Positions 1 to 50,774 of a stretch of DNA of 50,774 nt are shown here, one piece after another (the first letter of the stretch is position 1; the number at the start of each line of letters is the position of its first letter). Position numbers and translations under genes: made by a program. Where the stretch lies: the NCBI GenBank assembly GCA_029553475.1, contig JAKPKV010000186.1:71808-122581 (forward strand), written 5' to 3'. The notes under the pieces are model-generated. The model was not told where the DNA came from, did no database searches, and saw only the letters and a list, made by a program, of their open reading frames with translations. The stretch comes from Armatimonadota bacterium. Its GTDB lineage: Bacteria > Armatimonadota > Hebobacteria > CAIYQO01.

Positions 1-164
1 CGTTCCTCGCCGACCATCCCGCGTGGTCGCTGGACGTGGAGGGCCTCACGCACCAAACCCTCCCGGCGGACGCCCGCGATCCCGCCGGCTACGTGCGCCT
101 GCTCCCCCAGCGCCACGGCACCGACGGCTTCTTCGCCGCCCGCCTGAAAAAAGCCGGCGCATAA
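1..164 (+). CDS. rsmB: 16S rRNA (cytosine-C5) methyltransferase RsmB, C-terminal end only
   Basis: This is the last 53 codons of a gene that begins before the window; it reads in frame from base 3 to the TAA at 162-164. The tail has the pattern typical of RsmB/NOP2/Sun RNA methyltransferases: a G-Y-x-R-L-L-P strand followed by H-G-T-D-G-F-F-A-A-R-L and a basic last helix. In this family that segment closes the Rossmann-fold domain that methylates C5 of cytosine 967 of 16S rRNA using S-adenosylmethionine. The catalytic cysteines lie upstream and cannot be checked. RsmB versus another NOL1/NOP2/Sun member is a family-level inference from the tail alone. Confidence 0.72.
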   Translation, partial: FLADHPAWSLDVEGLTHQTLPADARDPAGYVRLLPQRHGTDGFFAARLKKAGA

Positions 165-177
165 CACACGGTCTGTC

Positions 178-186
178 TGGTATACT
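178..186 (+). promoter_or_regulatory. Extended -10 promoter for the small membrane protein and rarA
   Basis: TGG followed directly by TATACT forms an extended -10 (TGnTATAMT-like) just after the rsmB stop. No convincing -35 box is present at 16-18 nt spacing. A start near 193 would leave a short leader carrying the GGAGGA at 195-200 that serves the ATG at 208. The placement is inferred from sequence only. Confidence 0.4.
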
Positions 187-207
187 GAGAAAGCGGAGGA
201 TCTGACA

Positions 208-513
208 ATGGGACTCTGGGGAACGCTGCTCAACGCGCTGCAATTCGCGCCGCTGGTGCTGGAAGTCACCCGCGCGGTGGGAGGCAAGCAGGCGCCGCCG
301 GACGATGAGGCGTCGCCGCGGGAGCTGCACGCGCTGCGGCAGGAAAGCGAGGCGCGCTTCGCGGCGCTGGCCACCGAACAGCACCACCTCCGCGAGCGCC
401 TGCGCCACGCCGAGCTGGCCATCCTCTCCCTGCGCGCCTGGGTGATGATCGGCATCCCGGCGCTGGGCATCCTCGTCATCATCCTGATGATTCTGCTGCT
501 GTCCAGAGGGTAA
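208..513 (+). CDS. Small coiled-coil protein with C-terminal membrane anchor (unknown function)
   Basis: A 101-residue protein of unknown function. The N-terminus is mildly hydrophobic (residues 3-25). Residues about 35-75 are rich in Glu, Arg, Leu and Ala with heptad-like spacing and look like a coiled coil. Residues about 78-98 form one strongly hydrophobic helix ending in S-R-G, so the protein is probably tail-anchored. The start is well supported by GGAGGA at 195-200, seven nt before the ATG. The rarA start lies 9 nt beyond its stop and the rarA ribosome-binding purines overlap its last codons, so the two are probably co-translated. I do not recognise the family; a role with RarA is only suggested by linkage. 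Confidence 0.7.
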   Translation: MGLWGTLLNALQFAPLVLEVTRAVGGKQAPPDDEASPRELHALRQESEARFAALATEQHHLRERLRHAELAILSLRAWVMIGIPALGILVIILMILLLSRG

Positions 514-522
514 AAGAGCGGT

Positions 523-1872
523 ATGGACCTCTTCGACACCACCCTGCCCGCCTCCGGGCAGCCGGCGGCCCGCGCGCCGCTGGCGGCGCGCATGCGCCCG
601 CGCACGCTGGATGAGTTCGTCGGGCAGGAGGAGGCGCTGGGGCCGGGAAAACCGCTGCGCCGGGCCATCGAGGCGGACGAGCTGACGTCGGTGATCCTCT
701 GGGGGCCGCCCGGCTGCGGAAAAACCACCCTCGCCTCGCTCATCGCCAACCATACCGACGCCCACTTTGAGCCGTTCAGCGCCGTCACCTCCGGCGTGCC
801 CGAGCTGCGCAAGATCATCAAAGAGGCGCGCGACCGGCGCAAGTTCTACGGCACGCGCACCATCCTCTTCGTGGACGAAATCCACCGCTTCAACAAGGCG
901 CAGCAGGACGCCTTCCTCCCGGTGGTGGAGGACGGCACCATCATCCTCATCGGCGCGACCACGGAGAACCCGTATTTCGAGATCAACGCCCCGCTGCTCT
1001 CGCGCTCGCGGCTCGTCACGCTGCAGCAGTTGACGCCCGAGGGGATCGCGGCCATCCTCGCCCGGACGCTCGCCGATGAGGAGCGCGGGCTGGCGCATTA
1101 CCAGCTCACCCTCACCGAGGAGGCGCGGGCGCATATCATCACCTTCTGCGACGGCGACGCCCGCAAGGCGCTGAACGCGCTGGAAGAGGCGGCGAAGCTG
1201 ACCCCGAAGAAAGGGGCCATCACGCTGGAGATCGCCGAGCAGGCGGTGCAGCGGCGCGCCATGCGCTATGACAAGGATGGCGACCAGCACTACGACATCA
1301 TCTCCGCCTTCATCAAATCCCTGCGCGGCAGCGACCCGGACGCCGCGCTCTACTGGATGGCGCGCATGATCGAAGCCGGCGAAGACGCGCGCTTCATCGC
1401 CCGCCGCGTGGTGGTGCACGCGTCGGAAGACGTCGGCATGGCCGACCCGATGGCGCTGCAGGTGGCGGTGGCCGCCGCCCACGCGGTGGAGTTCGTCGGC
1501 TTCCCCGAAGCGCGCATCAACCTCGCCCAGGCGGTCATCTACGTCGCCACCGCGCCGAAGAGTAACGCCGTCGTCACGGCCATTGATCGCGCCCAGGATG
1601 ACGTGCGCCGGGGTAAACTCGCCCCCGTCCCCCTCCACCTGCGCGACACCAGCTACCGCGGCGCCAAACAGCTCGGCCACGGCACGGGCTACCAATATCC
1701 TCACGACCACCCCGGCCACCACGTCGCGCAGGCGTACCTGCCCGACGGCACGAAAAGCCAGCCCTACTACGAACCGTCCGACCAGGGCTACGAGAAGCGG
1801 ATTCAGGAGCGGATGCGGGCGTGGGGCCATCTTCGCGATAGCGAAGACGGCACAGAGACAGCGCAGCCGTAA
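523..1872 (+). CDS. rarA: Replication-associated recombination protein A (RarA/MgsA), AAA+ ATPase
   Basis: A 449-residue AAA+ ATPase of the RarA/MgsA/WRNIP1 family, which acts at stalled replication forks and resembles clamp-loader subunits. The N-terminus has the family's M-R-P-R-T-L-D-E-F-V-G-Q box near residues 24-35. Walker A is GPPGCGKTT at 61-69 and Walker B is D118-E119 within FVDEIHRF, followed by N-K-A-Q-Q-D-A. Sensor 1 reads IGATTENP. The C-terminal half (from about residue 250) matches the MgsA tetramerisation region, with Y-D-K-D-G-D-x-H-Y-D and A-R-R-x-V-V-x-A-S-E-D-V-G. Length is normal. Purines at 505-510 in the end of the preceding gene give its ribosome-binding site. A high-confidence family call. 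Confidence 0.95.
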   Translation: MDLFDTTLPASGQPAARAPLAARMRPRTLDEFVGQEEALGPGKPLRRAIEADELTSVILWGPPGCGKTTLASLIANHTDAHFEPFSAVTSGVPELRKIIKEARDRRKFYGTRTILFVDEIHRFNKAQQDAFLPVVEDGTIILIGATTENPYFEINAPLLSRSRLVTLQQLTPEGIAAILARTLADEERGLAHYQLTLTEEARAHIITFCDGDARKALNALEEAAKLTPKKGAITLEIAEQAVQRRAMRYDKDGDQHYDIISAFIKSLRGSDPDAALYWMARMIEAGEDARFIARRVVVHASEDVGMADPMALQVAVAAAHAVEFVGFPEARINLAQAVIYVATAPKSNAVVTAIDRAQDDVRRGKLAPVPLHLRDTSYRGAKQLGHGTGYQYPHDHPGHHVAQAYLPDGTKSQPYYEPSDQGYEKRIQERMRAWGHLRDSEDGTETAQP

Positions 1873-1914
1873 TGTTTTCGCCGGTTCGGATGACGTATAT
1901 GCGGGAGGATCGTC

Positions 1915-2694
1915 ATGTGGACAGCCTGGTTTCCGCATCTTATCGGCGCCATTGACATGAGCATCATCGCCGCCACGCTGGCTATCACCGGGCGATACCG
2001 TGCCCGCCCGCCGCGACCATCGCGAGCGATCATCGAGGGTGCCGCGGGCGGTCTGCTCGTTGCCTTCATCCTTTTCGCCTATTTCTTGCCGACGATGCCC
2101 GCGCGAGAGATGTCCTGGAGCACATGGGAAGTCGCTTTTTGGAATGAGCACCCGCTCCCCTGGCAGCCGATCCTTCTTGTCTCCCTGTGTTCAGCCGTGC
2201 TGTGCGGCAGCAATCCTGATGCGCAGCGCGTCAAGTGGGGTGTTGTGTCGGTCTTCCTGGTGCTCGGTTGGTTTCTCGGTTATGCATACCGTGTGGAGAT
2301 CAGACAGCAAATCCGTAATGTGTATGCCGGGATCCATCCGCCAGTGACCTACACCCTGACGCCGCACACGGCGGTGATGGTCACACGCGGCCGGGTGCAT
2401 ACGCTGCGGCACCGCCTGCATGACCAGGATCCATTTCGCGCAAATACGCGGGTATATCCGGCCGGATGGCTGCGGGAAACCCCCTGTTGGACAGCGCTGC
2501 CGGCAGAGTATCAAAGGGCCTTCATCAATATTGCGCCATATTTTCACAAAGGCATCGTCACCACCCGCGCGGAATGGCACACGCCTCTCACCGGTTTCTA
2601 TCGCGTTGTCGAGGTGCCGACGGCTATTTGGTACCCCGGCGGCGCGGTGAAAGATGCCATCGGCAAGTTGGAATTCCGCCCACGCCCAGAATAA
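1915..2694 (+). CDS. Membrane protein with about four N-terminal helices and a soluble C-terminal half (unknown)
   Basis: A 259-residue protein I do not recognise. Hydrophobic segments at about residues 5-25, 43-63, 84-97 and 109-127 look like membrane helices, separated by short basic or polar loops. After the last helix comes about 130 residues of soluble sequence with several Thr/Tyr-rich strands, two Cys and no recognised catalytic motif. GGGAGGA ending six nt before the ATG supports the start. The G+C content looks slightly lower than in rarA. It lies 42 nt after rarA on the same strand, and a GC-rich hairpin follows its stop, so it may end the transcription unit. Confidence 0.75.
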   Translation: MWTAWFPHLIGAIDMSIIAATLAITGRYRARPPRPSRAIIEGAAGGLLVAFILFAYFLPTMPAREMSWSTWEVAFWNEHPLPWQPILLVSLCSAVLCGSNPDAQRVKWGVVSVFLVLGWFLGYAYRVEIRQQIRNVYAGIHPPVTYTLTPHTAVMVTRGRVHTLRHRLHDQDPFRANTRVYPAGWLRETPCWTALPAEYQRAFINIAPYFHKGIVTTRAEWHTPLTGFYRVVEVPTAIWYPGGAVKDAIGKLEFRPRPE

Positions 2695-2698
2695 ACAT

Positions 2699-2721
2699 GG
2701 GGCGGCTTCTCGAACCGCCCC
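2699..2721 (+). terminator. Possible terminator hairpin after the membrane protein gene
   Basis: A 7-bp all-G/C stem (GGGGCGG at 2699-2705 pairing with CCGCCCC at 2715-2721) around a 9-nt loop starts 5 nt after the stop codon. It lacks a clear T-tract, so intrinsic termination would be weak. The position between two convergent genes fits. Confidence 0.4.
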
Positions 2722-2773
2722 CCTATTAGGGGTTGGGGATTGGGGATTAGGGGTTAGGTGTAATGGGTTGTCG

Positions 2774-2932
2774 CTGTAGCTTGCTCTGCGAACCGACCGC
2801 TGGTCGGGAACGCCCGCCGCGGCGTTCCGGAGCGCACGTTGGCACACCGGGTGGAGATACGGGAACCGGAACGCCGCGGCGGGCGTTCCCGACGATGGAC
2901 GCGGCACGGTAGATCGTGACGACCCGCGCTAC
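2774..2932. repeat. Palindromic intergenic repeat, family A copy 1
   Basis: A non-coding palindrome between convergent genes. The inner arms are a perfect 28-nt inverted repeat (2803-2830 and 2866-2893) around a 35-nt spacer. The flanks on both sides match the element at 16481-16692 in inverted orientation. Shared blocks include the 18-mer ending at the left arm (GCGAACCGACCGCTGGT), the GACGATGGACG block after the right arm, and a terminal ATCGTGACGACCCGC. The spacer differs completely between copies, while the arms have changed together, keeping pairing. No open frame or transposase is present, so it is MITE-like or REP-like. Confidence 0.8.
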
Positions 2933-2955
2933 CCCTAACCCCGAATCCCTATCTC

Positions 2956-3717
2956 CTACATCACCAGCCCGCCGTCCACATTCAGCACGTGCCCGGTGGT
3001 ATAGGCCGCCAGCGGGCTGGCGTAAAACAGCACGGCGTCGGCGACCTCGTCCGAGGTGCCGAAACGTTCGGCGGGGATCATCTTCAGATAGTCGGCGCGG
3101 CGCTCATCGGAGAGTTTGTCCGTCATCGCGCTGACGATGAAGCCGGGGGCAATGGCGTTGACGGTGATGTTGCGCGTGGCCAGCTCCTTCGCGTTCGCCT
3201 TCGTCAGGCCGATGAGGCCGGCTTTCGACGCGGAGTAATTGGCCTGTCCGGGGATGCCCATCAGCCCGCTCACCGAGGCGATGTTGATGATGCGGCCGTA
3301 GCGCGCCTTCATCATCCGCTTCGCGGCCGCGCGGGTGCAATAGAAGGCGCCGGACAGGTTGATGTTGATGACCATCTGCCACTCGTCGTCCGCCATGCGG
3401 ATGAGGAGGTTGTCGCGGGTGACGCCGGCGTTGTTGACGAGGATGTCAATTTTGCCCATCTCCGCCCACGCCCGCTCGATGAGCGCGGCGGCTTCGTCGG
3501 ATTTCGATACGTCGCCGCAGAGGGCGATGGCGCGCACGCCGTAGCTGTCGCGAATTTCGGCGGCGGTGGCTTCCGCTTCCTCGCGGCCCGGCTCGATATC
3601 GTTGATGACGATGTCCGCCCCGGCCTGCGCCAGGCGGAGGGCGATGGATTTGCCCAGCCCGCGGCGACTGCCGGTGACGAGGGCGACCTGTCCGGTGAGA
3701 TCAATGGCGACTGACAT
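2956..3717 (-). CDS. fabG: 3-oxoacyl-[acyl-carrier-protein] reductase FabG
   Basis: A 253-residue short-chain dehydrogenase matching FabG, the NADPH-dependent reductase of type II fatty acid elongation. The nucleotide-binding motif is TGSRRGLG at 15-22, and D69-V marks the adenine pocket. The structural N-N-A-G lies at 95-98. The catalytic set is N120, S148, Y161 and K165 (Y-S-A-S-K). The family's A-P-G-F-I and C-terminal H-V-L-N-V-D-G-G are present. An AGGAGA box precedes the ATG. FabD lies upstream on the same strand with one small membrane protein gene between them, and that pairing supports FabG over a general sugar or alcohol SDR. It is the last gene of this block. Confidence 0.93.
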   Translation of the reverse strand: MSVAIDLTGQVALVTGSRRGLGKSIALRLAQAGADIVINDIEPGREEAEATAAEIRDSYGVRAIALCGDVSKSDEAAALIERAWAEMGKIDILVNNAGVTRDNLLIRMADDEWQMVININLSGAFYCTRAAAKRMMKARYGRIINIASVSGLMGIPGQANYSASKAGLIGLTKANAKELATRNITVNAIAPGFIVSAMTDKLSDERRADYLKMIPAERFGTSDEVADAVLFYASPLAAYTTGHVLNVDGGLVM

Positions 3718-3809
3718 GGTACTTCTCCTGTGCCAAGAACGATGGGGGAAACCCGGATAACCCGGTCATTGCTGGCCGGGTCGCGGGCGCTGCTGCGGTG
3801 TCCGGGCCG

Positions 3810-4172
3810 TTATTCTTCCGCCTGGACGTCGGTGCCGGTTTCTGCCGCCGGCTGCGCCGGAACTGCCGCCGGCGCGGCGCTCGGCGACGCGGCGCCGTTC
3901 ACGCGGGTGTTGTATTCGATGTCGCGGATCGCGAGGAGGATATCCCCCGCGGCCCACAGCACGATCGCCGGCACCAGGCCTTTCACCACCAGGTCTGTGA
4001 TGAAGGCGACGAACTGGTTGGCGAAGCCCGGCTGCGTGCGGATGAGCGCCCAGTTTTTCGTGATTTCGACGAGCTGCGCGGTGAAGGTGTAGACGAACGA
4101 CGCCAGCAGCAGAATCGCCAGCACACGCAGAATCCAGGCGACAATCGGCGCAATGGGGTAACGACGATACAT
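3810..4172 (-). CDS. Small two-helix membrane protein between fabD and fabG (unknown)
   Basis: A 120-residue protein. The start at 4172 is chosen because a strong AAGGAGGA lies 6 nt upstream; the frame remains open further upstream but would overlap fabD. Two membrane helices lie at about residues 9-35 and 52-80, joined by a short loop. A polar segment then precedes a low-complexity Ala/Pro/Ser tail ending in acidic residues. No catalytic motif was found. The position inside a fabD-fabG block suggests co-expression with lipid synthesis, but no function can be assigned. It is 32 nt downstream of fabD. Confidence 0.75.
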   Translation of the reverse strand: MYRRYPIAPIVAWILRVLAILLLASFVYTFTAQLVEITKNWALIRTQPGFANQFVAFITDLVVKGLVPAIVLWAAGDILLAIRDIEYNTRVNGAASPSAAPAAVPAQPAAETGTDVQAEE

Positions 4173-4204
4173 GCGGTATCCTCCTTCAGATACGAGCAGC
4201 GGAA

Positions 4205-5119
4205 CTATTCCGCCAGCAACGCGGTGACCTGCACCGCTTCCGCGTCGGGCAGCGTGCGCTGCACCAGTCCGGTCAGCACGGTACCAGGGCCAATTTCGAC
4301 AAAACGGGTCGCGCCCATGTCTCGCATGGCGCACAAACTCTGCATCCAGCGCACCGAGCCGGTAATTTGTCGCGCCAGCGCGTCACGGATGGCGTCCGGC
4401 TCCGTCGCCGGCGCGGCGGTGACGTTCTGCACCACCGGCACCGCCGGCGCGGCGATGGGCGTCTGTGCCAGCACGGCGGCGAACGCCGCCGCGGCGGGCG
4501 CCATCAGCGGCGAGTGGAACGCGCCGCTCACCGGCAGCGGCAGCACCCGCGCGCCCCGCGATTTGCCCACGGCGCGCAGCGCGGCGATGGCGTCGCGCTC
4601 GCCAGAGACCACGATCTGCCCGGGGGAGTTGTAGTTCGCCGGCGTCAGCGTCCCGTGTTCGGCGGCGATCTCGGCGCACAGCGCCTCGACCACATCGGCC
4701 GCGAGGCCGATCACCGCGGCCATGCCCCCCGGCCGCGCGTCGGCGGCGGCTTCCATCAGCTCGCCGCGCGTCCGCACGAGACGCAGCGCGTCCGCGAACT
4801 CGAGCGCGCCGGCGGCGACCAGCGCGGAGAACTCGCCCAGGCTGTGCCCGGCGACGACCGCGCAGGTGAAGCCGCGCGCGCGCAGCACCCGCCAGCAGGC
4901 GGTGCTGACCGTCACCAGCGCGGGCTGCGCGTTGGACGTGCGCGTCAACGCCTCCGCGGGCCCGGCGAAGCAGAGTTGCGAGATGCTGAACCCCAGCGCC
5001 GCGTCGGCTTCGGCGAACGTCTCGCGGGCGAGCGCCTCCCCTTCGACCAATGCGGCGCCCATACCCACGGTCTGTGAACCCTGGCCGGGAAAAATGCCGG
5101 CAACGCGCGAAGCTGTCAT
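4205..5119 (-). CDS. fabD: Malonyl-CoA:ACP transacylase FabD
   Basis: Transfers the malonyl group from malonyl-CoA to the acyl carrier protein, supplying two-carbon units for fatty acid synthesis. The N-terminal F-P-G-Q-G-S-Q is present. The nucleophile serine lies in GHSLGE (S93 from the ATG used here) and the catalytic histidine in S-G-A-F-H-S-P-L-M (H202). The R-G-x-L-M region and the late G-P-G motif match the family, as does the 304-residue length. Two starts are possible: TTG at 5125, directly abutting the upstream stop with GGAGGA 5 nt away, and ATG at 5119. I prefer the ATG by codon, without certainty. It follows the DUF2752 gene with no gap and shares its operon. Confidence 0.93.
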   Translation of the reverse strand: MTASRVAGIFPGQGSQTVGMGAALVEGEALARETFAEADAALGFSISQLCFAGPAEALTRTSNAQPALVTVSTACWRVLRARGFTCAVVAGHSLGEFSALVAAGALEFADALRLVRTRGELMEAAADARPGGMAAVIGLAADVVEALCAEIAAEHGTLTPANYNSPGQIVVSGERDAIAALRAVGKSRGARVLPLPVSGAFHSPLMAPAAAAFAAVLAQTPIAAPAVPVVQNVTAAPATEPDAIRDALARQITGSVRWMQSLCAMRDMGATRFVEIGPGTVLTGLVQRTLPDAEAVQVTALLAE

Positions 5120-5125
5120 GCGCAA

Positions 5126-5653
5126 TTACTTCCTCCGCGGCACCCATGCCGGGGTCGCCTCCAATAGGGCGTGCCCGGCGGGGGGGCGAGCCTCGGGATG
5201 GCCGATCTCGTAGACCATCCGGCCGATGCCCACCGCCAGGTAGATGATGACGGCCATCCAGAACAGCCGGGGCTGCCAGCGCCTCCACCAGGCGGGTATC
5301 GGCAGGCGGCCTCGGGCGAGCAGCATCGCCACGGCAGAGAGCCAGGCGCCGACCGCGACCAGAAACACCGCCGGTCCGAGGGGATTATAACCGAATGCTT
5401 CGCGAACCTGCAACCGGCCCATGGCGCGGAACGCCCGCGTCAAGCCGCAGCTCGGGCAGTCGAGGCCGGTGAGCTGGCGAAAACCACAGAGCGACGGCCC
5501 GGTGATGGGCCGCGCCTCCACCCAGGCCATTCCCAGCGGGAACGCCAGCACGAAGAGCAGATAGAGCGGCAGCATGCGCCGCCAGGCTTCAGGTGACATG
5601 GCGGTATCGGCGCCCCGTCCGCGACGGCTCCGCGCCGGCAATATCTTCGTCAT
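5126..5653 (-). CDS. DUF2752 membrane protein
   Basis: A small integral membrane protein with the DUF2752 signature: C-G-F-R-x-L-T-G-L-D-C-P-S-C-G-L-T-R-A-F, then a conserved F-x-x-N-P-L-G before the second helix. Three hydrophobic segments are visible: one before the Cys motif, one after N-P-L-G and one in the W-M-A-V-I-I-Y-L-A region. The CPxCG arrangement could bind metal or form disulfides; no activity is known to me. The start is uncertain: in-frame starts at 5698 (TTG), 5665, 5653 and 5599 all lack a clean ribosome-binding site. It abuts fabD directly, which is an unusual neighbour. Confidence 0.8.
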   Translation of the reverse strand: MTKILPARSRRGRGADTAMSPEAWRRMLPLYLLFVLAFPLGMAWVEARPITGPSLCGFRQLTGLDCPSCGLTRAFRAMGRLQVREAFGYNPLGPAVFLVAVGAWLSAVAMLLARGRLPIPAWWRRWQPRLFWMAVIIYLAVGIGRMVYEIGHPEARPPAGHALLEATPAWVPRRK

Positions 5654-5720
5654 CGGGCGCGGCATTCCCTTTCGCCCGCGCCGTATGGGTGCACGCAAAG
5701 CTTGTGAGCTTCCTTTCGAC

Positions 5721-5789
5721 CGGCGCTCACCTCTCCCCCCCGCCCCCTCCCCATGTAGGGGAGGGGGCGGGGGGGAGAGGTGAGCGCCG
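5721..5789. repeat. Perfect 32-bp-stem hairpin (C-tract/G-tract palindrome)
   Basis: 5721-5752 pairs without mismatch with 5758-5789 around a 5-nt loop (ATGTA). The arm is a C-rich tract (CACCTCTCCCCCCCG and so on) flanked by GGCGCT. It sits between two minus-strand genes, 68 nt from the nearest DUF2752 start candidate. A related C-tract, CACCTCTCCCCCCGCCCC, occurs inside the element at 16068-16250, so it belongs to a wider repeat type. It would form a very stable RNA or cruciform structure. Confidence 0.85.
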
Positions 5790-5841
5790 CAGGGGGAAGC
5801 ATCAGTGCTGTCTCACAGTTTTTGCGTGCACCCCGCCGTAT

Positions 5842-6528
5842 TCAGTCATCAGGCACGCCGTGGCGGTTGGGCGGCGCGCCCACCGGCAAATGGTGGAATT
5901 CCCCGATGCCGGGGATCGTGTCGCCTTCCGTGACCAGGTAATGATAGCCCACCGCCGCCCAGGTATCGTTGATGCCGAGAGCCGAGGCGAGCGCGGTGAG
6001 GATATCGTCGGCGATCGCCGCCGGCGAGCGCAGGATGGCGTCCAGCTCTATATCCGGCACGCGGGCGCCGGTGAGCGCCAGCAGCAGACCGGTGTTGCCG
6101 CCGTCCGTCAGATCGGCCTCGCCCGGGCGGGCCTCCGTGATATCCGGCCCGAAGCCATCAAAGACCCCGTCTTCGTCAAGCGTCGGTGTGTGGGGCGCGA
6201 AGGTGGGGACATAGGCCATGTTCGAGGTGAAGTGGTCCACTTCTTTCCCGCGATCAGCGAGCCAGTACTCCGCGAGCTCGCTGTCCTGCACCTGGAACGC
6301 CAGGGCCGCGCAGCTCGCCCGTTCCGACAGGAAGGCGCTCAAGGCGCGCAGCGTCTCCGTCTGCATCTGGTCGCACTGCCAATCGAAGACGCTGATCCAC
6401 CCCGCGTATGGCGGTGACACCATCGCCCAGGACATCGCGCCGTGCTGTGCCCAGTATTGGTCCCAGGCGCGTTCCAGCGTCGCGCGATCCGCCGTGCGCA
6501 GGTGGATATTGCTATAGAAGGAGCCCAT
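5842..6528 (-). CDS. Unrecognised soluble 228-residue protein
   Basis: Starts M-G-S-F-Y-S-N-I-H-L-R and has no signal peptide or membrane helix. It contains two aromatic-rich stretches (W-D-Q-Y-W near residue 22 and P-P-Y-A-G-W-I-S-V-F-D-W near 40) and an acidic C-terminal half. I see no catalytic motif and do not assign a family. The overall look (short strands, many conserved-looking Trp, Tyr and Asp) fits a small cytosolic alpha/beta protein. A purine-rich GGGGGTG lies upstream of the ATG. The codon pattern resembles its neighbours, so I think it is a real gene. It is oriented with UPF0182 upstream and the hairpin element downstream. Confidence 0.65.
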   Translation of the reverse strand: MGSFYSNIHLRTADRATLERAWDQYWAQHGAMSWAMVSPPYAGWISVFDWQCDQMQTETLRALSAFLSERASCAALAFQVQDSELAEYWLADRGKEVDHFTSNMAYVPTFAPHTPTLDEDGVFDGFGPDITEARPGEADLTDGGNTGLLLALTGARVPDIELDAILRSPAAIADDILTALASALGINDTWAAVGYHYLVTEGDTIPGIGEFHHLPVGAPPNRHGVPDD

Positions 6529-6610
6529 GTTTCACCCCCACCCATTGTACCGGAGGCGGGAGGCGCCACATGGACGGGCAGTCCGACAATCGCCCCGGGC
6601 GTCACGGCGC

Positions 6611-9439
6611 CTATGGCGCCAGCTCGTCCAGCAATCGGCCGACCTCGCTGATTTCCCGGCCATACGCTTCCCAGTCGCCGCGCTTCATGGCCTCGTGCGC
6701 GCGCCGGAAATGCTCGCGCGCTTCCTGCGCCAGCTCATACTGCTCGGGGGTGGCGGGCGTGATCGTCGTCACGGCCGGCACCGTCGCCGTCTCGCCGGAG
6801 CGCGGCGGCCGCGCGATCACCGGCCGGCCGCCTTTGCGCCCGGTCAGCGCGGACAGCGCCTCCTCCAGCGTCCGCTTCATGATCACCCGATCCTGGTCGG
6901 CGACAATCACGCGCTGCAGCTCCGGGATCTGCGTCTGCTCCGCCTGCAGGAAGATCGGCTGCACGTAGAGCACGGAGTCGGCGATGGGGATCACCATCAA
7001 GTTCCCCTTCCACACGCGCGAGCCCGCCGATCCCCACAGCGTAAACGCCTCGCTGATTTCCGGGTTCTGATTGATGCTCGCCTGAATCTGCTCCGGCCCG
7101 TTCACCAGGCTTTGTTTCGGGAAGTTGTACACGAGCAGCTCGCCCAGGCGTTCGGGGTCATTGCGCGCGCTCAGCCAGGCGATCATGTTGCGCTTCTTCT
7201 CGCCCTCGGGCGTGTACGGGCGAATGAGCAAGTATTCCGGCTCGCTGTTGCCGGGCAGGCTCATGACAATGTAGTAGGCTTCCATCGGGACCGACGCGCC
7301 ATGCCCACTCCGCGTCGCCACGGTTTCCGACGGGATCGCCCAGCGATCTTCCTGTTGATAAAACACCGTCGGATCGGTCATGTGGTAGCGCTGATACACG
7401 GTGGAAATGGTATTGAACTGCCCTTCCGGCACGCGCACGTGCTCGCGCAGCCCCGCCGGCATCGCATCCAGCGGCTTGAACAGCGTCGGGAAGAGGCGCT
7501 GCCAGGCGGCGATGAAGGGATCTTTCCCGTCCGTCAGGTACAGGTCCACCGTGCCGTCATACGCGTCAATGACCAGCTTCACCGGATTGCGCAGGTAATT
7601 CTGCGTCACCTGCTGATCGCCGGCAACCAGCAACGTCGAATAGGTCGAGTAGGGGTAGCGCGTGCTGCGCGTGTAGCCATCGAGCATCCAGTACAAATGC
7701 CCGTCGGTGCCCACGACCAGGTACGGGTCGCTATCGTAACTCAGGAAGGGCGCCACCGCCTGCGCGCGCTCGACGATGTTCCGCCGGAAGAGCATGCGCG
7801 ACTGCGGCTTGATATAGTCGGAGATGAGCAGGTTAATCGCGTTGAACTTGTAGGCCATCAGCAGGCGCAGGAATGGCGACCGCAGGGAGATGCCCGCCTT
7901 GCCGCTATAGGTCGTCAGCGCGTTGCCGGTAGACGCGGCCGAGGTGTCGCGCGGGTAATCGAGCTCCGCCCGCGAGGTGCCGGTGAGGATGTAATCATTC
8001 GTCAACTCGCCGAAGTAGATGCCCGGCCGCGTGATCTTCACCGCATCGTGCGTGGCATGCGGCGGAATGTCCCGCACGAAGAAGATCGGCTCGCCCTTGT
8101 TCGGGTCGAAGGCGTTCACCGGCGACATCACCAGCCCGTAGCCATGCGTGTAGAGGATATGGCGGTTCACCCACGTCTGCTCCGGCAAGTTCGTGATGTC
8201 CAGCTCTCGAGCGGCGACCATCACCTGCCGCATCTGCCCATCGAGCTGGTAGCGGTCCACGTCCACATCGTAGAGACTGTAGTAGGCGCGCAGCTCCTGG
8301 CGCTGCTTATACACATCGTGCAGCGGGCGATGGTCCCAGAGACGGATATTCGCCTCGGTGGTGGGCGAGGCATTCAGCGCGTCCGCCGTGACGCGCTGGA
8401 CCGGCGTGAACTGCCGGGTCGTGACGCGGTCCAGCCCGTAGGCTTCCCGGGTGAAGGCGACATGGTGGGTGATGAAGGGCCGTTCGAGATCGAGCTCATT
8501 CGGCACCACTTTGAACTGCTGCACCAGGCCGGGGTAGATGCCGAGAATGGCCACGGAGGCCACCAGCAGGCCGCCGATGGCGATGGCGAGGAATCGCACG
8601 CGCTGCAGCCGAATATTCGCCAGCACCAGCGCCGCCGCCCCCAACGCCAGCACGCCCATGATCGTCAGACCGGGGATGCGCGCGTACATGTCGGTGAAGT
8701 TCGGGCCCACGAAATCCGCGGAGCGCTGCGCGAGCATCTCATACCGGCCGAGGAAATAGCCGACGGCTTTCGCGAGCAGCGCCAGCGCCAGCAGAATAGA
8801 CAGGTGCGCCAGCGCCGGCATGGAAAAGAAGCGCTCGCCCTGCCGGGTTTGCAGCGGACGGATGAACAGGTAGACGACGCCGACGAGCGCCAGCGCGATG
8901 AGCAGCGCGGAAAACAGCAATCCGTTCACCTGCGTCCAGACCGGCAGGCGGAAGAGGTAAAAGCTCAGGTCCTGCTGGAAAATCGGGTCCGCTTGCCCCA
9001 CCGCGCCGCCGTAGCCGAACAGCAGGACGCGCATCCATGAATTCGCGACCACACGCCCCATCAGCAGCGCGATGCCGGCGGAGACCCCCACGCCGATCCA
9101 GAGCATGATGCGGCGCAACTGCCGCGTGGGCAGCCCCATCGAGAGGTAATCGCCGATGCGCCGGCTGAAATCGAACCACCCCTCGCCGGCGGTGAAGCGG
9201 AAGGCAATCACCAGGTTGGTGACGAGCAGCACGAAGATGACCAGCGCCGCGCCCGCGTTCAGCGCCCACGGCCCCCAGAAGAACGTCCAGTAAATGTCGG
9301 CCCGTCCCAGCTCCTGGTACCAGAGCCACTCCGTCATCGCGGTGGCCAACGTCGGCAGCAGGAAGACGAACAGGAGGAGAAGCCCCCCGATCACCCACCA
9401 CCGACGCCGCCGTCGCGGCCGCTGCTGTTCATACACCAT
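6611..9439 (-). CDS. UPF0182 (COG1615) large membrane protein
   Basis: A 942-residue protein of the UPF0182 family, found in Actinobacteria, Cyanobacteria, Clostridia and Armatimonadota, with no firmly established biochemical role. The first third holds about seven membrane helices, beginning at residues 14-35 after an Arg-rich cytoplasmic start and ending near residue 310. The rest is a large domain probably outside the membrane. It carries family features: W-Y-x-E-x-G near the N-terminus, R-x-F-T-P-V-Q-R-V, P-x-Q-T-W-V-N-R-H-x-x-Y-T-H-G-Y-G, an acidic-aromatic L-V-V-G-T-D-G-x-L-Y-W-M-x-D-G-Y-T, and G-S-x-V-W-x-G-N-L near residue 780. A short Glu/Arg-rich helical tail follows a Pro/Ala linker. 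Length is typical. Confidence 0.92.
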   Translation of the reverse strand: MVYEQQRPRRRRRWWVIGGLLLLFVFLLPTLATAMTEWLWYQELGRADIYWTFFWGPWALNAGAALVIFVLLVTNLVIAFRFTAGEGWFDFSRRIGDYLSMGLPTRQLRRIMLWIGVGVSAGIALLMGRVVANSWMRVLLFGYGGAVGQADPIFQQDLSFYLFRLPVWTQVNGLLFSALLIALALVGVVYLFIRPLQTRQGERFFSMPALAHLSILLALALLAKAVGYFLGRYEMLAQRSADFVGPNFTDMYARIPGLTIMGVLALGAAALVLANIRLQRVRFLAIAIGGLLVASVAILGIYPGLVQQFKVVPNELDLERPFITHHVAFTREAYGLDRVTTRQFTPVQRVTADALNASPTTEANIRLWDHRPLHDVYKQRQELRAYYSLYDVDVDRYQLDGQMRQVMVAARELDITNLPEQTWVNRHILYTHGYGLVMSPVNAFDPNKGEPIFFVRDIPPHATHDAVKITRPGIYFGELTNDYILTGTSRAELDYPRDTSAASTGNALTTYSGKAGISLRSPFLRLLMAYKFNAINLLISDYIKPQSRMLFRRNIVERAQAVAPFLSYDSDPYLVVGTDGHLYWMLDGYTRSTRYPYSTYSTLLVAGDQQVTQNYLRNPVKLVIDAYDGTVDLYLTDGKDPFIAAWQRLFPTLFKPLDAMPAGLREHVRVPEGQFNTISTVYQRYHMTDPTVFYQQEDRWAIPSETVATRSGHGASVPMEAYYIVMSLPGNSEPEYLLIRPYTPEGEKKRNMIAWLSARNDPERLGELLVYNFPKQSLVNGPEQIQASINQNPEISEAFTLWGSAGSRVWKGNLMVIPIADSVLYVQPIFLQAEQTQIPELQRVIVADQDRVIMKRTLEEALSALTGRKGGRPVIARPPRSGETATVPAVTTITPATPEQYELAQEAREHFRRAHEAMKRGDWEAYGREISEVGRLLDELAP

Positions 9440-9496
9440 GCTGCTACCCTCGGTATACCCTACCCGCCCGCGCGTCTGTCATAAACGACGGCCGCG

Positions 9497-10570
9497 TCAC
9501 GCCGACCCGACAAGCCGGTAGGTCGTCGTCCGCTGCGCCGGGCGGAAGCCCAGGTCGTCAATCAGCCGGCGCAGCGTGTCGGCATTGGTGCGGTAGGTCG
9601 TGCCGGCGGCGCTCACCACCTGCTCTTCCATCATCGTGCTGCCCAGGTCGTCCGCGCCGAAGCACAGCCCTAACTGCCCGATCTTCATCCCCTGCGTCAC
9701 CCACGAGGACTGCAGGTGCGGGATGTTATCGAGATACAGCCGGCTGATGGCCAGCATGCGCAGGAAGCCCGCGCCGCCCCCGTCGCCGCCGCGGTCGCCA
9801 TCCCGCGCCAGCGGCGTCGCGCCCGGCTGAAACGGCCAGGGGATGAAGCCGACGAAGCCGCCCGTCTCCTCCTGCAGCGCGCGCAGGCGCTCCAGGTGCG
9901 CGATGCGCTCGGCCAGCGTCTCCACGTGCCCGTACATCATCGTCGCCGTCGTCGGCAGGCCCTGGCGGTGCGCCTCACGCATCACGCCCAGCCACTGGTC
10001 GGCGGAATATTTGCGCGGGCTGATGCGCGCCCGCACGCGGTCCACCAAAATTTCCGCCCCCCCGCCGGGGATAGAGGCCAGCCCCGCCGCGCGCAGCCGC
10101 GCCAGCACCGCCGGGATGGACATCGCTTCTCGTTCCGCCAGCCGGAGGATTTCCGGCGGGGAGAGCGCATGCACCTGCACCCGGGGATACGCCTCGGCGA
10201 TCGCACGGAACACCTCCGCGAACCACGACAGCGGCAGCGCGGGATGCAGCCCGCCCTGCAGCAGCATCTCCGTGCCGCCGACCGCGGCCATCTCCGCCAC
10301 TTTTCCGAGGATGTCATCAATCGAGAGGAGATACCCCTCGCGGCTTTTCGCTCCGCGATAAAAGGCGCAGAACGTACAGCAGGCGGTGCAGATATTCGTA
10401 TAGTTGATGTTGCGGCCGATGACATACGTCCGCGTCTCGCCGGGATGCAGCGCGCGGCAGCGCGCATCCGCCGCCAGCCCCAGCTCCAGCAGCGGCGCGG
10501 CAAAGAGCGCCAGCCCCTCGTCAGGTGTCAGGCGCATGCCGTCGGCTGCGCGGGAGAGCGCGTCAGTCAT
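9497..10570 (-). CDS. mqnC: Cyclic dehypoxanthinyl futalosine synthase MqnC (radical SAM)
   Basis: Radical-SAM enzyme that cyclises dehypoxanthine futalosine in the futalosine route to menaquinone. The Fe-S cluster cysteines C61, C65 and C68 form C-x3-C-x2-C inside N-Y-T-N-I-C-x3-C-x2-C-A-F-Y-R. The trailing A-F-Y-R, rather than A-F-S-R, favours MqnC over MqnE. Other family motifs are G-G-L-H-P, M-M-Y-G-H-V-E-T and F-I-P-W-P-F-Q-P. The start at 10570 is chosen because its ATG overlaps the mqnA stop as ATGA, giving 357 residues. A Gly/Asp-rich run (near residue 267) looks like a lineage-specific loop insertion. An extra Cys (C64) lies next to the cluster motif. Confidence 0.92.
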   Translation of the reverse strand: MTDALSRAADGMRLTPDEGLALFAAPLLELGLAADARCRALHPGETRTYVIGRNINYTNICTACCTFCAFYRGAKSREGYLLSIDDILGKVAEMAAVGGTEMLLQGGLHPALPLSWFAEVFRAIAEAYPRVQVHALSPPEILRLAEREAMSIPAVLARLRAAGLASIPGGGAEILVDRVRARISPRKYSADQWLGVMREAHRQGLPTTATMMYGHVETLAERIAHLERLRALQEETGGFVGFIPWPFQPGATPLARDGDRGGDGGGAGFLRMLAISRLYLDNIPHLQSSWVTQGMKIGQLGLCFGADDLGSTMMEEQVVSAAGTTYRTNADTLRRLIDDLGFRPAQRTTTYRLVGSA

Positions 10571-11322
10571 GGCAGCAGCCCCCAGCGCACCGCGCGGTCG
10601 CGAAACGCCGCCAATCCCGCCCATTCCGCTTCGCCCGCGTGGTAGCGCATCACGTCATGGAGATAGGCGTAGCAGCGCGCGGCGGGGATGCCCAGCCGCA
10701 CGGCTTCCGCGGCGGCAATCGCCTCCAGCCGCGCCAACCCCGCCGCCAGCGACGCGCGCAACACCGGCGCCGCTTCCGCCAGGACGGCGGCGTCCCGCGC
10801 CATCCAGCCGGCGAAAAAGAACGGCAGGCCGGTCAGCGTGTGCCATTCCGCCCCCAGGTCGAGGACGAGCATCTCGTCGGCGGCGACCGTCAACCCGATA
10901 TCGCCGATGAGCACGGCGGCATCGGCGACGGCCAGCATCGCGGCCAGTTCGGGCGCGGCGGGCCGACAGGCCGGCTGGGCGCCATACCGCTCCGCCAGGA
11001 TGATGCGCGCCATCGCCACCGAGGATCGCGAGCCGGTGTCCAGCGCGAGCGTGCGAATCTCCGCCGGCGGCACCCGGCTGAACAGGCGCACGCTCCACGC
11101 CGGCCCGATATTCGTCACGCCCATCTCGCGCAGCAGCGTCAATTCAGGGTGCGCCAGCGCGGCGAAGCTGGACGCCATCGCGATATCCAGCTCCCCCGCC
11201 AGCAAGCGCGCGATGAGCACGGCGGGCGTGGCATAGGTGAGGGCATACCCCGCCGGGGGATGGCGCGCCAGCCCATCCACCAGCGGACGCGCGTTCAAAT
11301 ATGGGACACTGCCGATTCTCAC
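10567..11322 (-). CDS. mqnA: Chorismate dehydratase MqnA
   Basis: First committed enzyme of the futalosine menaquinone pathway, converting chorismate to 3-[(1-carboxyvinyl)oxy]benzoate. The 251-residue protein begins with the family signature R-I-G-S-V-x-Y-L-N-A-R-P-L. Later come G-x-L-D-I-A-x-x-S-S and T-G-S-R-S-S-V-A-M, which line the two-lobe periplasmic-binding-like cleft, and L-I-G-D-I-G-L in the second lobe. The start codon is GTG at 11322. Only 6 nt separate it from a TATACT -10 box, so the mRNA is predicted to be leaderless. The stop overlaps mqnC by the ATGA arrangement, showing an operon. MqnE lies about 3.6 kb away with its own promoter; MqnB and MqnD are not in the window. Confidence 0.92.
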   Translation of the reverse strand: MRIGSVPYLNARPLVDGLARHPPAGYALTYATPAVLIARLLAGELDIAMASSFAALAHPELTLLREMGVTNIGPAWSVRLFSRVPPAEIRTLALDTGSRSSVAMARIILAERYGAQPACRPAAPELAAMLAVADAAVLIGDIGLTVAADEMLVLDLGAEWHTLTGLPFFFAGWMARDAAVLAEAAPVLRASLAAGLARLEAIAAAEAVRLGIPAARCYAYLHDVMRYHAGEAEWAGLAAFRDRAVRWGLLP

Positions 11323-11328
11323 CCCTCA

Positions 11329-11357
11329 AGTATAGCCGAGGCGTGCGGGGAACGCAA
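11329..11357 (-). promoter_or_regulatory. Promoter of mqnA-mqnC, predicted leaderless
   Basis: On the minus strand TTGCGT (11357-11352) and TATACT (11334-11329) are separated by exactly 17 nt. The -10 ends 6 nt before the GTG of mqnA, so transcription would start at or beside the start codon. There is no room for a Shine-Dalgarno sequence. Confidence 0.65.
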
Positions 11358-11452
11358 AATCCGCCATCCCCCCGCCACGCATCCCCTCATGTCAGCGAGC
11401 AGTGTCGGCCACATCTTTCTATCGCGGGCCCCGGGTGCACGGGCCCTCTCCA

Positions 11453-11481
11453 TTGACGGGAGACGCCTTTCGTCATACCAT
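11453..11481 (+). promoter_or_regulatory. Promoter of glgP
   Basis: TTGACG at 11453-11458 and TACCAT at 11476-11481, 17 nt apart, give a leader of about 33 nt containing GAGGT ahead of the glgP ATG. In contrast to the mqn promoters, this one leaves room for a conventional ribosome-binding site. Confidence 0.6.
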
Positions 11482-11520
11482 GAGGTAGCCTGAAACGCCG
11501 CATTTATCGAGGTCATTCTC

Positions 11521-14058
11521 ATGTCAGATCACCGGATATCCGATTCCTGGCGCATCCAGTATCAGGGCAGCGATGCCGAGTCCGTCCAGGTCGGCATCCT
11601 CCGCAACCTTGAGTATCGTCTCGCGCGCGACCTGCACGCCGCCGACCGCTACGACATATATGCGAGCACGGCCTACGCTATCTCCGATTACCTCATCGAG
11701 CGGTGGATTCTGACCAAGCAGGCGTACTTCACCAGCAAGCCCAAGCGCGTCTACTATCTCTCCATGGAATACCTGATGGGGCGGTCGCTGACCAATAACC
11801 TCATCAACCTGGGATTATATGACACCTGTCGCGACGCGCTGGCCGGCCTGGGCATCCTCCTCGATGATATCGAGGAATGCGAGGCGGACGCCGGACTGGG
11901 CAATGGCGGCCTGGGCCGCCTGGCCGCCTGCTTCCTCGACTCCATGGCCACCATGGGCTTGCCCGCGCACGGCTACGGCATCCGCTACAACTACGGGCTG
12001 TTCCACCAAAAAATCGTCAACGGCCGGCAGGTGGAGAGGCCCGACCACTGGCTGGCGCTGCCGAACCCCTGGGAAATCGCCCGCCCCACGCACACCTTCA
12101 CCGTGCACTTCGGCGGACATACCGAACGGCCACCGGGGATAACCGGCGCGGAGCGCACCGCCTGGATGCCCGCCGGCGACGTCACCGCCATGGCGTATGA
12201 CACGCCGATTCCCGGCTATGGTACCGAGACGGTCAACACCCTCCGCCTGTGGACCGCGCAGGCCGCCGAGGAATTTGATTTCGATGTCTTCAGCAGTGGG
12301 GATTACATCGCCGCCTGCGAAAAGCAGGTGCTCAGCGAAAACATTTCCAAGGTGCTCTACCCCAACGACTCCTCGCTGCTGGGCAAAGAGCTGCGGCTGA
12401 AACAGGAATACTTCCTCGTCTCCGCCTCGCTGCAGGATATCCTCCGCCGCTTCAAGCACGACCACGACGGCCACTGGGCGCTGCTGCCGGACGCCATCGC
12501 CATTCAGCTCAACGACACCCACCAGGCGCTGGCGATCCCCGAATTCCTGCGCCTGCTGGTGGACGTGGAAGGATTGTCCTGGGAGACCGCCTGGGATCTC
12601 TGTACCCGCACCTTCGCCTACACCAATCACACGCTCATGCCCGAAGCGCTGGAGGAGTGGTCGGTGGCGCTGCTGGAAAGCCTGCTGCCGCGGCACATGG
12701 AGATCATCTACCTCATCAACCACTTCTTCCTGATGGACGTCGCCCGGCGCTATCCCGGTGACGTGGACCGGCTGGCGCGCATGTCCATCATCGCCGAAGA
12801 CGGCGTGAAGCGCGTGCGCATGGCCTACCTAGCCGTGGTGGGCAGCCATCACGTCAACGGCGTCGCCGAGCTGCACAGCCGGCTGATGCAGGAGACGCTT
12901 TTCCGCGACTTCGCCGACTTTTTCCCCGGCAAGTTCACCAACAAGACGAACGGCATCACCCCGCGCCGCTGGCTGCTGAAATCCAACCCCCGCCTCGCCG
13001 GCCTCATCACCGAGGCCATCGGCAGCGGATGGGTCACGGACTTGAGTCAGCTGCGCGGCCTGGAACCGTTTGCCGAGGATGCCGGCTTCCGCGACGAGTG
13101 GCGGACGATCAAGCGCGGCAACAAAGCCGGCATGGCCGAGTTGATCACCCGCGACGCCGGCGTCAGCGTCTCCCCGGATTCCCTCTTCGACGTGCAGGTG
13201 AAGCGGATGCACGAGTATAAGCGGCAGCTCCTCTTCGCGCTGCGGATCATCGCCGATTACCTGCGCATCAAAGAGCACCCGCATACCGGACCGGTGCCGT
13301 GCACCTGTCTCATCGGCGGCAAAGCGGCGCCCGGCTACTATATGGCGAAGCTGACGATTCACCTCATCACCCGCATCGCCGAGATGGTGAACCGCGATCC
13401 GGAGGTGAACGGCTCCCTGCGCGTCGCCTTCCTGCCCAATTACCGCGTCTCCCTCGCCGAGCAGCTCATCCCCGCCGCCGATCTCTCCGAGCAGATCTCC
13501 ACCGCCGGCATGGAGGCCTCCGGCACCGGCAACATGAAATTCGCCCTCAACGGCGCGCTGACCATCGGCACGCTGGACGGCGCCAATATCGAAATTCGCG
13601 ACGAAGTGGGCGCGGAGCATATCTTCATCTTCGGCCACACCGCCGAGGAGATCGCCGAGCTGCGGCAGCAAGGGTATCGTCCGGGTGAGTACATCGCGCG
13701 CTCCCCGGAGCTGCAGGCGGTGCTGCATCTGCTCGACATTGATTTTTTCAGCCCCGGCGAACCGGGCCTGTTCCGCCCGCTCTACGACGCGCTGGTCTTC
13801 CACGACCCCTTCTTCCTGATGGCCGATTTCGACCTGTATCGCGCGTGCCATGATCGCGCCGTGGACATGTATCGCGACCGCGACGCCTGGACGCGCCTGT
13901 CCATCCTCAACGTCGCCCGCTGCGGCAAATTCTCCAGCGACCGCACCATCCTGGAATACGCCCGCGACATCTGGCACGCGGAACCGGTCCGGGTGCAGTT
14001 CGACCAGAACGCCTTGCCGCATAACCTGCTGGCGGGGGTGCAGGGCGGCGGGGGGTAA
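11521..14058 (+). CDS. glgP: Glycogen/maltodextrin phosphorylase
   Basis: An 845-residue alpha-glucan phosphorylase of family GT35, releasing glucose-1-phosphate from glycogen or maltodextrins. The pyridoxal-phosphate lysine is K673 in E-A-S-G-T-G-N-M-K-F. The conserved Y-Y-L-S-M-E-Y-L-M-G-R near residue 78, G-L-G-N-G-G-L-G-R-L-A-A-C-F-L-D-S near 122, Q-L-N-D-T-H near 327 and T-N-K-T-N-G-I-T-P-R-R-W near 472 place it in the classical GlgP/MalP group rather than the shorter actinobacterial type. Length is normal. Its stop directly abuts the stop of the convergent EEP gene with no base between. The symbol glgP rather than malP is by convention; substrate preference is not readable. Confidence 0.95.
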   Translation: MSDHRISDSWRIQYQGSDAESVQVGILRNLEYRLARDLHAADRYDIYASTAYAISDYLIERWILTKQAYFTSKPKRVYYLSMEYLMGRSLTNNLINLGLYDTCRDALAGLGILLDDIEECEADAGLGNGGLGRLAACFLDSMATMGLPAHGYGIRYNYGLFHQKIVNGRQVERPDHWLALPNPWEIARPTHTFTVHFGGHTERPPGITGAERTAWMPAGDVTAMAYDTPIPGYGTETVNTLRLWTAQAAEEFDFDVFSSGDYIAACEKQVLSENISKVLYPNDSSLLGKELRLKQEYFLVSASLQDILRRFKHDHDGHWALLPDAIAIQLNDTHQALAIPEFLRLLVDVEGLSWETAWDLCTRTFAYTNHTLMPEALEEWSVALLESLLPRHMEIIYLINHFFLMDVARRYPGDVDRLARMSIIAEDGVKRVRMAYLAVVGSHHVNGVAELHSRLMQETLFRDFADFFPGKFTNKTNGITPRRWLLKSNPRLAGLITEAIGSGWVTDLSQLRGLEPFAEDAGFRDEWRTIKRGNKAGMAELITRDAGVSVSPDSLFDVQVKRMHEYKRQLLFALRIIADYLRIKEHPHTGPVPCTCLIGGKAAPGYYMAKLTIHLITRIAEMVNRDPEVNGSLRVAFLPNYRVSLAEQLIPAADLSEQISTAGMEASGTGNMKFALNGALTIGTLDGANIEIRDEVGAEHIFIFGHTAEEIAELRQQGYRPGEYIARSPELQAVLHLLDIDFFSPGEPGLFRPLYDALVFHDPFFLMADFDLYRACHDRAVDMYRDRDAWTRLSILNVARCGKFSSDRTILEYARDIWHAEPVRVQFDQNALPHNLLAGVQGGGG

Positions 14059-14880
14059 TTACACCGGCTCCAGCGTCGCCACCGGCTCCACTTCCTCCGG
14101 CAGCTCCGGCGCGCGCGAGGGGGAGATGGCGAAGGTGGCGACGACGCCGGCGTGGTCGGAGAGCGCATGCGGGGTGCGGCCGATGACCTTCGTCTCCTGC
14201 ACGATGATGTTCGGCTCCGCCTGGTAGAAGATATAGTCTATCCGCGCGCGCGGCGCAACGGTCGGGTACGTCTCCGCGTCGCCGATGCCCGCCGTCGTCC
14301 AGGCGTCCACCAGCGCGCCGCGCCGGGAGTCCAGCGGAATCTGCCCCTGCAGGAAACGGATGGGCGCTTCGTCAGGCTGGGCGTTGAAATCGCCGCCCAC
14401 CACGGTCAAGACCGCCTCTTCCGCCGCGACGCGCGCCCATAACCGCCGCGCCGCCAGCACCCGCGCTTCCGCATCGAGCGGGAAATGCGCGTTGTAGATC
14501 ACCACCGACATCTGATCGAGCGCCAGCTCCACCCGCTGCGCGATCCGCCGCTCCTGCGCGCCGATGGGGAAAATCCCGCGCGCGGGCGCCAATTCTTCGC
14601 TCCCGGGATTCGCCAGCGGGAAGCGGGAGAGCACCGCCAGCCCGGTTGCCACCGTCGGCCAGGGGAAGAAGAGCTGCGCGGGGAGGTAGAGCATGGCGTA
14701 CCCGGTGAACGACGCCAGCTCCACCGCCTGGTTCAGCCGCCAGCCGCGGTCCGCCACCTCCTGCAGCAGGAGCACGTCCAGCTCCTCCTCCTGCATCACC
14801 GCCACCAGCCGCTCGCGACGGGCTTCCCAGTGCCCGCGGAACCCCCACAGATTGAGTGTCATCACCTTCAGACGGGGCAT
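14059..14880 (-). CDS. Endonuclease/exonuclease/phosphatase-family protein
   Basis: A 273-residue metal-dependent phosphoesterase of the EEP (DNase I-like) superfamily. Catalytic landmarks are in order: N-L-W-G near residue 10, L-Q-E-V near 40 (metal-binding Glu), Y-N-A-H-F near 150, G-D-F-N-A-Q-P-D near 183, R-I-D-Y-I-F near 229 and S-D-H-A-G-V near 253. No signal peptide is visible, so it is probably cytosolic. Members hydrolyse nucleic acids, sphingomyelin or inositol phosphates, and the sequence alone does not choose among these. A GGAG-rich region precedes the ATG. Its 3' end touches glgP tail-to-tail without an intergenic base, so transcription readthrough or antisense overlap is likely. 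Confidence 0.85.
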   Translation of the reverse strand: MPRLKVMTLNLWGFRGHWEARRERLVAVMQEEELDVLLLQEVADRGWRLNQAVELASFTGYAMLYLPAQLFFPWPTVATGLAVLSRFPLANPGSEELAPARGIFPIGAQERRIAQRVELALDQMSVVIYNAHFPLDAEARVLAARRLWARVAAEEAVLTVVGGDFNAQPDEAPIRFLQGQIPLDSRRGALVDAWTTAGIGDAETYPTVAPRARIDYIFYQAEPNIIVQETKVIGRTPHALSDHAGVVATFAISPSRAPELPEEVEPVATLEPV

Positions 14881-14943
14881 ACGCCGCTCCTGCTCCCTGG
14901 CATCCGCTCTCCCGCACGGAAAAGGGACGGAGAGGAGGGCGTC

Positions 14944-16014
14944 TCACGCGAGCGGCTGATGGCGGCTGTCGCGCCGCGCCGGGACGCCGCCCGCGTCCTC
15001 GATCATCCGCCGCAGCGCCGCTTCCGACAGCGCCTGGGGGGAGTCGCCCCCCGCCATGTGGCAGATGCGCTCCTCCATCACCGTACCGTCTAGATCATTT
15101 GCCCCGAAAGTCAGCGCAACCTGCGCGGTTTTTAGCCCAAGCATCACCCAATACGCCTTGATGTGCGGAATGTTGTCCAGCAGCAGGCGAGCCACCGCCA
15201 GCGTCCGCAGATCGTCGCGCGCCGTGGGGCCGTCCCCGCCCAGCGCCGTGTTCGCCGGGTGATAGGCCAGCGGAATGAACGCGACGAAGCCGCCGGAGCG
15301 GTCCTGCTGCGCGCGCAGCGCCAGCAGGTGGTCCACGCGGTCCTCCACCGTCTCGATATGCCCGTAGAGCATGGTCGCGGTGGTGCGCATGCCCAGCCCG
15401 TGCGCCGCGCCGTGAATCGCCAGCCAGCGCTCGCCGCTGATCTTTTTCGGGCAGATGCGGGCGCGGACGGCGGGGGTGAAAATTTCGGCGCCGCCGCCCG
15501 TGAGCCCGTCCAGCCCCGCCCGCTGAAGACGCTCCAGGCAGTCGGCAATCGCCAATCCGCCGCGCGCCGCCCAGTGGTCTATCTCCACCGCGGTGAAGGC
15601 TTTCAGCGCGGCGGCCGGAAAGCGCGCCCGCAGCCTGGAGAGCAGCTCCAGCGCGTAATCGAACGGCAAATCGGGGTGCAGCCCGCCGACGATGTGAAAC
15701 TCGTCCGGCGGCTCTCCCTCCTCCGCGGCGCGGAGCAGGTCATCCACCGACAGGCAGTAGGCGCCCGCGTCGCCGGCATCGCGGGAGAAGGCGCACAGGG
15801 GGCAACGCAGCGTGCAGATATTGGTGGGGTTCAGGTGGCGATTGATGATATACGTCACCCGCGCGCTGTGCCGGCGCGTCTTTTCGGCGTGCGCCAGCAG
15901 GCCGACCTGCAACAGCGGCGCGGCAAAGAGCGCCAGCCCGTCTTCGCGGGACAGGCGCTCTCCGCGTTCCCGTTTCCGGGCAAGCGGCTGCAGGGCGGGC
16001 GTGAGGGAGATCAT
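14944..16014 (-). CDS. mqnE: Aminofutalosine synthase MqnE (radical SAM)
   Basis: Radical-SAM enzyme joining the MqnA product to adenosine to make aminofutalosine. The cluster motif is R-H-L-N-P-T-N-I-C-x3-C-x2-C-A-F-S-R-D with C67, C71 and C74; N-P-T-N-I-C and A-F-S-R-D distinguish MqnE from MqnC. Also visible are G-G-L-H-P-D-L-P-F, L-K-A-F-T-A-V-E-I and T-A-T-M-L-Y-G-H-I-E-T. The protein is 356 residues. Its region near residues 25-42 (G-L-A-L-F-A-A-P-L-L) is almost identical to the same region of MqnC, as expected of paralogues. The ATG is only 8 nt after a TATACT box, with no ribosome-binding site between, predicting a near-leaderless mRNA. Confidence 0.92.
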   Translation of the reverse strand: MISLTPALQPLARKRERGERLSREDGLALFAAPLLQVGLLAHAEKTRRHSARVTYIINRHLNPTNICTLRCPLCAFSRDAGDAGAYCLSVDDLLRAAEEGEPPDEFHIVGGLHPDLPFDYALELLSRLRARFPAAALKAFTAVEIDHWAARGGLAIADCLERLQRAGLDGLTGGGAEIFTPAVRARICPKKISGERWLAIHGAAHGLGMRTTATMLYGHIETVEDRVDHLLALRAQQDRSGGFVAFIPLAYHPANTALGGDGPTARDDLRTLAVARLLLDNIPHIKAYWVMLGLKTAQVALTFGANDLDGTVMEERICHMAGGDSPQALSEAALRRMIEDAGGVPARRDSRHQPLA

Positions 16015-16022
16015 CGCGGTAC

Positions 16023-16051
16023 AGTATACCCCCCGCCCGCCTCACCGGCAA
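16023..16051 (-). promoter_or_regulatory. Promoter of mqnE, predicted leaderless
   Basis: Minus-strand TTGCCG (16051-16046) and TATACT (16028-16023) are 17 nt apart. The -10 hexamer is identical to that of mqnA and ends 8 nt before the mqnE ATG. Confidence 0.62.
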
Positions 16052-16067
16052 CCGTGACGCGGCCTCA

Positions 16068-16250
16068 TATCTGTTCACATTTCTCGGCGTGCAGTGCCAT
16101 CCGCGCGCACACCTCTCCCCCCGCCCCTCCCCTGAACGGGGAGGGGAGCACCGGAGCTGCACCCCATCACTCCCCCTTCCCGCTCAGGGAAGGGGGTCGG
16201 GGGGTTAGGTGGCTTCGATCAGGACACATACTCACAAACGTGAACAGATA
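16068..16250. repeat. 183-bp element with terminal inverted repeats and internal C/G-tract hairpins
   Basis: An 11-bp perfect terminal inverted repeat (TATCTGTTCAC at 16068-16078, its complement at 16240-16250) extends imperfectly inward. Inside lie the C-rich tract CACCTCTCCCCCCGCCCC, a CTCCCC/GGGGAG hairpin and a second C-tract/G-tract pair ending near the GGGGGTCGGGGGG run. It carries no open frame. The C-tract resembles the arm at 5721-5752. It fills most of the gap between mqnE and the YHS gene. Confidence 0.6.
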
Positions 16251-16257
16251 CGTCGCC

Positions 16258-16455
16258 TCACGCGGCGCGCTCACCTTCCTCCCGCCGCGCCTTTTCAACG
16301 TAGAATTCCGGATTGCGCTCGAATTCCTGCTTATGGGTGTCGGAGCAGAAGTAGTAGCTGCGCGTGCCGTAGGTCAGCACCGCGGGCGCTTCCTCCGGAT
16401 TCATCCGCATCCCGCATACCGGGTCAATGAGCTGTTCGCGTTCCACATCCGCCAT
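16258..16455 (-). CDS. YHS-domain small protein
   Basis: A 65-residue protein that is essentially one YHS domain, a small metal-associated module found alone or in copper ATPases and related proteins. The signature D-P-V-C-G-M lies near residue 11, then P-E-x-A, G-x-R-S-Y-Y-F-C-S-D and F-x-x-N-P-E-F-Y. Cys at C-G-M and F-C-S are the likely metal-contacting positions. Two ATGs are 6 nt apart; the second (16455) is used because GGGGAGG lies 8 nt before it but only 2 nt before the first. Its partner is not evident from the neighbours. Confidence 0.85.
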   Translation of the reverse strand: MADVEREQLIDPVCGMRMNPEEAPAVLTYGTRSYYFCSDTHKQEFERNPEFYVEKARREEGERAA

Positions 16456-16480
16456 CGTCATCGCCTCCCCTGTCAGCTAC

Positions 16481-16692
16481 CTGTAGTGGGCCGTCACGAT
16501 GTACCTTGCCTCGTCCATCGTAGGGAACGCCCTCCGTGGCGTTCCTGGTCGCCGCAGGGGTGAGCCGATGCGGGCGCGAGCCCGCTGGTGACCGCGGGCG
16601 GCTCGACACAAGGAGCATCGGAACGCCACGGAGGGCGTTCCCTACCAGCGGTCGGTTCGCAGATCACCATACATCGTGACGACCCGCTACAG
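16481..16692. repeat. Palindromic intergenic repeat, family A copy 2
   Basis: A 212-bp nested palindrome. The outer arms (16481-16503 and 16670-16692) pair with two mismatches, and the inner arms (16521-16545 and 16620-16644) are a perfect 25-nt inverted repeat. The 74-nt centre holds a smaller GAGCCCGC/GCGGGCGGCTC palindrome. It is the inverted relative of 2774-2932. The inner-arm core is GGGAACGCCCTCCGTGGCG here and GGGAACGCCCGCCGCGGCG in copy 1, so substitutions occur in both arms together and pairing is preserved. No coding potential. Confidence 0.82.
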
Positions 16693-16748
16693 CTACCCTC
16701 CTGATACCCGCGCGCGCCGGTCCCGCGCGCCGGAAGACGAGACAAGAG

Positions 16749-17936
16749 TTACAGCAGCGTCAAGGGGTGCTCCGCGTCGCGCATGGCGCGCAGCAGGCGG
16801 ATGAGGTCATCAGCGGACAACGCGCGCGGATTCCCGCGCAGGCTGTTGCCGCGGCACGCCGCGGCGATCCCCGGCAGCGCGGCCTCCGCAAACAGCGGCG
16901 CGAGCGCCGGCACCGCGCTGACGCGCGGGATGTCCAGCTCCCGGAGCAGCGTCCAGACCGCGCGTATCGCCCCGGCGACGTCCACCCGCTCCCCGGTCAA
17001 GGCCGCGACGGCTTCTTCGTATCGCGCGCCCACCGCCGGCGCATTGACCGCCATCACCCACGGCAGCGCCACCGCGCAGGCGAGGCCGTGCGGGATCTCG
17101 GCATGGGCGCCCAGCGCCGCCGCGATGCCGTGCGCCGCGCCCAGGCCCGCGTTCGCCAGGCACCGCCCGGAGTCATGCGCCGCCAGCAGCATCGCTTCGC
17201 GCGCGGGCCGATTCGCCCCGTCGTGAACAGCCGCCGGCAACGCGCGCGCCCGGCGCAGCCCGTGCCAGGCCAGCGCATCGGTGGCTGGCCGGGCGAAGCG
17301 CGACGTCACCGCTTCGATGAGCTGGGTGACCGCGTCGAGACCGCTCCAGGCAGTGCGGTGCGGCGGCAGCGATCGCGTGAGGTCGGCATCGAGGATGACC
17401 ACGCTCGCCATCATCCGCGGATCGCGCAGGCTCTTTTTATACCCCTCGCGCCGCGACGCGATGACCGCATTCGTCGTCGCCTCCGAGCCGGTGCCGGCGG
17501 TGGTGGGGACGGCAAGGAACGGCAGCGGATCGCGCGTCAACCTCCGCCCTTCCCCCACGCCTTCCAGGAATTCGCGGACCGGCGCCGGCCCGTCCTGCGC
17601 GGCCAGCGCCGCCACCGCTTTTCCCACATCCAACACGCTCCCGCCGCCAACCGCCAGCACGGCGTCCACGCCGGCGTCGCGGGCCAGCGCGACCGCCGCG
17701 TCCACGTCATCCGCCTCCGGCTCGCGGCATTGCGGCGGCAATTCCACCAGCGTCACCCCCGCCGCCCGCGCCGCGTCCCGCACCAGCGACGCCGGATAAC
17801 TTCCCCCACCCCGCGCCACGGCCACCCGCGCGCCGAAGCGCCCGAGCACCGCGCCCAGCACCGCCGCCGCGCGCCCCGCGCCGCAATACGTCTCTCCCGG
17901 CACCAGCAACGGATATCCCGGATTCGATACGGACAT
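16749..17936 (-). CDS. Iron-type (group III) alcohol dehydrogenase family protein
   Basis: A 395-residue NAD(P)-dependent dehydrogenase of the Fe-ADH superfamily. The nucleotide-binding G-G-G-S-V-L-D-V-G-K-A lies near residue 97 and P-T-T-A-G-T-G-S-E-A-T near 144. Of the four usual metal ligands, the Asp (G-L-D-A-V-T), the first late His (A-A-H-G) and the second (I-P-H-G) are present. The His that normally follows the Asp by four residues is Gln. The ATG at 17936 is chosen over an in-frame GTG two codons upstream. It is 66 nt downstream of the XRE-cupin regulator and divergent from the glycoside hydrolase operon, suggesting oxidation or reduction of a sugar-derived alcohol or aldehyde. The substrate is not predictable. 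Confidence 0.85.
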   Translation of the reverse strand: MSVSNPGYPLLVPGETYCGAGRAAAVLGAVLGRFGARVAVARGGGSYPASLVRDAARAAGVTLVELPPQCREPEADDVDAAVALARDAGVDAVLAVGGGSVLDVGKAVAALAAQDGPAPVREFLEGVGEGRRLTRDPLPFLAVPTTAGTGSEATTNAVIASRREGYKKSLRDPRMMASVVILDADLTRSLPPHRTAWSGLDAVTQLIEAVTSRFARPATDALAWHGLRRARALPAAVHDGANRPAREAMLLAAHDSGRCLANAGLGAAHGIAAALGAHAEIPHGLACAVALPWVMAVNAPAVGARYEEAVAALTGERVDVAGAIRAVWTLLRELDIPRVSAVPALAPLFAEAALPGIAAACRGNSLRGNPRALSADDLIRLLRAMRDAEHPLTLL

Positions 17937-18002
17937 GGCCACCTTCCGACGGCGATTCCGGCGCGGGCACTCGCCGGAGAGGCTCCCGCTGACGCCCGGC
18001 CG

Positions 18003-20192
<2,190 letters not shown>

Positions 20193-20214
20193 CCCCGGCC
20201 GCGGGGAGGGAAGT

Positions 20215-22050
20215 ATGCCGCTCTACGAATCCCGCGCTTACGCGGAAAACGTCATCGCCGTGCCCGCCGCATGGCGGGATGCGCTGGTCATTGGGCCGGA
20301 TGCCGTCATCGCCGCCCTGCTCCGGCTGATCGCTGACCGGGCGGACCGCTCGCGCCCGCGGCGCCTCGCCTTCGACGGCTGGTATGGCATTGACTGGCCG
20401 GCGATCACCGCGGCGCTGCGGCGGCAGGCCGACGCGGCGGGCGTGACGATCACCTTCCGGCCGATACGTGACGTCTTCCTGCCGCGCGAGGCCATCGAAG
20501 CCTACCAGCGACAGTTCACCGAGACCGACGACCCCGGCTTCGGCGTGGTCAATACCGACGGACAGATCAGCGACCTGATGGCGGCCGAGCGGGTCGCGGC
20601 ATTGCGGGCGGAGGTGATGGAGGCCCGGGGCGCCGACGCCGTCATCGTCTACGGCGCCGGCGCGGCGGTGCCGGCACTGGCCGACGCGTATGACGCGCGC
20701 GTCTACTTCGACAAGACGCGCCAGCCCATCCTCCGGGAGATGTGGGATGGCCAACTGATACCTTTCGGCCGGGATGAGCCGCAACCCGACTACGGGTGGA
20801 AAGCGTATTATTACTGTGACTACTATCTGCTCGACCGGCAGAAAACCTTCCTGCTGCCGCGCATGGACTACTGGGTGGAAGGCATCGCCTTCGACACGCT
20901 GAAACTGTTGCCGCGCGCGGCCTATGACGGCATCCTGCACACGCTGGTACAGTATCCCGTGAAGGAGGTGCCCATCTTCCAACCCGGTCCGTGGGGCGCG
21001 TATCGGTACCAGGACCTGTTTGACGTGCCGGGGTTAGCGTGCAACGCCTGGAACGAGCTGGCGGGGCCGGAGCTGAGCATGCTGGTGGATATCGGGCGCG
21101 AGCAGATGTTGAACATGCCCACCATGAACCTGATGCAGTACGCGGACGCCTTCCTCGGCCCGTATCTGACCGCGACCTATCCCGGCCTCTTTCCGATGGA
21201 TGTCTGGCTTGACGACGGCTATTTTCCGCGGCCGACTCCCGCCGAGCGCAGCAGCATGCCGATCCACAACCATCCGAGCACCGACTACGTGCGGCGACAC
21301 TTCCGCGAGCCGCTGGGGCGGTATGAGACGTACTACATCGCCGAAGCCTATGAAGGCGCCAACACCTGGCTGGGCTTCGCGGATGACGCCGACCTGGAGG
21401 AGTGGGAGCGCCTGTGTCGCGCCTCGGAAAATCTGCTGGAGATCCCGCACTGGAAGGCATTCATCGCCAACTGGGAGAGCGCCGTCGGCGATCTCTACCT
21501 GATCCCACCCGGTACCACCCACGGCCACGGCGGCAACCAGATGGTGCTGGAGATGGATACCTGCCCGAGCATCGCCGCGACGGAGTATTCGTTCTTCATG
21601 TACGACTTCGCCCGCCCCTCCTGGGATGACGCCGCCAGGACGATGACCGGGCCGCCGTGCCGGATGCACCTCGACCACGGCTTTGCCGTGGATCGCTCCT
21701 GTCGCGCGTCCTGGGTGAACGATCACCTGCGTGCGCGGCCCACGGTCGTCACCTGGACGAAGGAGTATCTGCTGGAGCGCTACGCCTCCGATCCACGCAT
21801 GCCGTTCGAGATCGAGCGCCTGCAGTTCGACGCGCGCGCCGAGTATGATACCCTCGGCACGTTCATGCATATCGTCACCCTGACCGGCGGCAGGCAGGTG
21901 ACCATCCGCTCGCGAACCAATCCGGCCTATCACAACACCATTCGCACATGGCAGTCGGCGCTGGTGCCGGCCTGTTTTGGGGCTTACGAATACGTCAATG
22001 ACGATGGCGGCGCCTGCACGGTGGTGCTGATGCGCTGGAAAAAGGGGTAG
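20215..22050 (+). CDS. Class I mannose-6-phosphate-isomerase-like protein with an extra N-terminal domain
   Basis: A 611-residue protein. The C-terminal half resembles class I phosphomannose isomerases (cupin fold): E-A-Y-E-G-A-N-T-W-L-G-F near residue 380, then I-P-P-G-T-T-H-G-H-G-G at 430-440, with H436 and H438 the likely metal ligands, and Glu in L-E-M-D. The N-terminal 190 residues look like an alpha/beta nucleoside-kinase-like fold (L-A-F-D-G-W-Y-G-I-D-W near 52 and V-Y-F-D-K-T-R near 163) but lack the P-loop lysine, so kinase activity is doubtful. A well-placed GGGAGGGAAG precedes the ATG, 22 nt after GH1. It may isomerise or epimerise a sugar released by the operon's hydrolases. The function is inferred and the exact substrate unknown. 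Confidence 0.65.
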   Translation: MPLYESRAYAENVIAVPAAWRDALVIGPDAVIAALLRLIADRADRSRPRRLAFDGWYGIDWPAITAALRRQADAAGVTITFRPIRDVFLPREAIEAYQRQFTETDDPGFGVVNTDGQISDLMAAERVAALRAEVMEARGADAVIVYGAGAAVPALADAYDARVYFDKTRQPILREMWDGQLIPFGRDEPQPDYGWKAYYYCDYYLLDRQKTFLLPRMDYWVEGIAFDTLKLLPRAAYDGILHTLVQYPVKEVPIFQPGPWGAYRYQDLFDVPGLACNAWNELAGPELSMLVDIGREQMLNMPTMNLMQYADAFLGPYLTATYPGLFPMDVWLDDGYFPRPTPAERSSMPIHNHPSTDYVRRHFREPLGRYETYYIAEAYEGANTWLGFADDADLEEWERLCRASENLLEIPHWKAFIANWESAVGDLYLIPPGTTHGHGGNQMVLEMDTCPSIAATEYSFFMYDFARPSWDDAARTMTGPPCRMHLDHGFAVDRSCRASWVNDHLRARPTVVTWTKEYLLERYASDPRMPFEIERLQFDARAEYDTLGTFMHIVTLTGGRQVTIRSRTNPAYHNTIRTWQSALVPACFGAYEYVNDDGGACTVVLMRWKKG

Positions 22051-22053
22051 GTG

Positions 22054-24246
22054 ATGAAGAGTGAACAGTTCGCGCGCGTGTTTCCCCTCGGCGCGCACCT
22101 CTGCCGCGAGCCCATGCCGCCGATGCGAGAGTTGCGGCGCGACATGGCGCTGTTGAAGGCCCAGGGCTTCAACCTCATCAAGCTGCAAGAGCACTGGATG
22201 GTGGATGAGCCGCTCGAGGGGCACTACGACTTCTCCCGCTACGAGGCGTTGATCGCCGGCGCCGCGACCCTCGACATGGGCGTCTACCTGGGCCTGACCT
22301 GTGAGCAAGCGCCGGGATGGCTCTACGAGAAATATCCGGACTGCCGCATGGTCGGCCGTCACGGGGCGCCGGTGATGTATGAAGCGCCGACCACGCTGCC
22401 GGCGGACGGCAAACCTGGGCCGTGCTACGACCATCCCGGCGCGCTGGCGGATCAGGCCCGTTTCCTCACGAAGCTCGTCGAAACGCTGGGCCGCTTCGAC
22501 AATGTCGTGATCTGGAATACCTGGCAGGAGATCGGCTACTGGGCGGACGGCATCGTCGGCGCCGGCGTCTGTTTCTGTCCGCACACGCTGGCGCACTTCC
22601 GGCGCTGGCTGGCGGAACGCTACGGCGATCTCGACGCGGTGAATCGCGCCTGGAATACCCGGTATGCCGCCTGGGAGCTCATCCAGCCCAGTCGCGCCGC
22701 GCGCCAGGCGCAGGCGGTGGATATTCACTGGCAGTACTTCATGGATAACGTGCAGGTGGCGGCGGTGTTGCGCGCGCGCGCCGCCGCCATCAGGGCGGCC
22801 GACCCGCTGGGGCGCCCGGTGTTCGCGCACAAAGGCGGACCGGTCATCGGCGCGGGGCAGGACTGGACGTATGCCCGCACGCAGGATTTCCTCGGCTCCT
22901 CCTGCTACCCCGCCTGGGGATGCGGCTCGGCGTGGGATGACGGGCATCAGCGCCCGTTTCAGCGCGACCAGGCGCTGCTCACGGAAATGTGGGACAACGT
23001 GGCGCTGAAATATGACTACATCCGCTCGTGTAATGGTCCGGGCACGCCCGTGTGGGCGGCGGAATTTCAGGGTGGGCCGGTGAGCACCGGCTTCCAGAAG
23101 GGGCGCGTGCCCACGGCGGCGGATATCCGCCGGTGGATGCTGACGGCGGTGGCGTCGGGCGTCACCGCCATCTCTTTCTGGGTCGCGCGCGCGGAGATCA
23201 TGGCCGCCGAGCAGAACGGCTTCGGCCTGCTGGACAGCGATGGCGAGACCACCGCGCGGCTGCTGGAGGCGGGGCGCGTGGGGCGGGCGCTGCAGGCGCA
23301 CGCCGACCTGTTCGCGCGGCCGACGTCGCCGCCCGGCCGCGTCGGCCTGTTGGTGAACGAGTGGAATTACCAACTGTGCACCCACCTGGCACAGGGGGGC
23401 GAGCATTTGCCGTACAGTCTGCGCGGCTGGCACCGCCTGCTGTGGGAGATGAACATCCCGGTGGACTTCGTCGAGGTAGATGCGGATGCCGATCGCCTGG
23501 CATCCTACCAGGCGCTCATCCTCCCCTTCCCCCTCTCGCTCTCCGAGGCGGTGGCAGCGCGGTTGGCGGAGTATGTCGCGCGCGGCGGCCACCTCATCAG
23601 TGAGGCGGCGCCGGGCCGCATGAACGAGCAGGCCTTCTGCACTCGCGGCGAGCTGTCCCCGGCCCTCGCGGCGCTCTTCGGCGCCCGGCAGCAGGCGTTC
23701 ACGATGGTGCGCGAGCCCGATGGCGGCATGCGCTGGTCCCCGCCGGAGCGCACCTGGGGCGAATATCTGGACGCGCGGGTGCTGGAGGGCGCCGGGCCGC
23801 TGGCCGGGCATCAGTTGCGCGCGCACGTCTACGTGCAAACCTTCGCGGCGGAGCACGGCGAGCCGATCCTGTTCGCCGGCGCGGATGTCGCGGGGGTACG
23901 GCGCGCCGTCGGCGCGGGCAGCGCCTGGCTGCTCGGCACCTATGTCGGCCATAGCGGCACCGCCTACCGCGATCCGGCGGCGCCGGCGGCGGTGCGGGCG
24001 ATGCTCGCCGCCTGCGGCGTGCATCCGGAACAGGCGGGCCGGCTGATCGTCCGCAAGCGCGTCCTCCCTGAGAAAGAAGCCTGGTTCTTCGCCAATCCGA
24101 CCGGAGAACCGGTGACGGCTTGCGTCTCGACTGCCGGATGGTCGCGGGTGGAGGAGCTGCTCGGCGGCGAGATCGGCACGGCCGATGATACGGTGCACTT
24201 CACCGTTGACCCGCTCGATATGCGCGTGCTGGTGCTGCGCCGGTAG
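22054..24246 (+). CDS. Family GH42-like beta-galactosidase
   Basis: A 730-residue clan GH-A hydrolase with GH42 organisation: an (alpha/beta)8 catalytic domain to about residue 390, a Rossmann-like beta-galactosidase trimerisation domain (about 420-640, beginning V-G-L-L-V-N-E-W-N-Y) and a small beta C-terminal domain. The start region M-R-E-L-R-R-D-M-A-L-L-K-x-x-G-F-N matches the family. E159 in W-N-T-W-Q-E is the probable acid/base and E337 in W-A-A-E-F-Q-G-G the probable nucleophile. No signal peptide is visible. The ATG at 22054 is preferred to GTG at 22051 because AGGGGTAGG lies just upstream. The neighbouring gene ends at 22050, so translation is probably coupled. Confidence 0.88.
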   Translation: MKSEQFARVFPLGAHLCREPMPPMRELRRDMALLKAQGFNLIKLQEHWMVDEPLEGHYDFSRYEALIAGAATLDMGVYLGLTCEQAPGWLYEKYPDCRMVGRHGAPVMYEAPTTLPADGKPGPCYDHPGALADQARFLTKLVETLGRFDNVVIWNTWQEIGYWADGIVGAGVCFCPHTLAHFRRWLAERYGDLDAVNRAWNTRYAAWELIQPSRAARQAQAVDIHWQYFMDNVQVAAVLRARAAAIRAADPLGRPVFAHKGGPVIGAGQDWTYARTQDFLGSSCYPAWGCGSAWDDGHQRPFQRDQALLTEMWDNVALKYDYIRSCNGPGTPVWAAEFQGGPVSTGFQKGRVPTAADIRRWMLTAVASGVTAISFWVARAEIMAAEQNGFGLLDSDGETTARLLEAGRVGRALQAHADLFARPTSPPGRVGLLVNEWNYQLCTHLAQGGEHLPYSLRGWHRLLWEMNIPVDFVEVDADADRLASYQALILPFPLSLSEAVAARLAEYVARGGHLISEAAPGRMNEQAFCTRGELSPALAALFGARQQAFTMVREPDGGMRWSPPERTWGEYLDARVLEGAGPLAGHQLRAHVYVQTFAAEHGEPILFAGADVAGVRRAVGAGSAWLLGTYVGHSGTAYRDPAAPAAVRAMLAACGVHPEQAGRLIVRKRVLPEKEAWFFANPTGEPVTACVSTAGWSRVEELLGGEIGTADDTVHFTVDPLDMRVLVLRR

Positions 24247-24295
24247 GAGAGTGATCTGGGCGAGAAAATGGCCCTCGCCCGCCCGCGGGAGCGCT

Positions 24296-24390
24296 GGCTG
24301 GTCCACCGCACGCAGGTGGATACAGGCACTGGGGCCGCGGAGTTGTACTCCGCACGCGGCTGGTCCACCGCACGCGCGTGGATAAAGGCA
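24296..24390. repeat. Pair of 33-nt direct repeats with hairpins inside the operon
   Basis: 24296-24328 and 24358-24390 match at 30 of 33 positions. Each contains a TCCAC/GTGGA hairpin. The 29 nt between them carries a third hairpin, GCGGAG-TTGTA-CTCCGC (24337-24353). The block fills most of the 148-nt gap between GH42 and the URO-D-family gene, the only large gap in the operon, so it could act as an mRNA processing or stability element. It could equally be a small dispersed repeat. Confidence 0.7.
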
Positions 24391-24394
24391 GGAG

Positions 24395-25540
24395 ATGATG
24401 ACGAACAAAGACCGCATGCGCCGGGCGCTGGAAGGCAAGCCGGTTGATCGCTGCCCGGTCACCTCGCTCTACAACTTTCTGTATCAGCAGGACCACTTCA
24501 GCGAATTGACCGGCCTGCCGGCATGGCGGCTCCAGCAGTGGCTGGCCGATGAGCCGGAAGCGCATGCCGCCCTCTTCGCGCGGATGCAGGCGAACGCGCC
24601 CTTTGAAACCCTGCAGCCCCACGGGGCGCCGCCGCGCGCCTGGCGTGAGCGCCAGGAGTTCGTGGAGCGGGACGGGCATGCCTATCGCCATGACCGCCAC
24701 ACCGACGCGTGGGTGCAGCTCGACCTGCCGACGGAGAGCGGGCACGCCGCCGATTACCATGCCAACGAAACGCGGTACGTCTTCACCCGCGCGGACGTTG
24801 ACGCGCGCGTCACCCTCACGCGCGCGGCCGACCAGCTCGCCGAGGGCGCCAACGATTACCTGGATGCGATCGTGCGCCGCTTCGGGCGGGAGGAGTTCAT
24901 CCTCTCCGGCGGGGTCATCGGCACCCTCTACTCCTGCCACTGGCACGTCGGCCTGACGAATCTCTTCCCCCTGCTCCTGGATGAGCCGGAACTGATGGCG
25001 TATGTAAGTGAGAAGCTGCTGGCGCAAAACCTGGAGACCATCCGCCGCCTGGCCGCCGCCGGGGGCGATGCCATCTACATTGACGACGCCACCGCCACCA
25101 GCGATATGATCTCGCCGGCGCTGTATGCGCGCTTCTGCCAGCCATACATCACCGCGATGGTGGAGGAGATTCACCGCCTGGGACATCACGCGATTCTCAT
25201 CTATTTCGGCGGCGTCATGGATCGCCTGGAGCAGATCGCCATGACGGGCGGCGACGGCCTGCTGTACGAAGCGAGCATGAAAGGCTTCGTCAACGACACC
25301 GCCGAGATTGCGCGCCGCATCGGCGACCGCATGACGCTCTTCAGCAACATTGATCCGGTCACCGTGCTGCAGGACGCCACCGAGGCGGAAGTCGAGGCGG
25401 AGATTCGGCGTCAGGTGGAAGCCGGTCGCGCCGCGCGCGGGTTCATCATCAGCACTGCCAGCCCCATCACCCCGGCCACGCCGCTCGCGCGGGTGCGGCG
25501 ATTTCTGGAACTGTCCACGCAACTCGGGGCGAGGGTATGA
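24395..25540 (+). CDS. URO-D superfamily protein (uroporphyrinogen decarboxylase/methyltransferase-like)
   Basis: A 381-residue TIM-barrel protein of the URO-D/MtaA superfamily, which includes haem-pathway decarboxylases and zinc methyltransferases that act on corrinoid proteins. It starts T-N-K-D-R-M-R-R-A-L-E-G-K-P-V-D-R-x-P, the usual opening. The middle has D-A-I-Y-I-D-D-A-T-A-T-S-D-M-I-S-P. The expected zinc motif H-x-C-G is replaced by I-Y-F-G near residue 270, so classical zinc-thiolate methyl transfer looks unlikely. The C-terminal N-I-D-P-V-x-V-L is typical. The sugar-operon context argues against haem synthesis. Two adjacent ATGs (24395 and 24398) follow GGAG. Its stop overlaps the next start by 4 nt. 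Substrate unknown. Confidence 0.8.
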   Translation: MMTNKDRMRRALEGKPVDRCPVTSLYNFLYQQDHFSELTGLPAWRLQQWLADEPEAHAALFARMQANAPFETLQPHGAPPRAWRERQEFVERDGHAYRHDRHTDAWVQLDLPTESGHAADYHANETRYVFTRADVDARVTLTRAADQLAEGANDYLDAIVRRFGREEFILSGGVIGTLYSCHWHVGLTNLFPLLLDEPELMAYVSEKLLAQNLETIRRLAAAGGDAIYIDDATATSDMISPALYARFCQPYITAMVEEIHRLGHHAILIYFGGVMDRLEQIAMTGGDGLLYEASMKGFVNDTAEIARRIGDRMTLFSNIDPVTVLQDATEAEVEAEIRRQVEAGRAARGFIISTASPITPATPLARVRRFLELSTQLGARV

Positions 25541-26643
25541 CCATGCTGCAGGGCCTGCGCGCGTTCATGGCGGCGCGGCGCTGCCCCGGCGCGGGGGAGG
25601 GGCGCTACACGTATAGCGCGTCCTGCCGGCAGCCTACACTCTACAGCTCGTGCTATGCCGCGATGGCGCGGCATCTGGTGAATGACGCCTTTTCCGCGCA
25701 GGAGAGGACGGCGTGGATCGCCTATCTCAACAGTCACCAGGATGACGATGGCCTGTATCGCGACCCGGTGATCTTTGATCAGGGCTGGTATGCCGGCGAT
25801 CCCCTCTGGTGCGGGCGACCGCATCTGACGTGCCACGCCATCACGGCGCTGGCCTGTCTCGGCGGGGTGGCGGAGAAGCCGTTCCGCTGGCTCGATCCCT
25901 GGCGCGACCCGGATGCGCTGCTCCGCTGGCTGGCGTCGCGTGACTGGGGCGAGCGGATCGCGTGGACCGGCAACGAGATCATGCATGTCGGCGTCTTGCT
26001 GCAATACGCCCGTGACGTTCACCATGACGCCCGCGCCGGCGCGGCGGTGGCCGCGTTGCTGGAGTGGCTGTCGGCGCATCACGTGAACGCGACGACCGGC
26101 GTCTGGGGCGACGTGGATGTGCACGATCCCCTCTGGCGCAGTCATGCCGTGCAGGCGGCCTACCATTGGTGGCCGCTGTTTTGCTATGATGGTGTCCCGC
26201 TCCCGTATCTGGAGCGAGCCATTGATACCGTGCTGGCCACGCAAAACCCGCGGGGCGGCTTCGGCTGGGGCGTGCATAACGCCGACGACCCGTTCACGAG
26301 CAGCGCGTGCGAGGATATGGACTCCATTGATCCGCTCTGCCGCATGATGCAGCGCACCGAATATCGCCGGGCGGACATCGCGATGGCGTTGTCGGACGCC
26401 GCCGACTGGGTGCTGTCGAACCAGATGCCGGACGGCGGGTTCGTGTTTATCCGCAACGCGCCGTTCGAATACGGGCACCCCGCATTGCGCGGTGAGGCCG
26501 GACAGGGGGCGCTGTTCCCCACCTGGTTCCGCTTGCTGTCGCTGGCGCTCATCGGCACGGCGCTTCCCGAGCACCCACTCGGACAACTCCCCTGGCAATT
26601 CGTGGGCTGTCCGGGGATGCAATTCTGGTTCGTCGAGAGGTAA
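25537..26643 (+). CDS. Alpha/alpha-toroid (prenyltransferase/squalene-cyclase-like) protein
   Basis: A 368-residue protein with several Gly/Asp-aromatic turns of the kind found in squalene-cyclase, prenyltransferase and related alpha/alpha-barrel folds: H-Q-D-D-D-G-L-Y near residue 69, T-G-V-W-G-D-V-D near 188, N-P-R-G-G-F-G-W-G near 236 and Q-M-P-D-G-G-F-V-F near 296. There is no DXDD cyclase motif or signal peptide. Within a glycoside operon this fold could be a glycan-active lyase or hydrolase, or a non-catalytic partner of the URO-D-family protein, with whose stop its ATG overlaps (ATGA). A second in-frame ATG at 25543 has better spacing from GAGGGT. The family is assigned by repeat pattern only. 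Confidence 0.65.
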   Translation: MTMLQGLRAFMAARRCPGAGEGRYTYSASCRQPTLYSSCYAAMARHLVNDAFSAQERTAWIAYLNSHQDDDGLYRDPVIFDQGWYAGDPLWCGRPHLTCHAITALACLGGVAEKPFRWLDPWRDPDALLRWLASRDWGERIAWTGNEIMHVGVLLQYARDVHHDARAGAAVAALLEWLSAHHVNATTGVWGDVDVHDPLWRSHAVQAAYHWWPLFCYDGVPLPYLERAIDTVLATQNPRGGFGWGVHNADDPFTSSACEDMDSIDPLCRMMQRTEYRRADIAMALSDAADWVLSNQMPDGGFVFIRNAPFEYGHPALRGEAGQGALFPTWFRLLSLALIGTALPEHPLGQLPWQFVGCPGMQFWFVER

Positions 26644-26645
26644 CG

Positions 26646-28421
26646 ATGCGCATACCTGTTGATCTCACCGGCACCTGGGATTTCATCGCGGATCTCGATC
26701 CGACGTATCACGCCCGGCACGGCGGCTTTCATCGGCCCGACGCCAACCGCCGCCACTGGCAGCCGGTGCCGGTGCCGGGCGTGTGGCAATTGTATGGGGA
26801 ACGCTACGCGATTTTCGAAGGGGTGTGCTGGTTTGCCCGCGAATTCACCGCGCCCGACGTGCCGGCGGACAGCCGCGCGGAGCTGCGCTTCGGCGCGGTC
26901 AATTATCTGGCGCATGTCTATCTGAATGGGGAGCATGTCGGCAGCCATGAAGGCGGGTATACGGCCTTCGCGCTCGATGTCACCGGGAAGGTGCGGCCTG
27001 GCGTCAATCACCTGGCCGTGCAGGTAGATAATCGCGCCACCACCATCAAATGGCCACCGTGCCTGGGCTATTTCAACTATGGCGGCATCCACCGCGCGGT
27101 CTGCCTGGACATCATCGTGGGGATGTCCCTCGCGGAGGTGGCCCTGACCGCCGTGCCCGACGAGCACGGGTGGGTACTGGCGGTCACTGGACGTGTCAGC
27201 GCGCCCCATCCGGGGAGCATCATCCGCATCAGCAAGGGTGATGGTCTCTCCTGGGAGGCGTGCATCGGCGCGGACGGGGCGGTGGCGGCGCGCGTGCCTG
27301 TCCGCGAGACGCCCGCCTGGTCGCCGGAGCAGCCGCACCTGGAGCCTGTTGCGGTCGAATTGCTGAATGCGGATCGCGAGGTCGTAGACCGCTATGCCGG
27401 CGATTTCGGCTTCCGGTCCCTCGGTCTGCGCGACGGGCGGCTCGCGCTCAACGGCCGGCCGTATGCGCTCAAAGGCGTCTGCTACGTCTATGACTCCCCC
27501 ACGTCCGGTCTGGTGATGACGCCGGAGCAGCTCGAAGCCGACCTGCGGCTGATGAAGGAAGCCGGCTGCAACGCCGTGCGGTGCCACTACCCGATGGATG
27601 CGGCGTTCTACGACGCGTGCGACCGGCTGGGACTGCTGGTGTGGATTGAACCGCCGGTGTATTGCTACCATCCCGGCGATGCGGAGACCGGCACGCGGTT
27701 TGCGGACCCCGTCTGGCTCGCTCTCGCCCAGCAGCAGGCGCGGGAGATGATCGCCGTGGCGCGCAACCACCCCTGCGTCGCCATCTACGGCATCGGCAAT
27801 GAGTGCAACACCGCCAACCCGGAGGCGGAAGCCTTCTTCCGCGCGCTGGCCGCCACCGTCCGCGAGGCGGACGCCACGTGCCTGCTCTCCTACGCCGCGC
27901 TTTACGGCCTCGTCGGTCCCATCGCCGATATCGTGGATGTCCTCGGCATCAACGCGTACTGGGGCTGGTATGAGAAAATTTGGGAGAACCGGATGCCCGC
28001 GGAAAGCGATGGGACGTGCCCGTCCGGCCCGGTGGAGCCGGAACCGATTGACCTGACGCCGATGCGCCGCATGCTGGACGCGGTGCTGGCGCGGAAACAG
28101 GATCTTGCCCTGCTGCTCACCGAGTTCGGGGCGGATTCCGTGCCGGGCAGCTATGCCGCCAGCCGCGACCTGTGGAGCGAGAATTATCACGCCGACTTGC
28201 TGCGCGCGATCTTCGCGCTGGCGGCGGAGTATCCGCAAATCACCGGCACCTTCCCTTTCTGTTTCAGCGATTACCGCGATCCCTCCAAAGTGCCCAACGG
28301 CTATTGGCACGAGCTGAACCTGAAAGGGCTGGTTGACTACCGGCGGCGGAAGAAAATGGCCTTCAGCGCGGTGCAGGCATCGTACTCAGCGGCGCCCGCC
28401 GCGCCCGACGCCGGAGAGTGA
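26646..28421 (+). CDS. Family GH2 glycoside hydrolase (beta-glucuronidase/beta-galactosidase-like)
   Basis: A 591-residue GH2 enzyme. The N-terminal jelly-roll sugar-binding domain (about 1-170) contains W-F-A-R-E-F and V-Y-L-N-G-E-H-V-G-S-H-E-G-G-Y. An immunoglobulin-like domain follows to about 265. The TIM barrel starts at G-F-R-S-L-G-L-R-D-G and includes L-N-G-R-P-Y-A-L-K-G-V. The acid/base is E386 in G-I-G-N-E-C-N and the nucleophile E493 in L-L-T-E-F-G-A-D. Length and architecture are close to the short beta-glucuronidase-like GH2 group. No secretion signal. Its ATG is 2 nt after the toroid-protein stop, with GAGAGGT as ribosome-binding site. Last gene of the operon. Confidence 0.93.
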   Translation: MRIPVDLTGTWDFIADLDPTYHARHGGFHRPDANRRHWQPVPVPGVWQLYGERYAIFEGVCWFAREFTAPDVPADSRAELRFGAVNYLAHVYLNGEHVGSHEGGYTAFALDVTGKVRPGVNHLAVQVDNRATTIKWPPCLGYFNYGGIHRAVCLDIIVGMSLAEVALTAVPDEHGWVLAVTGRVSAPHPGSIIRISKGDGLSWEACIGADGAVAARVPVRETPAWSPEQPHLEPVAVELLNADREVVDRYAGDFGFRSLGLRDGRLALNGRPYALKGVCYVYDSPTSGLVMTPEQLEADLRLMKEAGCNAVRCHYPMDAAFYDACDRLGLLVWIEPPVYCYHPGDAETGTRFADPVWLALAQQQAREMIAVARNHPCVAIYGIGNECNTANPEAEAFFRALAATVREADATCLLSYAALYGLVGPIADIVDVLGINAYWGWYEKIWENRMPAESDGTCPSGPVEPEPIDLTPMRRMLDAVLARKQDLALLLTEFGADSVPGSYAASRDLWSENYHADLLRAIFALAAEYPQITGTFPFCFSDYRDPSKVPNGYWHELNLKGLVDYRRRKKMAFSAVQASYSAAPAAPDAGE

Positions 28422-28901
28422 ACGCCATCGCCGGCAATGGTCAGCTTTTTTCATCGTCTGGATCTGCACCCGCGTCGGCGGTGATACAACGGTGGATCTC
28501 GTCAACAGAGAGCGGTTGCTACTCCTGCTTACCTTCATCATTCCTTTGGAGATGCGGATGCTGAAAAATGCGTATCCGCTGTACGAAGCTGCTATCTGCC
28601 TGTCCTGTGTCACGTATCGCCCACAGCTTCATGCCTTCGTTACAATCAGGTTACTCATCGGCAGGATTCTCACTGTTTGCGAAGAACCTCTTCCGATATC
28701 CAGTTGAATATGGTTGTGGAAAGGACGCCGCCGTCATCATCGCCCACCTCTTCGCCGTCCGTCTGCGACGCCCCCATTCCCCGGAGATTCCTCACTTGGG
28801 CCACGATCTCGGAAGCTGGACTGTTCACGACACGGTCGTAACGCGCCTACGACCGTGATGGCGTTCCGCCAGTCATCAACCGACCATAAGGACACAACCT
28901 A
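28422..28901. other. 480-nt intergenic region at the left edge of the defence island
   Basis: No convincing gene is seen. Short open frames exist but none has both a good start and protein-like composition. The region is visibly richer in A+T than the sugar operon and marks the composition change. A GATATCCAG stretch at 28694 and TTACAATCAGG at 28644 are weak promoter-like words, and I could not place a reliable promoter. AAGGA about 9 nt before 28902 serves the next gene. Confidence 0.5.
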
Positions 28902-31900
28902 ATGGATGAGCAGCAACTGACCATCGCCGCTATGTTCAACATCGAACTGTTATCAGACCGCACCGTCAATTACGCCATGCAGCAGAATGATGTGCCGGTC
29001 ATCAAGATGCTCCGGATCAACAATGCGTCTGCCGATCCCATGCGTGATCTCTGCGTCCGGATCACGGCGGAGCCGGCGTTCGCCGCCGTGAAAGAGTTGC
29101 CGCTGACAGCTATCGGTGCCGGCGAAACGTATTCCCTCGGCAGCGTGGACCTGCAGTTATCCCACGATTACCTCGCCACCTTAACCGAGCGTGTCGTCGG
29201 TGCCTTGCACATTGAATTGCTGAAAGATGGGGAGTGCCTGGCGCACCATAGCCAGCGTATCGAGGTGTTGGCGTATGATGAATGGAACGGCCTGCAATCC
29301 CTCCCCGAGATCATCGCGGCATTTGTGACCCCCAACCATCCGGCTGTCGAGGCCATCCTCTCCGATGCCGCGACACTCCTGGGGCAATGGACTGGCGACT
29401 CCTCGCTGTCTGGTTATCAGTCCCATGATCGCCAACGCGTGGCGACGATGGTGGACGCGATCTTTGTCACGCTCCAGCAACGCCAGCTTCGGTACTGCAA
29501 TCCGCCGGCGAGTTTTGAAGACAGCGGACAGAAGCTGCGCCTTCCCGATCGCCTCCTCGACACCCGGTTGGGGACATGCCTCGATCTTGCCGTCTTCATG
29601 GCCTCGTGCTTGGAGCAGGCCGGCTTATCTCCGCTCATCATCTTCACGGAAGGACATGCGTTTGCCGGGGTCTGGCTGGACGATGATTGTTTCCCCGATA
29701 TCGCCACGGATGATATGCTCCGCGTGCGCAAACGCACCGAGGTCGGCGAAATCTGCGTGTTCGAAACGACCCTGTTGACCAGCGATACCCCTGTGCCGTT
29801 TGACCAGGCGGTCAAAGAAGGATCCCGGCATCTGCACTACCCGGAAAAATTTCGCTGCGCCATTGATATTTGCCGGTCACGGAAGAGCCAGATCCGACCA
29901 TTGCCCATTCGTGCCGCTGACCAGGGCCTCAGGCCGGTGCAGGCGCCGGCCGCCACCTTTGACCCCCTGGCGGCACCATCCACGATTGCCATTCCCGGGC
30001 TGGGTATCGCAACGGCAGCGGGTGACCAAGCGGTGATCGAAACCCCTGAAACGCGTTTAGAAGGCTGGAAACGCAAGCTGCTCGACCTGTCGCTTCGTAA
30101 CCGGTTGATAAATTTTCGCCACTCGAAAAAGACCTTGCCGATCCTCTGTCCCGACCTCGGCTCTCTCGAAGATGCACTCGCGGTCGGAAGTGGCTTCAAG
30201 ATCTTCGGCCCGCTCCCGAGACTGTGGGAGGCTGATGATCGCAGTGACGACGTGCATCGCCAGCGTACCGGCGAAGACGCATACGCCGAGCAGCTCCGCG
30301 ATGAATTTCATGCCAAGCGCCTGCATGCCGATGTGCCGGAAGGCGAGGTCAACCGTCGTCTCCTGGAAATCTATCGCGAAGCCAAAACGGTCATGGAAGA
30401 GAGCGGCGCGAATACCCTCTATCTCGCCCTGGGATTCCTCGCCTGGTATGAAACCAAATCGTCTGCGCAGCCGCGTCGGGCGCCGATTATCATGATCCCC
30501 ATGGAGATCGACCGGCATTCGGTGCAGGAGGGATTCAGCATTAAGCAAGGTGACGACGAGCCGATGGTGAATGTCACGCTGCTCGAAATGCTGGCGAAAG
30601 ATTTCGGCCTCCACATCCCCAATATGGACCCAATTCCTGCCGATGAGAAGGGCATTGATGTCCAGGGTATCCTGCATGCCTTTCGGCAGGCCATTGTCGC
30701 CATTGACCGTTGGGAGGTGATCGAGGACGCCTGTATCGGCCACTTCTCCTTCACCAAATTCCTGATGTGGCGCGACCTGGAAGTGCGCGCGGACGATCTG
30801 CAGCGCAATAAAGTCGTGTCCCATCTCATCAATACGCCGAATCGGCCGTATGCGGATGACGGCGGCTTCCCGGATCGTGACCGGTTAGATGAGACGCATA
30901 ATCCAGCCGAGACATTTTGCCCTTTGAGCTCGGATTCCTCACAATTGGCTGCCGTCTATGCAGCGGCGCTCGGGAAGAGTTTCGTGCTGCATGGTCCGCC
31001 AGGAACGGGAAAATCACAGACGATCGTCAATCTCATCGCCCATACCTTGGCAACAGGAAAAACCGTCCTTTTCGTTTCGGAGAAACGGGCGGCGCTTGAG
31101 GTTGTTCATAAGCGTTTGGTGGAGTGCGGTCTTGATCCCTTCTGTCTCGAATTGCACTCGAACAAGAGCCATAAATTGGAAGTGCTCCAACAGCTTGGCG
31201 CGGCACTCGATTATAGTGGGGCGCATTCATCAGCCGAATGGCTCCATGAGGCCCAACGATTAGCGGCGGCACGCCGCGAGCTGAATGCCTATGTCGCAGC
31301 CTTGCATGAAGAACGCGACATCGGGATGAGCGTCTACCAGGGGTTCACGCGGTTAATCGGGCTGCGCGACATCACACGCATTCATTTTGATCTGCTTGGG
31401 TCACGCAAAGTCGATCGTCTCACTTTTGATCGGATGCGCGATGCGGTTGGGCGCCTGCACATGGCCGCAGAGGCGATCGTCCATCCCACGCGCAACGTCT
31501 GGGCGACCACCCAATACACCGAATGGACGCCAACACTTGAACGGGACATCCTGGCATGTCTTCGGCGTGTTGACGCGTGTTGTCGTGCGCTTGCTGATGC
31601 CGCACTGCCGGCTGCCCCGATGCTTGGCCTGGATAGCGGTGACTGGTCGCAGGAGACCTTCGCTCTTGCCAGCCGGGCGGCATCAATCGTGCTAGAACGC
31701 CTCCCAGCGATGACACCGGAACTGCTGCGCACCCCTGATTGGACCGGGCTGCGTGGCACCATTGCAACCTGGGTCAAGGCTGGCCGCAGACGCGATCAGA
31801 TCCGCGTGGATGTATTCCAGCGGTTCTCGGCCTCGCTGCTGTCACTGGATATTGAGGCCATGACCGCCAAAATCACCCGTGCGCAGGCAAGCTGGCTCAC

Positions 31901-34900
31901 CCCCGAACTCATCGGCCACCGTGCTGCTACTGCACCGGAAGCGGGGGGCGCATCGCTCGATTGGATCGGTTGGGTGGAAACCGAGGTCTTCTCGGCAATG
32001 CAGCGTCTGCAGCAATGTAGCCAACGCCTGATCACTGATGCGCAACAGGTTGCGCCCTACCTGGGGATCACGGTCAATCAACAGCCGCTGGCCGCCTATC
32101 GCTTCCTCGATACACTGTCCGGCGTGCTGGTCGAGGTGCCGGAGGCATTGCCCACAAACCTGCTGACGGAAGCCGATTGGGAAACAGTGCGCCTTACCAT
32201 CCGTGAGTGGATTGATCATGGCCGGCGACGAGCGAGTCTGCGCAAGACCTTATTCGCACGATACACCGAGCAGCTACTAACACTAAATCTCGATGAGCTT
32301 CAGCAAAAACTGACTATAGCCAACGGCAGTTGGGTCGTCGCGCGGGCATTCGGGCATTGGTCGGTGAAGCGTGTCGTGAAGCGTGTCAGTCGCGTCATCC
32401 CCCTGGTATCTATTGATGAGATCGGCGCTGACCTGAATGCTGCCATCGCCCTCCGCGCGGAAGAGCAATACTTCGCGCATCTCCAGGGGCAAGCCACGGC
32501 CTTCTTGGGGCTCTATTGGAAAGATCATGAGACGGATTGGGACGCCGTCGAGCGTCTCCTTGACTGGTGTGGATCTCTGCGCACGATGATCGCGGTCGCG
32601 GTGAATTCGGATTCGCAAAAAGCCACCGAGTTGCGTGCGCGCCTCGCCGCCTTCCTGCGCGAAAACCGTGACCGGTGTGTCCCCGCGGGCGATATCGGTC
32701 AGTTATTCCTCGCGCTACGGGACGGATTGACGGAGTTCAACCAATCCTACCAGTCTTTGGCATCGTTGCTGCCGCTTGATCTCGCCACCGTCTGGGGCGA
32801 TGACAAGATCGCGAAACCTGACACGATCATCACCTGCCTGCAGGGCTGGATGGAGCAGATCGCCGCGCTGTCACAGCTACGGTCTACCGCAAACCTCGCG
32901 CACCTGACGCCGCTCGCGCACCTGCAACAGGACTTGGCACTTGGACAAGAGTTGAAAACACTCATCGAGACCATCGCCGCGTGTCGAGATCGCGCCACGG
33001 CGGTTCTCGAAGACTATTGGCAGGACGGTGAGGCGGATTGGGGCCATATTGATGAATTGCTGGATCATGCGGACCATCTGCGAGTACTTGCACGGGAACT
33101 CGCGGGGTCGCAGCCAGAGCGGTCCCTAGCCATCCTGCAGACGTGGGCGACATTCATCGAGGGGGGACACGACCAGCTTGCGCAACATGGCCGCATCGGG
33201 AGCGCGCTCACGCAGTTCGTGCAATCTCATGCTGATGTGGATGACGCGCTAATCGCGCTCCATCGCGCCTTGATGCTGCCCACACAGATGTGGGGGGATC
33301 CGGCGACGCCTGACTTCCTCAACCGCGTGCAGGGGCATACCCAACGCTGGACTGATCATCTGGGGAGCTTCAAGGCGTGGTGTTATTGGTACGACGCCCG
33401 TCGAGACGTGATAGACCTGGGGCTGCAAGCTCTCGTCTCTGCTTATGAAGCGGGCAGCGTCACGCCGAATGACTTCGTGCGGACGTTTGAACGGGGCTTC
33501 TATCAAGAGTGGGTGGAAACCACCATCGCCCGTGTTCCTGTGCTGCGTTCGTTCTTCAGTCGCGAGTTCGAGCGAAAGATTCAGCAGTTCCGGGAAATGG
33601 ATGACCGCTATCTCAAATTGACGCGCGCTGAAATCGCGGCGCGTATCGCCGCCAAGATGCCGAGAAGTACCGGCATCGAAACGCCGACATCGGAAATGGG
33701 GATCCTGCGGCGACAAACACGGCTGCAGCGGCGTCACCTTCCAGTCCGATCATTGTTCCAGAAGATCCCGAATCTGCTCCCCCGCCTCAAGCCGTGCCTG
33801 CTGATGAGTCCCATCTCTGTCGCGCAGTATTTGGACCCTGCCCATCCCCCGTTCGATCTGGTGGTCTTCGATGAAGCGTCACAGATCCCCGTCTGGGATG
33901 CCATTGGCGCCATTGCACGCGGCTCGGAAGCCATCATCGTCGGCGACCCCAAGCAATTGCCGCCCACCAGCTTCTTCGCGCGCGTTGACGGCGACGACGA
34001 GGATGAGGTGGATGATGATACGGTTAAAGATCTCCAGAGTATCCTTGACGATTGTCTCGCGGCCCAGCTCCCCCCAATGCATCTGCGCTGGCACTACCGA
34101 AGCCGGCATGAGAGCCTCATCACGTTCAGCAACTTCCACTACTACGAGAATAACCTGCTGACGTTCCCTTCACCGCACCAGCAGCCCGCCGTCACATTAC
34201 GGCATGTGGATGGCCTGTATGACAAAGGCAAATCCCGCACCAACCGCGCGGAAGCGGAAGCCGTGGTACACGAGATCATTACACGGTTGGAAGACCCCAG
34301 CCGTTCTCATGATAGCATTGGCGTCGTCACGTTCAATTTGGCCCAACAACGCCTCATTGAAGATTTGCTCGAAGAAGCCCGTCTCCAACACCCCGAGATC
34401 GAGCGATACTTCGCTGGCAGTGCAGACGATATTGAGCCGGTCTTCGTGAAGAATCTGGAAAACGTGCAAGGGGATGAGCGGGATGTGATCCTATTCTCAA
34501 TCTGTTATGGCCCAGATGCCCAGGGGCGCGTGTCGCTGAACTTCGGTCCGCTCAATCGTGACGGCGGAGAGCGCCGGCTGAACGTCGCGGTGACGCGCGC
34601 TCGCAAAGAGGCGCTGGTCTTCTCGACGGTGCGCGCAGAACAGATTGACCTCACGAAAACACGGTCGCGAGGCGTCGCAGATCTTAAGACTTTCCTGGAA
34701 TACGCCGAACGCGGGCCTATCGCAATCGCTGCGCGGCGTCAATGCGATCCTGAAGCCGAATGCGAGTCCCCATTTGAACAAGAGGTCTATGATGCGCTCT
34801 GTTCAAAAGGCTACAAAGTGCATCCGCAGGTGGGCTGTTCGGGATACCGCATCGATTTGGCCGTGGTTGATCCGGACGAGCCGGGACGATACCTACTCGG

Positions 34901-35786
34901 CATCGAGTGCGATGGCGCAAACTATCACCGCGCAAAGACCGCCCGTGACCGCGACCGTCTCCGCGAATCCGTCCTGCGTGACCTGGGCTGGCAGCTTCAC
35001 CGGATCTGGTCCACGGATTGGTGGGAGAAACCGAAGCACGAGGTTGAGCGAATGGAGATGGCGATTGATGAAGCGCGGAAGCGGCGCACCACCTTGGCGT
35101 CCATGCCCACACAACGGCCGCAGCGCGTTGCCGCACAACCAATGCCCGAAGCCCCAGTATTGCCCGCTCCCACCAGGGTGGTCTCGCAACCCCGGCCGCA
35201 AGAGCAGGTTCGCGCCATTCCAGTCTATGAGACATACCCGGTGCAGCAGACGCTCGGGTCATTAGATGATTTCTATCAGTTTCACTCGGACGACCTGATT
35301 AAACGTATCCTTGAGAGCGTTGTGACCCATGAAGGCCCCGTGAGTTTCAACATTGCGGCACGTCGCGTCGCCGCCCATTGGGGCATCAAGCGTGTCACCG
35401 ACAATATCGCATCTCGGATGCGGCTTCTCTTCTCGACTGGTGAAATCAACGTGAATGAGCACCGCGCGGACGAAGTTGTTTTCCTTTGGCCACCGGACAT
35501 GACACCGGAGGGCTACACCGCTTTTCGGGTGCCTGGGAATGATCCTCACTCACGGCGAGATGCCAGCGATCTCCCACCGGAAGAGATCGCAAACGCCGCA
35601 CTCTACGTTCTCCAGCAGCAGGTGAGCTTGCCGATGGAGGATCTGGTCCGCGAAACCGCCCGGCTCTTCGGCTTTCAACGGACCGGCATCAATGTCGAGA
35701 AGCTCATTCGCGCCGGCGTCGAGCGACTCTTCGCACGTGGGAAGGCTATCGTTCAGGATGGCATGGTTGTCCACCAGCATCGGTGA
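28902..35786 (+). CDS. Giant DUF4011 superfamily-1 helicase with Vsr-like nuclease and DUF3320 domains
   Basis: A 2294-residue multidomain protein. N-terminal part: a beta-rich region to about 120, then a transglutaminase-like core with C226 (G-T-C-L-D-L-A) and H252 (G-H-A-F-A-G-V-W-L-D-D). The DUF4011 signature K-L-L-D-L-S-L-R-N-R-L-I-N-F starts at residue 392. Walker A G-P-P-G-T-G-K-S is at 698-705. A long helical insertion with internal duplications lies at about 900-1530. Walker B D1657-E1658 (F-D-E-A-S-Q) is followed by G-D-P-K-Q-L-P-P, then V-Q-G-D-E-R-D-V and V-A-V-T-R-A-R. A DUF559/Vsr-like nuclease domain begins at 1958 (F-E-Q-E-V-Y; I-E-C-D-G-A-N-Y-H with D2004; R-D-R-D-R-L-R). DUF3320 ends the protein. 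Related architectures are linked to phage defence. Base use differs from flanking genes. Confidence 0.9.
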   Translation: MDEQQLTIAAMFNIELLSDRTVNYAMQQNDVPVIKMLRINNASADPMRDLCVRITAEPAFAAVKELPLTAIGAGETYSLGSVDLQLSHDYLATLTERVVGALHIELLKDGECLAHHSQRIEVLAYDEWNGLQSLPEIIAAFVTPNHPAVEAILSDAATLLGQWTGDSSLSGYQSHDRQRVATMVDAIFVTLQQRQLRYCNPPASFEDSGQKLRLPDRLLDTRLGTCLDLAVFMASCLEQAGLSPLIIFTEGHAFAGVWLDDDCFPDIATDDMLRVRKRTEVGEICVFETTLLTSDTPVPFDQAVKEGSRHLHYPEKFRCAIDICRSRKSQIRPLPIRAADQGLRPVQAPAATFDPLAAPSTIAIPGLGIATAAGDQAVIETPETRLEGWKRKLLDLSLRNRLINFRHSKKTLPILCPDLGSLEDALAVGSGFKIFGPLPRLWEADDRSDDVHRQRTGEDAYAEQLRDEFHAKRLHADVPEGEVNRRLLEIYREAKTVMEESGANTLYLALGFLAWYETKSSAQPRRAPIIMIPMEIDRHSVQEGFSIKQGDDEPMVNVTLLEMLAKDFGLHIPNMDPIPADEKGIDVQGILHAFRQAIVAIDRWEVIEDACIGHFSFTKFLMWRDLEVRADDLQRNKVVSHLINTPNRPYADDGGFPDRDRLDETHNPAETFCPLSSDSSQLAAVYAAALGKSFVLHGPPGTGKSQTIVNLIAHTLATGKTVLFVSEKRAALEVVHKRLVECGLDPFCLELHSNKSHKLEVLQQLGAALDYSGAHSSAEWLHEAQRLAAARRELNAYVAALHEERDIGMSVYQGFTRLIGLRDITRIHFDLLGSRKVDRLTFDRMRDAVGRLHMAAEAIVHPTRNVWATTQYTEWTPTLERDILACLRRVDACCRALADAALPAAPMLGLDSGDWSQETFALASRAASIVLERLPAMTPELLRTPDWTGLRGTIATWVKAGRRRDQIRVDVFQRFSASLLSLDIEAMTAKITRAQASWLTPELIGHRAATAPEAGGASLDWIGWVETEVFSAMQRLQQCSQRLITDAQQVAPYLGITVNQQPLAAYRFLDTLSGVLVEVPEALPTNLLTEADWETVRLTIREWIDHGRRRASLRKTLFARYTEQLLTLNLDELQQKLTIANGSWVVARAFGHWSVKRVVKRVSRVIPLVSIDEIGADLNAAIALRAEEQYFAHLQGQATAFLGLYWKDHETDWDAVERLLDWCGSLRTMIAVAVNSDSQKATELRARLAAFLRENRDRCVPAGDIGQLFLALRDGLTEFNQSYQSLASLLPLDLATVWGDDKIAKPDTIITCLQGWMEQIAALSQLRSTANLAHLTPLAHLQQDLALGQELKTLIETIAACRDRATAVLEDYWQDGEADWGHIDELLDHADHLRVLARELAGSQPERSLAILQTWATFIEGGHDQLAQHGRIGSALTQFVQSHADVDDALIALHRALMLPTQMWGDPATPDFLNRVQGHTQRWTDHLGSFKAWCYWYDARRDVIDLGLQALVSAYEAGSVTPNDFVRTFERGFYQEWVETTIARVPVLRSFFSREFERKIQQFREMDDRYLKLTRAEIAARIAAKMPRSTGIETPTSEMGILRRQTRLQRRHLPVRSLFQKIPNLLPRLKPCLLMSPISVAQYLDPAHPPFDLVVFDEASQIPVWDAIGAIARGSEAIIVGDPKQLPPTSFFARVDGDDEDEVDDDTVKDLQSILDDCLAAQLPPMHLRWHYRSRHESLITFSNFHYYENNLLTFPSPHQQPAVTLRHVDGLYDKGKSRTNRAEAEAVVHEIITRLEDPSRSHDSIGVVTFNLAQQRLIEDLLEEARLQHPEIERYFAGSADDIEPVFVKNLENVQGDERDVILFSICYGPDAQGRVSLNFGPLNRDGGERRLNVAVTRARKEALVFSTVRAEQIDLTKTRSRGVADLKTFLEYAERGPIAIAARRQCDPEAECESPFEQEVYDALCSKGYKVHPQVGCSGYRIDLAVVDPDEPGRYLLGIECDGANYHRAKTARDRDRLRESVLRDLGWQLHRIWSTDWWEKPKHEVERMEMAIDEARKRRTTLASMPTQRPQRVAAQPMPEAPVLPAPTRVVSQPRPQEQVRAIPVYETYPVQQTLGSLDDFYQFHSDDLIKRILESVVTHEGPVSFNIAARRVAAHWGIKRVTDNIASRMRLLFSTGEINVNEHRADEVVFLWPPDMTPEGYTAFRVPGNDPHSRRDASDLPPEEIANAALYVLQQQVSLPMEDLVRETARLFGFQRTGINVEKLIRAGVERLFARGKAIVQDGMVVHQHR

Positions 35787-35798
35787 TGTGCAGCCGTA

Positions 35799-35875
35799 AA
35801 TATTGTTCCACACGGAGGGCTTCCCGATGCTAATTATCGCAGGAAGCCTTCCGCGTGTTAGTCAATATTGTTCCA
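35799..35875. repeat. Imperfect hairpin framed by 12-bp direct repeats between convergent defence genes
   Basis: AATATTGTTCCA occurs at 35799-35810 and again at 35864-35875. Between them ACACGGAGGGCTTCC pairs imperfectly with GGAAGCCTTCCGCGTGT. An inverted partial copy (TTGGAATATTG) follows near 35895, and a TTTTT run lies at 35878-35882. It may serve as a terminator for the helicase gene, or be a small insertion with target-like repeats. Confidence 0.55.
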
Positions 35876-35963
35876 TGCTTTTTAGAGCGGTGGGTTGGAA
35901 TATTGCGGTGGCCGGGGGTATCCTCGACATCGTCGCATAAAGTGTTGTCTGTGGCAGCACACC

Positions 35964-37913
35964 TCACGCTGGTATGGCAGGCACTGCTACAATCTCACGT
36001 GCGACATACTGCTTGAAGGCATTCAGGTCGGTGAAGTACCGGAATCCCGCCTGATTGGCGGCCTGCTCGGTGTCTTCACCCTCATCAATCAATAGTGCGA
36101 CAGGTTGGCTGTAGCCCTCCTGCAGCCCATTGGGCCATGCCAGATCGAGGGTGGCCAGCGGGTTGCCTGTGTCGGGTGCTACCAGTTCATATAGGAACTC
36201 GCCTTCCGGCAAGCCCCGCTCCGCCAGCCAGGCGTTGCACTCAATCAACACGTTCATCTCATCGTCGCTACTCACGCCGCCGGGGGTCGCCGCGCCCTGT
36301 GGTACAAGGAGGGTCGGCTCCGTGACGTCCGGGATGGTGCCGCCGAGCAAGCTGTCCAGCAGCTCATGGGTCGCGGCGGCCAGCAGGCGCCGGCGTTCAG
36401 CCAGGAAATCACGGTAGCGTTCGACCTTCCACAACGTCGGGTCCATCGGAATCCAGGTGGATTCCAGCGCGCCAGGATGCTGGGCGGCGAAGTCAGCCAG
36501 GTAGATCTCCGGCAGGCGGTCGGACACCAGCAGGTTCGTTTCCTGCGTCAGGAAAGTGAAGTTTGCCAGGGCATTGACTTCACCGCGCGAATAGCCATGC
36601 TTGTACAGTACCGCCTTCGGGAAGATATGGTGCAGCTCAAGCCTACTCAATCGGCCGAGGAGATGATGGGACAGTTCGGCGCCGGTTCCCCAGTCGCGCG
36701 CATGCGCGGCGCGGGTCAGCATATAGAGGACCGGATAGAAACGGGCGGCACGGCTGTAGCCCTGGAAGTCATCCGGCAGGATACGCAGGTCGCCGCGATT
36801 TTGCCGAAGCTGACCGATGAGGCGGTCGAGCGCGCCATTCGGGTCTTCAATATGCCGTAGGTCCTGGCTCAACATGCTCTCCGTCGAACCGGAATAACGG
36901 CCCCAGAGGAACGTGTGGACATACCAGTAGAGGAGTTTATCGCGCTCGCGGGCATCGGTGAGACGCCCGTCCCGCATGGTGATATACCGCGCCAGCAGCG
37001 GGAACGCGCCACGGCTGCTCAACACCAAATCATGATCTAGGCCCAATCGCGCGGCCATGATATTCAGCAACCGATCCACCGCATCCTCCGCCTGCGTGAG
37101 GCCGCGCTGGAAGGTCGGTGTATCAACATGTTCCAACGCATCGAAAAATGCCGAGCCGGTGACCACCGTGGTGATATTGCGCAGCAGCCACTCCAACCGG
37201 AAGTGGAACCCGGCCTGCCGCCATTTCGCCAGCCGTTTTTTCATCTCCGAGCGGGCTTCCGGCCACTCGGCGCATATTTTCGCGAGCGCCAGATCACCCT
37301 TGGACAGCTTGGTGCCGCCGCTGTTCACCTTATTGAAAATGCTCACCACGATGCCGACGGTCTTGTCCTCGCCGCTCACCTCCTCGATATGGAGATCAAT
37401 GTCTTTGATATGGGTGATGGCGGTAAGGCGATTGATATAGGTGGTCACGTTCGGCAGCAACTCCGGCACGGCCATCAGCCGCTGGATGAATTCGCCGATG
37501 TCGCGCTGCATCAGGTCGGTCACATTCACCCACAGCAGGTTATCTTTCATCTTCATCGGTGCGTAGAACTCAAACACCTCATCATCCAGATGGAAGTGCA
37601 GGCCGGTAAACGCGTCCGTGTTGCCGTCGAAAAAACGCGGCGCTTTGCCGCGAATGATGCCGTAAAGGGAGGTGATGCGCTGCTGGCCGTCCAGCAGCAG
37701 CTTCACGGTTCCTGGCTGCAGCACCGCATCGCCGCGCGCGCTGGCATTTTCCGTCTTCGTCAGCCATACCAGCAGGCTGCCGACCGGGTACTGCCGGTAC
37801 AGCGAATCCATCAGGCCGCGCACCTGGTCGCGATTCCAAACGTAGCCGCGCTGGAACTCGGGCAGCGCCAGCGCCCCGTTATCGATCTGGTCAAGAATCG
37901 TCGAGATCTTCAT
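35964..37913 (-). CDS. DUF262/DUF1524 protein (GmrSD-type, putative type IV restriction or defence)
   Basis: A 649-residue protein combining DUF262, a ParB/Srx-like nucleotide-using domain, with a DUF1524 HNH-type nuclease-like domain, as in the GmrSD enzyme that cuts modified phage DNA. DUF262 marks are L-P-E-F-Q-R-G-Y-V-W-x-x-x-Q near residue 18 and L-D-G-Q-Q-R-I-T at about 74-81. The HNH-like motif is L-H-H-I-F-P-K at H428-H429, followed by N-A-L-A-N-F-T-F-L. A C-terminal extension of about 90 residues after 560 (L-A-T-L-D-L-A-W-P-N-G-L and V-A-L-L-I-D-E-G) resembles a degenerate nuclease-like fold; I do not recognise it. GAGAAGA lies 7 nt before the ATG. Convergent with the DUF4011 helicase, and similarly less G+C-rich. 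Confidence 0.88.
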   Translation of the reverse strand: MKISTILDQIDNGALALPEFQRGYVWNRDQVRGLMDSLYRQYPVGSLLVWLTKTENASARGDAVLQPGTVKLLLDGQQRITSLYGIIRGKAPRFFDGNTDAFTGLHFHLDDEVFEFYAPMKMKDNLLWVNVTDLMQRDIGEFIQRLMAVPELLPNVTTYINRLTAITHIKDIDLHIEEVSGEDKTVGIVVSIFNKVNSGGTKLSKGDLALAKICAEWPEARSEMKKRLAKWRQAGFHFRLEWLLRNITTVVTGSAFFDALEHVDTPTFQRGLTQAEDAVDRLLNIMAARLGLDHDLVLSSRGAFPLLARYITMRDGRLTDARERDKLLYWYVHTFLWGRYSGSTESMLSQDLRHIEDPNGALDRLIGQLRQNRGDLRILPDDFQGYSRAARFYPVLYMLTRAAHARDWGTGAELSHHLLGRLSRLELHHIFPKAVLYKHGYSRGEVNALANFTFLTQETNLLVSDRLPEIYLADFAAQHPGALESTWIPMDPTLWKVERYRDFLAERRRLLAAATHELLDSLLGGTIPDVTEPTLLVPQGAATPGGVSSDDEMNVLIECNAWLAERGLPEGEFLYELVAPDTGNPLATLDLAWPNGLQEGYSQPVALLIDEGEDTEQAANQAGFRYFTDLNAFKQYVAREIVAVPAIPA

Positions 37914-38328
37914 CTGTATCTTCTCATTACAGAGGCGGACGTTCTGCTGTCATCGCCGGCAGGCTCGCGGAGTACCGTCTTCGCCATAGCAGATGGATGT
38001 CCGCGTCGGTAAATGATGCCGGCCTGCGCTTGCTCGGCAGGTCAAAGGAATACATTCCATTTATTTGGTTCTCGTCCCTGCACTCGCCCGGACACACCCT
38101 GAAGCTATGAGTCGCTCCATCAGCTTTCGCCTCAAGGTCGCTGCAATCAGGCATCCCGATACATCGCTCGCGCGAGTGCATGCGTATTCTTATCCACTTG
38201 GCGGACGATCCGCTCAGTTGGTCGTCCGCGGCGGCATTCGACCTGCTGATTCGGTCACTTCGGTCCAAGACACACTGGCGTGGACGCTAGATGCAGGGCC
38301 GGTCAAGCGAATGTCACACAAGGGGCAG
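37914..38328. other. 415-nt gap between the DUF262 gene and tRNA-Thr
   Basis: No gene is supported. A 113-codon minus-strand frame (37927-38268) and a 109-codon plus-strand frame that runs into the tRNA are both Arg/Ser-rich and lack ribosome-binding sites. No copy of the tRNA 3' end was found that would mark an attachment site. The interval may be decayed island DNA. Confidence 0.5.
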
Positions 38329-38405
38329 TGGAGCCTCCTGTCGGATTCGAACCGACGACCTGCTGATTACAAGTCAGCTGCTCTGGCCAACTGAGCTAAG
38401 GAGGC
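38329..38405 (-). tRNA. tRNA-Thr (anticodon UGU)
   Basis: A complete cloverleaf reads on the minus strand. The acceptor stem GCCTCCT/AGGAGGC is perfect (7 bp). The D stem is GCTC/GAGC, the anticodon stem GCTGA/TCAGC with loop CTTGTAA (anticodon TGT), and the T stem GTCGG/CCGAC with loop TTCGAAT. The discriminator is T and a CCA end is encoded at 38331-38329. Its own promoter lies just upstream. tRNA 3' ends are common integration sites, and the defence genes begin on that side. Confidence 0.97.
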
Positions 38406-38418
38406 GCGCGTAGAGGAA

Positions 38419-38447
38419 AATATACCGGATTTGCCCCGGTGGGTCAA
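38419..38447 (-). promoter_or_regulatory. Promoter of tRNA-Thr, overlapping the end of the UDG gene
   Basis: TTGACC (38447-38442) and TATATT (38424-38419) on the minus strand are 17 nt apart. The -10 ends 13 nt upstream of the mature tRNA 5' end. The TGA stop of the UDG gene (38446-38444) is embedded in the -35 hexamer. Confidence 0.75.
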
Positions 38448-39097
38448 GGTGACTGCCAGAGGCCGCGCGCGACGAGGATGTCGCGGACGGTGCGCATATC
38501 GGCGATCAGCGTGTCGCGCAGGCGCTGCTGGTGGAGGGCGGCGGCGGGGTGGTAGAGGGGGATGTAGAGGATGCCGTCGCGCTCAGTGGCGGCGCCGTGG
38601 GCTTTGCTGATCTGCAGGTACGGAGCAATGAGCGTCTGCATCGCGAAGCGGCCCAGCGTGCAGATGACCGTCGGCTGGATGACGGCGATCTGCGCGCGCA
38701 GCCAGGGCGTGCAGGCGGCGATTTCGTCCGGTTCCGGATCACGGTTGCCCGGCGGACGGCATTTGGTGATGTTGGCGATGAAGACGTCATGCCGCCGCAG
38801 CCCGATGTCCGCCAGCATGTCCTCGAGGAACTTCCCGGCGGCGCCGACGAACGGCCGGCCGGTCTCGTCCTCCGTCCCCCCAGGCGCCTCGCCGATGAAC
38901 ATGATCCGCGCGCGCGGATGCCCCTCCCCCGGCACCGCCTGCGTGCGGGTGAGCGCCAGGTCGCAATTGCGGCACTGGCGGATCGGGCCGGCGATGAGCG
39001 CCAACTCCTCCGCCGGCGAGAGCGGCCGGGGGTAGTGCGCGCGCAGCTCCGCCAGCGTGCGCGTCACGAATTCGCCGATCAGGTCGCGATTAGCCAT
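38444..39097 (-). CDS. Family 4 uracil-DNA glycosylase (Fe-S type)
   Basis: A 217-residue base-excision-repair enzyme that removes uracil from DNA. Motif A is G-E-A-P-G at 69-73, followed by D-E-T-G-R-P-F-V-G-A-A-G. The catalytic-loop counterpart reads Y-H-P-A-A-A-L near residue 177. Four cysteines placed for the 4Fe-4S cluster are C42 and C45 (C-R-N-C) and C113 and C129 (T-K-C-R-P-P-G-N-R-x-P, then A-C). The C-terminal R-x-T-L-I-x-D-M-R is normal. Family 4 is favoured over family 5 by motif A and the K-C-R-P-P-G-N-R pattern. Located directly upstream of the tRNA on the same strand. Confidence 0.93.
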   Translation of the reverse strand: MANRDLIGEFVTRTLAELRAHYPRPLSPAEELALIAGPIRQCRNCDLALTRTQAVPGEGHPRARIMFIGEAPGGTEDETGRPFVGAAGKFLEDMLADIGLRRHDVFIANITKCRPPGNRDPEPDEIAACTPWLRAQIAVIQPTVICTLGRFAMQTLIAPYLQISKAHGAATERDGILYIPLYHPAAALHQQRLRDTLIADMRTVRDILVARGLWQSP

Positions 39098-39112
39098 ACT
39101 AGGCTCACTTCG

Positions 39113-40174
39113 TCAATGATGTGGGATACGCCCGGCTAATTCTACCAGAGAATCCGCCTCCGCGGGAGTGTTCGCCCACGTCTGGATGATGACCCCCTCC
39201 GGACGGAGCGCCTCCAGCAACGGCGCCACTTCCTCCGGCAGGCAATACAGGTACAGCCCCTTGCCGCCGGCCTGGATGCGCCGCAGCAGCGGAATCCACT
39301 CCGCCATCGGCGGCTGGCCGTCGCCGGGCGTCCACTGGATGGCGTGCAGCCGCGGCAGGGAGAGCAGCGCGTCGAGATGTTGAATCGCGCCGGGCCCGTC
39401 CAAATGGTAGACCGAGTAATCCAGCACTTCGGTGAGAGTGTCCAGCTCCGGCAGGCAGAACTCGCGGAACATCTCGGCGGAGATCATGCAGGAGAAATCG
39501 TTCTGCAGCGCGTACGATGGCGTGGGAGACCAGGTGGTCAGCCACGCGGTATACCCGTTGTCCGCCGGCAGCAGCGCCGCCTGCGCGCGGTATTGCCGGA
39601 CGAAGGTGTCGGTGAGCGAGGCCAGCCACCGTTTCACCGCTCCCGGCTGCCCGATCATCGCCATGCACAGCGCGGCGGGGCCGAGCAGCGTGGCGAGGAT
39701 ATCCGTGGGCGGCACCATATCCGTCTGCCCGAGGATGAAGTGTGACGGCGCCTGCCCGGCCGCGGCGCGCATCAGCCGCGCGAATCGCCGCCAGAGCGGC
39801 GTGCGGCGCGAAAAGGTCAGCGGCGTCTCCGCTTCCAGGTCGGTCACGCAGGGGTGGTACCAGACCGTTCCCGGCGCGTATGCCACCGGCGCGCCCAGCA
39901 ATCCCGCCAGAAAGCCCGGTCCCAGGACTGGCCGATACGTCGGAAAGGCGTCGCCGGCGTAATATGTCGCCGCCTGCCGGGCGGCATGCATGGTGAGCTG
40001 GTAGACGGGGTCGGTGTAGCGATCCTCCAGTGTCGCCGGCTCGGCAGGGATGGGGATGCCGGCGTCGGGCAGCGGCGCCGTCACCTGGATGATGGGGCGG
40101 TCGAGGATCTCTCGCGCCCAGAAAGCTTCCAGGCGCTGGCGAATGACCGGCCAATCGGCAAGGGGGTGCCGCAC
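39113..40174 (-). CDS. URO-D superfamily protein (COG0407-like), stand-alone
   Basis: A 353-residue TIM-barrel protein of the URO-D superfamily, distinct from the one in the sugar operon. The N-terminus (R-x-R-L-E-A-F-W-A-R-E-I-L-D-R-P) and the Y-H-L-D-G-P-G-A-I-Q-H-L-D segment near residue 258 are characteristic of a broad group of unassigned members. H-x-D replaces the H-x-C zinc motif of methyltransferases. The P-G-D-G-Q-P and Y-C-L-P-E-E-V stretches follow. The GTG at 40174 is selected because GGAGGT lies 5-7 nt upstream; frames further upstream lack such a site. It sits 16 nt before the UDG gene on the same strand and about 50 nt downstream of dapA. Its reaction is unknown. Confidence 0.78.
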   Translation of the reverse strand: MRHPLADWPVIRQRLEAFWAREILDRPIIQVTAPLPDAGIPIPAEPATLEDRYTDPVYQLTMHAARQAATYYAGDAFPTYRPVLGPGFLAGLLGAPVAYAPGTVWYHPCVTDLEAETPLTFSRRTPLWRRFARLMRAAAGQAPSHFILGQTDMVPPTDILATLLGPAALCMAMIGQPGAVKRWLASLTDTFVRQYRAQAALLPADNGYTAWLTTWSPTPSYALQNDFSCMISAEMFREFCLPELDTLTEVLDYSVYHLDGPGAIQHLDALLSLPRLHAIQWTPGDGQPPMAEWIPLLRRIQAGGKGLYLYCLPEEVAPLLEALRPEGVIIQTWANTPAEADSLVELAGRIPHH

Positions 40175-40225
40175 ATGCCACCTCCAGCACACGGCGCCAC
40201 GGGGCCTTCTCCGTCGCGCCGTCGG

Positions 40226-41110
40226 CTACAGCAGGCCCAGGCCCTCCAGCGCGGCGCGCACGGCGGCGGTGGCCTGCGCGCCGGCGGGCACCATCGGCAG
40301 CCGCGGCGCCCCCACCGGGAAACCGAGCAGCTCCAATCCGGCCTTCAGCGGGCAGGGATTCGGCTCCAGAAAAAGCGCCTTCGCCAGCGGCAGCAGGCGG
40401 TAATGCAGCGCGCGCGCCTCATCGAGCCTGTTCTCCCGGAGCAGCGCCACCATGCGGTTCCACTCGCCGGGCAGGAAGTGGCTGCTGGTGCAGATGCCGC
40501 CGTGGCCGCCCAGCGCGCAAAGCGTGAAGAGCAGGTTGTCATCGCCGGTGAGCACGCTGAAGTCTTCCGTGCCCTGGATGATCTCCATGATCTGCGCCAC
40601 GTCGCCGCTGGCTTCCTTGATGCCGGTGATATTCGGCACCTTTGACAGCGCGATGATCGTCGCCGCGTCAATATTCACCCCGGTGCGCTTCGGGATGTTA
40701 TACATGATGATCGGCTTTTCAGTGGCGGCGGCGACGGCGCGAAAATGCTCCAGCAGGCCGCGCTGATTCGGACGCACGTAATACGGCGCGATCAGCAGCA
40801 TGCCGTCCACGCCCAGCTCATCGGCGGCCACCGTCAGATCAATGGCTTCCTGGGTGCTGTTGGAGCCGGTGCCGGCGATGACGGGCACACGCCCGGCCGC
40901 GTATTCCACCGTGAGGGCGATCACCCGCTGGTGCTCCTCGTGGGTGAGCGTGGCGGATTCGCCGGTGGTGCCGCAGGGCACCAACCCGGATGCCCCGTGC
41001 TCAATCGTCCAGTCAATCAAGCGTTGCAGCACGGGGGCGCTCACTTCGCCATCGGCCCCGAAGGGGGTGACGAGCGGCACGTAGACGCCGGTGAACACGG
41101 TTCGTGACAT
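40226..41110 (-). CDS. dapA: 4-Hydroxy-tetrahydrodipicolinate synthase DapA
   Basis: Condenses aspartate semialdehyde with pyruvate, the committed step to lysine and diaminopimelate. The 294-residue protein has G-T-T-G-E-S-A-T-L near residue 46, the catalytic Tyr in A-P-Y-Y-V-R-P, Y-N-I-P-x-R-T-G, and the Schiff-base K165 in G-I-K-E-A-S-G-D. The ATG at 41110 is chosen because GAGGT lies 7 nt upstream and the length then matches the family; an in-frame ATG 6 nt earlier is too close to it. Last gene of the asd-lysC-dapA block, 38 nt after lysC. Context supports DapA over other pyruvate aldolases such as NanA. Confidence 0.95.
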   Translation of the reverse strand: MSRTVFTGVYVPLVTPFGADGEVSAPVLQRLIDWTIEHGASGLVPCGTTGESATLTHEEHQRVIALTVEYAAGRVPVIAGTGSNSTQEAIDLTVAADELGVDGMLLIAPYYVRPNQRGLLEHFRAVAAATEKPIIMYNIPKRTGVNIDAATIIALSKVPNITGIKEASGDVAQIMEIIQGTEDFSVLTGDDNLLFTLCALGGHGGICTSSHFLPGEWNRMVALLRENRLDEARALHYRLLPLAKALFLEPNPCPLKAGLELLGFPVGAPRLPMVPAGAQATAAVRAALEGLGLL

Positions 41111-41148
41111 GGCCATACCTCGCAGACGGGTTGTGCTTCCGGACGCGG

Positions 41149-42513
41149 TCAATTCGCCGCGAGCGACGGGTCTTCGGAAGCGATCACGGCATCATGCAAG
41201 ACGGCAATCGCCGCAATGCGCTGCGCCTCGTGCACCAGCGCGGAAAAACTAATGGTATCGCGAATCTCCCCTTCGACAGCGATGCCGCGCGCGTCGAGCA
41301 GCCGCACCATCCGGGGCCCGATTTCGTCAACGCGGGCACGCAGGCCTTCGCCGACCAGCGTCACCAGCGCCCACCGCCCCTCCGCGAACGCCGGCGTCAT
41401 GCCATGCGCGCGGAGCGCCTCGTCCACCAGCTCCGTCACGTGGCGATACTTCTCGCGCTTCACCGCGAACTTCCACGCGCCGTCGCGCACCGGCACCGGC
41501 TGAAAATTCACCCGCGCCTGCCCCAGCAGCTCGCCGATGCGCCGGTGTGTGCGGTCGGTGCTCGCCGGCACGCTGAATACCGTCATGTCCGCCATGTCGG
41601 CGATGCCAGTCACCCGCCGGGACGTGCCGGCCGCGGGCGCGCCCACCACGGTGCCGGGATCGTCCGGCTTCCGGAAATTGCGCACGGCAACGGGCAGCGC
41701 ATAGCGCCGGGCCATGCGCGCAGCTTCCGCCTGAATCACGTCCGCGCCGTATTGCGACATGGCGCAGAGCTCGTCAAAGGTCAGCACGGCGATGCGCCGC
41801 GGGCCAGCGCCGGCCTCCAGGCGGTCGCCGGTGAAATTCGCCGGGTTCGCCGTGAGCACGCCATCCACTTCCTTGTAGATCTCGACGCCGCCCAGCGCAA
41901 TCGGGTCCTGCAGCGGGGAGCGTACCGCGTGCGCCAGCGCATACGCCAGGCAGACGGCGGTGTAATCGCTGCCGCCTTCCCCCAGCGTGGTGATGGCATG
42001 GTCCACCGGCGACACCCCCTGGAATCCCGCCACGAAGGGGATGGCCTGGCGATCAAGGCACTCCAGCAGCTGCCGAATTTCCGTCTGCACCACCCGCGCA
42101 TGACCGAAAAAGCCGTCGGTGATCAGCCCCACCTGGCCGCCGGAGAGCGCCATGGTCGCGTACCCCCGCGACTTCAGCAGGTGCGCCAGCCGCACGGTGG
42201 AGATGATCTCGCCGCAGGACATCAGCATGTCCAGCTCGCGCGGCGCGATGGCCAGGTCAATCTCCCGCACCAGGCGCACCAGCTCGGCGGTGGAGTAAAA
42301 ATGCGCCAGCACCACGTCGCGCCAGTTGTCAGGCTGGGCGATGAGCTGCTCGATGACCGGGCCGGGGTCGCGCAGCTCGCGGCCCATCGCCGACACCACC
42401 ACCACCGGGACATCGCCGCGGTCGCGCGCCTCCATGATGCGTTCAGCCGCCACATGCTCGTTGCCGCCCGGCTCGACGCATTTGCCCCCGAATTTCTGGA
42501 TGATGACACGCAT
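41149..42513 (-). CDS. lysC: Aspartate kinase (lysC-type, ACT domains)
   Basis: Phosphorylates aspartate at the head of the lysine, threonine and methionine pathway. The 454-residue protein has an amino-acid-kinase domain with a V-V-V-V-S-A-M-G-R strand, S-C-G-E-I-I-S, G-F-Q-G near residue 170 and T-L-G-E-G-G-S-D-Y-T-A. Two ACT regions follow, one starting at M-A-D-M-T-V-F-S-V and one at K-Y-R-H-V-T-E-L-V. The N-terminal motif, normally K-F-G-G-T-S, here reads K-F-G-G-K-C at residues 7-12, an unusual change in the phosphate-contacting loop. The ATG at 42513 has AGGAG 10 nt upstream. A 195-nt gap with a hairpin separates it from asd. Feedback control through the ACT domains is expected, but the effector cannot be told. 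Confidence 0.92.
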   Translation of the reverse strand: MRVIIQKFGGKCVEPGGNEHVAAERIMEARDRGDVPVVVVSAMGRELRDPGPVIEQLIAQPDNWRDVVLAHFYSTAELVRLVREIDLAIAPRELDMLMSCGEIISTVRLAHLLKSRGYATMALSGGQVGLITDGFFGHARVVQTEIRQLLECLDRQAIPFVAGFQGVSPVDHAITTLGEGGSDYTAVCLAYALAHAVRSPLQDPIALGGVEIYKEVDGVLTANPANFTGDRLEAGAGPRRIAVLTFDELCAMSQYGADVIQAEAARMARRYALPVAVRNFRKPDDPGTVVGAPAAGTSRRVTGIADMADMTVFSVPASTDRTHRRIGELLGQARVNFQPVPVRDGAWKFAVKREKYRHVTELVDEALRAHGMTPAFAEGRWALVTLVGEGLRARVDEIGPRMVRLLDARGIAVEGEIRDTISFSALVHEAQRIAAIAVLHDAVIASEDPSLAAN

Positions 42514-42653
42514 GGTCCGCGGACTCCTATCCTCACCATCCCCGCCGCGGGTCACGTCCGGGTATGCGCGGACAGACAACCCGCGCCCCGTGCGCCGTCA
42601 CCGCCACAACCGGCAGCGCCCTCCCGGCGCCGCGCGTGCGCGCCGTCCAAAAC

Positions 42654-42683
42654 GGGCCGGAGCATACCAGTGCGCCCCGGCCC
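42654..42683 (-). terminator. Hairpin with short T-run between asd and lysC (possible terminator or attenuator)
   Basis: On the minus strand GGGCCGG pairs perfectly with CCGGCCC around a 16-nt loop and is followed by GTTTT. It lies 26 nt after the asd stop and 141 nt before lysC. The T-run is short, so partial termination or attenuation is more likely than full stop. Confidence 0.42.
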
Positions 42684-42708
42684 ATCACGGACGCGCGGCT
42701 GCCGCGCG

Positions 42709-43743
42709 TTACAGCAGCCCCATCTCCCGCATCGTCTCGGCGATCTGCACGGTGTTGAGCGCCGCGCCTTTGCGCAGGTTATCCGCCACCACCCATAGGT
42801 TCAGGCCATACGCCACCGAGCGGTCGGCGCGAATGCGGCCCACGTAAACCGGGTCCTGCCCGGACGCCGCCGCCTGCAGCGGGTAGACGGCGTTCGCCGG
42901 ATCGTCCTGCAGCACCACGCCGGGCGCCGCGGCCAGCAGGCGGCGGGCCTCCTCCACGCTGATCGGGTGATGGAACTCCACGTTCACCGCTTCGGCGTGG
43001 GAGTTGTCCACCGGCACGCGCACGGTCGTCGGGCTCATCTGGATGGTGTCGTCGCCGAGGATCTTGCGCGTCTCCAGGACCATCTTCCATTCTTCCCTGG
43101 TGTAGCCATCGGGCAGGAAGACATCAATGTGCGGCAGGCAGTTGCCGTAAATCGGGTGCGGAAAAATATCCGGATTCACCCGCGGCGCGCGGCCGGCGGC
43201 GGCGTCCTGCGTTTGGCTCAGCAGCTCCTCGCGCGCCTGCGCGCTCTTGCCGGACACCGCCTGGTAGGTCGCCACCACGATGCGCTTGATGCGCGCGAAC
43301 TCGTGCAGCGGCTTCAACGCCACCACGAGCTGAATCGTCGAGCAGTTCGGGCTGGCGATGAGCCCGGGATGCCAGCGCAAGTCTTCCGGATTCACTTCCG
43401 GCACCACCAGCGGGACGTTCGGGAACATGCGGAAGGCGTTGCCGTTGTCAATGACCACCAGTGTGGACAAACCGGGCACGTGCTTGCGGCGCTCCAGCGC
43501 GCGCATCCCGAAATGGTCCTCCGCTTTTTCGCCGCCGGCGAAAAACGCCACGTCTACCTGATCCAGCGCTTCCTCGGTGATCTGCTCCACCTGGTAGGTC
43601 ACGCCGTCCACCACTTCCGGACGGGCGCTGCGCGCGAAAATGCGCAGCGAGGCGCAGGGGAAGTTGCGCTGCCGCAACACCCGGATCATCTCCGACCCCA
43701 CCGCCCCAATGCCCACGACGGCCACCTGATACGACTCGCCCAC
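42709..43743 (-). CDS. asd: Aspartate-semialdehyde dehydrogenase
   Basis: Reduces aspartyl phosphate to aspartate semialdehyde, linking LysC to DapA. The 344-residue protein has the NADP-binding G-I-G-A-V-G-S-E-M near residue 11. The catalytic cysteine is C134 in A-S-P-N-C-S-T-I-Q. The active-site His lies in V-P-V-D-N-S-H-A-E-A-V, and the C-terminal D-N-L-R-K-G-A-A-L-N-T-V-Q-I-A-E is complete. The start is a GTG at 43743, chosen because GGGAGG lies 6 nt upstream. A nearer ATG is out of frame. First gene of the aspartate-pathway block, with a leader of about 200 nt. Confidence 0.95.
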   Translation of the reverse strand: MGESYQVAVVGIGAVGSEMIRVLRQRNFPCASLRIFARSARPEVVDGVTYQVEQITEEALDQVDVAFFAGGEKAEDHFGMRALERRKHVPGLSTLVVIDNGNAFRMFPNVPLVVPEVNPEDLRWHPGLIASPNCSTIQLVVALKPLHEFARIKRIVVATYQAVSGKSAQAREELLSQTQDAAAGRAPRVNPDIFPHPIYGNCLPHIDVFLPDGYTREEWKMVLETRKILGDDTIQMSPTTVRVPVDNSHAEAVNVEFHHPISVEEARRLLAAAPGVVLQDDPANAVYPLQAAASGQDPVYVGRIRADRSVAYGLNLWVVADNLRKGAALNTVQIAETMREMGLL

Positions 43744-44253
43744 CCATGACCTCCCTCGTAAAAAACTGTTTTCTCTGATCAATGAGGCGCGTCCGGTTCC
43801 CGGCGCGCATGCCGGTCATGCCTGCGCGGCGCCGCACGTCCCGGCGCCTGCCGCGGTCACACGCGAAGCACGCCCAGCGCCTGGCTGGCTCAAGCGTTTA
43901 TGCTCCGCGCGCTGCCGCGCCGTGACAGACAAAAAAACGCGCCTTGTATCCTAGCATGCGCAACCGTGAGTGTCAAACACGCGAATGCCCTCTCACCGTT
44001 CCGCCGCACGCCGGACCTGCCGGCGTCTCCCCGCGCGGAACGTGCGCAAGTGCACCATGCCGGGGGAGACGCGCGCTTCAGCGCGCGCGTGTTCCACAGC
44101 ACTCAGGGCGCTTCAGCGTCCTTGCCATCGTTCGCACCCTCCTTCAGGGGGGTGCGGGGGACGGGAGGAGTACTACAGCGGCAACGGGTAGCGAATCCCC
44201 AACACGCCGCGCGCCCGCCGCGATCCGACAACGCAGACGGTGAAAACAATTTC
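43744..44253. other. 510-nt gap: asd leader and non-coding GC-rich DNA
   Basis: 43744-43941 is the predicted asd leader. It contains GGCGCC-GGGACGTGC-GGCGCC-type self-complementary stretches and a T7 run soon after the transcription start, but I could not recognise a lysine riboswitch or T-box core. 44000-44250 holds GC-rich repeats (CGCGCGCTTCAGCGCGCGCG near 44070 and a CTTCAGG/GGGTGCGG tract near 44140) without a convincing gene on either strand. Confidence 0.45.
43948..43976 (-). promoter_or_regulatory. Promoter of asd-lysC-dapA
   Basis: A perfect TTGACA (43976-43971) and TAGGAT (43953-43948) on the minus strand are separated by 17 nt. The predicted start near 43941 leaves about 200 nt of leader before the asd GTG, long enough for attenuation or riboswitch control. 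Confidence 0.7.
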
Positions 44254-44643
44254 TCACGTGCGCGGCCAAAATCCGCCGCCGAGGAACCATTCCTCTTCTT
44301 CGCTGGCGGGGGGTGGGGGTGGGGGGACGGCGGGGGCGGGGCGGGGAGCCGGCGGGGCGTCGGCGGCATCCGTCATGCCGCCACCGGCCAAATCCTGCAT
44401 GAATTTCAGGGCGGCCTGCGCCTGGGCGAAATCCGGCTTCAACTCCAGCGCGCGCCGCAGCCAGGCCGCCGCGTTGTCGTATTCTTCCAGCTTCCAGTAG
44501 ACCAGCCCGCGATTATACGCGATGGACGGATCATCGGGGAGCAGGTGCGTCAGCTCTTCCATGAAGAGGCGCGCGCGCAGCCAATCCTGCGCGGCGATAG
44601 CTGTCTTCGCGTTCGCGAGTAACTGCTGGGTTCGCGTCGTCAT
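44254..44643 (-). CDS. Small TPR protein with proline-rich tail
   Basis: A 129-residue protein. Residues about 5-78 form two tetratricopeptide repeats; the clearer one reads D-P-S-I-A-Y-N-R-G-L-V-Y-W-K-L-E-E-Y with A-A-A-W-L-R-R-A-L-E-L-K-P-D after it. A Pro/Ala tail (about 90-112) and an acidic-aromatic end (E-E-E-E-W-F) follow, suggesting a disordered partner-binding tail. No membrane or signal segment. It is the third gene, 119 nt downstream of the RNase-H-fold gene on the same strand. The TPR implies protein-protein contact; the partner is unknown. Confidence 0.82.
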   Translation of the reverse strand: MTTRTQQLLANAKTAIAAQDWLRARLFMEELTHLLPDDPSIAYNRGLVYWKLEEYDNAAAWLRRALELKPDFAQAQAALKFMQDLAGGGMTDAADAPPAPRPAPAVPPPPPPASEEEEWFLGGGFWPRT

Positions 44644-44762
44644 AGTCGCCCCCCGTGAGCCCTCCGGTCATCACGCGATCGGCTCACTCCCTGCGTAGAT
44701 ACCGCTTCTTTCGCCGGTACCGCGCGGATTCCTGCCGCCGCGTGCAGTTCCTGCCATCAGCT

Positions 44763-45218
44763 TCACACCCGATTGCGCCGCAAGCGCGTGGAGGACTGCC
44801 CATCCAGGTAGCGCTCCGCGAGGATGACCGCGACATAATCATCATACGGGCGGTCGGGCACGCGCAGGCCGATGGGCAGCAGGCCGGCCCACCCCCGCGG
44901 GGGATGCGCCTTCAGATACCGCTCGCGGCCCAGCTCACTGGAGCGGTGTTCGTCCACGAAGGCGATTTCCTGTTGAAATCCGCTCCGCCGCAACAGCGCG
45001 CGTACTTCGCGGGCGCCGGTGCGGTCGCCGAGGACGATGACCCGCACGCCATACCGCCCGATGAAGTGCGCGACGCGTTGATGCAGCATCTCCACGCTGA
45101 CGATCTCCTGCACCAGCACGTCCCGGCCGGCGGTCACCACCGCCACCCCGCACTTGTCGCGACCGGGATCAATCGCGAGCAGCGGCGGCACGAGGCTGGC
45201 AGAGGAGGGGGTGCTCAT
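44763..45218 (-). CDS. RNase-H-fold (YqgF/RuvC-like) protein
   Basis: A 151-residue protein with the first strand of a YqgF/RuvC-type RNase H fold: L-A-I-D-P-G-R-D-K-C-G-V-A-V-V, placing the first catalytic Asp at D17. Later candidate acidic ligands are in V-I-V-L-G-D-R-T-G, F-V-D-E-H-R-S-S and Y-D-D-Y-V-A-V. YqgF members process pre-16S rRNA and RuvC members cut Holliday junctions; this divergent form is assigned only to the fold. Its ATG overlaps the stop of the DUF3084 gene by 4 nt (ATGA). From memory, a DUF3084 gene followed by such a protein is also seen in Cyanobacteria, implying a conserved functional pair. Confidence 0.75.
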   Translation of the reverse strand: MSTPSSASLVPPLLAIDPGRDKCGVAVVTAGRDVLVQEIVSVEMLHQRVAHFIGRYGVRVIVLGDRTGAREVRALLRRSGFQQEIAFVDEHRSSELGRERYLKAHPPRGWAGLLPIGLRVPDRPYDDYVAVILAERYLDGQSSTRLRRNRV

Positions 45219-46639
45219 TTTCCGCGCGCCGTGACGGCGAAGGTGAGATCCACCGGTCCATAGCAGGTGACCGGCGTCTTGGCCTTCGCCAGGATTGATA
45301 CGGACCCCTGCTGCGCCGCGGCCTGTTCCGCCACCGCCAGCAGCTCCGACCAGGGCACGCGGGAGACGGAGGCGTCGGGCACCTGCCCCGGCGTCCGTGG
45401 ATCAAACCGCCGGGTGATCATCGGCACGCCGCGAGCGCGGAGGGCGTCCGGCACGTGCACGCGCAACAGGTCATCCACCAGCAGGCCCAGCGCCTGGGCG
45501 GTCGTCATCTCCTCTCCCGCCGCCGCCTCGACGCGCGCGATCTCTTCGCCGGCAGCGTAAATCGTGGCATTGGGGATCAATTCCACCGCCTGCACGGAGA
45601 TGAGCGCGGGGCCATTCACCGGCACGTTATTCACCGGCGCCAACCGGATGATGATCGGCGCGTCCGCGCCCAATCCGCGTATCCGCCGCGTCAGACTGGT
45701 CACCGCCTCTTCGGCGTCAAGCCGCACGGAGCGCGCTTCGCTGCCGCCGACAAAGAGCAGCGGCGGCACATCCGCCGGCATCTCCGGGCTGCGCTGGCGC
45801 ACCACCTTCTCCGCGGCGGCGATCAGCTGCTGCACATAGGTGGTCAGCTTTTGCTCGCTCTCGGACGCCGTGACCAGGCCGCTGATGAGCTCCTGCCCGG
45901 AGGTGAAGGCCAGCGGCGCGAAGCTGCCGCGCGCGAATTCGGCCAGGAGCTGGACCCGCTCGGTGAGGGTCGCCACCTGCCCCTGCAGGTCGTCGCGCAC
46001 CTGCTGCAGCCGCATTTCCTCATCCTGCAGCTTCAGCAGCTCCTGCGCGGTGCGGGTGCGGCTGGCGCTGGTATAGTCCATATCCTCGCGCAGCTGCCGG
46101 TACTGCCCCTGCGCGACGAGCAGGCGCCGGCGCGCGGCTTCCAGGTCATGCTGCTTGGCGTCCAGGCGCGCCTGCACGGCGCCCAGCTCTCGGCGGGCGG
46201 TCGCCAATTGGCGTTGAATGCGCCCGCGCTGTCGCACGGACGCCTGCAACTGCCGGTCCGTCTCCGCCAGCTTTTTCGCTTCCTCGGCAAAGCGCTGTTT
46301 CACGCGGTTCGCATCGTCCGTCGTCCGCTTGATCTCCTCGTCCGCGCGCGCGACCGTCCGCTGCATGGCGCTCAACTTGGCTTTCAATGCGCTGATCGGC
46401 GTGAAAAAACTCTCGCGGATCGTGCCGCTGACCGTCACGGTCGCGGCCAGCGTGAGGGCGGCAATCAGCATGCCCATGCCGACGGAGATGATGATCGCGG
46501 TATGCCGCGGCCGCAAGCCCAGCATGGTGAGCCGTTTCCGGCCCATCTTGCGGCCGACCAGATCACCGATGTAGGCAATCAGCCCACTTACGACAATGAT
46601 GATGAGCGCCAGGAAGAGCATGATCTCACGCGACGACAT
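45215..46639 (-). CDS. DUF3084 membrane-anchored coiled-coil protein
   Basis: A 474-residue DUF3084 protein, known from Cyanobacteria, Deinococcota and Armatimonadota without an established role. Two N-terminal membrane helices (residues about 7-27 and 48-70) flank a basic loop with the G-R-K-M-G-R-K-R-L-T-M-L-G-L-R-P-R motif. A long coiled coil runs from about 85 to 235 (rich in Gln, Arg, Glu and Ala). The C-terminal 230 residues form a soluble alpha/beta domain. The start at 46639 is chosen because a TATAAT -10 box ends only 12 nt before it; upstream in-frame starts would lie inside the promoter. It overlaps the RNase-H-fold gene by ATGA. Confidence 0.9.
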   Translation of the reverse strand: MSSREIMLFLALIIIVVSGLIAYIGDLVGRKMGRKRLTMLGLRPRHTAIIISVGMGMLIAALTLAATVTVSGTIRESFFTPISALKAKLSAMQRTVARADEEIKRTTDDANRVKQRFAEEAKKLAETDRQLQASVRQRGRIQRQLATARRELGAVQARLDAKQHDLEAARRRLLVAQGQYRQLREDMDYTSASRTRTAQELLKLQDEEMRLQQVRDDLQGQVATLTERVQLLAEFARGSFAPLAFTSGQELISGLVTASESEQKLTTYVQQLIAAAEKVVRQRSPEMPADVPPLLFVGGSEARSVRLDAEEAVTSLTRRIRGLGADAPIIIRLAPVNNVPVNGPALISVQAVELIPNATIYAAGEEIARVEAAAGEEMTTAQALGLLVDDLLRVHVPDALRARGVPMITRRFDPRTPGQVPDASVSRVPWSELLAVAEQAAAQQGSVSILAKAKTPVTCYGPVDLTFAVTARGK

Positions 46640-46651
46640 CCCGAATAGCTG

Positions 46652-46681
46652 ATTATACGGGGCAAGAAAAAGCAGCGTCAA
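46652..46681 (-). promoter_or_regulatory. Promoter of the DUF3084 gene, near-leaderless
   Basis: TTGACG (46681-46676) and a consensus TATAAT (46657-46652) on the minus strand are 18 nt apart. The -10 ends 12 nt before the ATG, giving a leader of only about 5 nt. Confidence 0.75.
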
Positions 46682-46770
46682 GGAACACAGGCCCGCCAAC
46701 GTGCCGCAACGCCAGCGGCTGCCCGTTGATCCGCCCCTTCCTCTACCAGTTTTCCACCCCGCGCCGGCAA

Positions 46771-47484
46771 TTATGCCACCTTGAGGAGCGTCATGAGGTT
46801 GTTGCCCATCACCGCCTGGCGCTCGTCATCCTTCAGCGCGGCATACTGCGCGGTGAGGAAGGCCGAGGAATAACTGCTCATGGGGAAGCGCGAGGCAAAG
46901 ACGAGGCGATCAGCGCCAACCTCGGCGGCGAGCCGTTCGATGGTATCGCCGCCGGTGAGCAGGCGCGTGGTCAGGAAAGTGTTGGGCCGCGCCTGCATCA
47001 CGGCGATCGCTTCCGTCAGCGTGGGCAGGCTGACATCGAGCAGCAGCAACGGCATGGTCAGGTCGGCGACGGCGTGATAGATCCGGGACGCGTCCCCCGT
47101 CCCCCCGGCCTCGATGAGCAACGGCATCTCCAGCTCGGCGATGCGCCGGAGGAGCGTTTGCGCGGGCAGGCTCTCAATGGCCCAGCCCTGGGATTGCGGA
47201 AAGAGCGCGATGAGCGTGAACCCCTGGTCCTGGCACTGGTTGACCTGCCCGACGCCGCCCACGCGCGGGTCCGCGGTGCCGATGGGGATCAGGCGCGCAT
47301 CCTGGGCACAGGCCGCCAGCGTCGCCGCGTTGCCGGAGGCGGCATCCAGAAAGATGCCGGTGGACGACAGCGTGCAGGCGCGCCCCAGCTTGTGCTTCTG
47401 CAGCCCGGTGATGAGCTCATCCACCGGGTGCGACTTTTGCAATCCCGGCCAGGTGCCGAACACGGTAAAGCCATCAATCAACAT
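46771..47484 (-). CDS. Amidohydrolase-2-like TIM-barrel protein lacking the usual N-terminal metal ligands
   Basis: A 237-residue protein resembling short amidohydrolase-family TIM barrels. Supporting marks are I-D-G-F-T-V-F-G at the start, L-I-E-A-G-G-T-G-D near residue 124, L-L-L-D-V-S, and the closing G-A-D-R-L-V-F-A-S-R-F-P with a late M-G-N-N-L (usually G-x-N). In metal-dependent members the first strand carries H-x-H. Here it reads G-F-T-V-F, and the later His and Asp ligands are also not evident, so the protein may be catalytically altered. GAGGAGGGAG precedes the ATG, 10 nt after the rRNA methyltransferase gene, so the two form an operon. Confidence 0.7.
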   Translation of the reverse strand: MLIDGFTVFGTWPGLQKSHPVDELITGLQKHKLGRACTLSSTGIFLDAASGNAATLAACAQDARLIPIGTADPRVGGVGQVNQCQDQGFTLIALFPQSQGWAIESLPAQTLLRRIAELEMPLLIEAGGTGDASRIYHAVADLTMPLLLLDVSLPTLTEAIAVMQARPNTFLTTRLLTGGDTIERLAAEVGADRLVFASRFPMSSYSSAFLTAQYAALKDDERQAVMGNNLMTLLKVA

Positions 47485-47494
47485 CGCTCCCTCC

Positions 47495-48844
47495 TCATGC
47501 GCCGTCTTTCACCGCCAAGACGACCGTCTCCACATGCCAGGTTTGCGGGAACATATCGAGCGGCTGCACCGTCTCCAGGCGATACCCCAACGCCTGCAGG
47601 TCGCCGGCGTCGCGGCCCAGCGTCGCGGGATCGCACGACACCAGCACCACGCGCGCGGTGTTCAGCTTCGCCATGCTCTCCAGCACCGCCAGCCCGGCGC
47701 CTTTCCGCGGCGGGTCCAGCACCACCACATCAAGCTGGCGGCCTTTGCGCACCAGCCGCGGGAAGATCACTTCCACCCGACCCTCGTACAGGTGCACGTC
47801 ATGGCGGGCGTAGCGCGCCAGATTCTCGCCGCAGTCACGCAGCGCCGCCGGATGCTCCTCGATGCCGATCGCGCGCAGGGCACCGCCGGCCATCGGCACG
47901 AGGAAGGTGCCCACCCCGCAATAGCCGTCGGCCATGAAGCGGCCATCCAGCGGGCCGGCGTAGGCCATCACCAGCTCCAGCAAGCGCGTCCCCTGCGCGG
48001 TATTCACCTGGAAGAACGATTCCGCCGAAACGGTATACTCCCACTCGCCCAGCCGCTGCACCAGCGCCTTCGCGCCGGTCAAGGGGTCGGCTAGGGTGCG
48101 CCGCACGACCGAGCGCCCGCGCACCTGCGACCAGAGCACGCCGGCCAGGCCGGGCACGCGCGCCCGCAGCGCCTCCGCGGCCGCCGGCAGCTGGTCATGC
48201 CACGCCCAGCAGACGAGGATAGCCAGCGCCTGTCCGTCGCTCGGACTCACCCGGGTGATCAACTGCGCCAGCGGCAGCGCGTATGCGGTCGCCACCGCTT
48301 CCGTCGCGCGCAGGATCTCCATCGTCAGCGGGTGATGGATGCGGCATTCCGGCAGCGGCACAAAGCCCTGCGCGTCATCCTGATACCCGAGGCGGACGCG
48401 ACCCTCCCGCGCGTCGGCGATGAATTCGCCTTTATTCCGATACTGCCAGGGGGTCTCCATGCCGATGGTCGGCAGCACTTCGATGCCCCGCAGATGCCCG
48501 ATGCGCTCCAGGCCATCGCTGACGAAGGCGCGCTTGGCATCGAGCTGCGCGTCGTAGCGCAGGTGCTGCAGCTGGCAGCCGGGGCAGCGGTCGGCCAGCG
48601 GGCAGACGGCCGGGACACGGTCAGGGCCGGGGAGAACCAGCGACAGCAGGCGCGCGCGTCCGTACCGCTTGGCCACCTCCGTCACCGCCACCTCCGCGAC
48701 ATCGCCGGGCGCCGTCCGCGGGATGAACAGCGTGAAGCCTTCCGGCCGGGCGACGCCATCGCCGCCGGTCGCGAGCTTCTCGATGGTGACGGTGAGGCGC
48801 TGTCCAACCTGGAGGTGGCCTGCGTCTGGTTGGTCAATACTCAT
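47495..48844 (-). CDS. rlmD: 23S rRNA (uracil-C5) methyltransferase, RlmD/RumA type
   Basis: A 449-residue SAM-dependent RNA m5U methyltransferase. An N-terminal TRAM domain (about 10-70, G-G-D-G-V-A-R) precedes the 4Fe-4S cysteines C81, C87, C90 and C167. The Rossmann domain has G-Y-C-G-V-G-T-F near residue 307 and the L-D-P-P-R-K-G motif near 376. The nucleophile is C404 in L-V-S-C-D-P-A-T-L, and E439 in H-V-E-T acts as base. The intact cluster favours RlmD/RlmC over TrmA; the exact uridine target is not determinable. Upstream gene of a two-gene operon with the amidohydrolase-like protein. Confidence 0.92.
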   Translation of the reverse strand: MSIDQPDAGHLQVGQRLTVTIEKLATGGDGVARPEGFTLFIPRTAPGDVAEVAVTEVAKRYGRARLLSLVLPGPDRVPAVCPLADRCPGCQLQHLRYDAQLDAKRAFVSDGLERIGHLRGIEVLPTIGMETPWQYRNKGEFIADAREGRVRLGYQDDAQGFVPLPECRIHHPLTMEILRATEAVATAYALPLAQLITRVSPSDGQALAILVCWAWHDQLPAAAEALRARVPGLAGVLWSQVRGRSVVRRTLADPLTGAKALVQRLGEWEYTVSAESFFQVNTAQGTRLLELVMAYAGPLDGRFMADGYCGVGTFLVPMAGGALRAIGIEEHPAALRDCGENLARYARHDVHLYEGRVEVIFPRLVRKGRQLDVVVLDPPRKGAGLAVLESMAKLNTARVVLVSCDPATLGRDAGDLQALGYRLETVQPLDMFPQTWHVETVVLAVKDGA

Positions 48845-49342
48845 AGTGATCCCTCTCTTCGCCCATCACGGCGGATTCCCTCCCGACAGACGCACATCCG
48901 CGCGAACGTTGTCCGGAGACCCCACGCGTATCCGTGCTCTACCCCCATGCGCAGGCCTGGTCGTTCGTAGTCGCGCCGCGGCGAAGCAAGGCGCGTCCGC
49001 ATTCGCCCCCCGGTAACACCAAACCCCGTTCGTAGTGAGGCACGCAGCGGGGCGGAGTGCCGTCCGCTTCTGCTCGCGGTAACTGATCCTATACTCGCAC
49101 GGCACTCCGCCCCGCTGCGTGCCTCACTACGAACGGGATGGTGTGATGGCCTGGTCTGAAAGATGACTGCCCCCGTTTGGCGAAAATGCACCAATTTGTG
49201 AGGGTAGTCATCGCGGGGTAGTTGCCAAGCGGCCTCGTCGGCGCCATCGTACGCGAACAGCCCGCCGGCACGTGCAAAATCGGCGGAAATCGGGTAGGAT
49301 TAGCGGAGACGGCCCCCGATGACCGTCACGCGAGGTACGCTC
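48845..49342. other. 498-nt divergent gap between rlmD and the PBP gene
   Basis: No gene is supported. The centre is occupied by the perfect inverted repeat at 49025-49137. Left of it lies a GC-rich stretch with a further TCGTTCGTAGT word at 48960, matching part of the repeat arm. To the right, TAGGAT at 49296 could be a -10 for the PBP gene but has no good -35. Confidence 0.5.
49025..49137. repeat. 39-bp perfect inverted repeat with 35-nt spacer
   Basis: 49025-49063 is the exact reverse complement of 49099-49137. The arm includes GTTCGTAGTGAGGCACGCAG and a GGGGCGGAGTGCCG core. The geometry (long perfect arms, 35-nt spacer) equals that of the family A copy at 2774-2932, but the sequence is unrelated. 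Located in a divergent gap and non-coding. Confidence 0.85.
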
Positions 49343-50774
49343 ATGACGAGGACCCGGAGAAGCACAGCCGCGGAGCTGGTGCGCCGCAAACGCTGGTATC
49401 GGTTTTTCCTGGCGTTGACCATCCTGACCCTGTTGGGCTTCGCGCTGGGCGCGGGGACGCTGGCCGGCCTGTTCGCGGCGGTGACCGACGTGCTGCCGCG
49501 CGGCAAGGCGCTGTCCGATCTCAAGCCGGCGGTTCCCACCCGCGTGCTGGCCAGCGACGGCACCGTCCTCGCCCGTATCTTCAGCCCCGACCAGAACCGC
49601 GAAGTGGTGCCGTTGAGCGAGATGGGCGCCTTCATCGCCGACGCCACCATCGCCATCGAGGATATCCGCTTCTACGAGCATCCCGGCATTGACTTGCGCG
49701 GCATCGCCCGCGCCATGGTGAAGAACATCGCCGCCGGCAATACCAAGGAAGGCGCCAGCACCATCACCCAACAGCTCGCCCGCGGCGTGTATCTGTCCCG
49801 GCGCAAAGAGCTGTCGCGCAAGCTGCAGGAAATCGTGCTCGCGCTGGAGCTGGAGCGCCGCTACTCCAAGGACGAAATCCTGGAAGCCTATCTCAACCAG
49901 GTCTTTTACGGCTCCAATCCGAACAGCTTGCAATCGTGGGGCGCGCAGATGGCGGCGCAGAACTACTTCGGCAAGGATGCCAACACACTCACGCTGGCGG
50001 AAGCCGCGCTGCTGGCGGGACTGCCGAAAAATCCGGACGGCTACGACCCGTATGAACACCCGAAAGTCGCCAAGCAGCGCCGCGACCAGGTGCTCTATAA
50101 CATGCTGTATCACGGGATGATCGGCGAGAAGGAGTATCAAGCGGCGATCAACACGCCGCTCACGCTGATCGCCCCCCGCCCGCGGCCCACCACCGCCGAT
50201 GCCCACGCCCCCTATTTCGTCGAGTATCTGCGCACCGTGGAGATGAATAAAATCTACGGGCGGCGCGACAGCTACGAGATGATCTACCAGCACGGGGTGG
50301 ACATCTACACCAGCCTGGACCCGCGCATGCAGAAGGTAGCCGAAGACGCCGTCGCCACCGCGGTGGAGCGCAACAAAGGCCGGAAGATTGACGACGGCGC
50401 GCTCATCGCCCTCGACCCGCAAACCGGCCTCATCAAAGCGATGGTCGGCGGCACCAGTTTTACGAAAGATCAGTACAACATCGTGACGCAGGGGCGCCGG
50501 CAGCCGGGCTCCTCCTTCAAACCCTTCGTCTACACCACCGCGCTGCTGCGCGGCTACACCCCGGCGACCACGGTCTTTGACCGGCACACGAGTTATCCCA
50601 GCGGTTCCGGGAAACCCTGGGCGCCGCGCAACTCAGACGGGCGCTACCTGGGGGCGATGTCGCTGGAGCGCGCGCTGTGGCTGTCGCGCAACGCCGCGGC
50701 GGTGAATATCGCCGCGGACGTCGGCATTACCAACGTCATCGCCACCGCGAACGCCATGGGCATCAAGTCCGAGC
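49343..50774 (+). CDS. Class A penicillin-binding protein (PBP1a-like), 5' part
   Basis: Peptidoglycan glycosyltransferase/transpeptidase; 477 codons are present and the gene runs off the window. A short Arg-rich cytoplasmic N-terminus and one membrane helix (residues about 20-45) precede the GT51 domain. Its catalytic Glu is E106 in I-E-D-I-R-F-Y-E-H, followed by G-A-S-T-I-T-Q-Q-L-A-R and R-K-L-Q-E-I-V-L-A-L-E-L-E-R. The transpeptidase domain begins with D-I-Y-T-S-L-D-P, A-L-I-A-L-D-P-Q-T-G and the S-x-x-K motif S390-S-F-K393. The S-x-N counterpart (S-R-N) is also present. The ATG at 49343 has GAGGT 7 nt upstream; an in-frame ATG at 49319 is possible. KTG lies beyond the window. Confidence 0.95.
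   Translation, partial: MTRTRRSTAAELVRRKRWYRFFLALTILTLLGFALGAGTLAGLFAAVTDVLPRGKALSDLKPAVPTRVLASDGTVLARIFSPDQNREVVPLSEMGAFIADATIAIEDIRFYEHPGIDLRGIARAMVKNIAAGNTKEGASTITQQLARGVYLSRRKELSRKLQEIVLALELERRYSKDEILEAYLNQVFYGSNPNSLQSWGAQMAAQNYFGKDANTLTLAEAALLAGLPKNPDGYDPYEHPKVAKQRRDQVLYNMLYHGMIGEKEYQAAINTPLTLIAPRPRPTTADAHAPYFVEYLRTVEMNKIYGRRDSYEMIYQHGVDIYTSLDPRMQKVAEDAVATAVERNKGRKIDDGALIALDPQTGLIKAMVGGTSFTKDQYNIVTQGRRQPGSSFKPFVYTTALLRGYTPATTVFDRHTSYPSGSGKPWAPRNSDGRYLGAMSLERALWLSRNAAAVNIAADVGITNVIATANAMGIKSE

Follow-up and report, generated by a model that had tools for sequence, protein, structure and literature searches.

The question raised by this locus is whether two long convergent genes lying beside a tRNA gene of an Armatimonadota bacterium form one anti-phage system or are independent genes sharing a site. 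In the window, i.e., the whole stretch of DNA analyzed (50,774 nucleotides), these genes had been described as a candidate defense island whose pairing was not known to be a named system. The reading that we consider best, with a probability of roughly 83%, is that they encode two independent single-gene anti-phage proteins, probably acquired horizontally and occupying a single accessory slot flanked by a glycoside-hydrolase gene on one side and by tRNA-Thr on the other. The layout given by the initial annotation, with two convergent long open reading frames, one of them for a 2294-residue helicase, in a block ending at the 3′ side of a tRNA gene, is borne out by the list of open reading frames and by the position and strand of tRNA-Thr(TGT) (Table 1). 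The two genes, referred to as P1 and P2, face each other with their 3′ ends across a gap of 177 bp, are the only recognizable genes in the block according to the ORF list and Pfam, and have full-length reading frames with conserved catalytic motifs. The flanking genes encode GH2, GH1, and GH42 proteins, a phosphorylase, a uracil-DNA glycosylase, DHDPS, and an amino-acid kinase; those tested are metabolic, repair, or uncharacterized genes, and none is of a defense type.

Table 1. Coordinates of the genes, edges, protein domains, and comparison loci. Positions without a prefix are those of the window; an L handle marks a locus elsewhere.
Feature	Position	Strand	Details
P1	28902-35786	+	2294 aa, ATG start; ORF list
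P2	35964-37913	-	649 aa, ATG start; ORF list
tRNA-Thr(TGT)	38329-38405	-	ARAGORN, Rfam
Left edge, intergenic	28422-28901		480 bp, GH2 gene to P1; without a copy of the tRNA 3′ end
Right edge, intergenic	37914-38328		415 bp, P2 start to tRNA 3′ end
Transglutaminase-like region	P1 residues ~140-330		N-terminal part
DUF4011	P1 residues 392-564		Pfam 9e-50
SF1 helicase	P1 residues 677-800 and 1625-1908		Pfam AAA_11, AAA_12; helical insert between
MTES_1575 Vsr-type REase	P1 residues 1958-2055		Pfam 9e-40
DUF3320 winged-helix region	P1 residues 2122-2170		Pfam 1e-11
GmrSD_N (DUF262)	P2, DGQQR at residues 75-79		Pfam 3e-29
HNH	P2 residues 425-460		Invariant residues, predicted fold
PD-(D/E)xK-like C-terminal domain	P2 residues 548-640 (35964-36270)		Predicted fold
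G001 copies of tRNA-Thr 3′ end	L128:4989-5033, L129:55-99, L129:5511-5555, L130:6748-6792, L131:9702-9746, L132:7497-7541
G001 tyrosine integrase	L128:3730-4995		Against a copy of the tRNA-Thr 3′ end
Deltaproteobacterial MAG locus	L005:4149-15250		HEC-05 (DUF262) gene and divergent ProA-type gene
Klebsiella pKPC2_085104	L103:10698-20106		Hhe and two DUF262 genes
Nostoc plasmid pNPM2	L106:1-14319		P2 relative

On sequence comparison, P1 is a ProA-type anti-phage protein by family. It scores 2335.1 bits against the NCBIfam equivalog "anti-phage protein ProA" (NF058533; cut-off 1500) and 1436 bits against PDC-S37, a PADLOC label for a candidate defense protein. The Hhe model (NF042953) yields 901.5 bits, below its curated cut-off of 2000, and because P1 falls short there while passing the ProA cut-off, Hhe is regarded as a sister family of that of P1. 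Pfam agrees with the DUF4011, helicase, and Vsr-like nuclease recognized at first; the view that the system is unnamed, by contrast, fails for P1, whose family already carries a name in both NCBIfam (ProA) and PADLOC (PDC-S37), although a literature search in a limited collection found no paper on ProA. In an alignment with 11 relatives, Walker A (residues 698–705), DEASQ (1657), QLPP, VQGDERD (1855), and RRLNVA are invariant, as are D1985, C2003, D2004, and G2005 of the nuclease, with E2002 conserved at a level of at least 90%, and the Cys and His of the transglutaminase-like region (C226 and H252) are kept in most of these relatives. P1 has no Pfam HEPN match, and an R-x5-H at the start of DUF4011, considered as a HEPN motif (Rx4-6H), was dropped since it is not conserved in the 11-sequence alignment. 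Furthermore, the helical module between the two helicase halves is internally duplicated (residues 936–1006 vs. 1081–1151 at 37% identity, and 1192–1307 vs. 1359–1471 at 31% identity), owing to which P1 is longer than its relatives of ~1990 aa.

P2 is, as judged by sequence and predicted fold, a type IV enzyme of the BrxU/GmrSD family. Of the DUF262/DUF1524 composition originally proposed, the DUF262 part stands with a Pfam match, whereas the DUF1524 Pfam model is silent even at E 0.1, and the HNH nuclease is instead recognized from its residues and fold. P2 also matches the HEC-05 model at 145 bits. Across 25 relatives, D75–R79 (DGQQR) does not vary, and neither do the HNH residues H428, H429, N451, and N460. 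A profile built from P2 and five close relatives (52–65% identical to P2) matches BrxU over residues 3–513 with E = 8e-22. The AlphaFold2 model, obtained with 25 sequences at a pLDDT of 86 and replacing a poor model from six sequences (pLDDT 56), aligns with BrxU over residues 1–520 at Z 21.6, followed by SspE and DndI, and its residues 391–499 match HNH folds. Past this part, residues 548–640 form a separate predicted domain resembling Can2, NucS/EndoMS, and Hjc; the scores are weak (Z ~5), although several different entries of the PD-(D/E)xK fold agree. No Pfam model matches this domain, which is present in close relatives of P2 and absent from the more distant ones aligned. Its LDLAWPNGLQ segment is conserved in the close relatives with no ExK following, on account of which the domain may be catalytically dead. 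The initial placement of each gene in an anti-phage-type family therefore agrees with the family assignments, ProA/PDC-S37 for P1 and BrxU/GmrSD for P2, and homology suggests a defense role for both.

Whether the two genes belong together was addressed with P1-family loci and their flanks collected by a scan of the phylum and by scans of genomes and plasmids, among which ~27 loci were judged, the window itself and one duplicate being left out. A P2-like gene lies near a P1-family gene in one of these ~27 loci, that of a deltaproteobacterial MAG, where it shares 29% identity with P2 and is ~4 kb away. That locus comprises HsdM, HsdS, a PD-Lambda-3_B-like gene, HEC-05 (DUF262), and a divergent ProA-type gene; the P2-like gene adjoins the type I R-M genes, and the arrangement differs from that of P1 and P2. 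None of the five close P2 homologues in the phylum is located near a P1 relative, and three of their genomes also hold a P1 relative on a different contig. Elsewhere, a P2 relative with 63% identity on Nostoc plasmid pNPM2 adjoins drmA and drmC of DISARM and also lies beside a PD-(D/E)xK nuclease gene, another plasmid-borne relative adjoins helicases and an N6 methylase, and others are located among other genes. In an all-against-all comparison of neighbors, no conserved partner was found for P1 or P2.

The initial annotation suggested that P1 and P2 are one cooperating two-gene defense system. Their adjacency and their shared lower G+C content fit such a system, as do the ProA-type gene ~4 kb from an HEC-05 gene in the MAG locus and the two DUF262 genes adjoining Hhe on a Klebsiella plasmid, but the single pairing among ~27 other loci involves a gene only distantly related to P2 and a different gene order, the DUF262 genes on the Klebsiella plasmid show no detectable similarity to P2, the convergent orientation excludes an operon, and the three genomes with relatives of both genes keep them on different contigs. 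We consider cooperation very improbable, and we give equally little credence to its specific version, according to which this lineage has a combined system without a name, with the ProA helicase-nuclease attacking phage DNA regardless of modification and the GmrSD-type enzyme, equipped with the additional PD-(D/E)xK-like domain, attacking modified DNA. The count of co-localization thus gives no recurrence, the first of the outcomes that the initial annotation had listed as speaking against its proposal, and a recurring, unnamed pair is not supported, the close relatives of P2 lying beside other genes. Since neither gene has a conserved partner or a recurrent pairing, P1 and P2 are best seen as stand-alone; together they are ordinary small defense cargo and not a new two-gene system.

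As a separate observation, the Klebsiella plasmid pKPC2_085104 carries its two DUF262 genes in tandem directly upstream of Hhe and near type I R-M genes. They were rejected as a recurrence of the pair, showing no detectable similarity to P2 at E 0.01, and the Hhe–DUF262 neighborhood on plasmids is perhaps worth counting.

Composition and distribution suggest that both genes were probably acquired horizontally. Windows across the stretch give a G+C content of 0.58–0.62 over ~28–38 kb vs. mostly 0.64–0.72 outside, in agreement with the early remark that both genes are less G+C-rich than their neighbors. Codon usage divides the two: P1 (GC3 0.68, codon bias 0.365) is clearly foreign, whereas P2 (GC3 0.77, codon bias 0.249) is only mildly atypical, compared with GC3 of 0.82–0.91 in most neighboring ORFs and codon bias of 0.14–0.26 in most long ones, a list in which a few ORFs are possibly wrong-frame calls. 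Because P2 departs only mildly, the two genes may differ in age of arrival. Among 14 genomes of the class, no other one was found to have a full-length relative of P1 or P2, and relatives of both occur on plasmids.

These same data bear on the possibility that P1 and P2 serve host DNA metabolism, i.e., repair, replication conflict, or chromosome maintenance, and not phage defense. In P. aeruginosa, a defense hotspot is bordered by a DUF4011 gene that belongs to the conserved core (PMC10250203), the uracil-DNA glycosylase gene is the next one beyond the tRNA, and ProA-like genes often have metabolic neighbors, so that guilt by association lends ProA no support. A housekeeping role is nevertheless unlikely, given that the other genomes of the class examined lack full-length relatives of both proteins, P1 is foreign in composition, relatives are carried by plasmids, and both proteins match models of anti-phage families.

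For the probable acquisition of the block, tRNA-Thr(TGT) is a plausible integration site. Within the block there is no integrase gene according to the ORF list and Pfam, and neither the window nor the genome contains a second copy of the tRNA-Thr 3′ end that could form an att direct repeat. The flanking genes are not syntenic in two close genomes (G001 and G002), which offer no clean empty site: close orthologues of the GH2 gene are lacking in both, and G001 has a homologue of the uracil-DNA glycosylase with no tRNA in the stretch around it. In G001, a member of the same family, the 3′ 45–47 bp of tRNA-Thr(TGT) are present in several copies (Table 1), most of which have similar flanks ending in AATAATGCCCT. 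One copy, at a contig end, lies directly against a tyrosine integrase gene, with an S24-type repressor nearby. The copies resemble either an integration site at tRNA-Thr or a family of repeats that arose from such a site, and because the G001 integrase adjoins the 3′ end of this tRNA, its use as an integration site in the family is credible. The block may accordingly be a remnant of an insertion at tRNA-Thr.

How the two proteins might act is suggested by analogy with their families. P1 would use its SF1 helicase and the C-terminal winged-helix (DUF3320) region to engage DNA that is invading the cell or being replicated, and its Vsr-type nuclease would cut the engaged DNA without a partner methylase. 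The mode of GmrSD and BrxU comprises NTP hydrolysis, sensing of modified cytosine, and cutting (summarized in PMC10952713). By analogy, the DUF262 domain of P2 would bind and hydrolyze NTP at DGQQR, the protein would sense modified cytosine, and the HNH domain would cut DNA with modified bases, while the apparently degenerate C-terminal domain may bind DNA or play a regulatory role. Together, P1 and P2 would then cover unmodified as well as modified phage DNA, and the two effects could simply add up.

With this locus, Armatimonadota apparently gains a ProA of full length and a type IV enzyme that resembles BrxU and carries an additional domain of nuclease fold. Both are encoded in a small accessory slot beside a tRNA gene that apparently serves as an integration site in a relative. 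Furthermore, a pairing seen by eye is found not to be a recurring system, and a false lead is thereby spared.

Among known systems, BrxU/GmrSD (PDB 7p9k and 7p9m) combines DUF262, including DGQQR, with HNH, the part aligned to residues 1–520 of P2. BrxU shares 22% identity with P2, in which the PD-(D/E)xK-like domain is an addition past the aligned part, and P2 differs from BrxU in that BREX genes are absent from its surroundings. The same two-domain fold (Z 8–12) is found in SspE and DndI, which are DUF262/DUF1524 proteins that sense phosphorothioate; they are less similar to P2 than BrxU is, and the neighboring genes tested include none for ssp or dnd modification. For P1, the MTES_1575-type giants combine a transglutaminase-like region, SF1 helicase, Vsr REase, and winged-helix domain without modification genes, the same arrangement as in P1. 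They additionally carry HEPN, which was not found in P1 by Pfam and motif conservation, and these HEPN-bearing giants have been proposed to provide modification-independent defense (Anantharaman et al., 2013; PMC3710099). Hhe shares with P1 the core of DUF4011, SF1 helicase, and Vsr-type nuclease, its match starting at P1 residue 480 with the N-terminal region outside. The full architecture of DUF4011, SF1 helicase, Vsr-type REase, and DUF3320 is common to P1 and ProA (NF058533), whose model has 1903 positions vs. 2294 aa in P1, and P1 is distinguished from it by the extra duplicated helical module.
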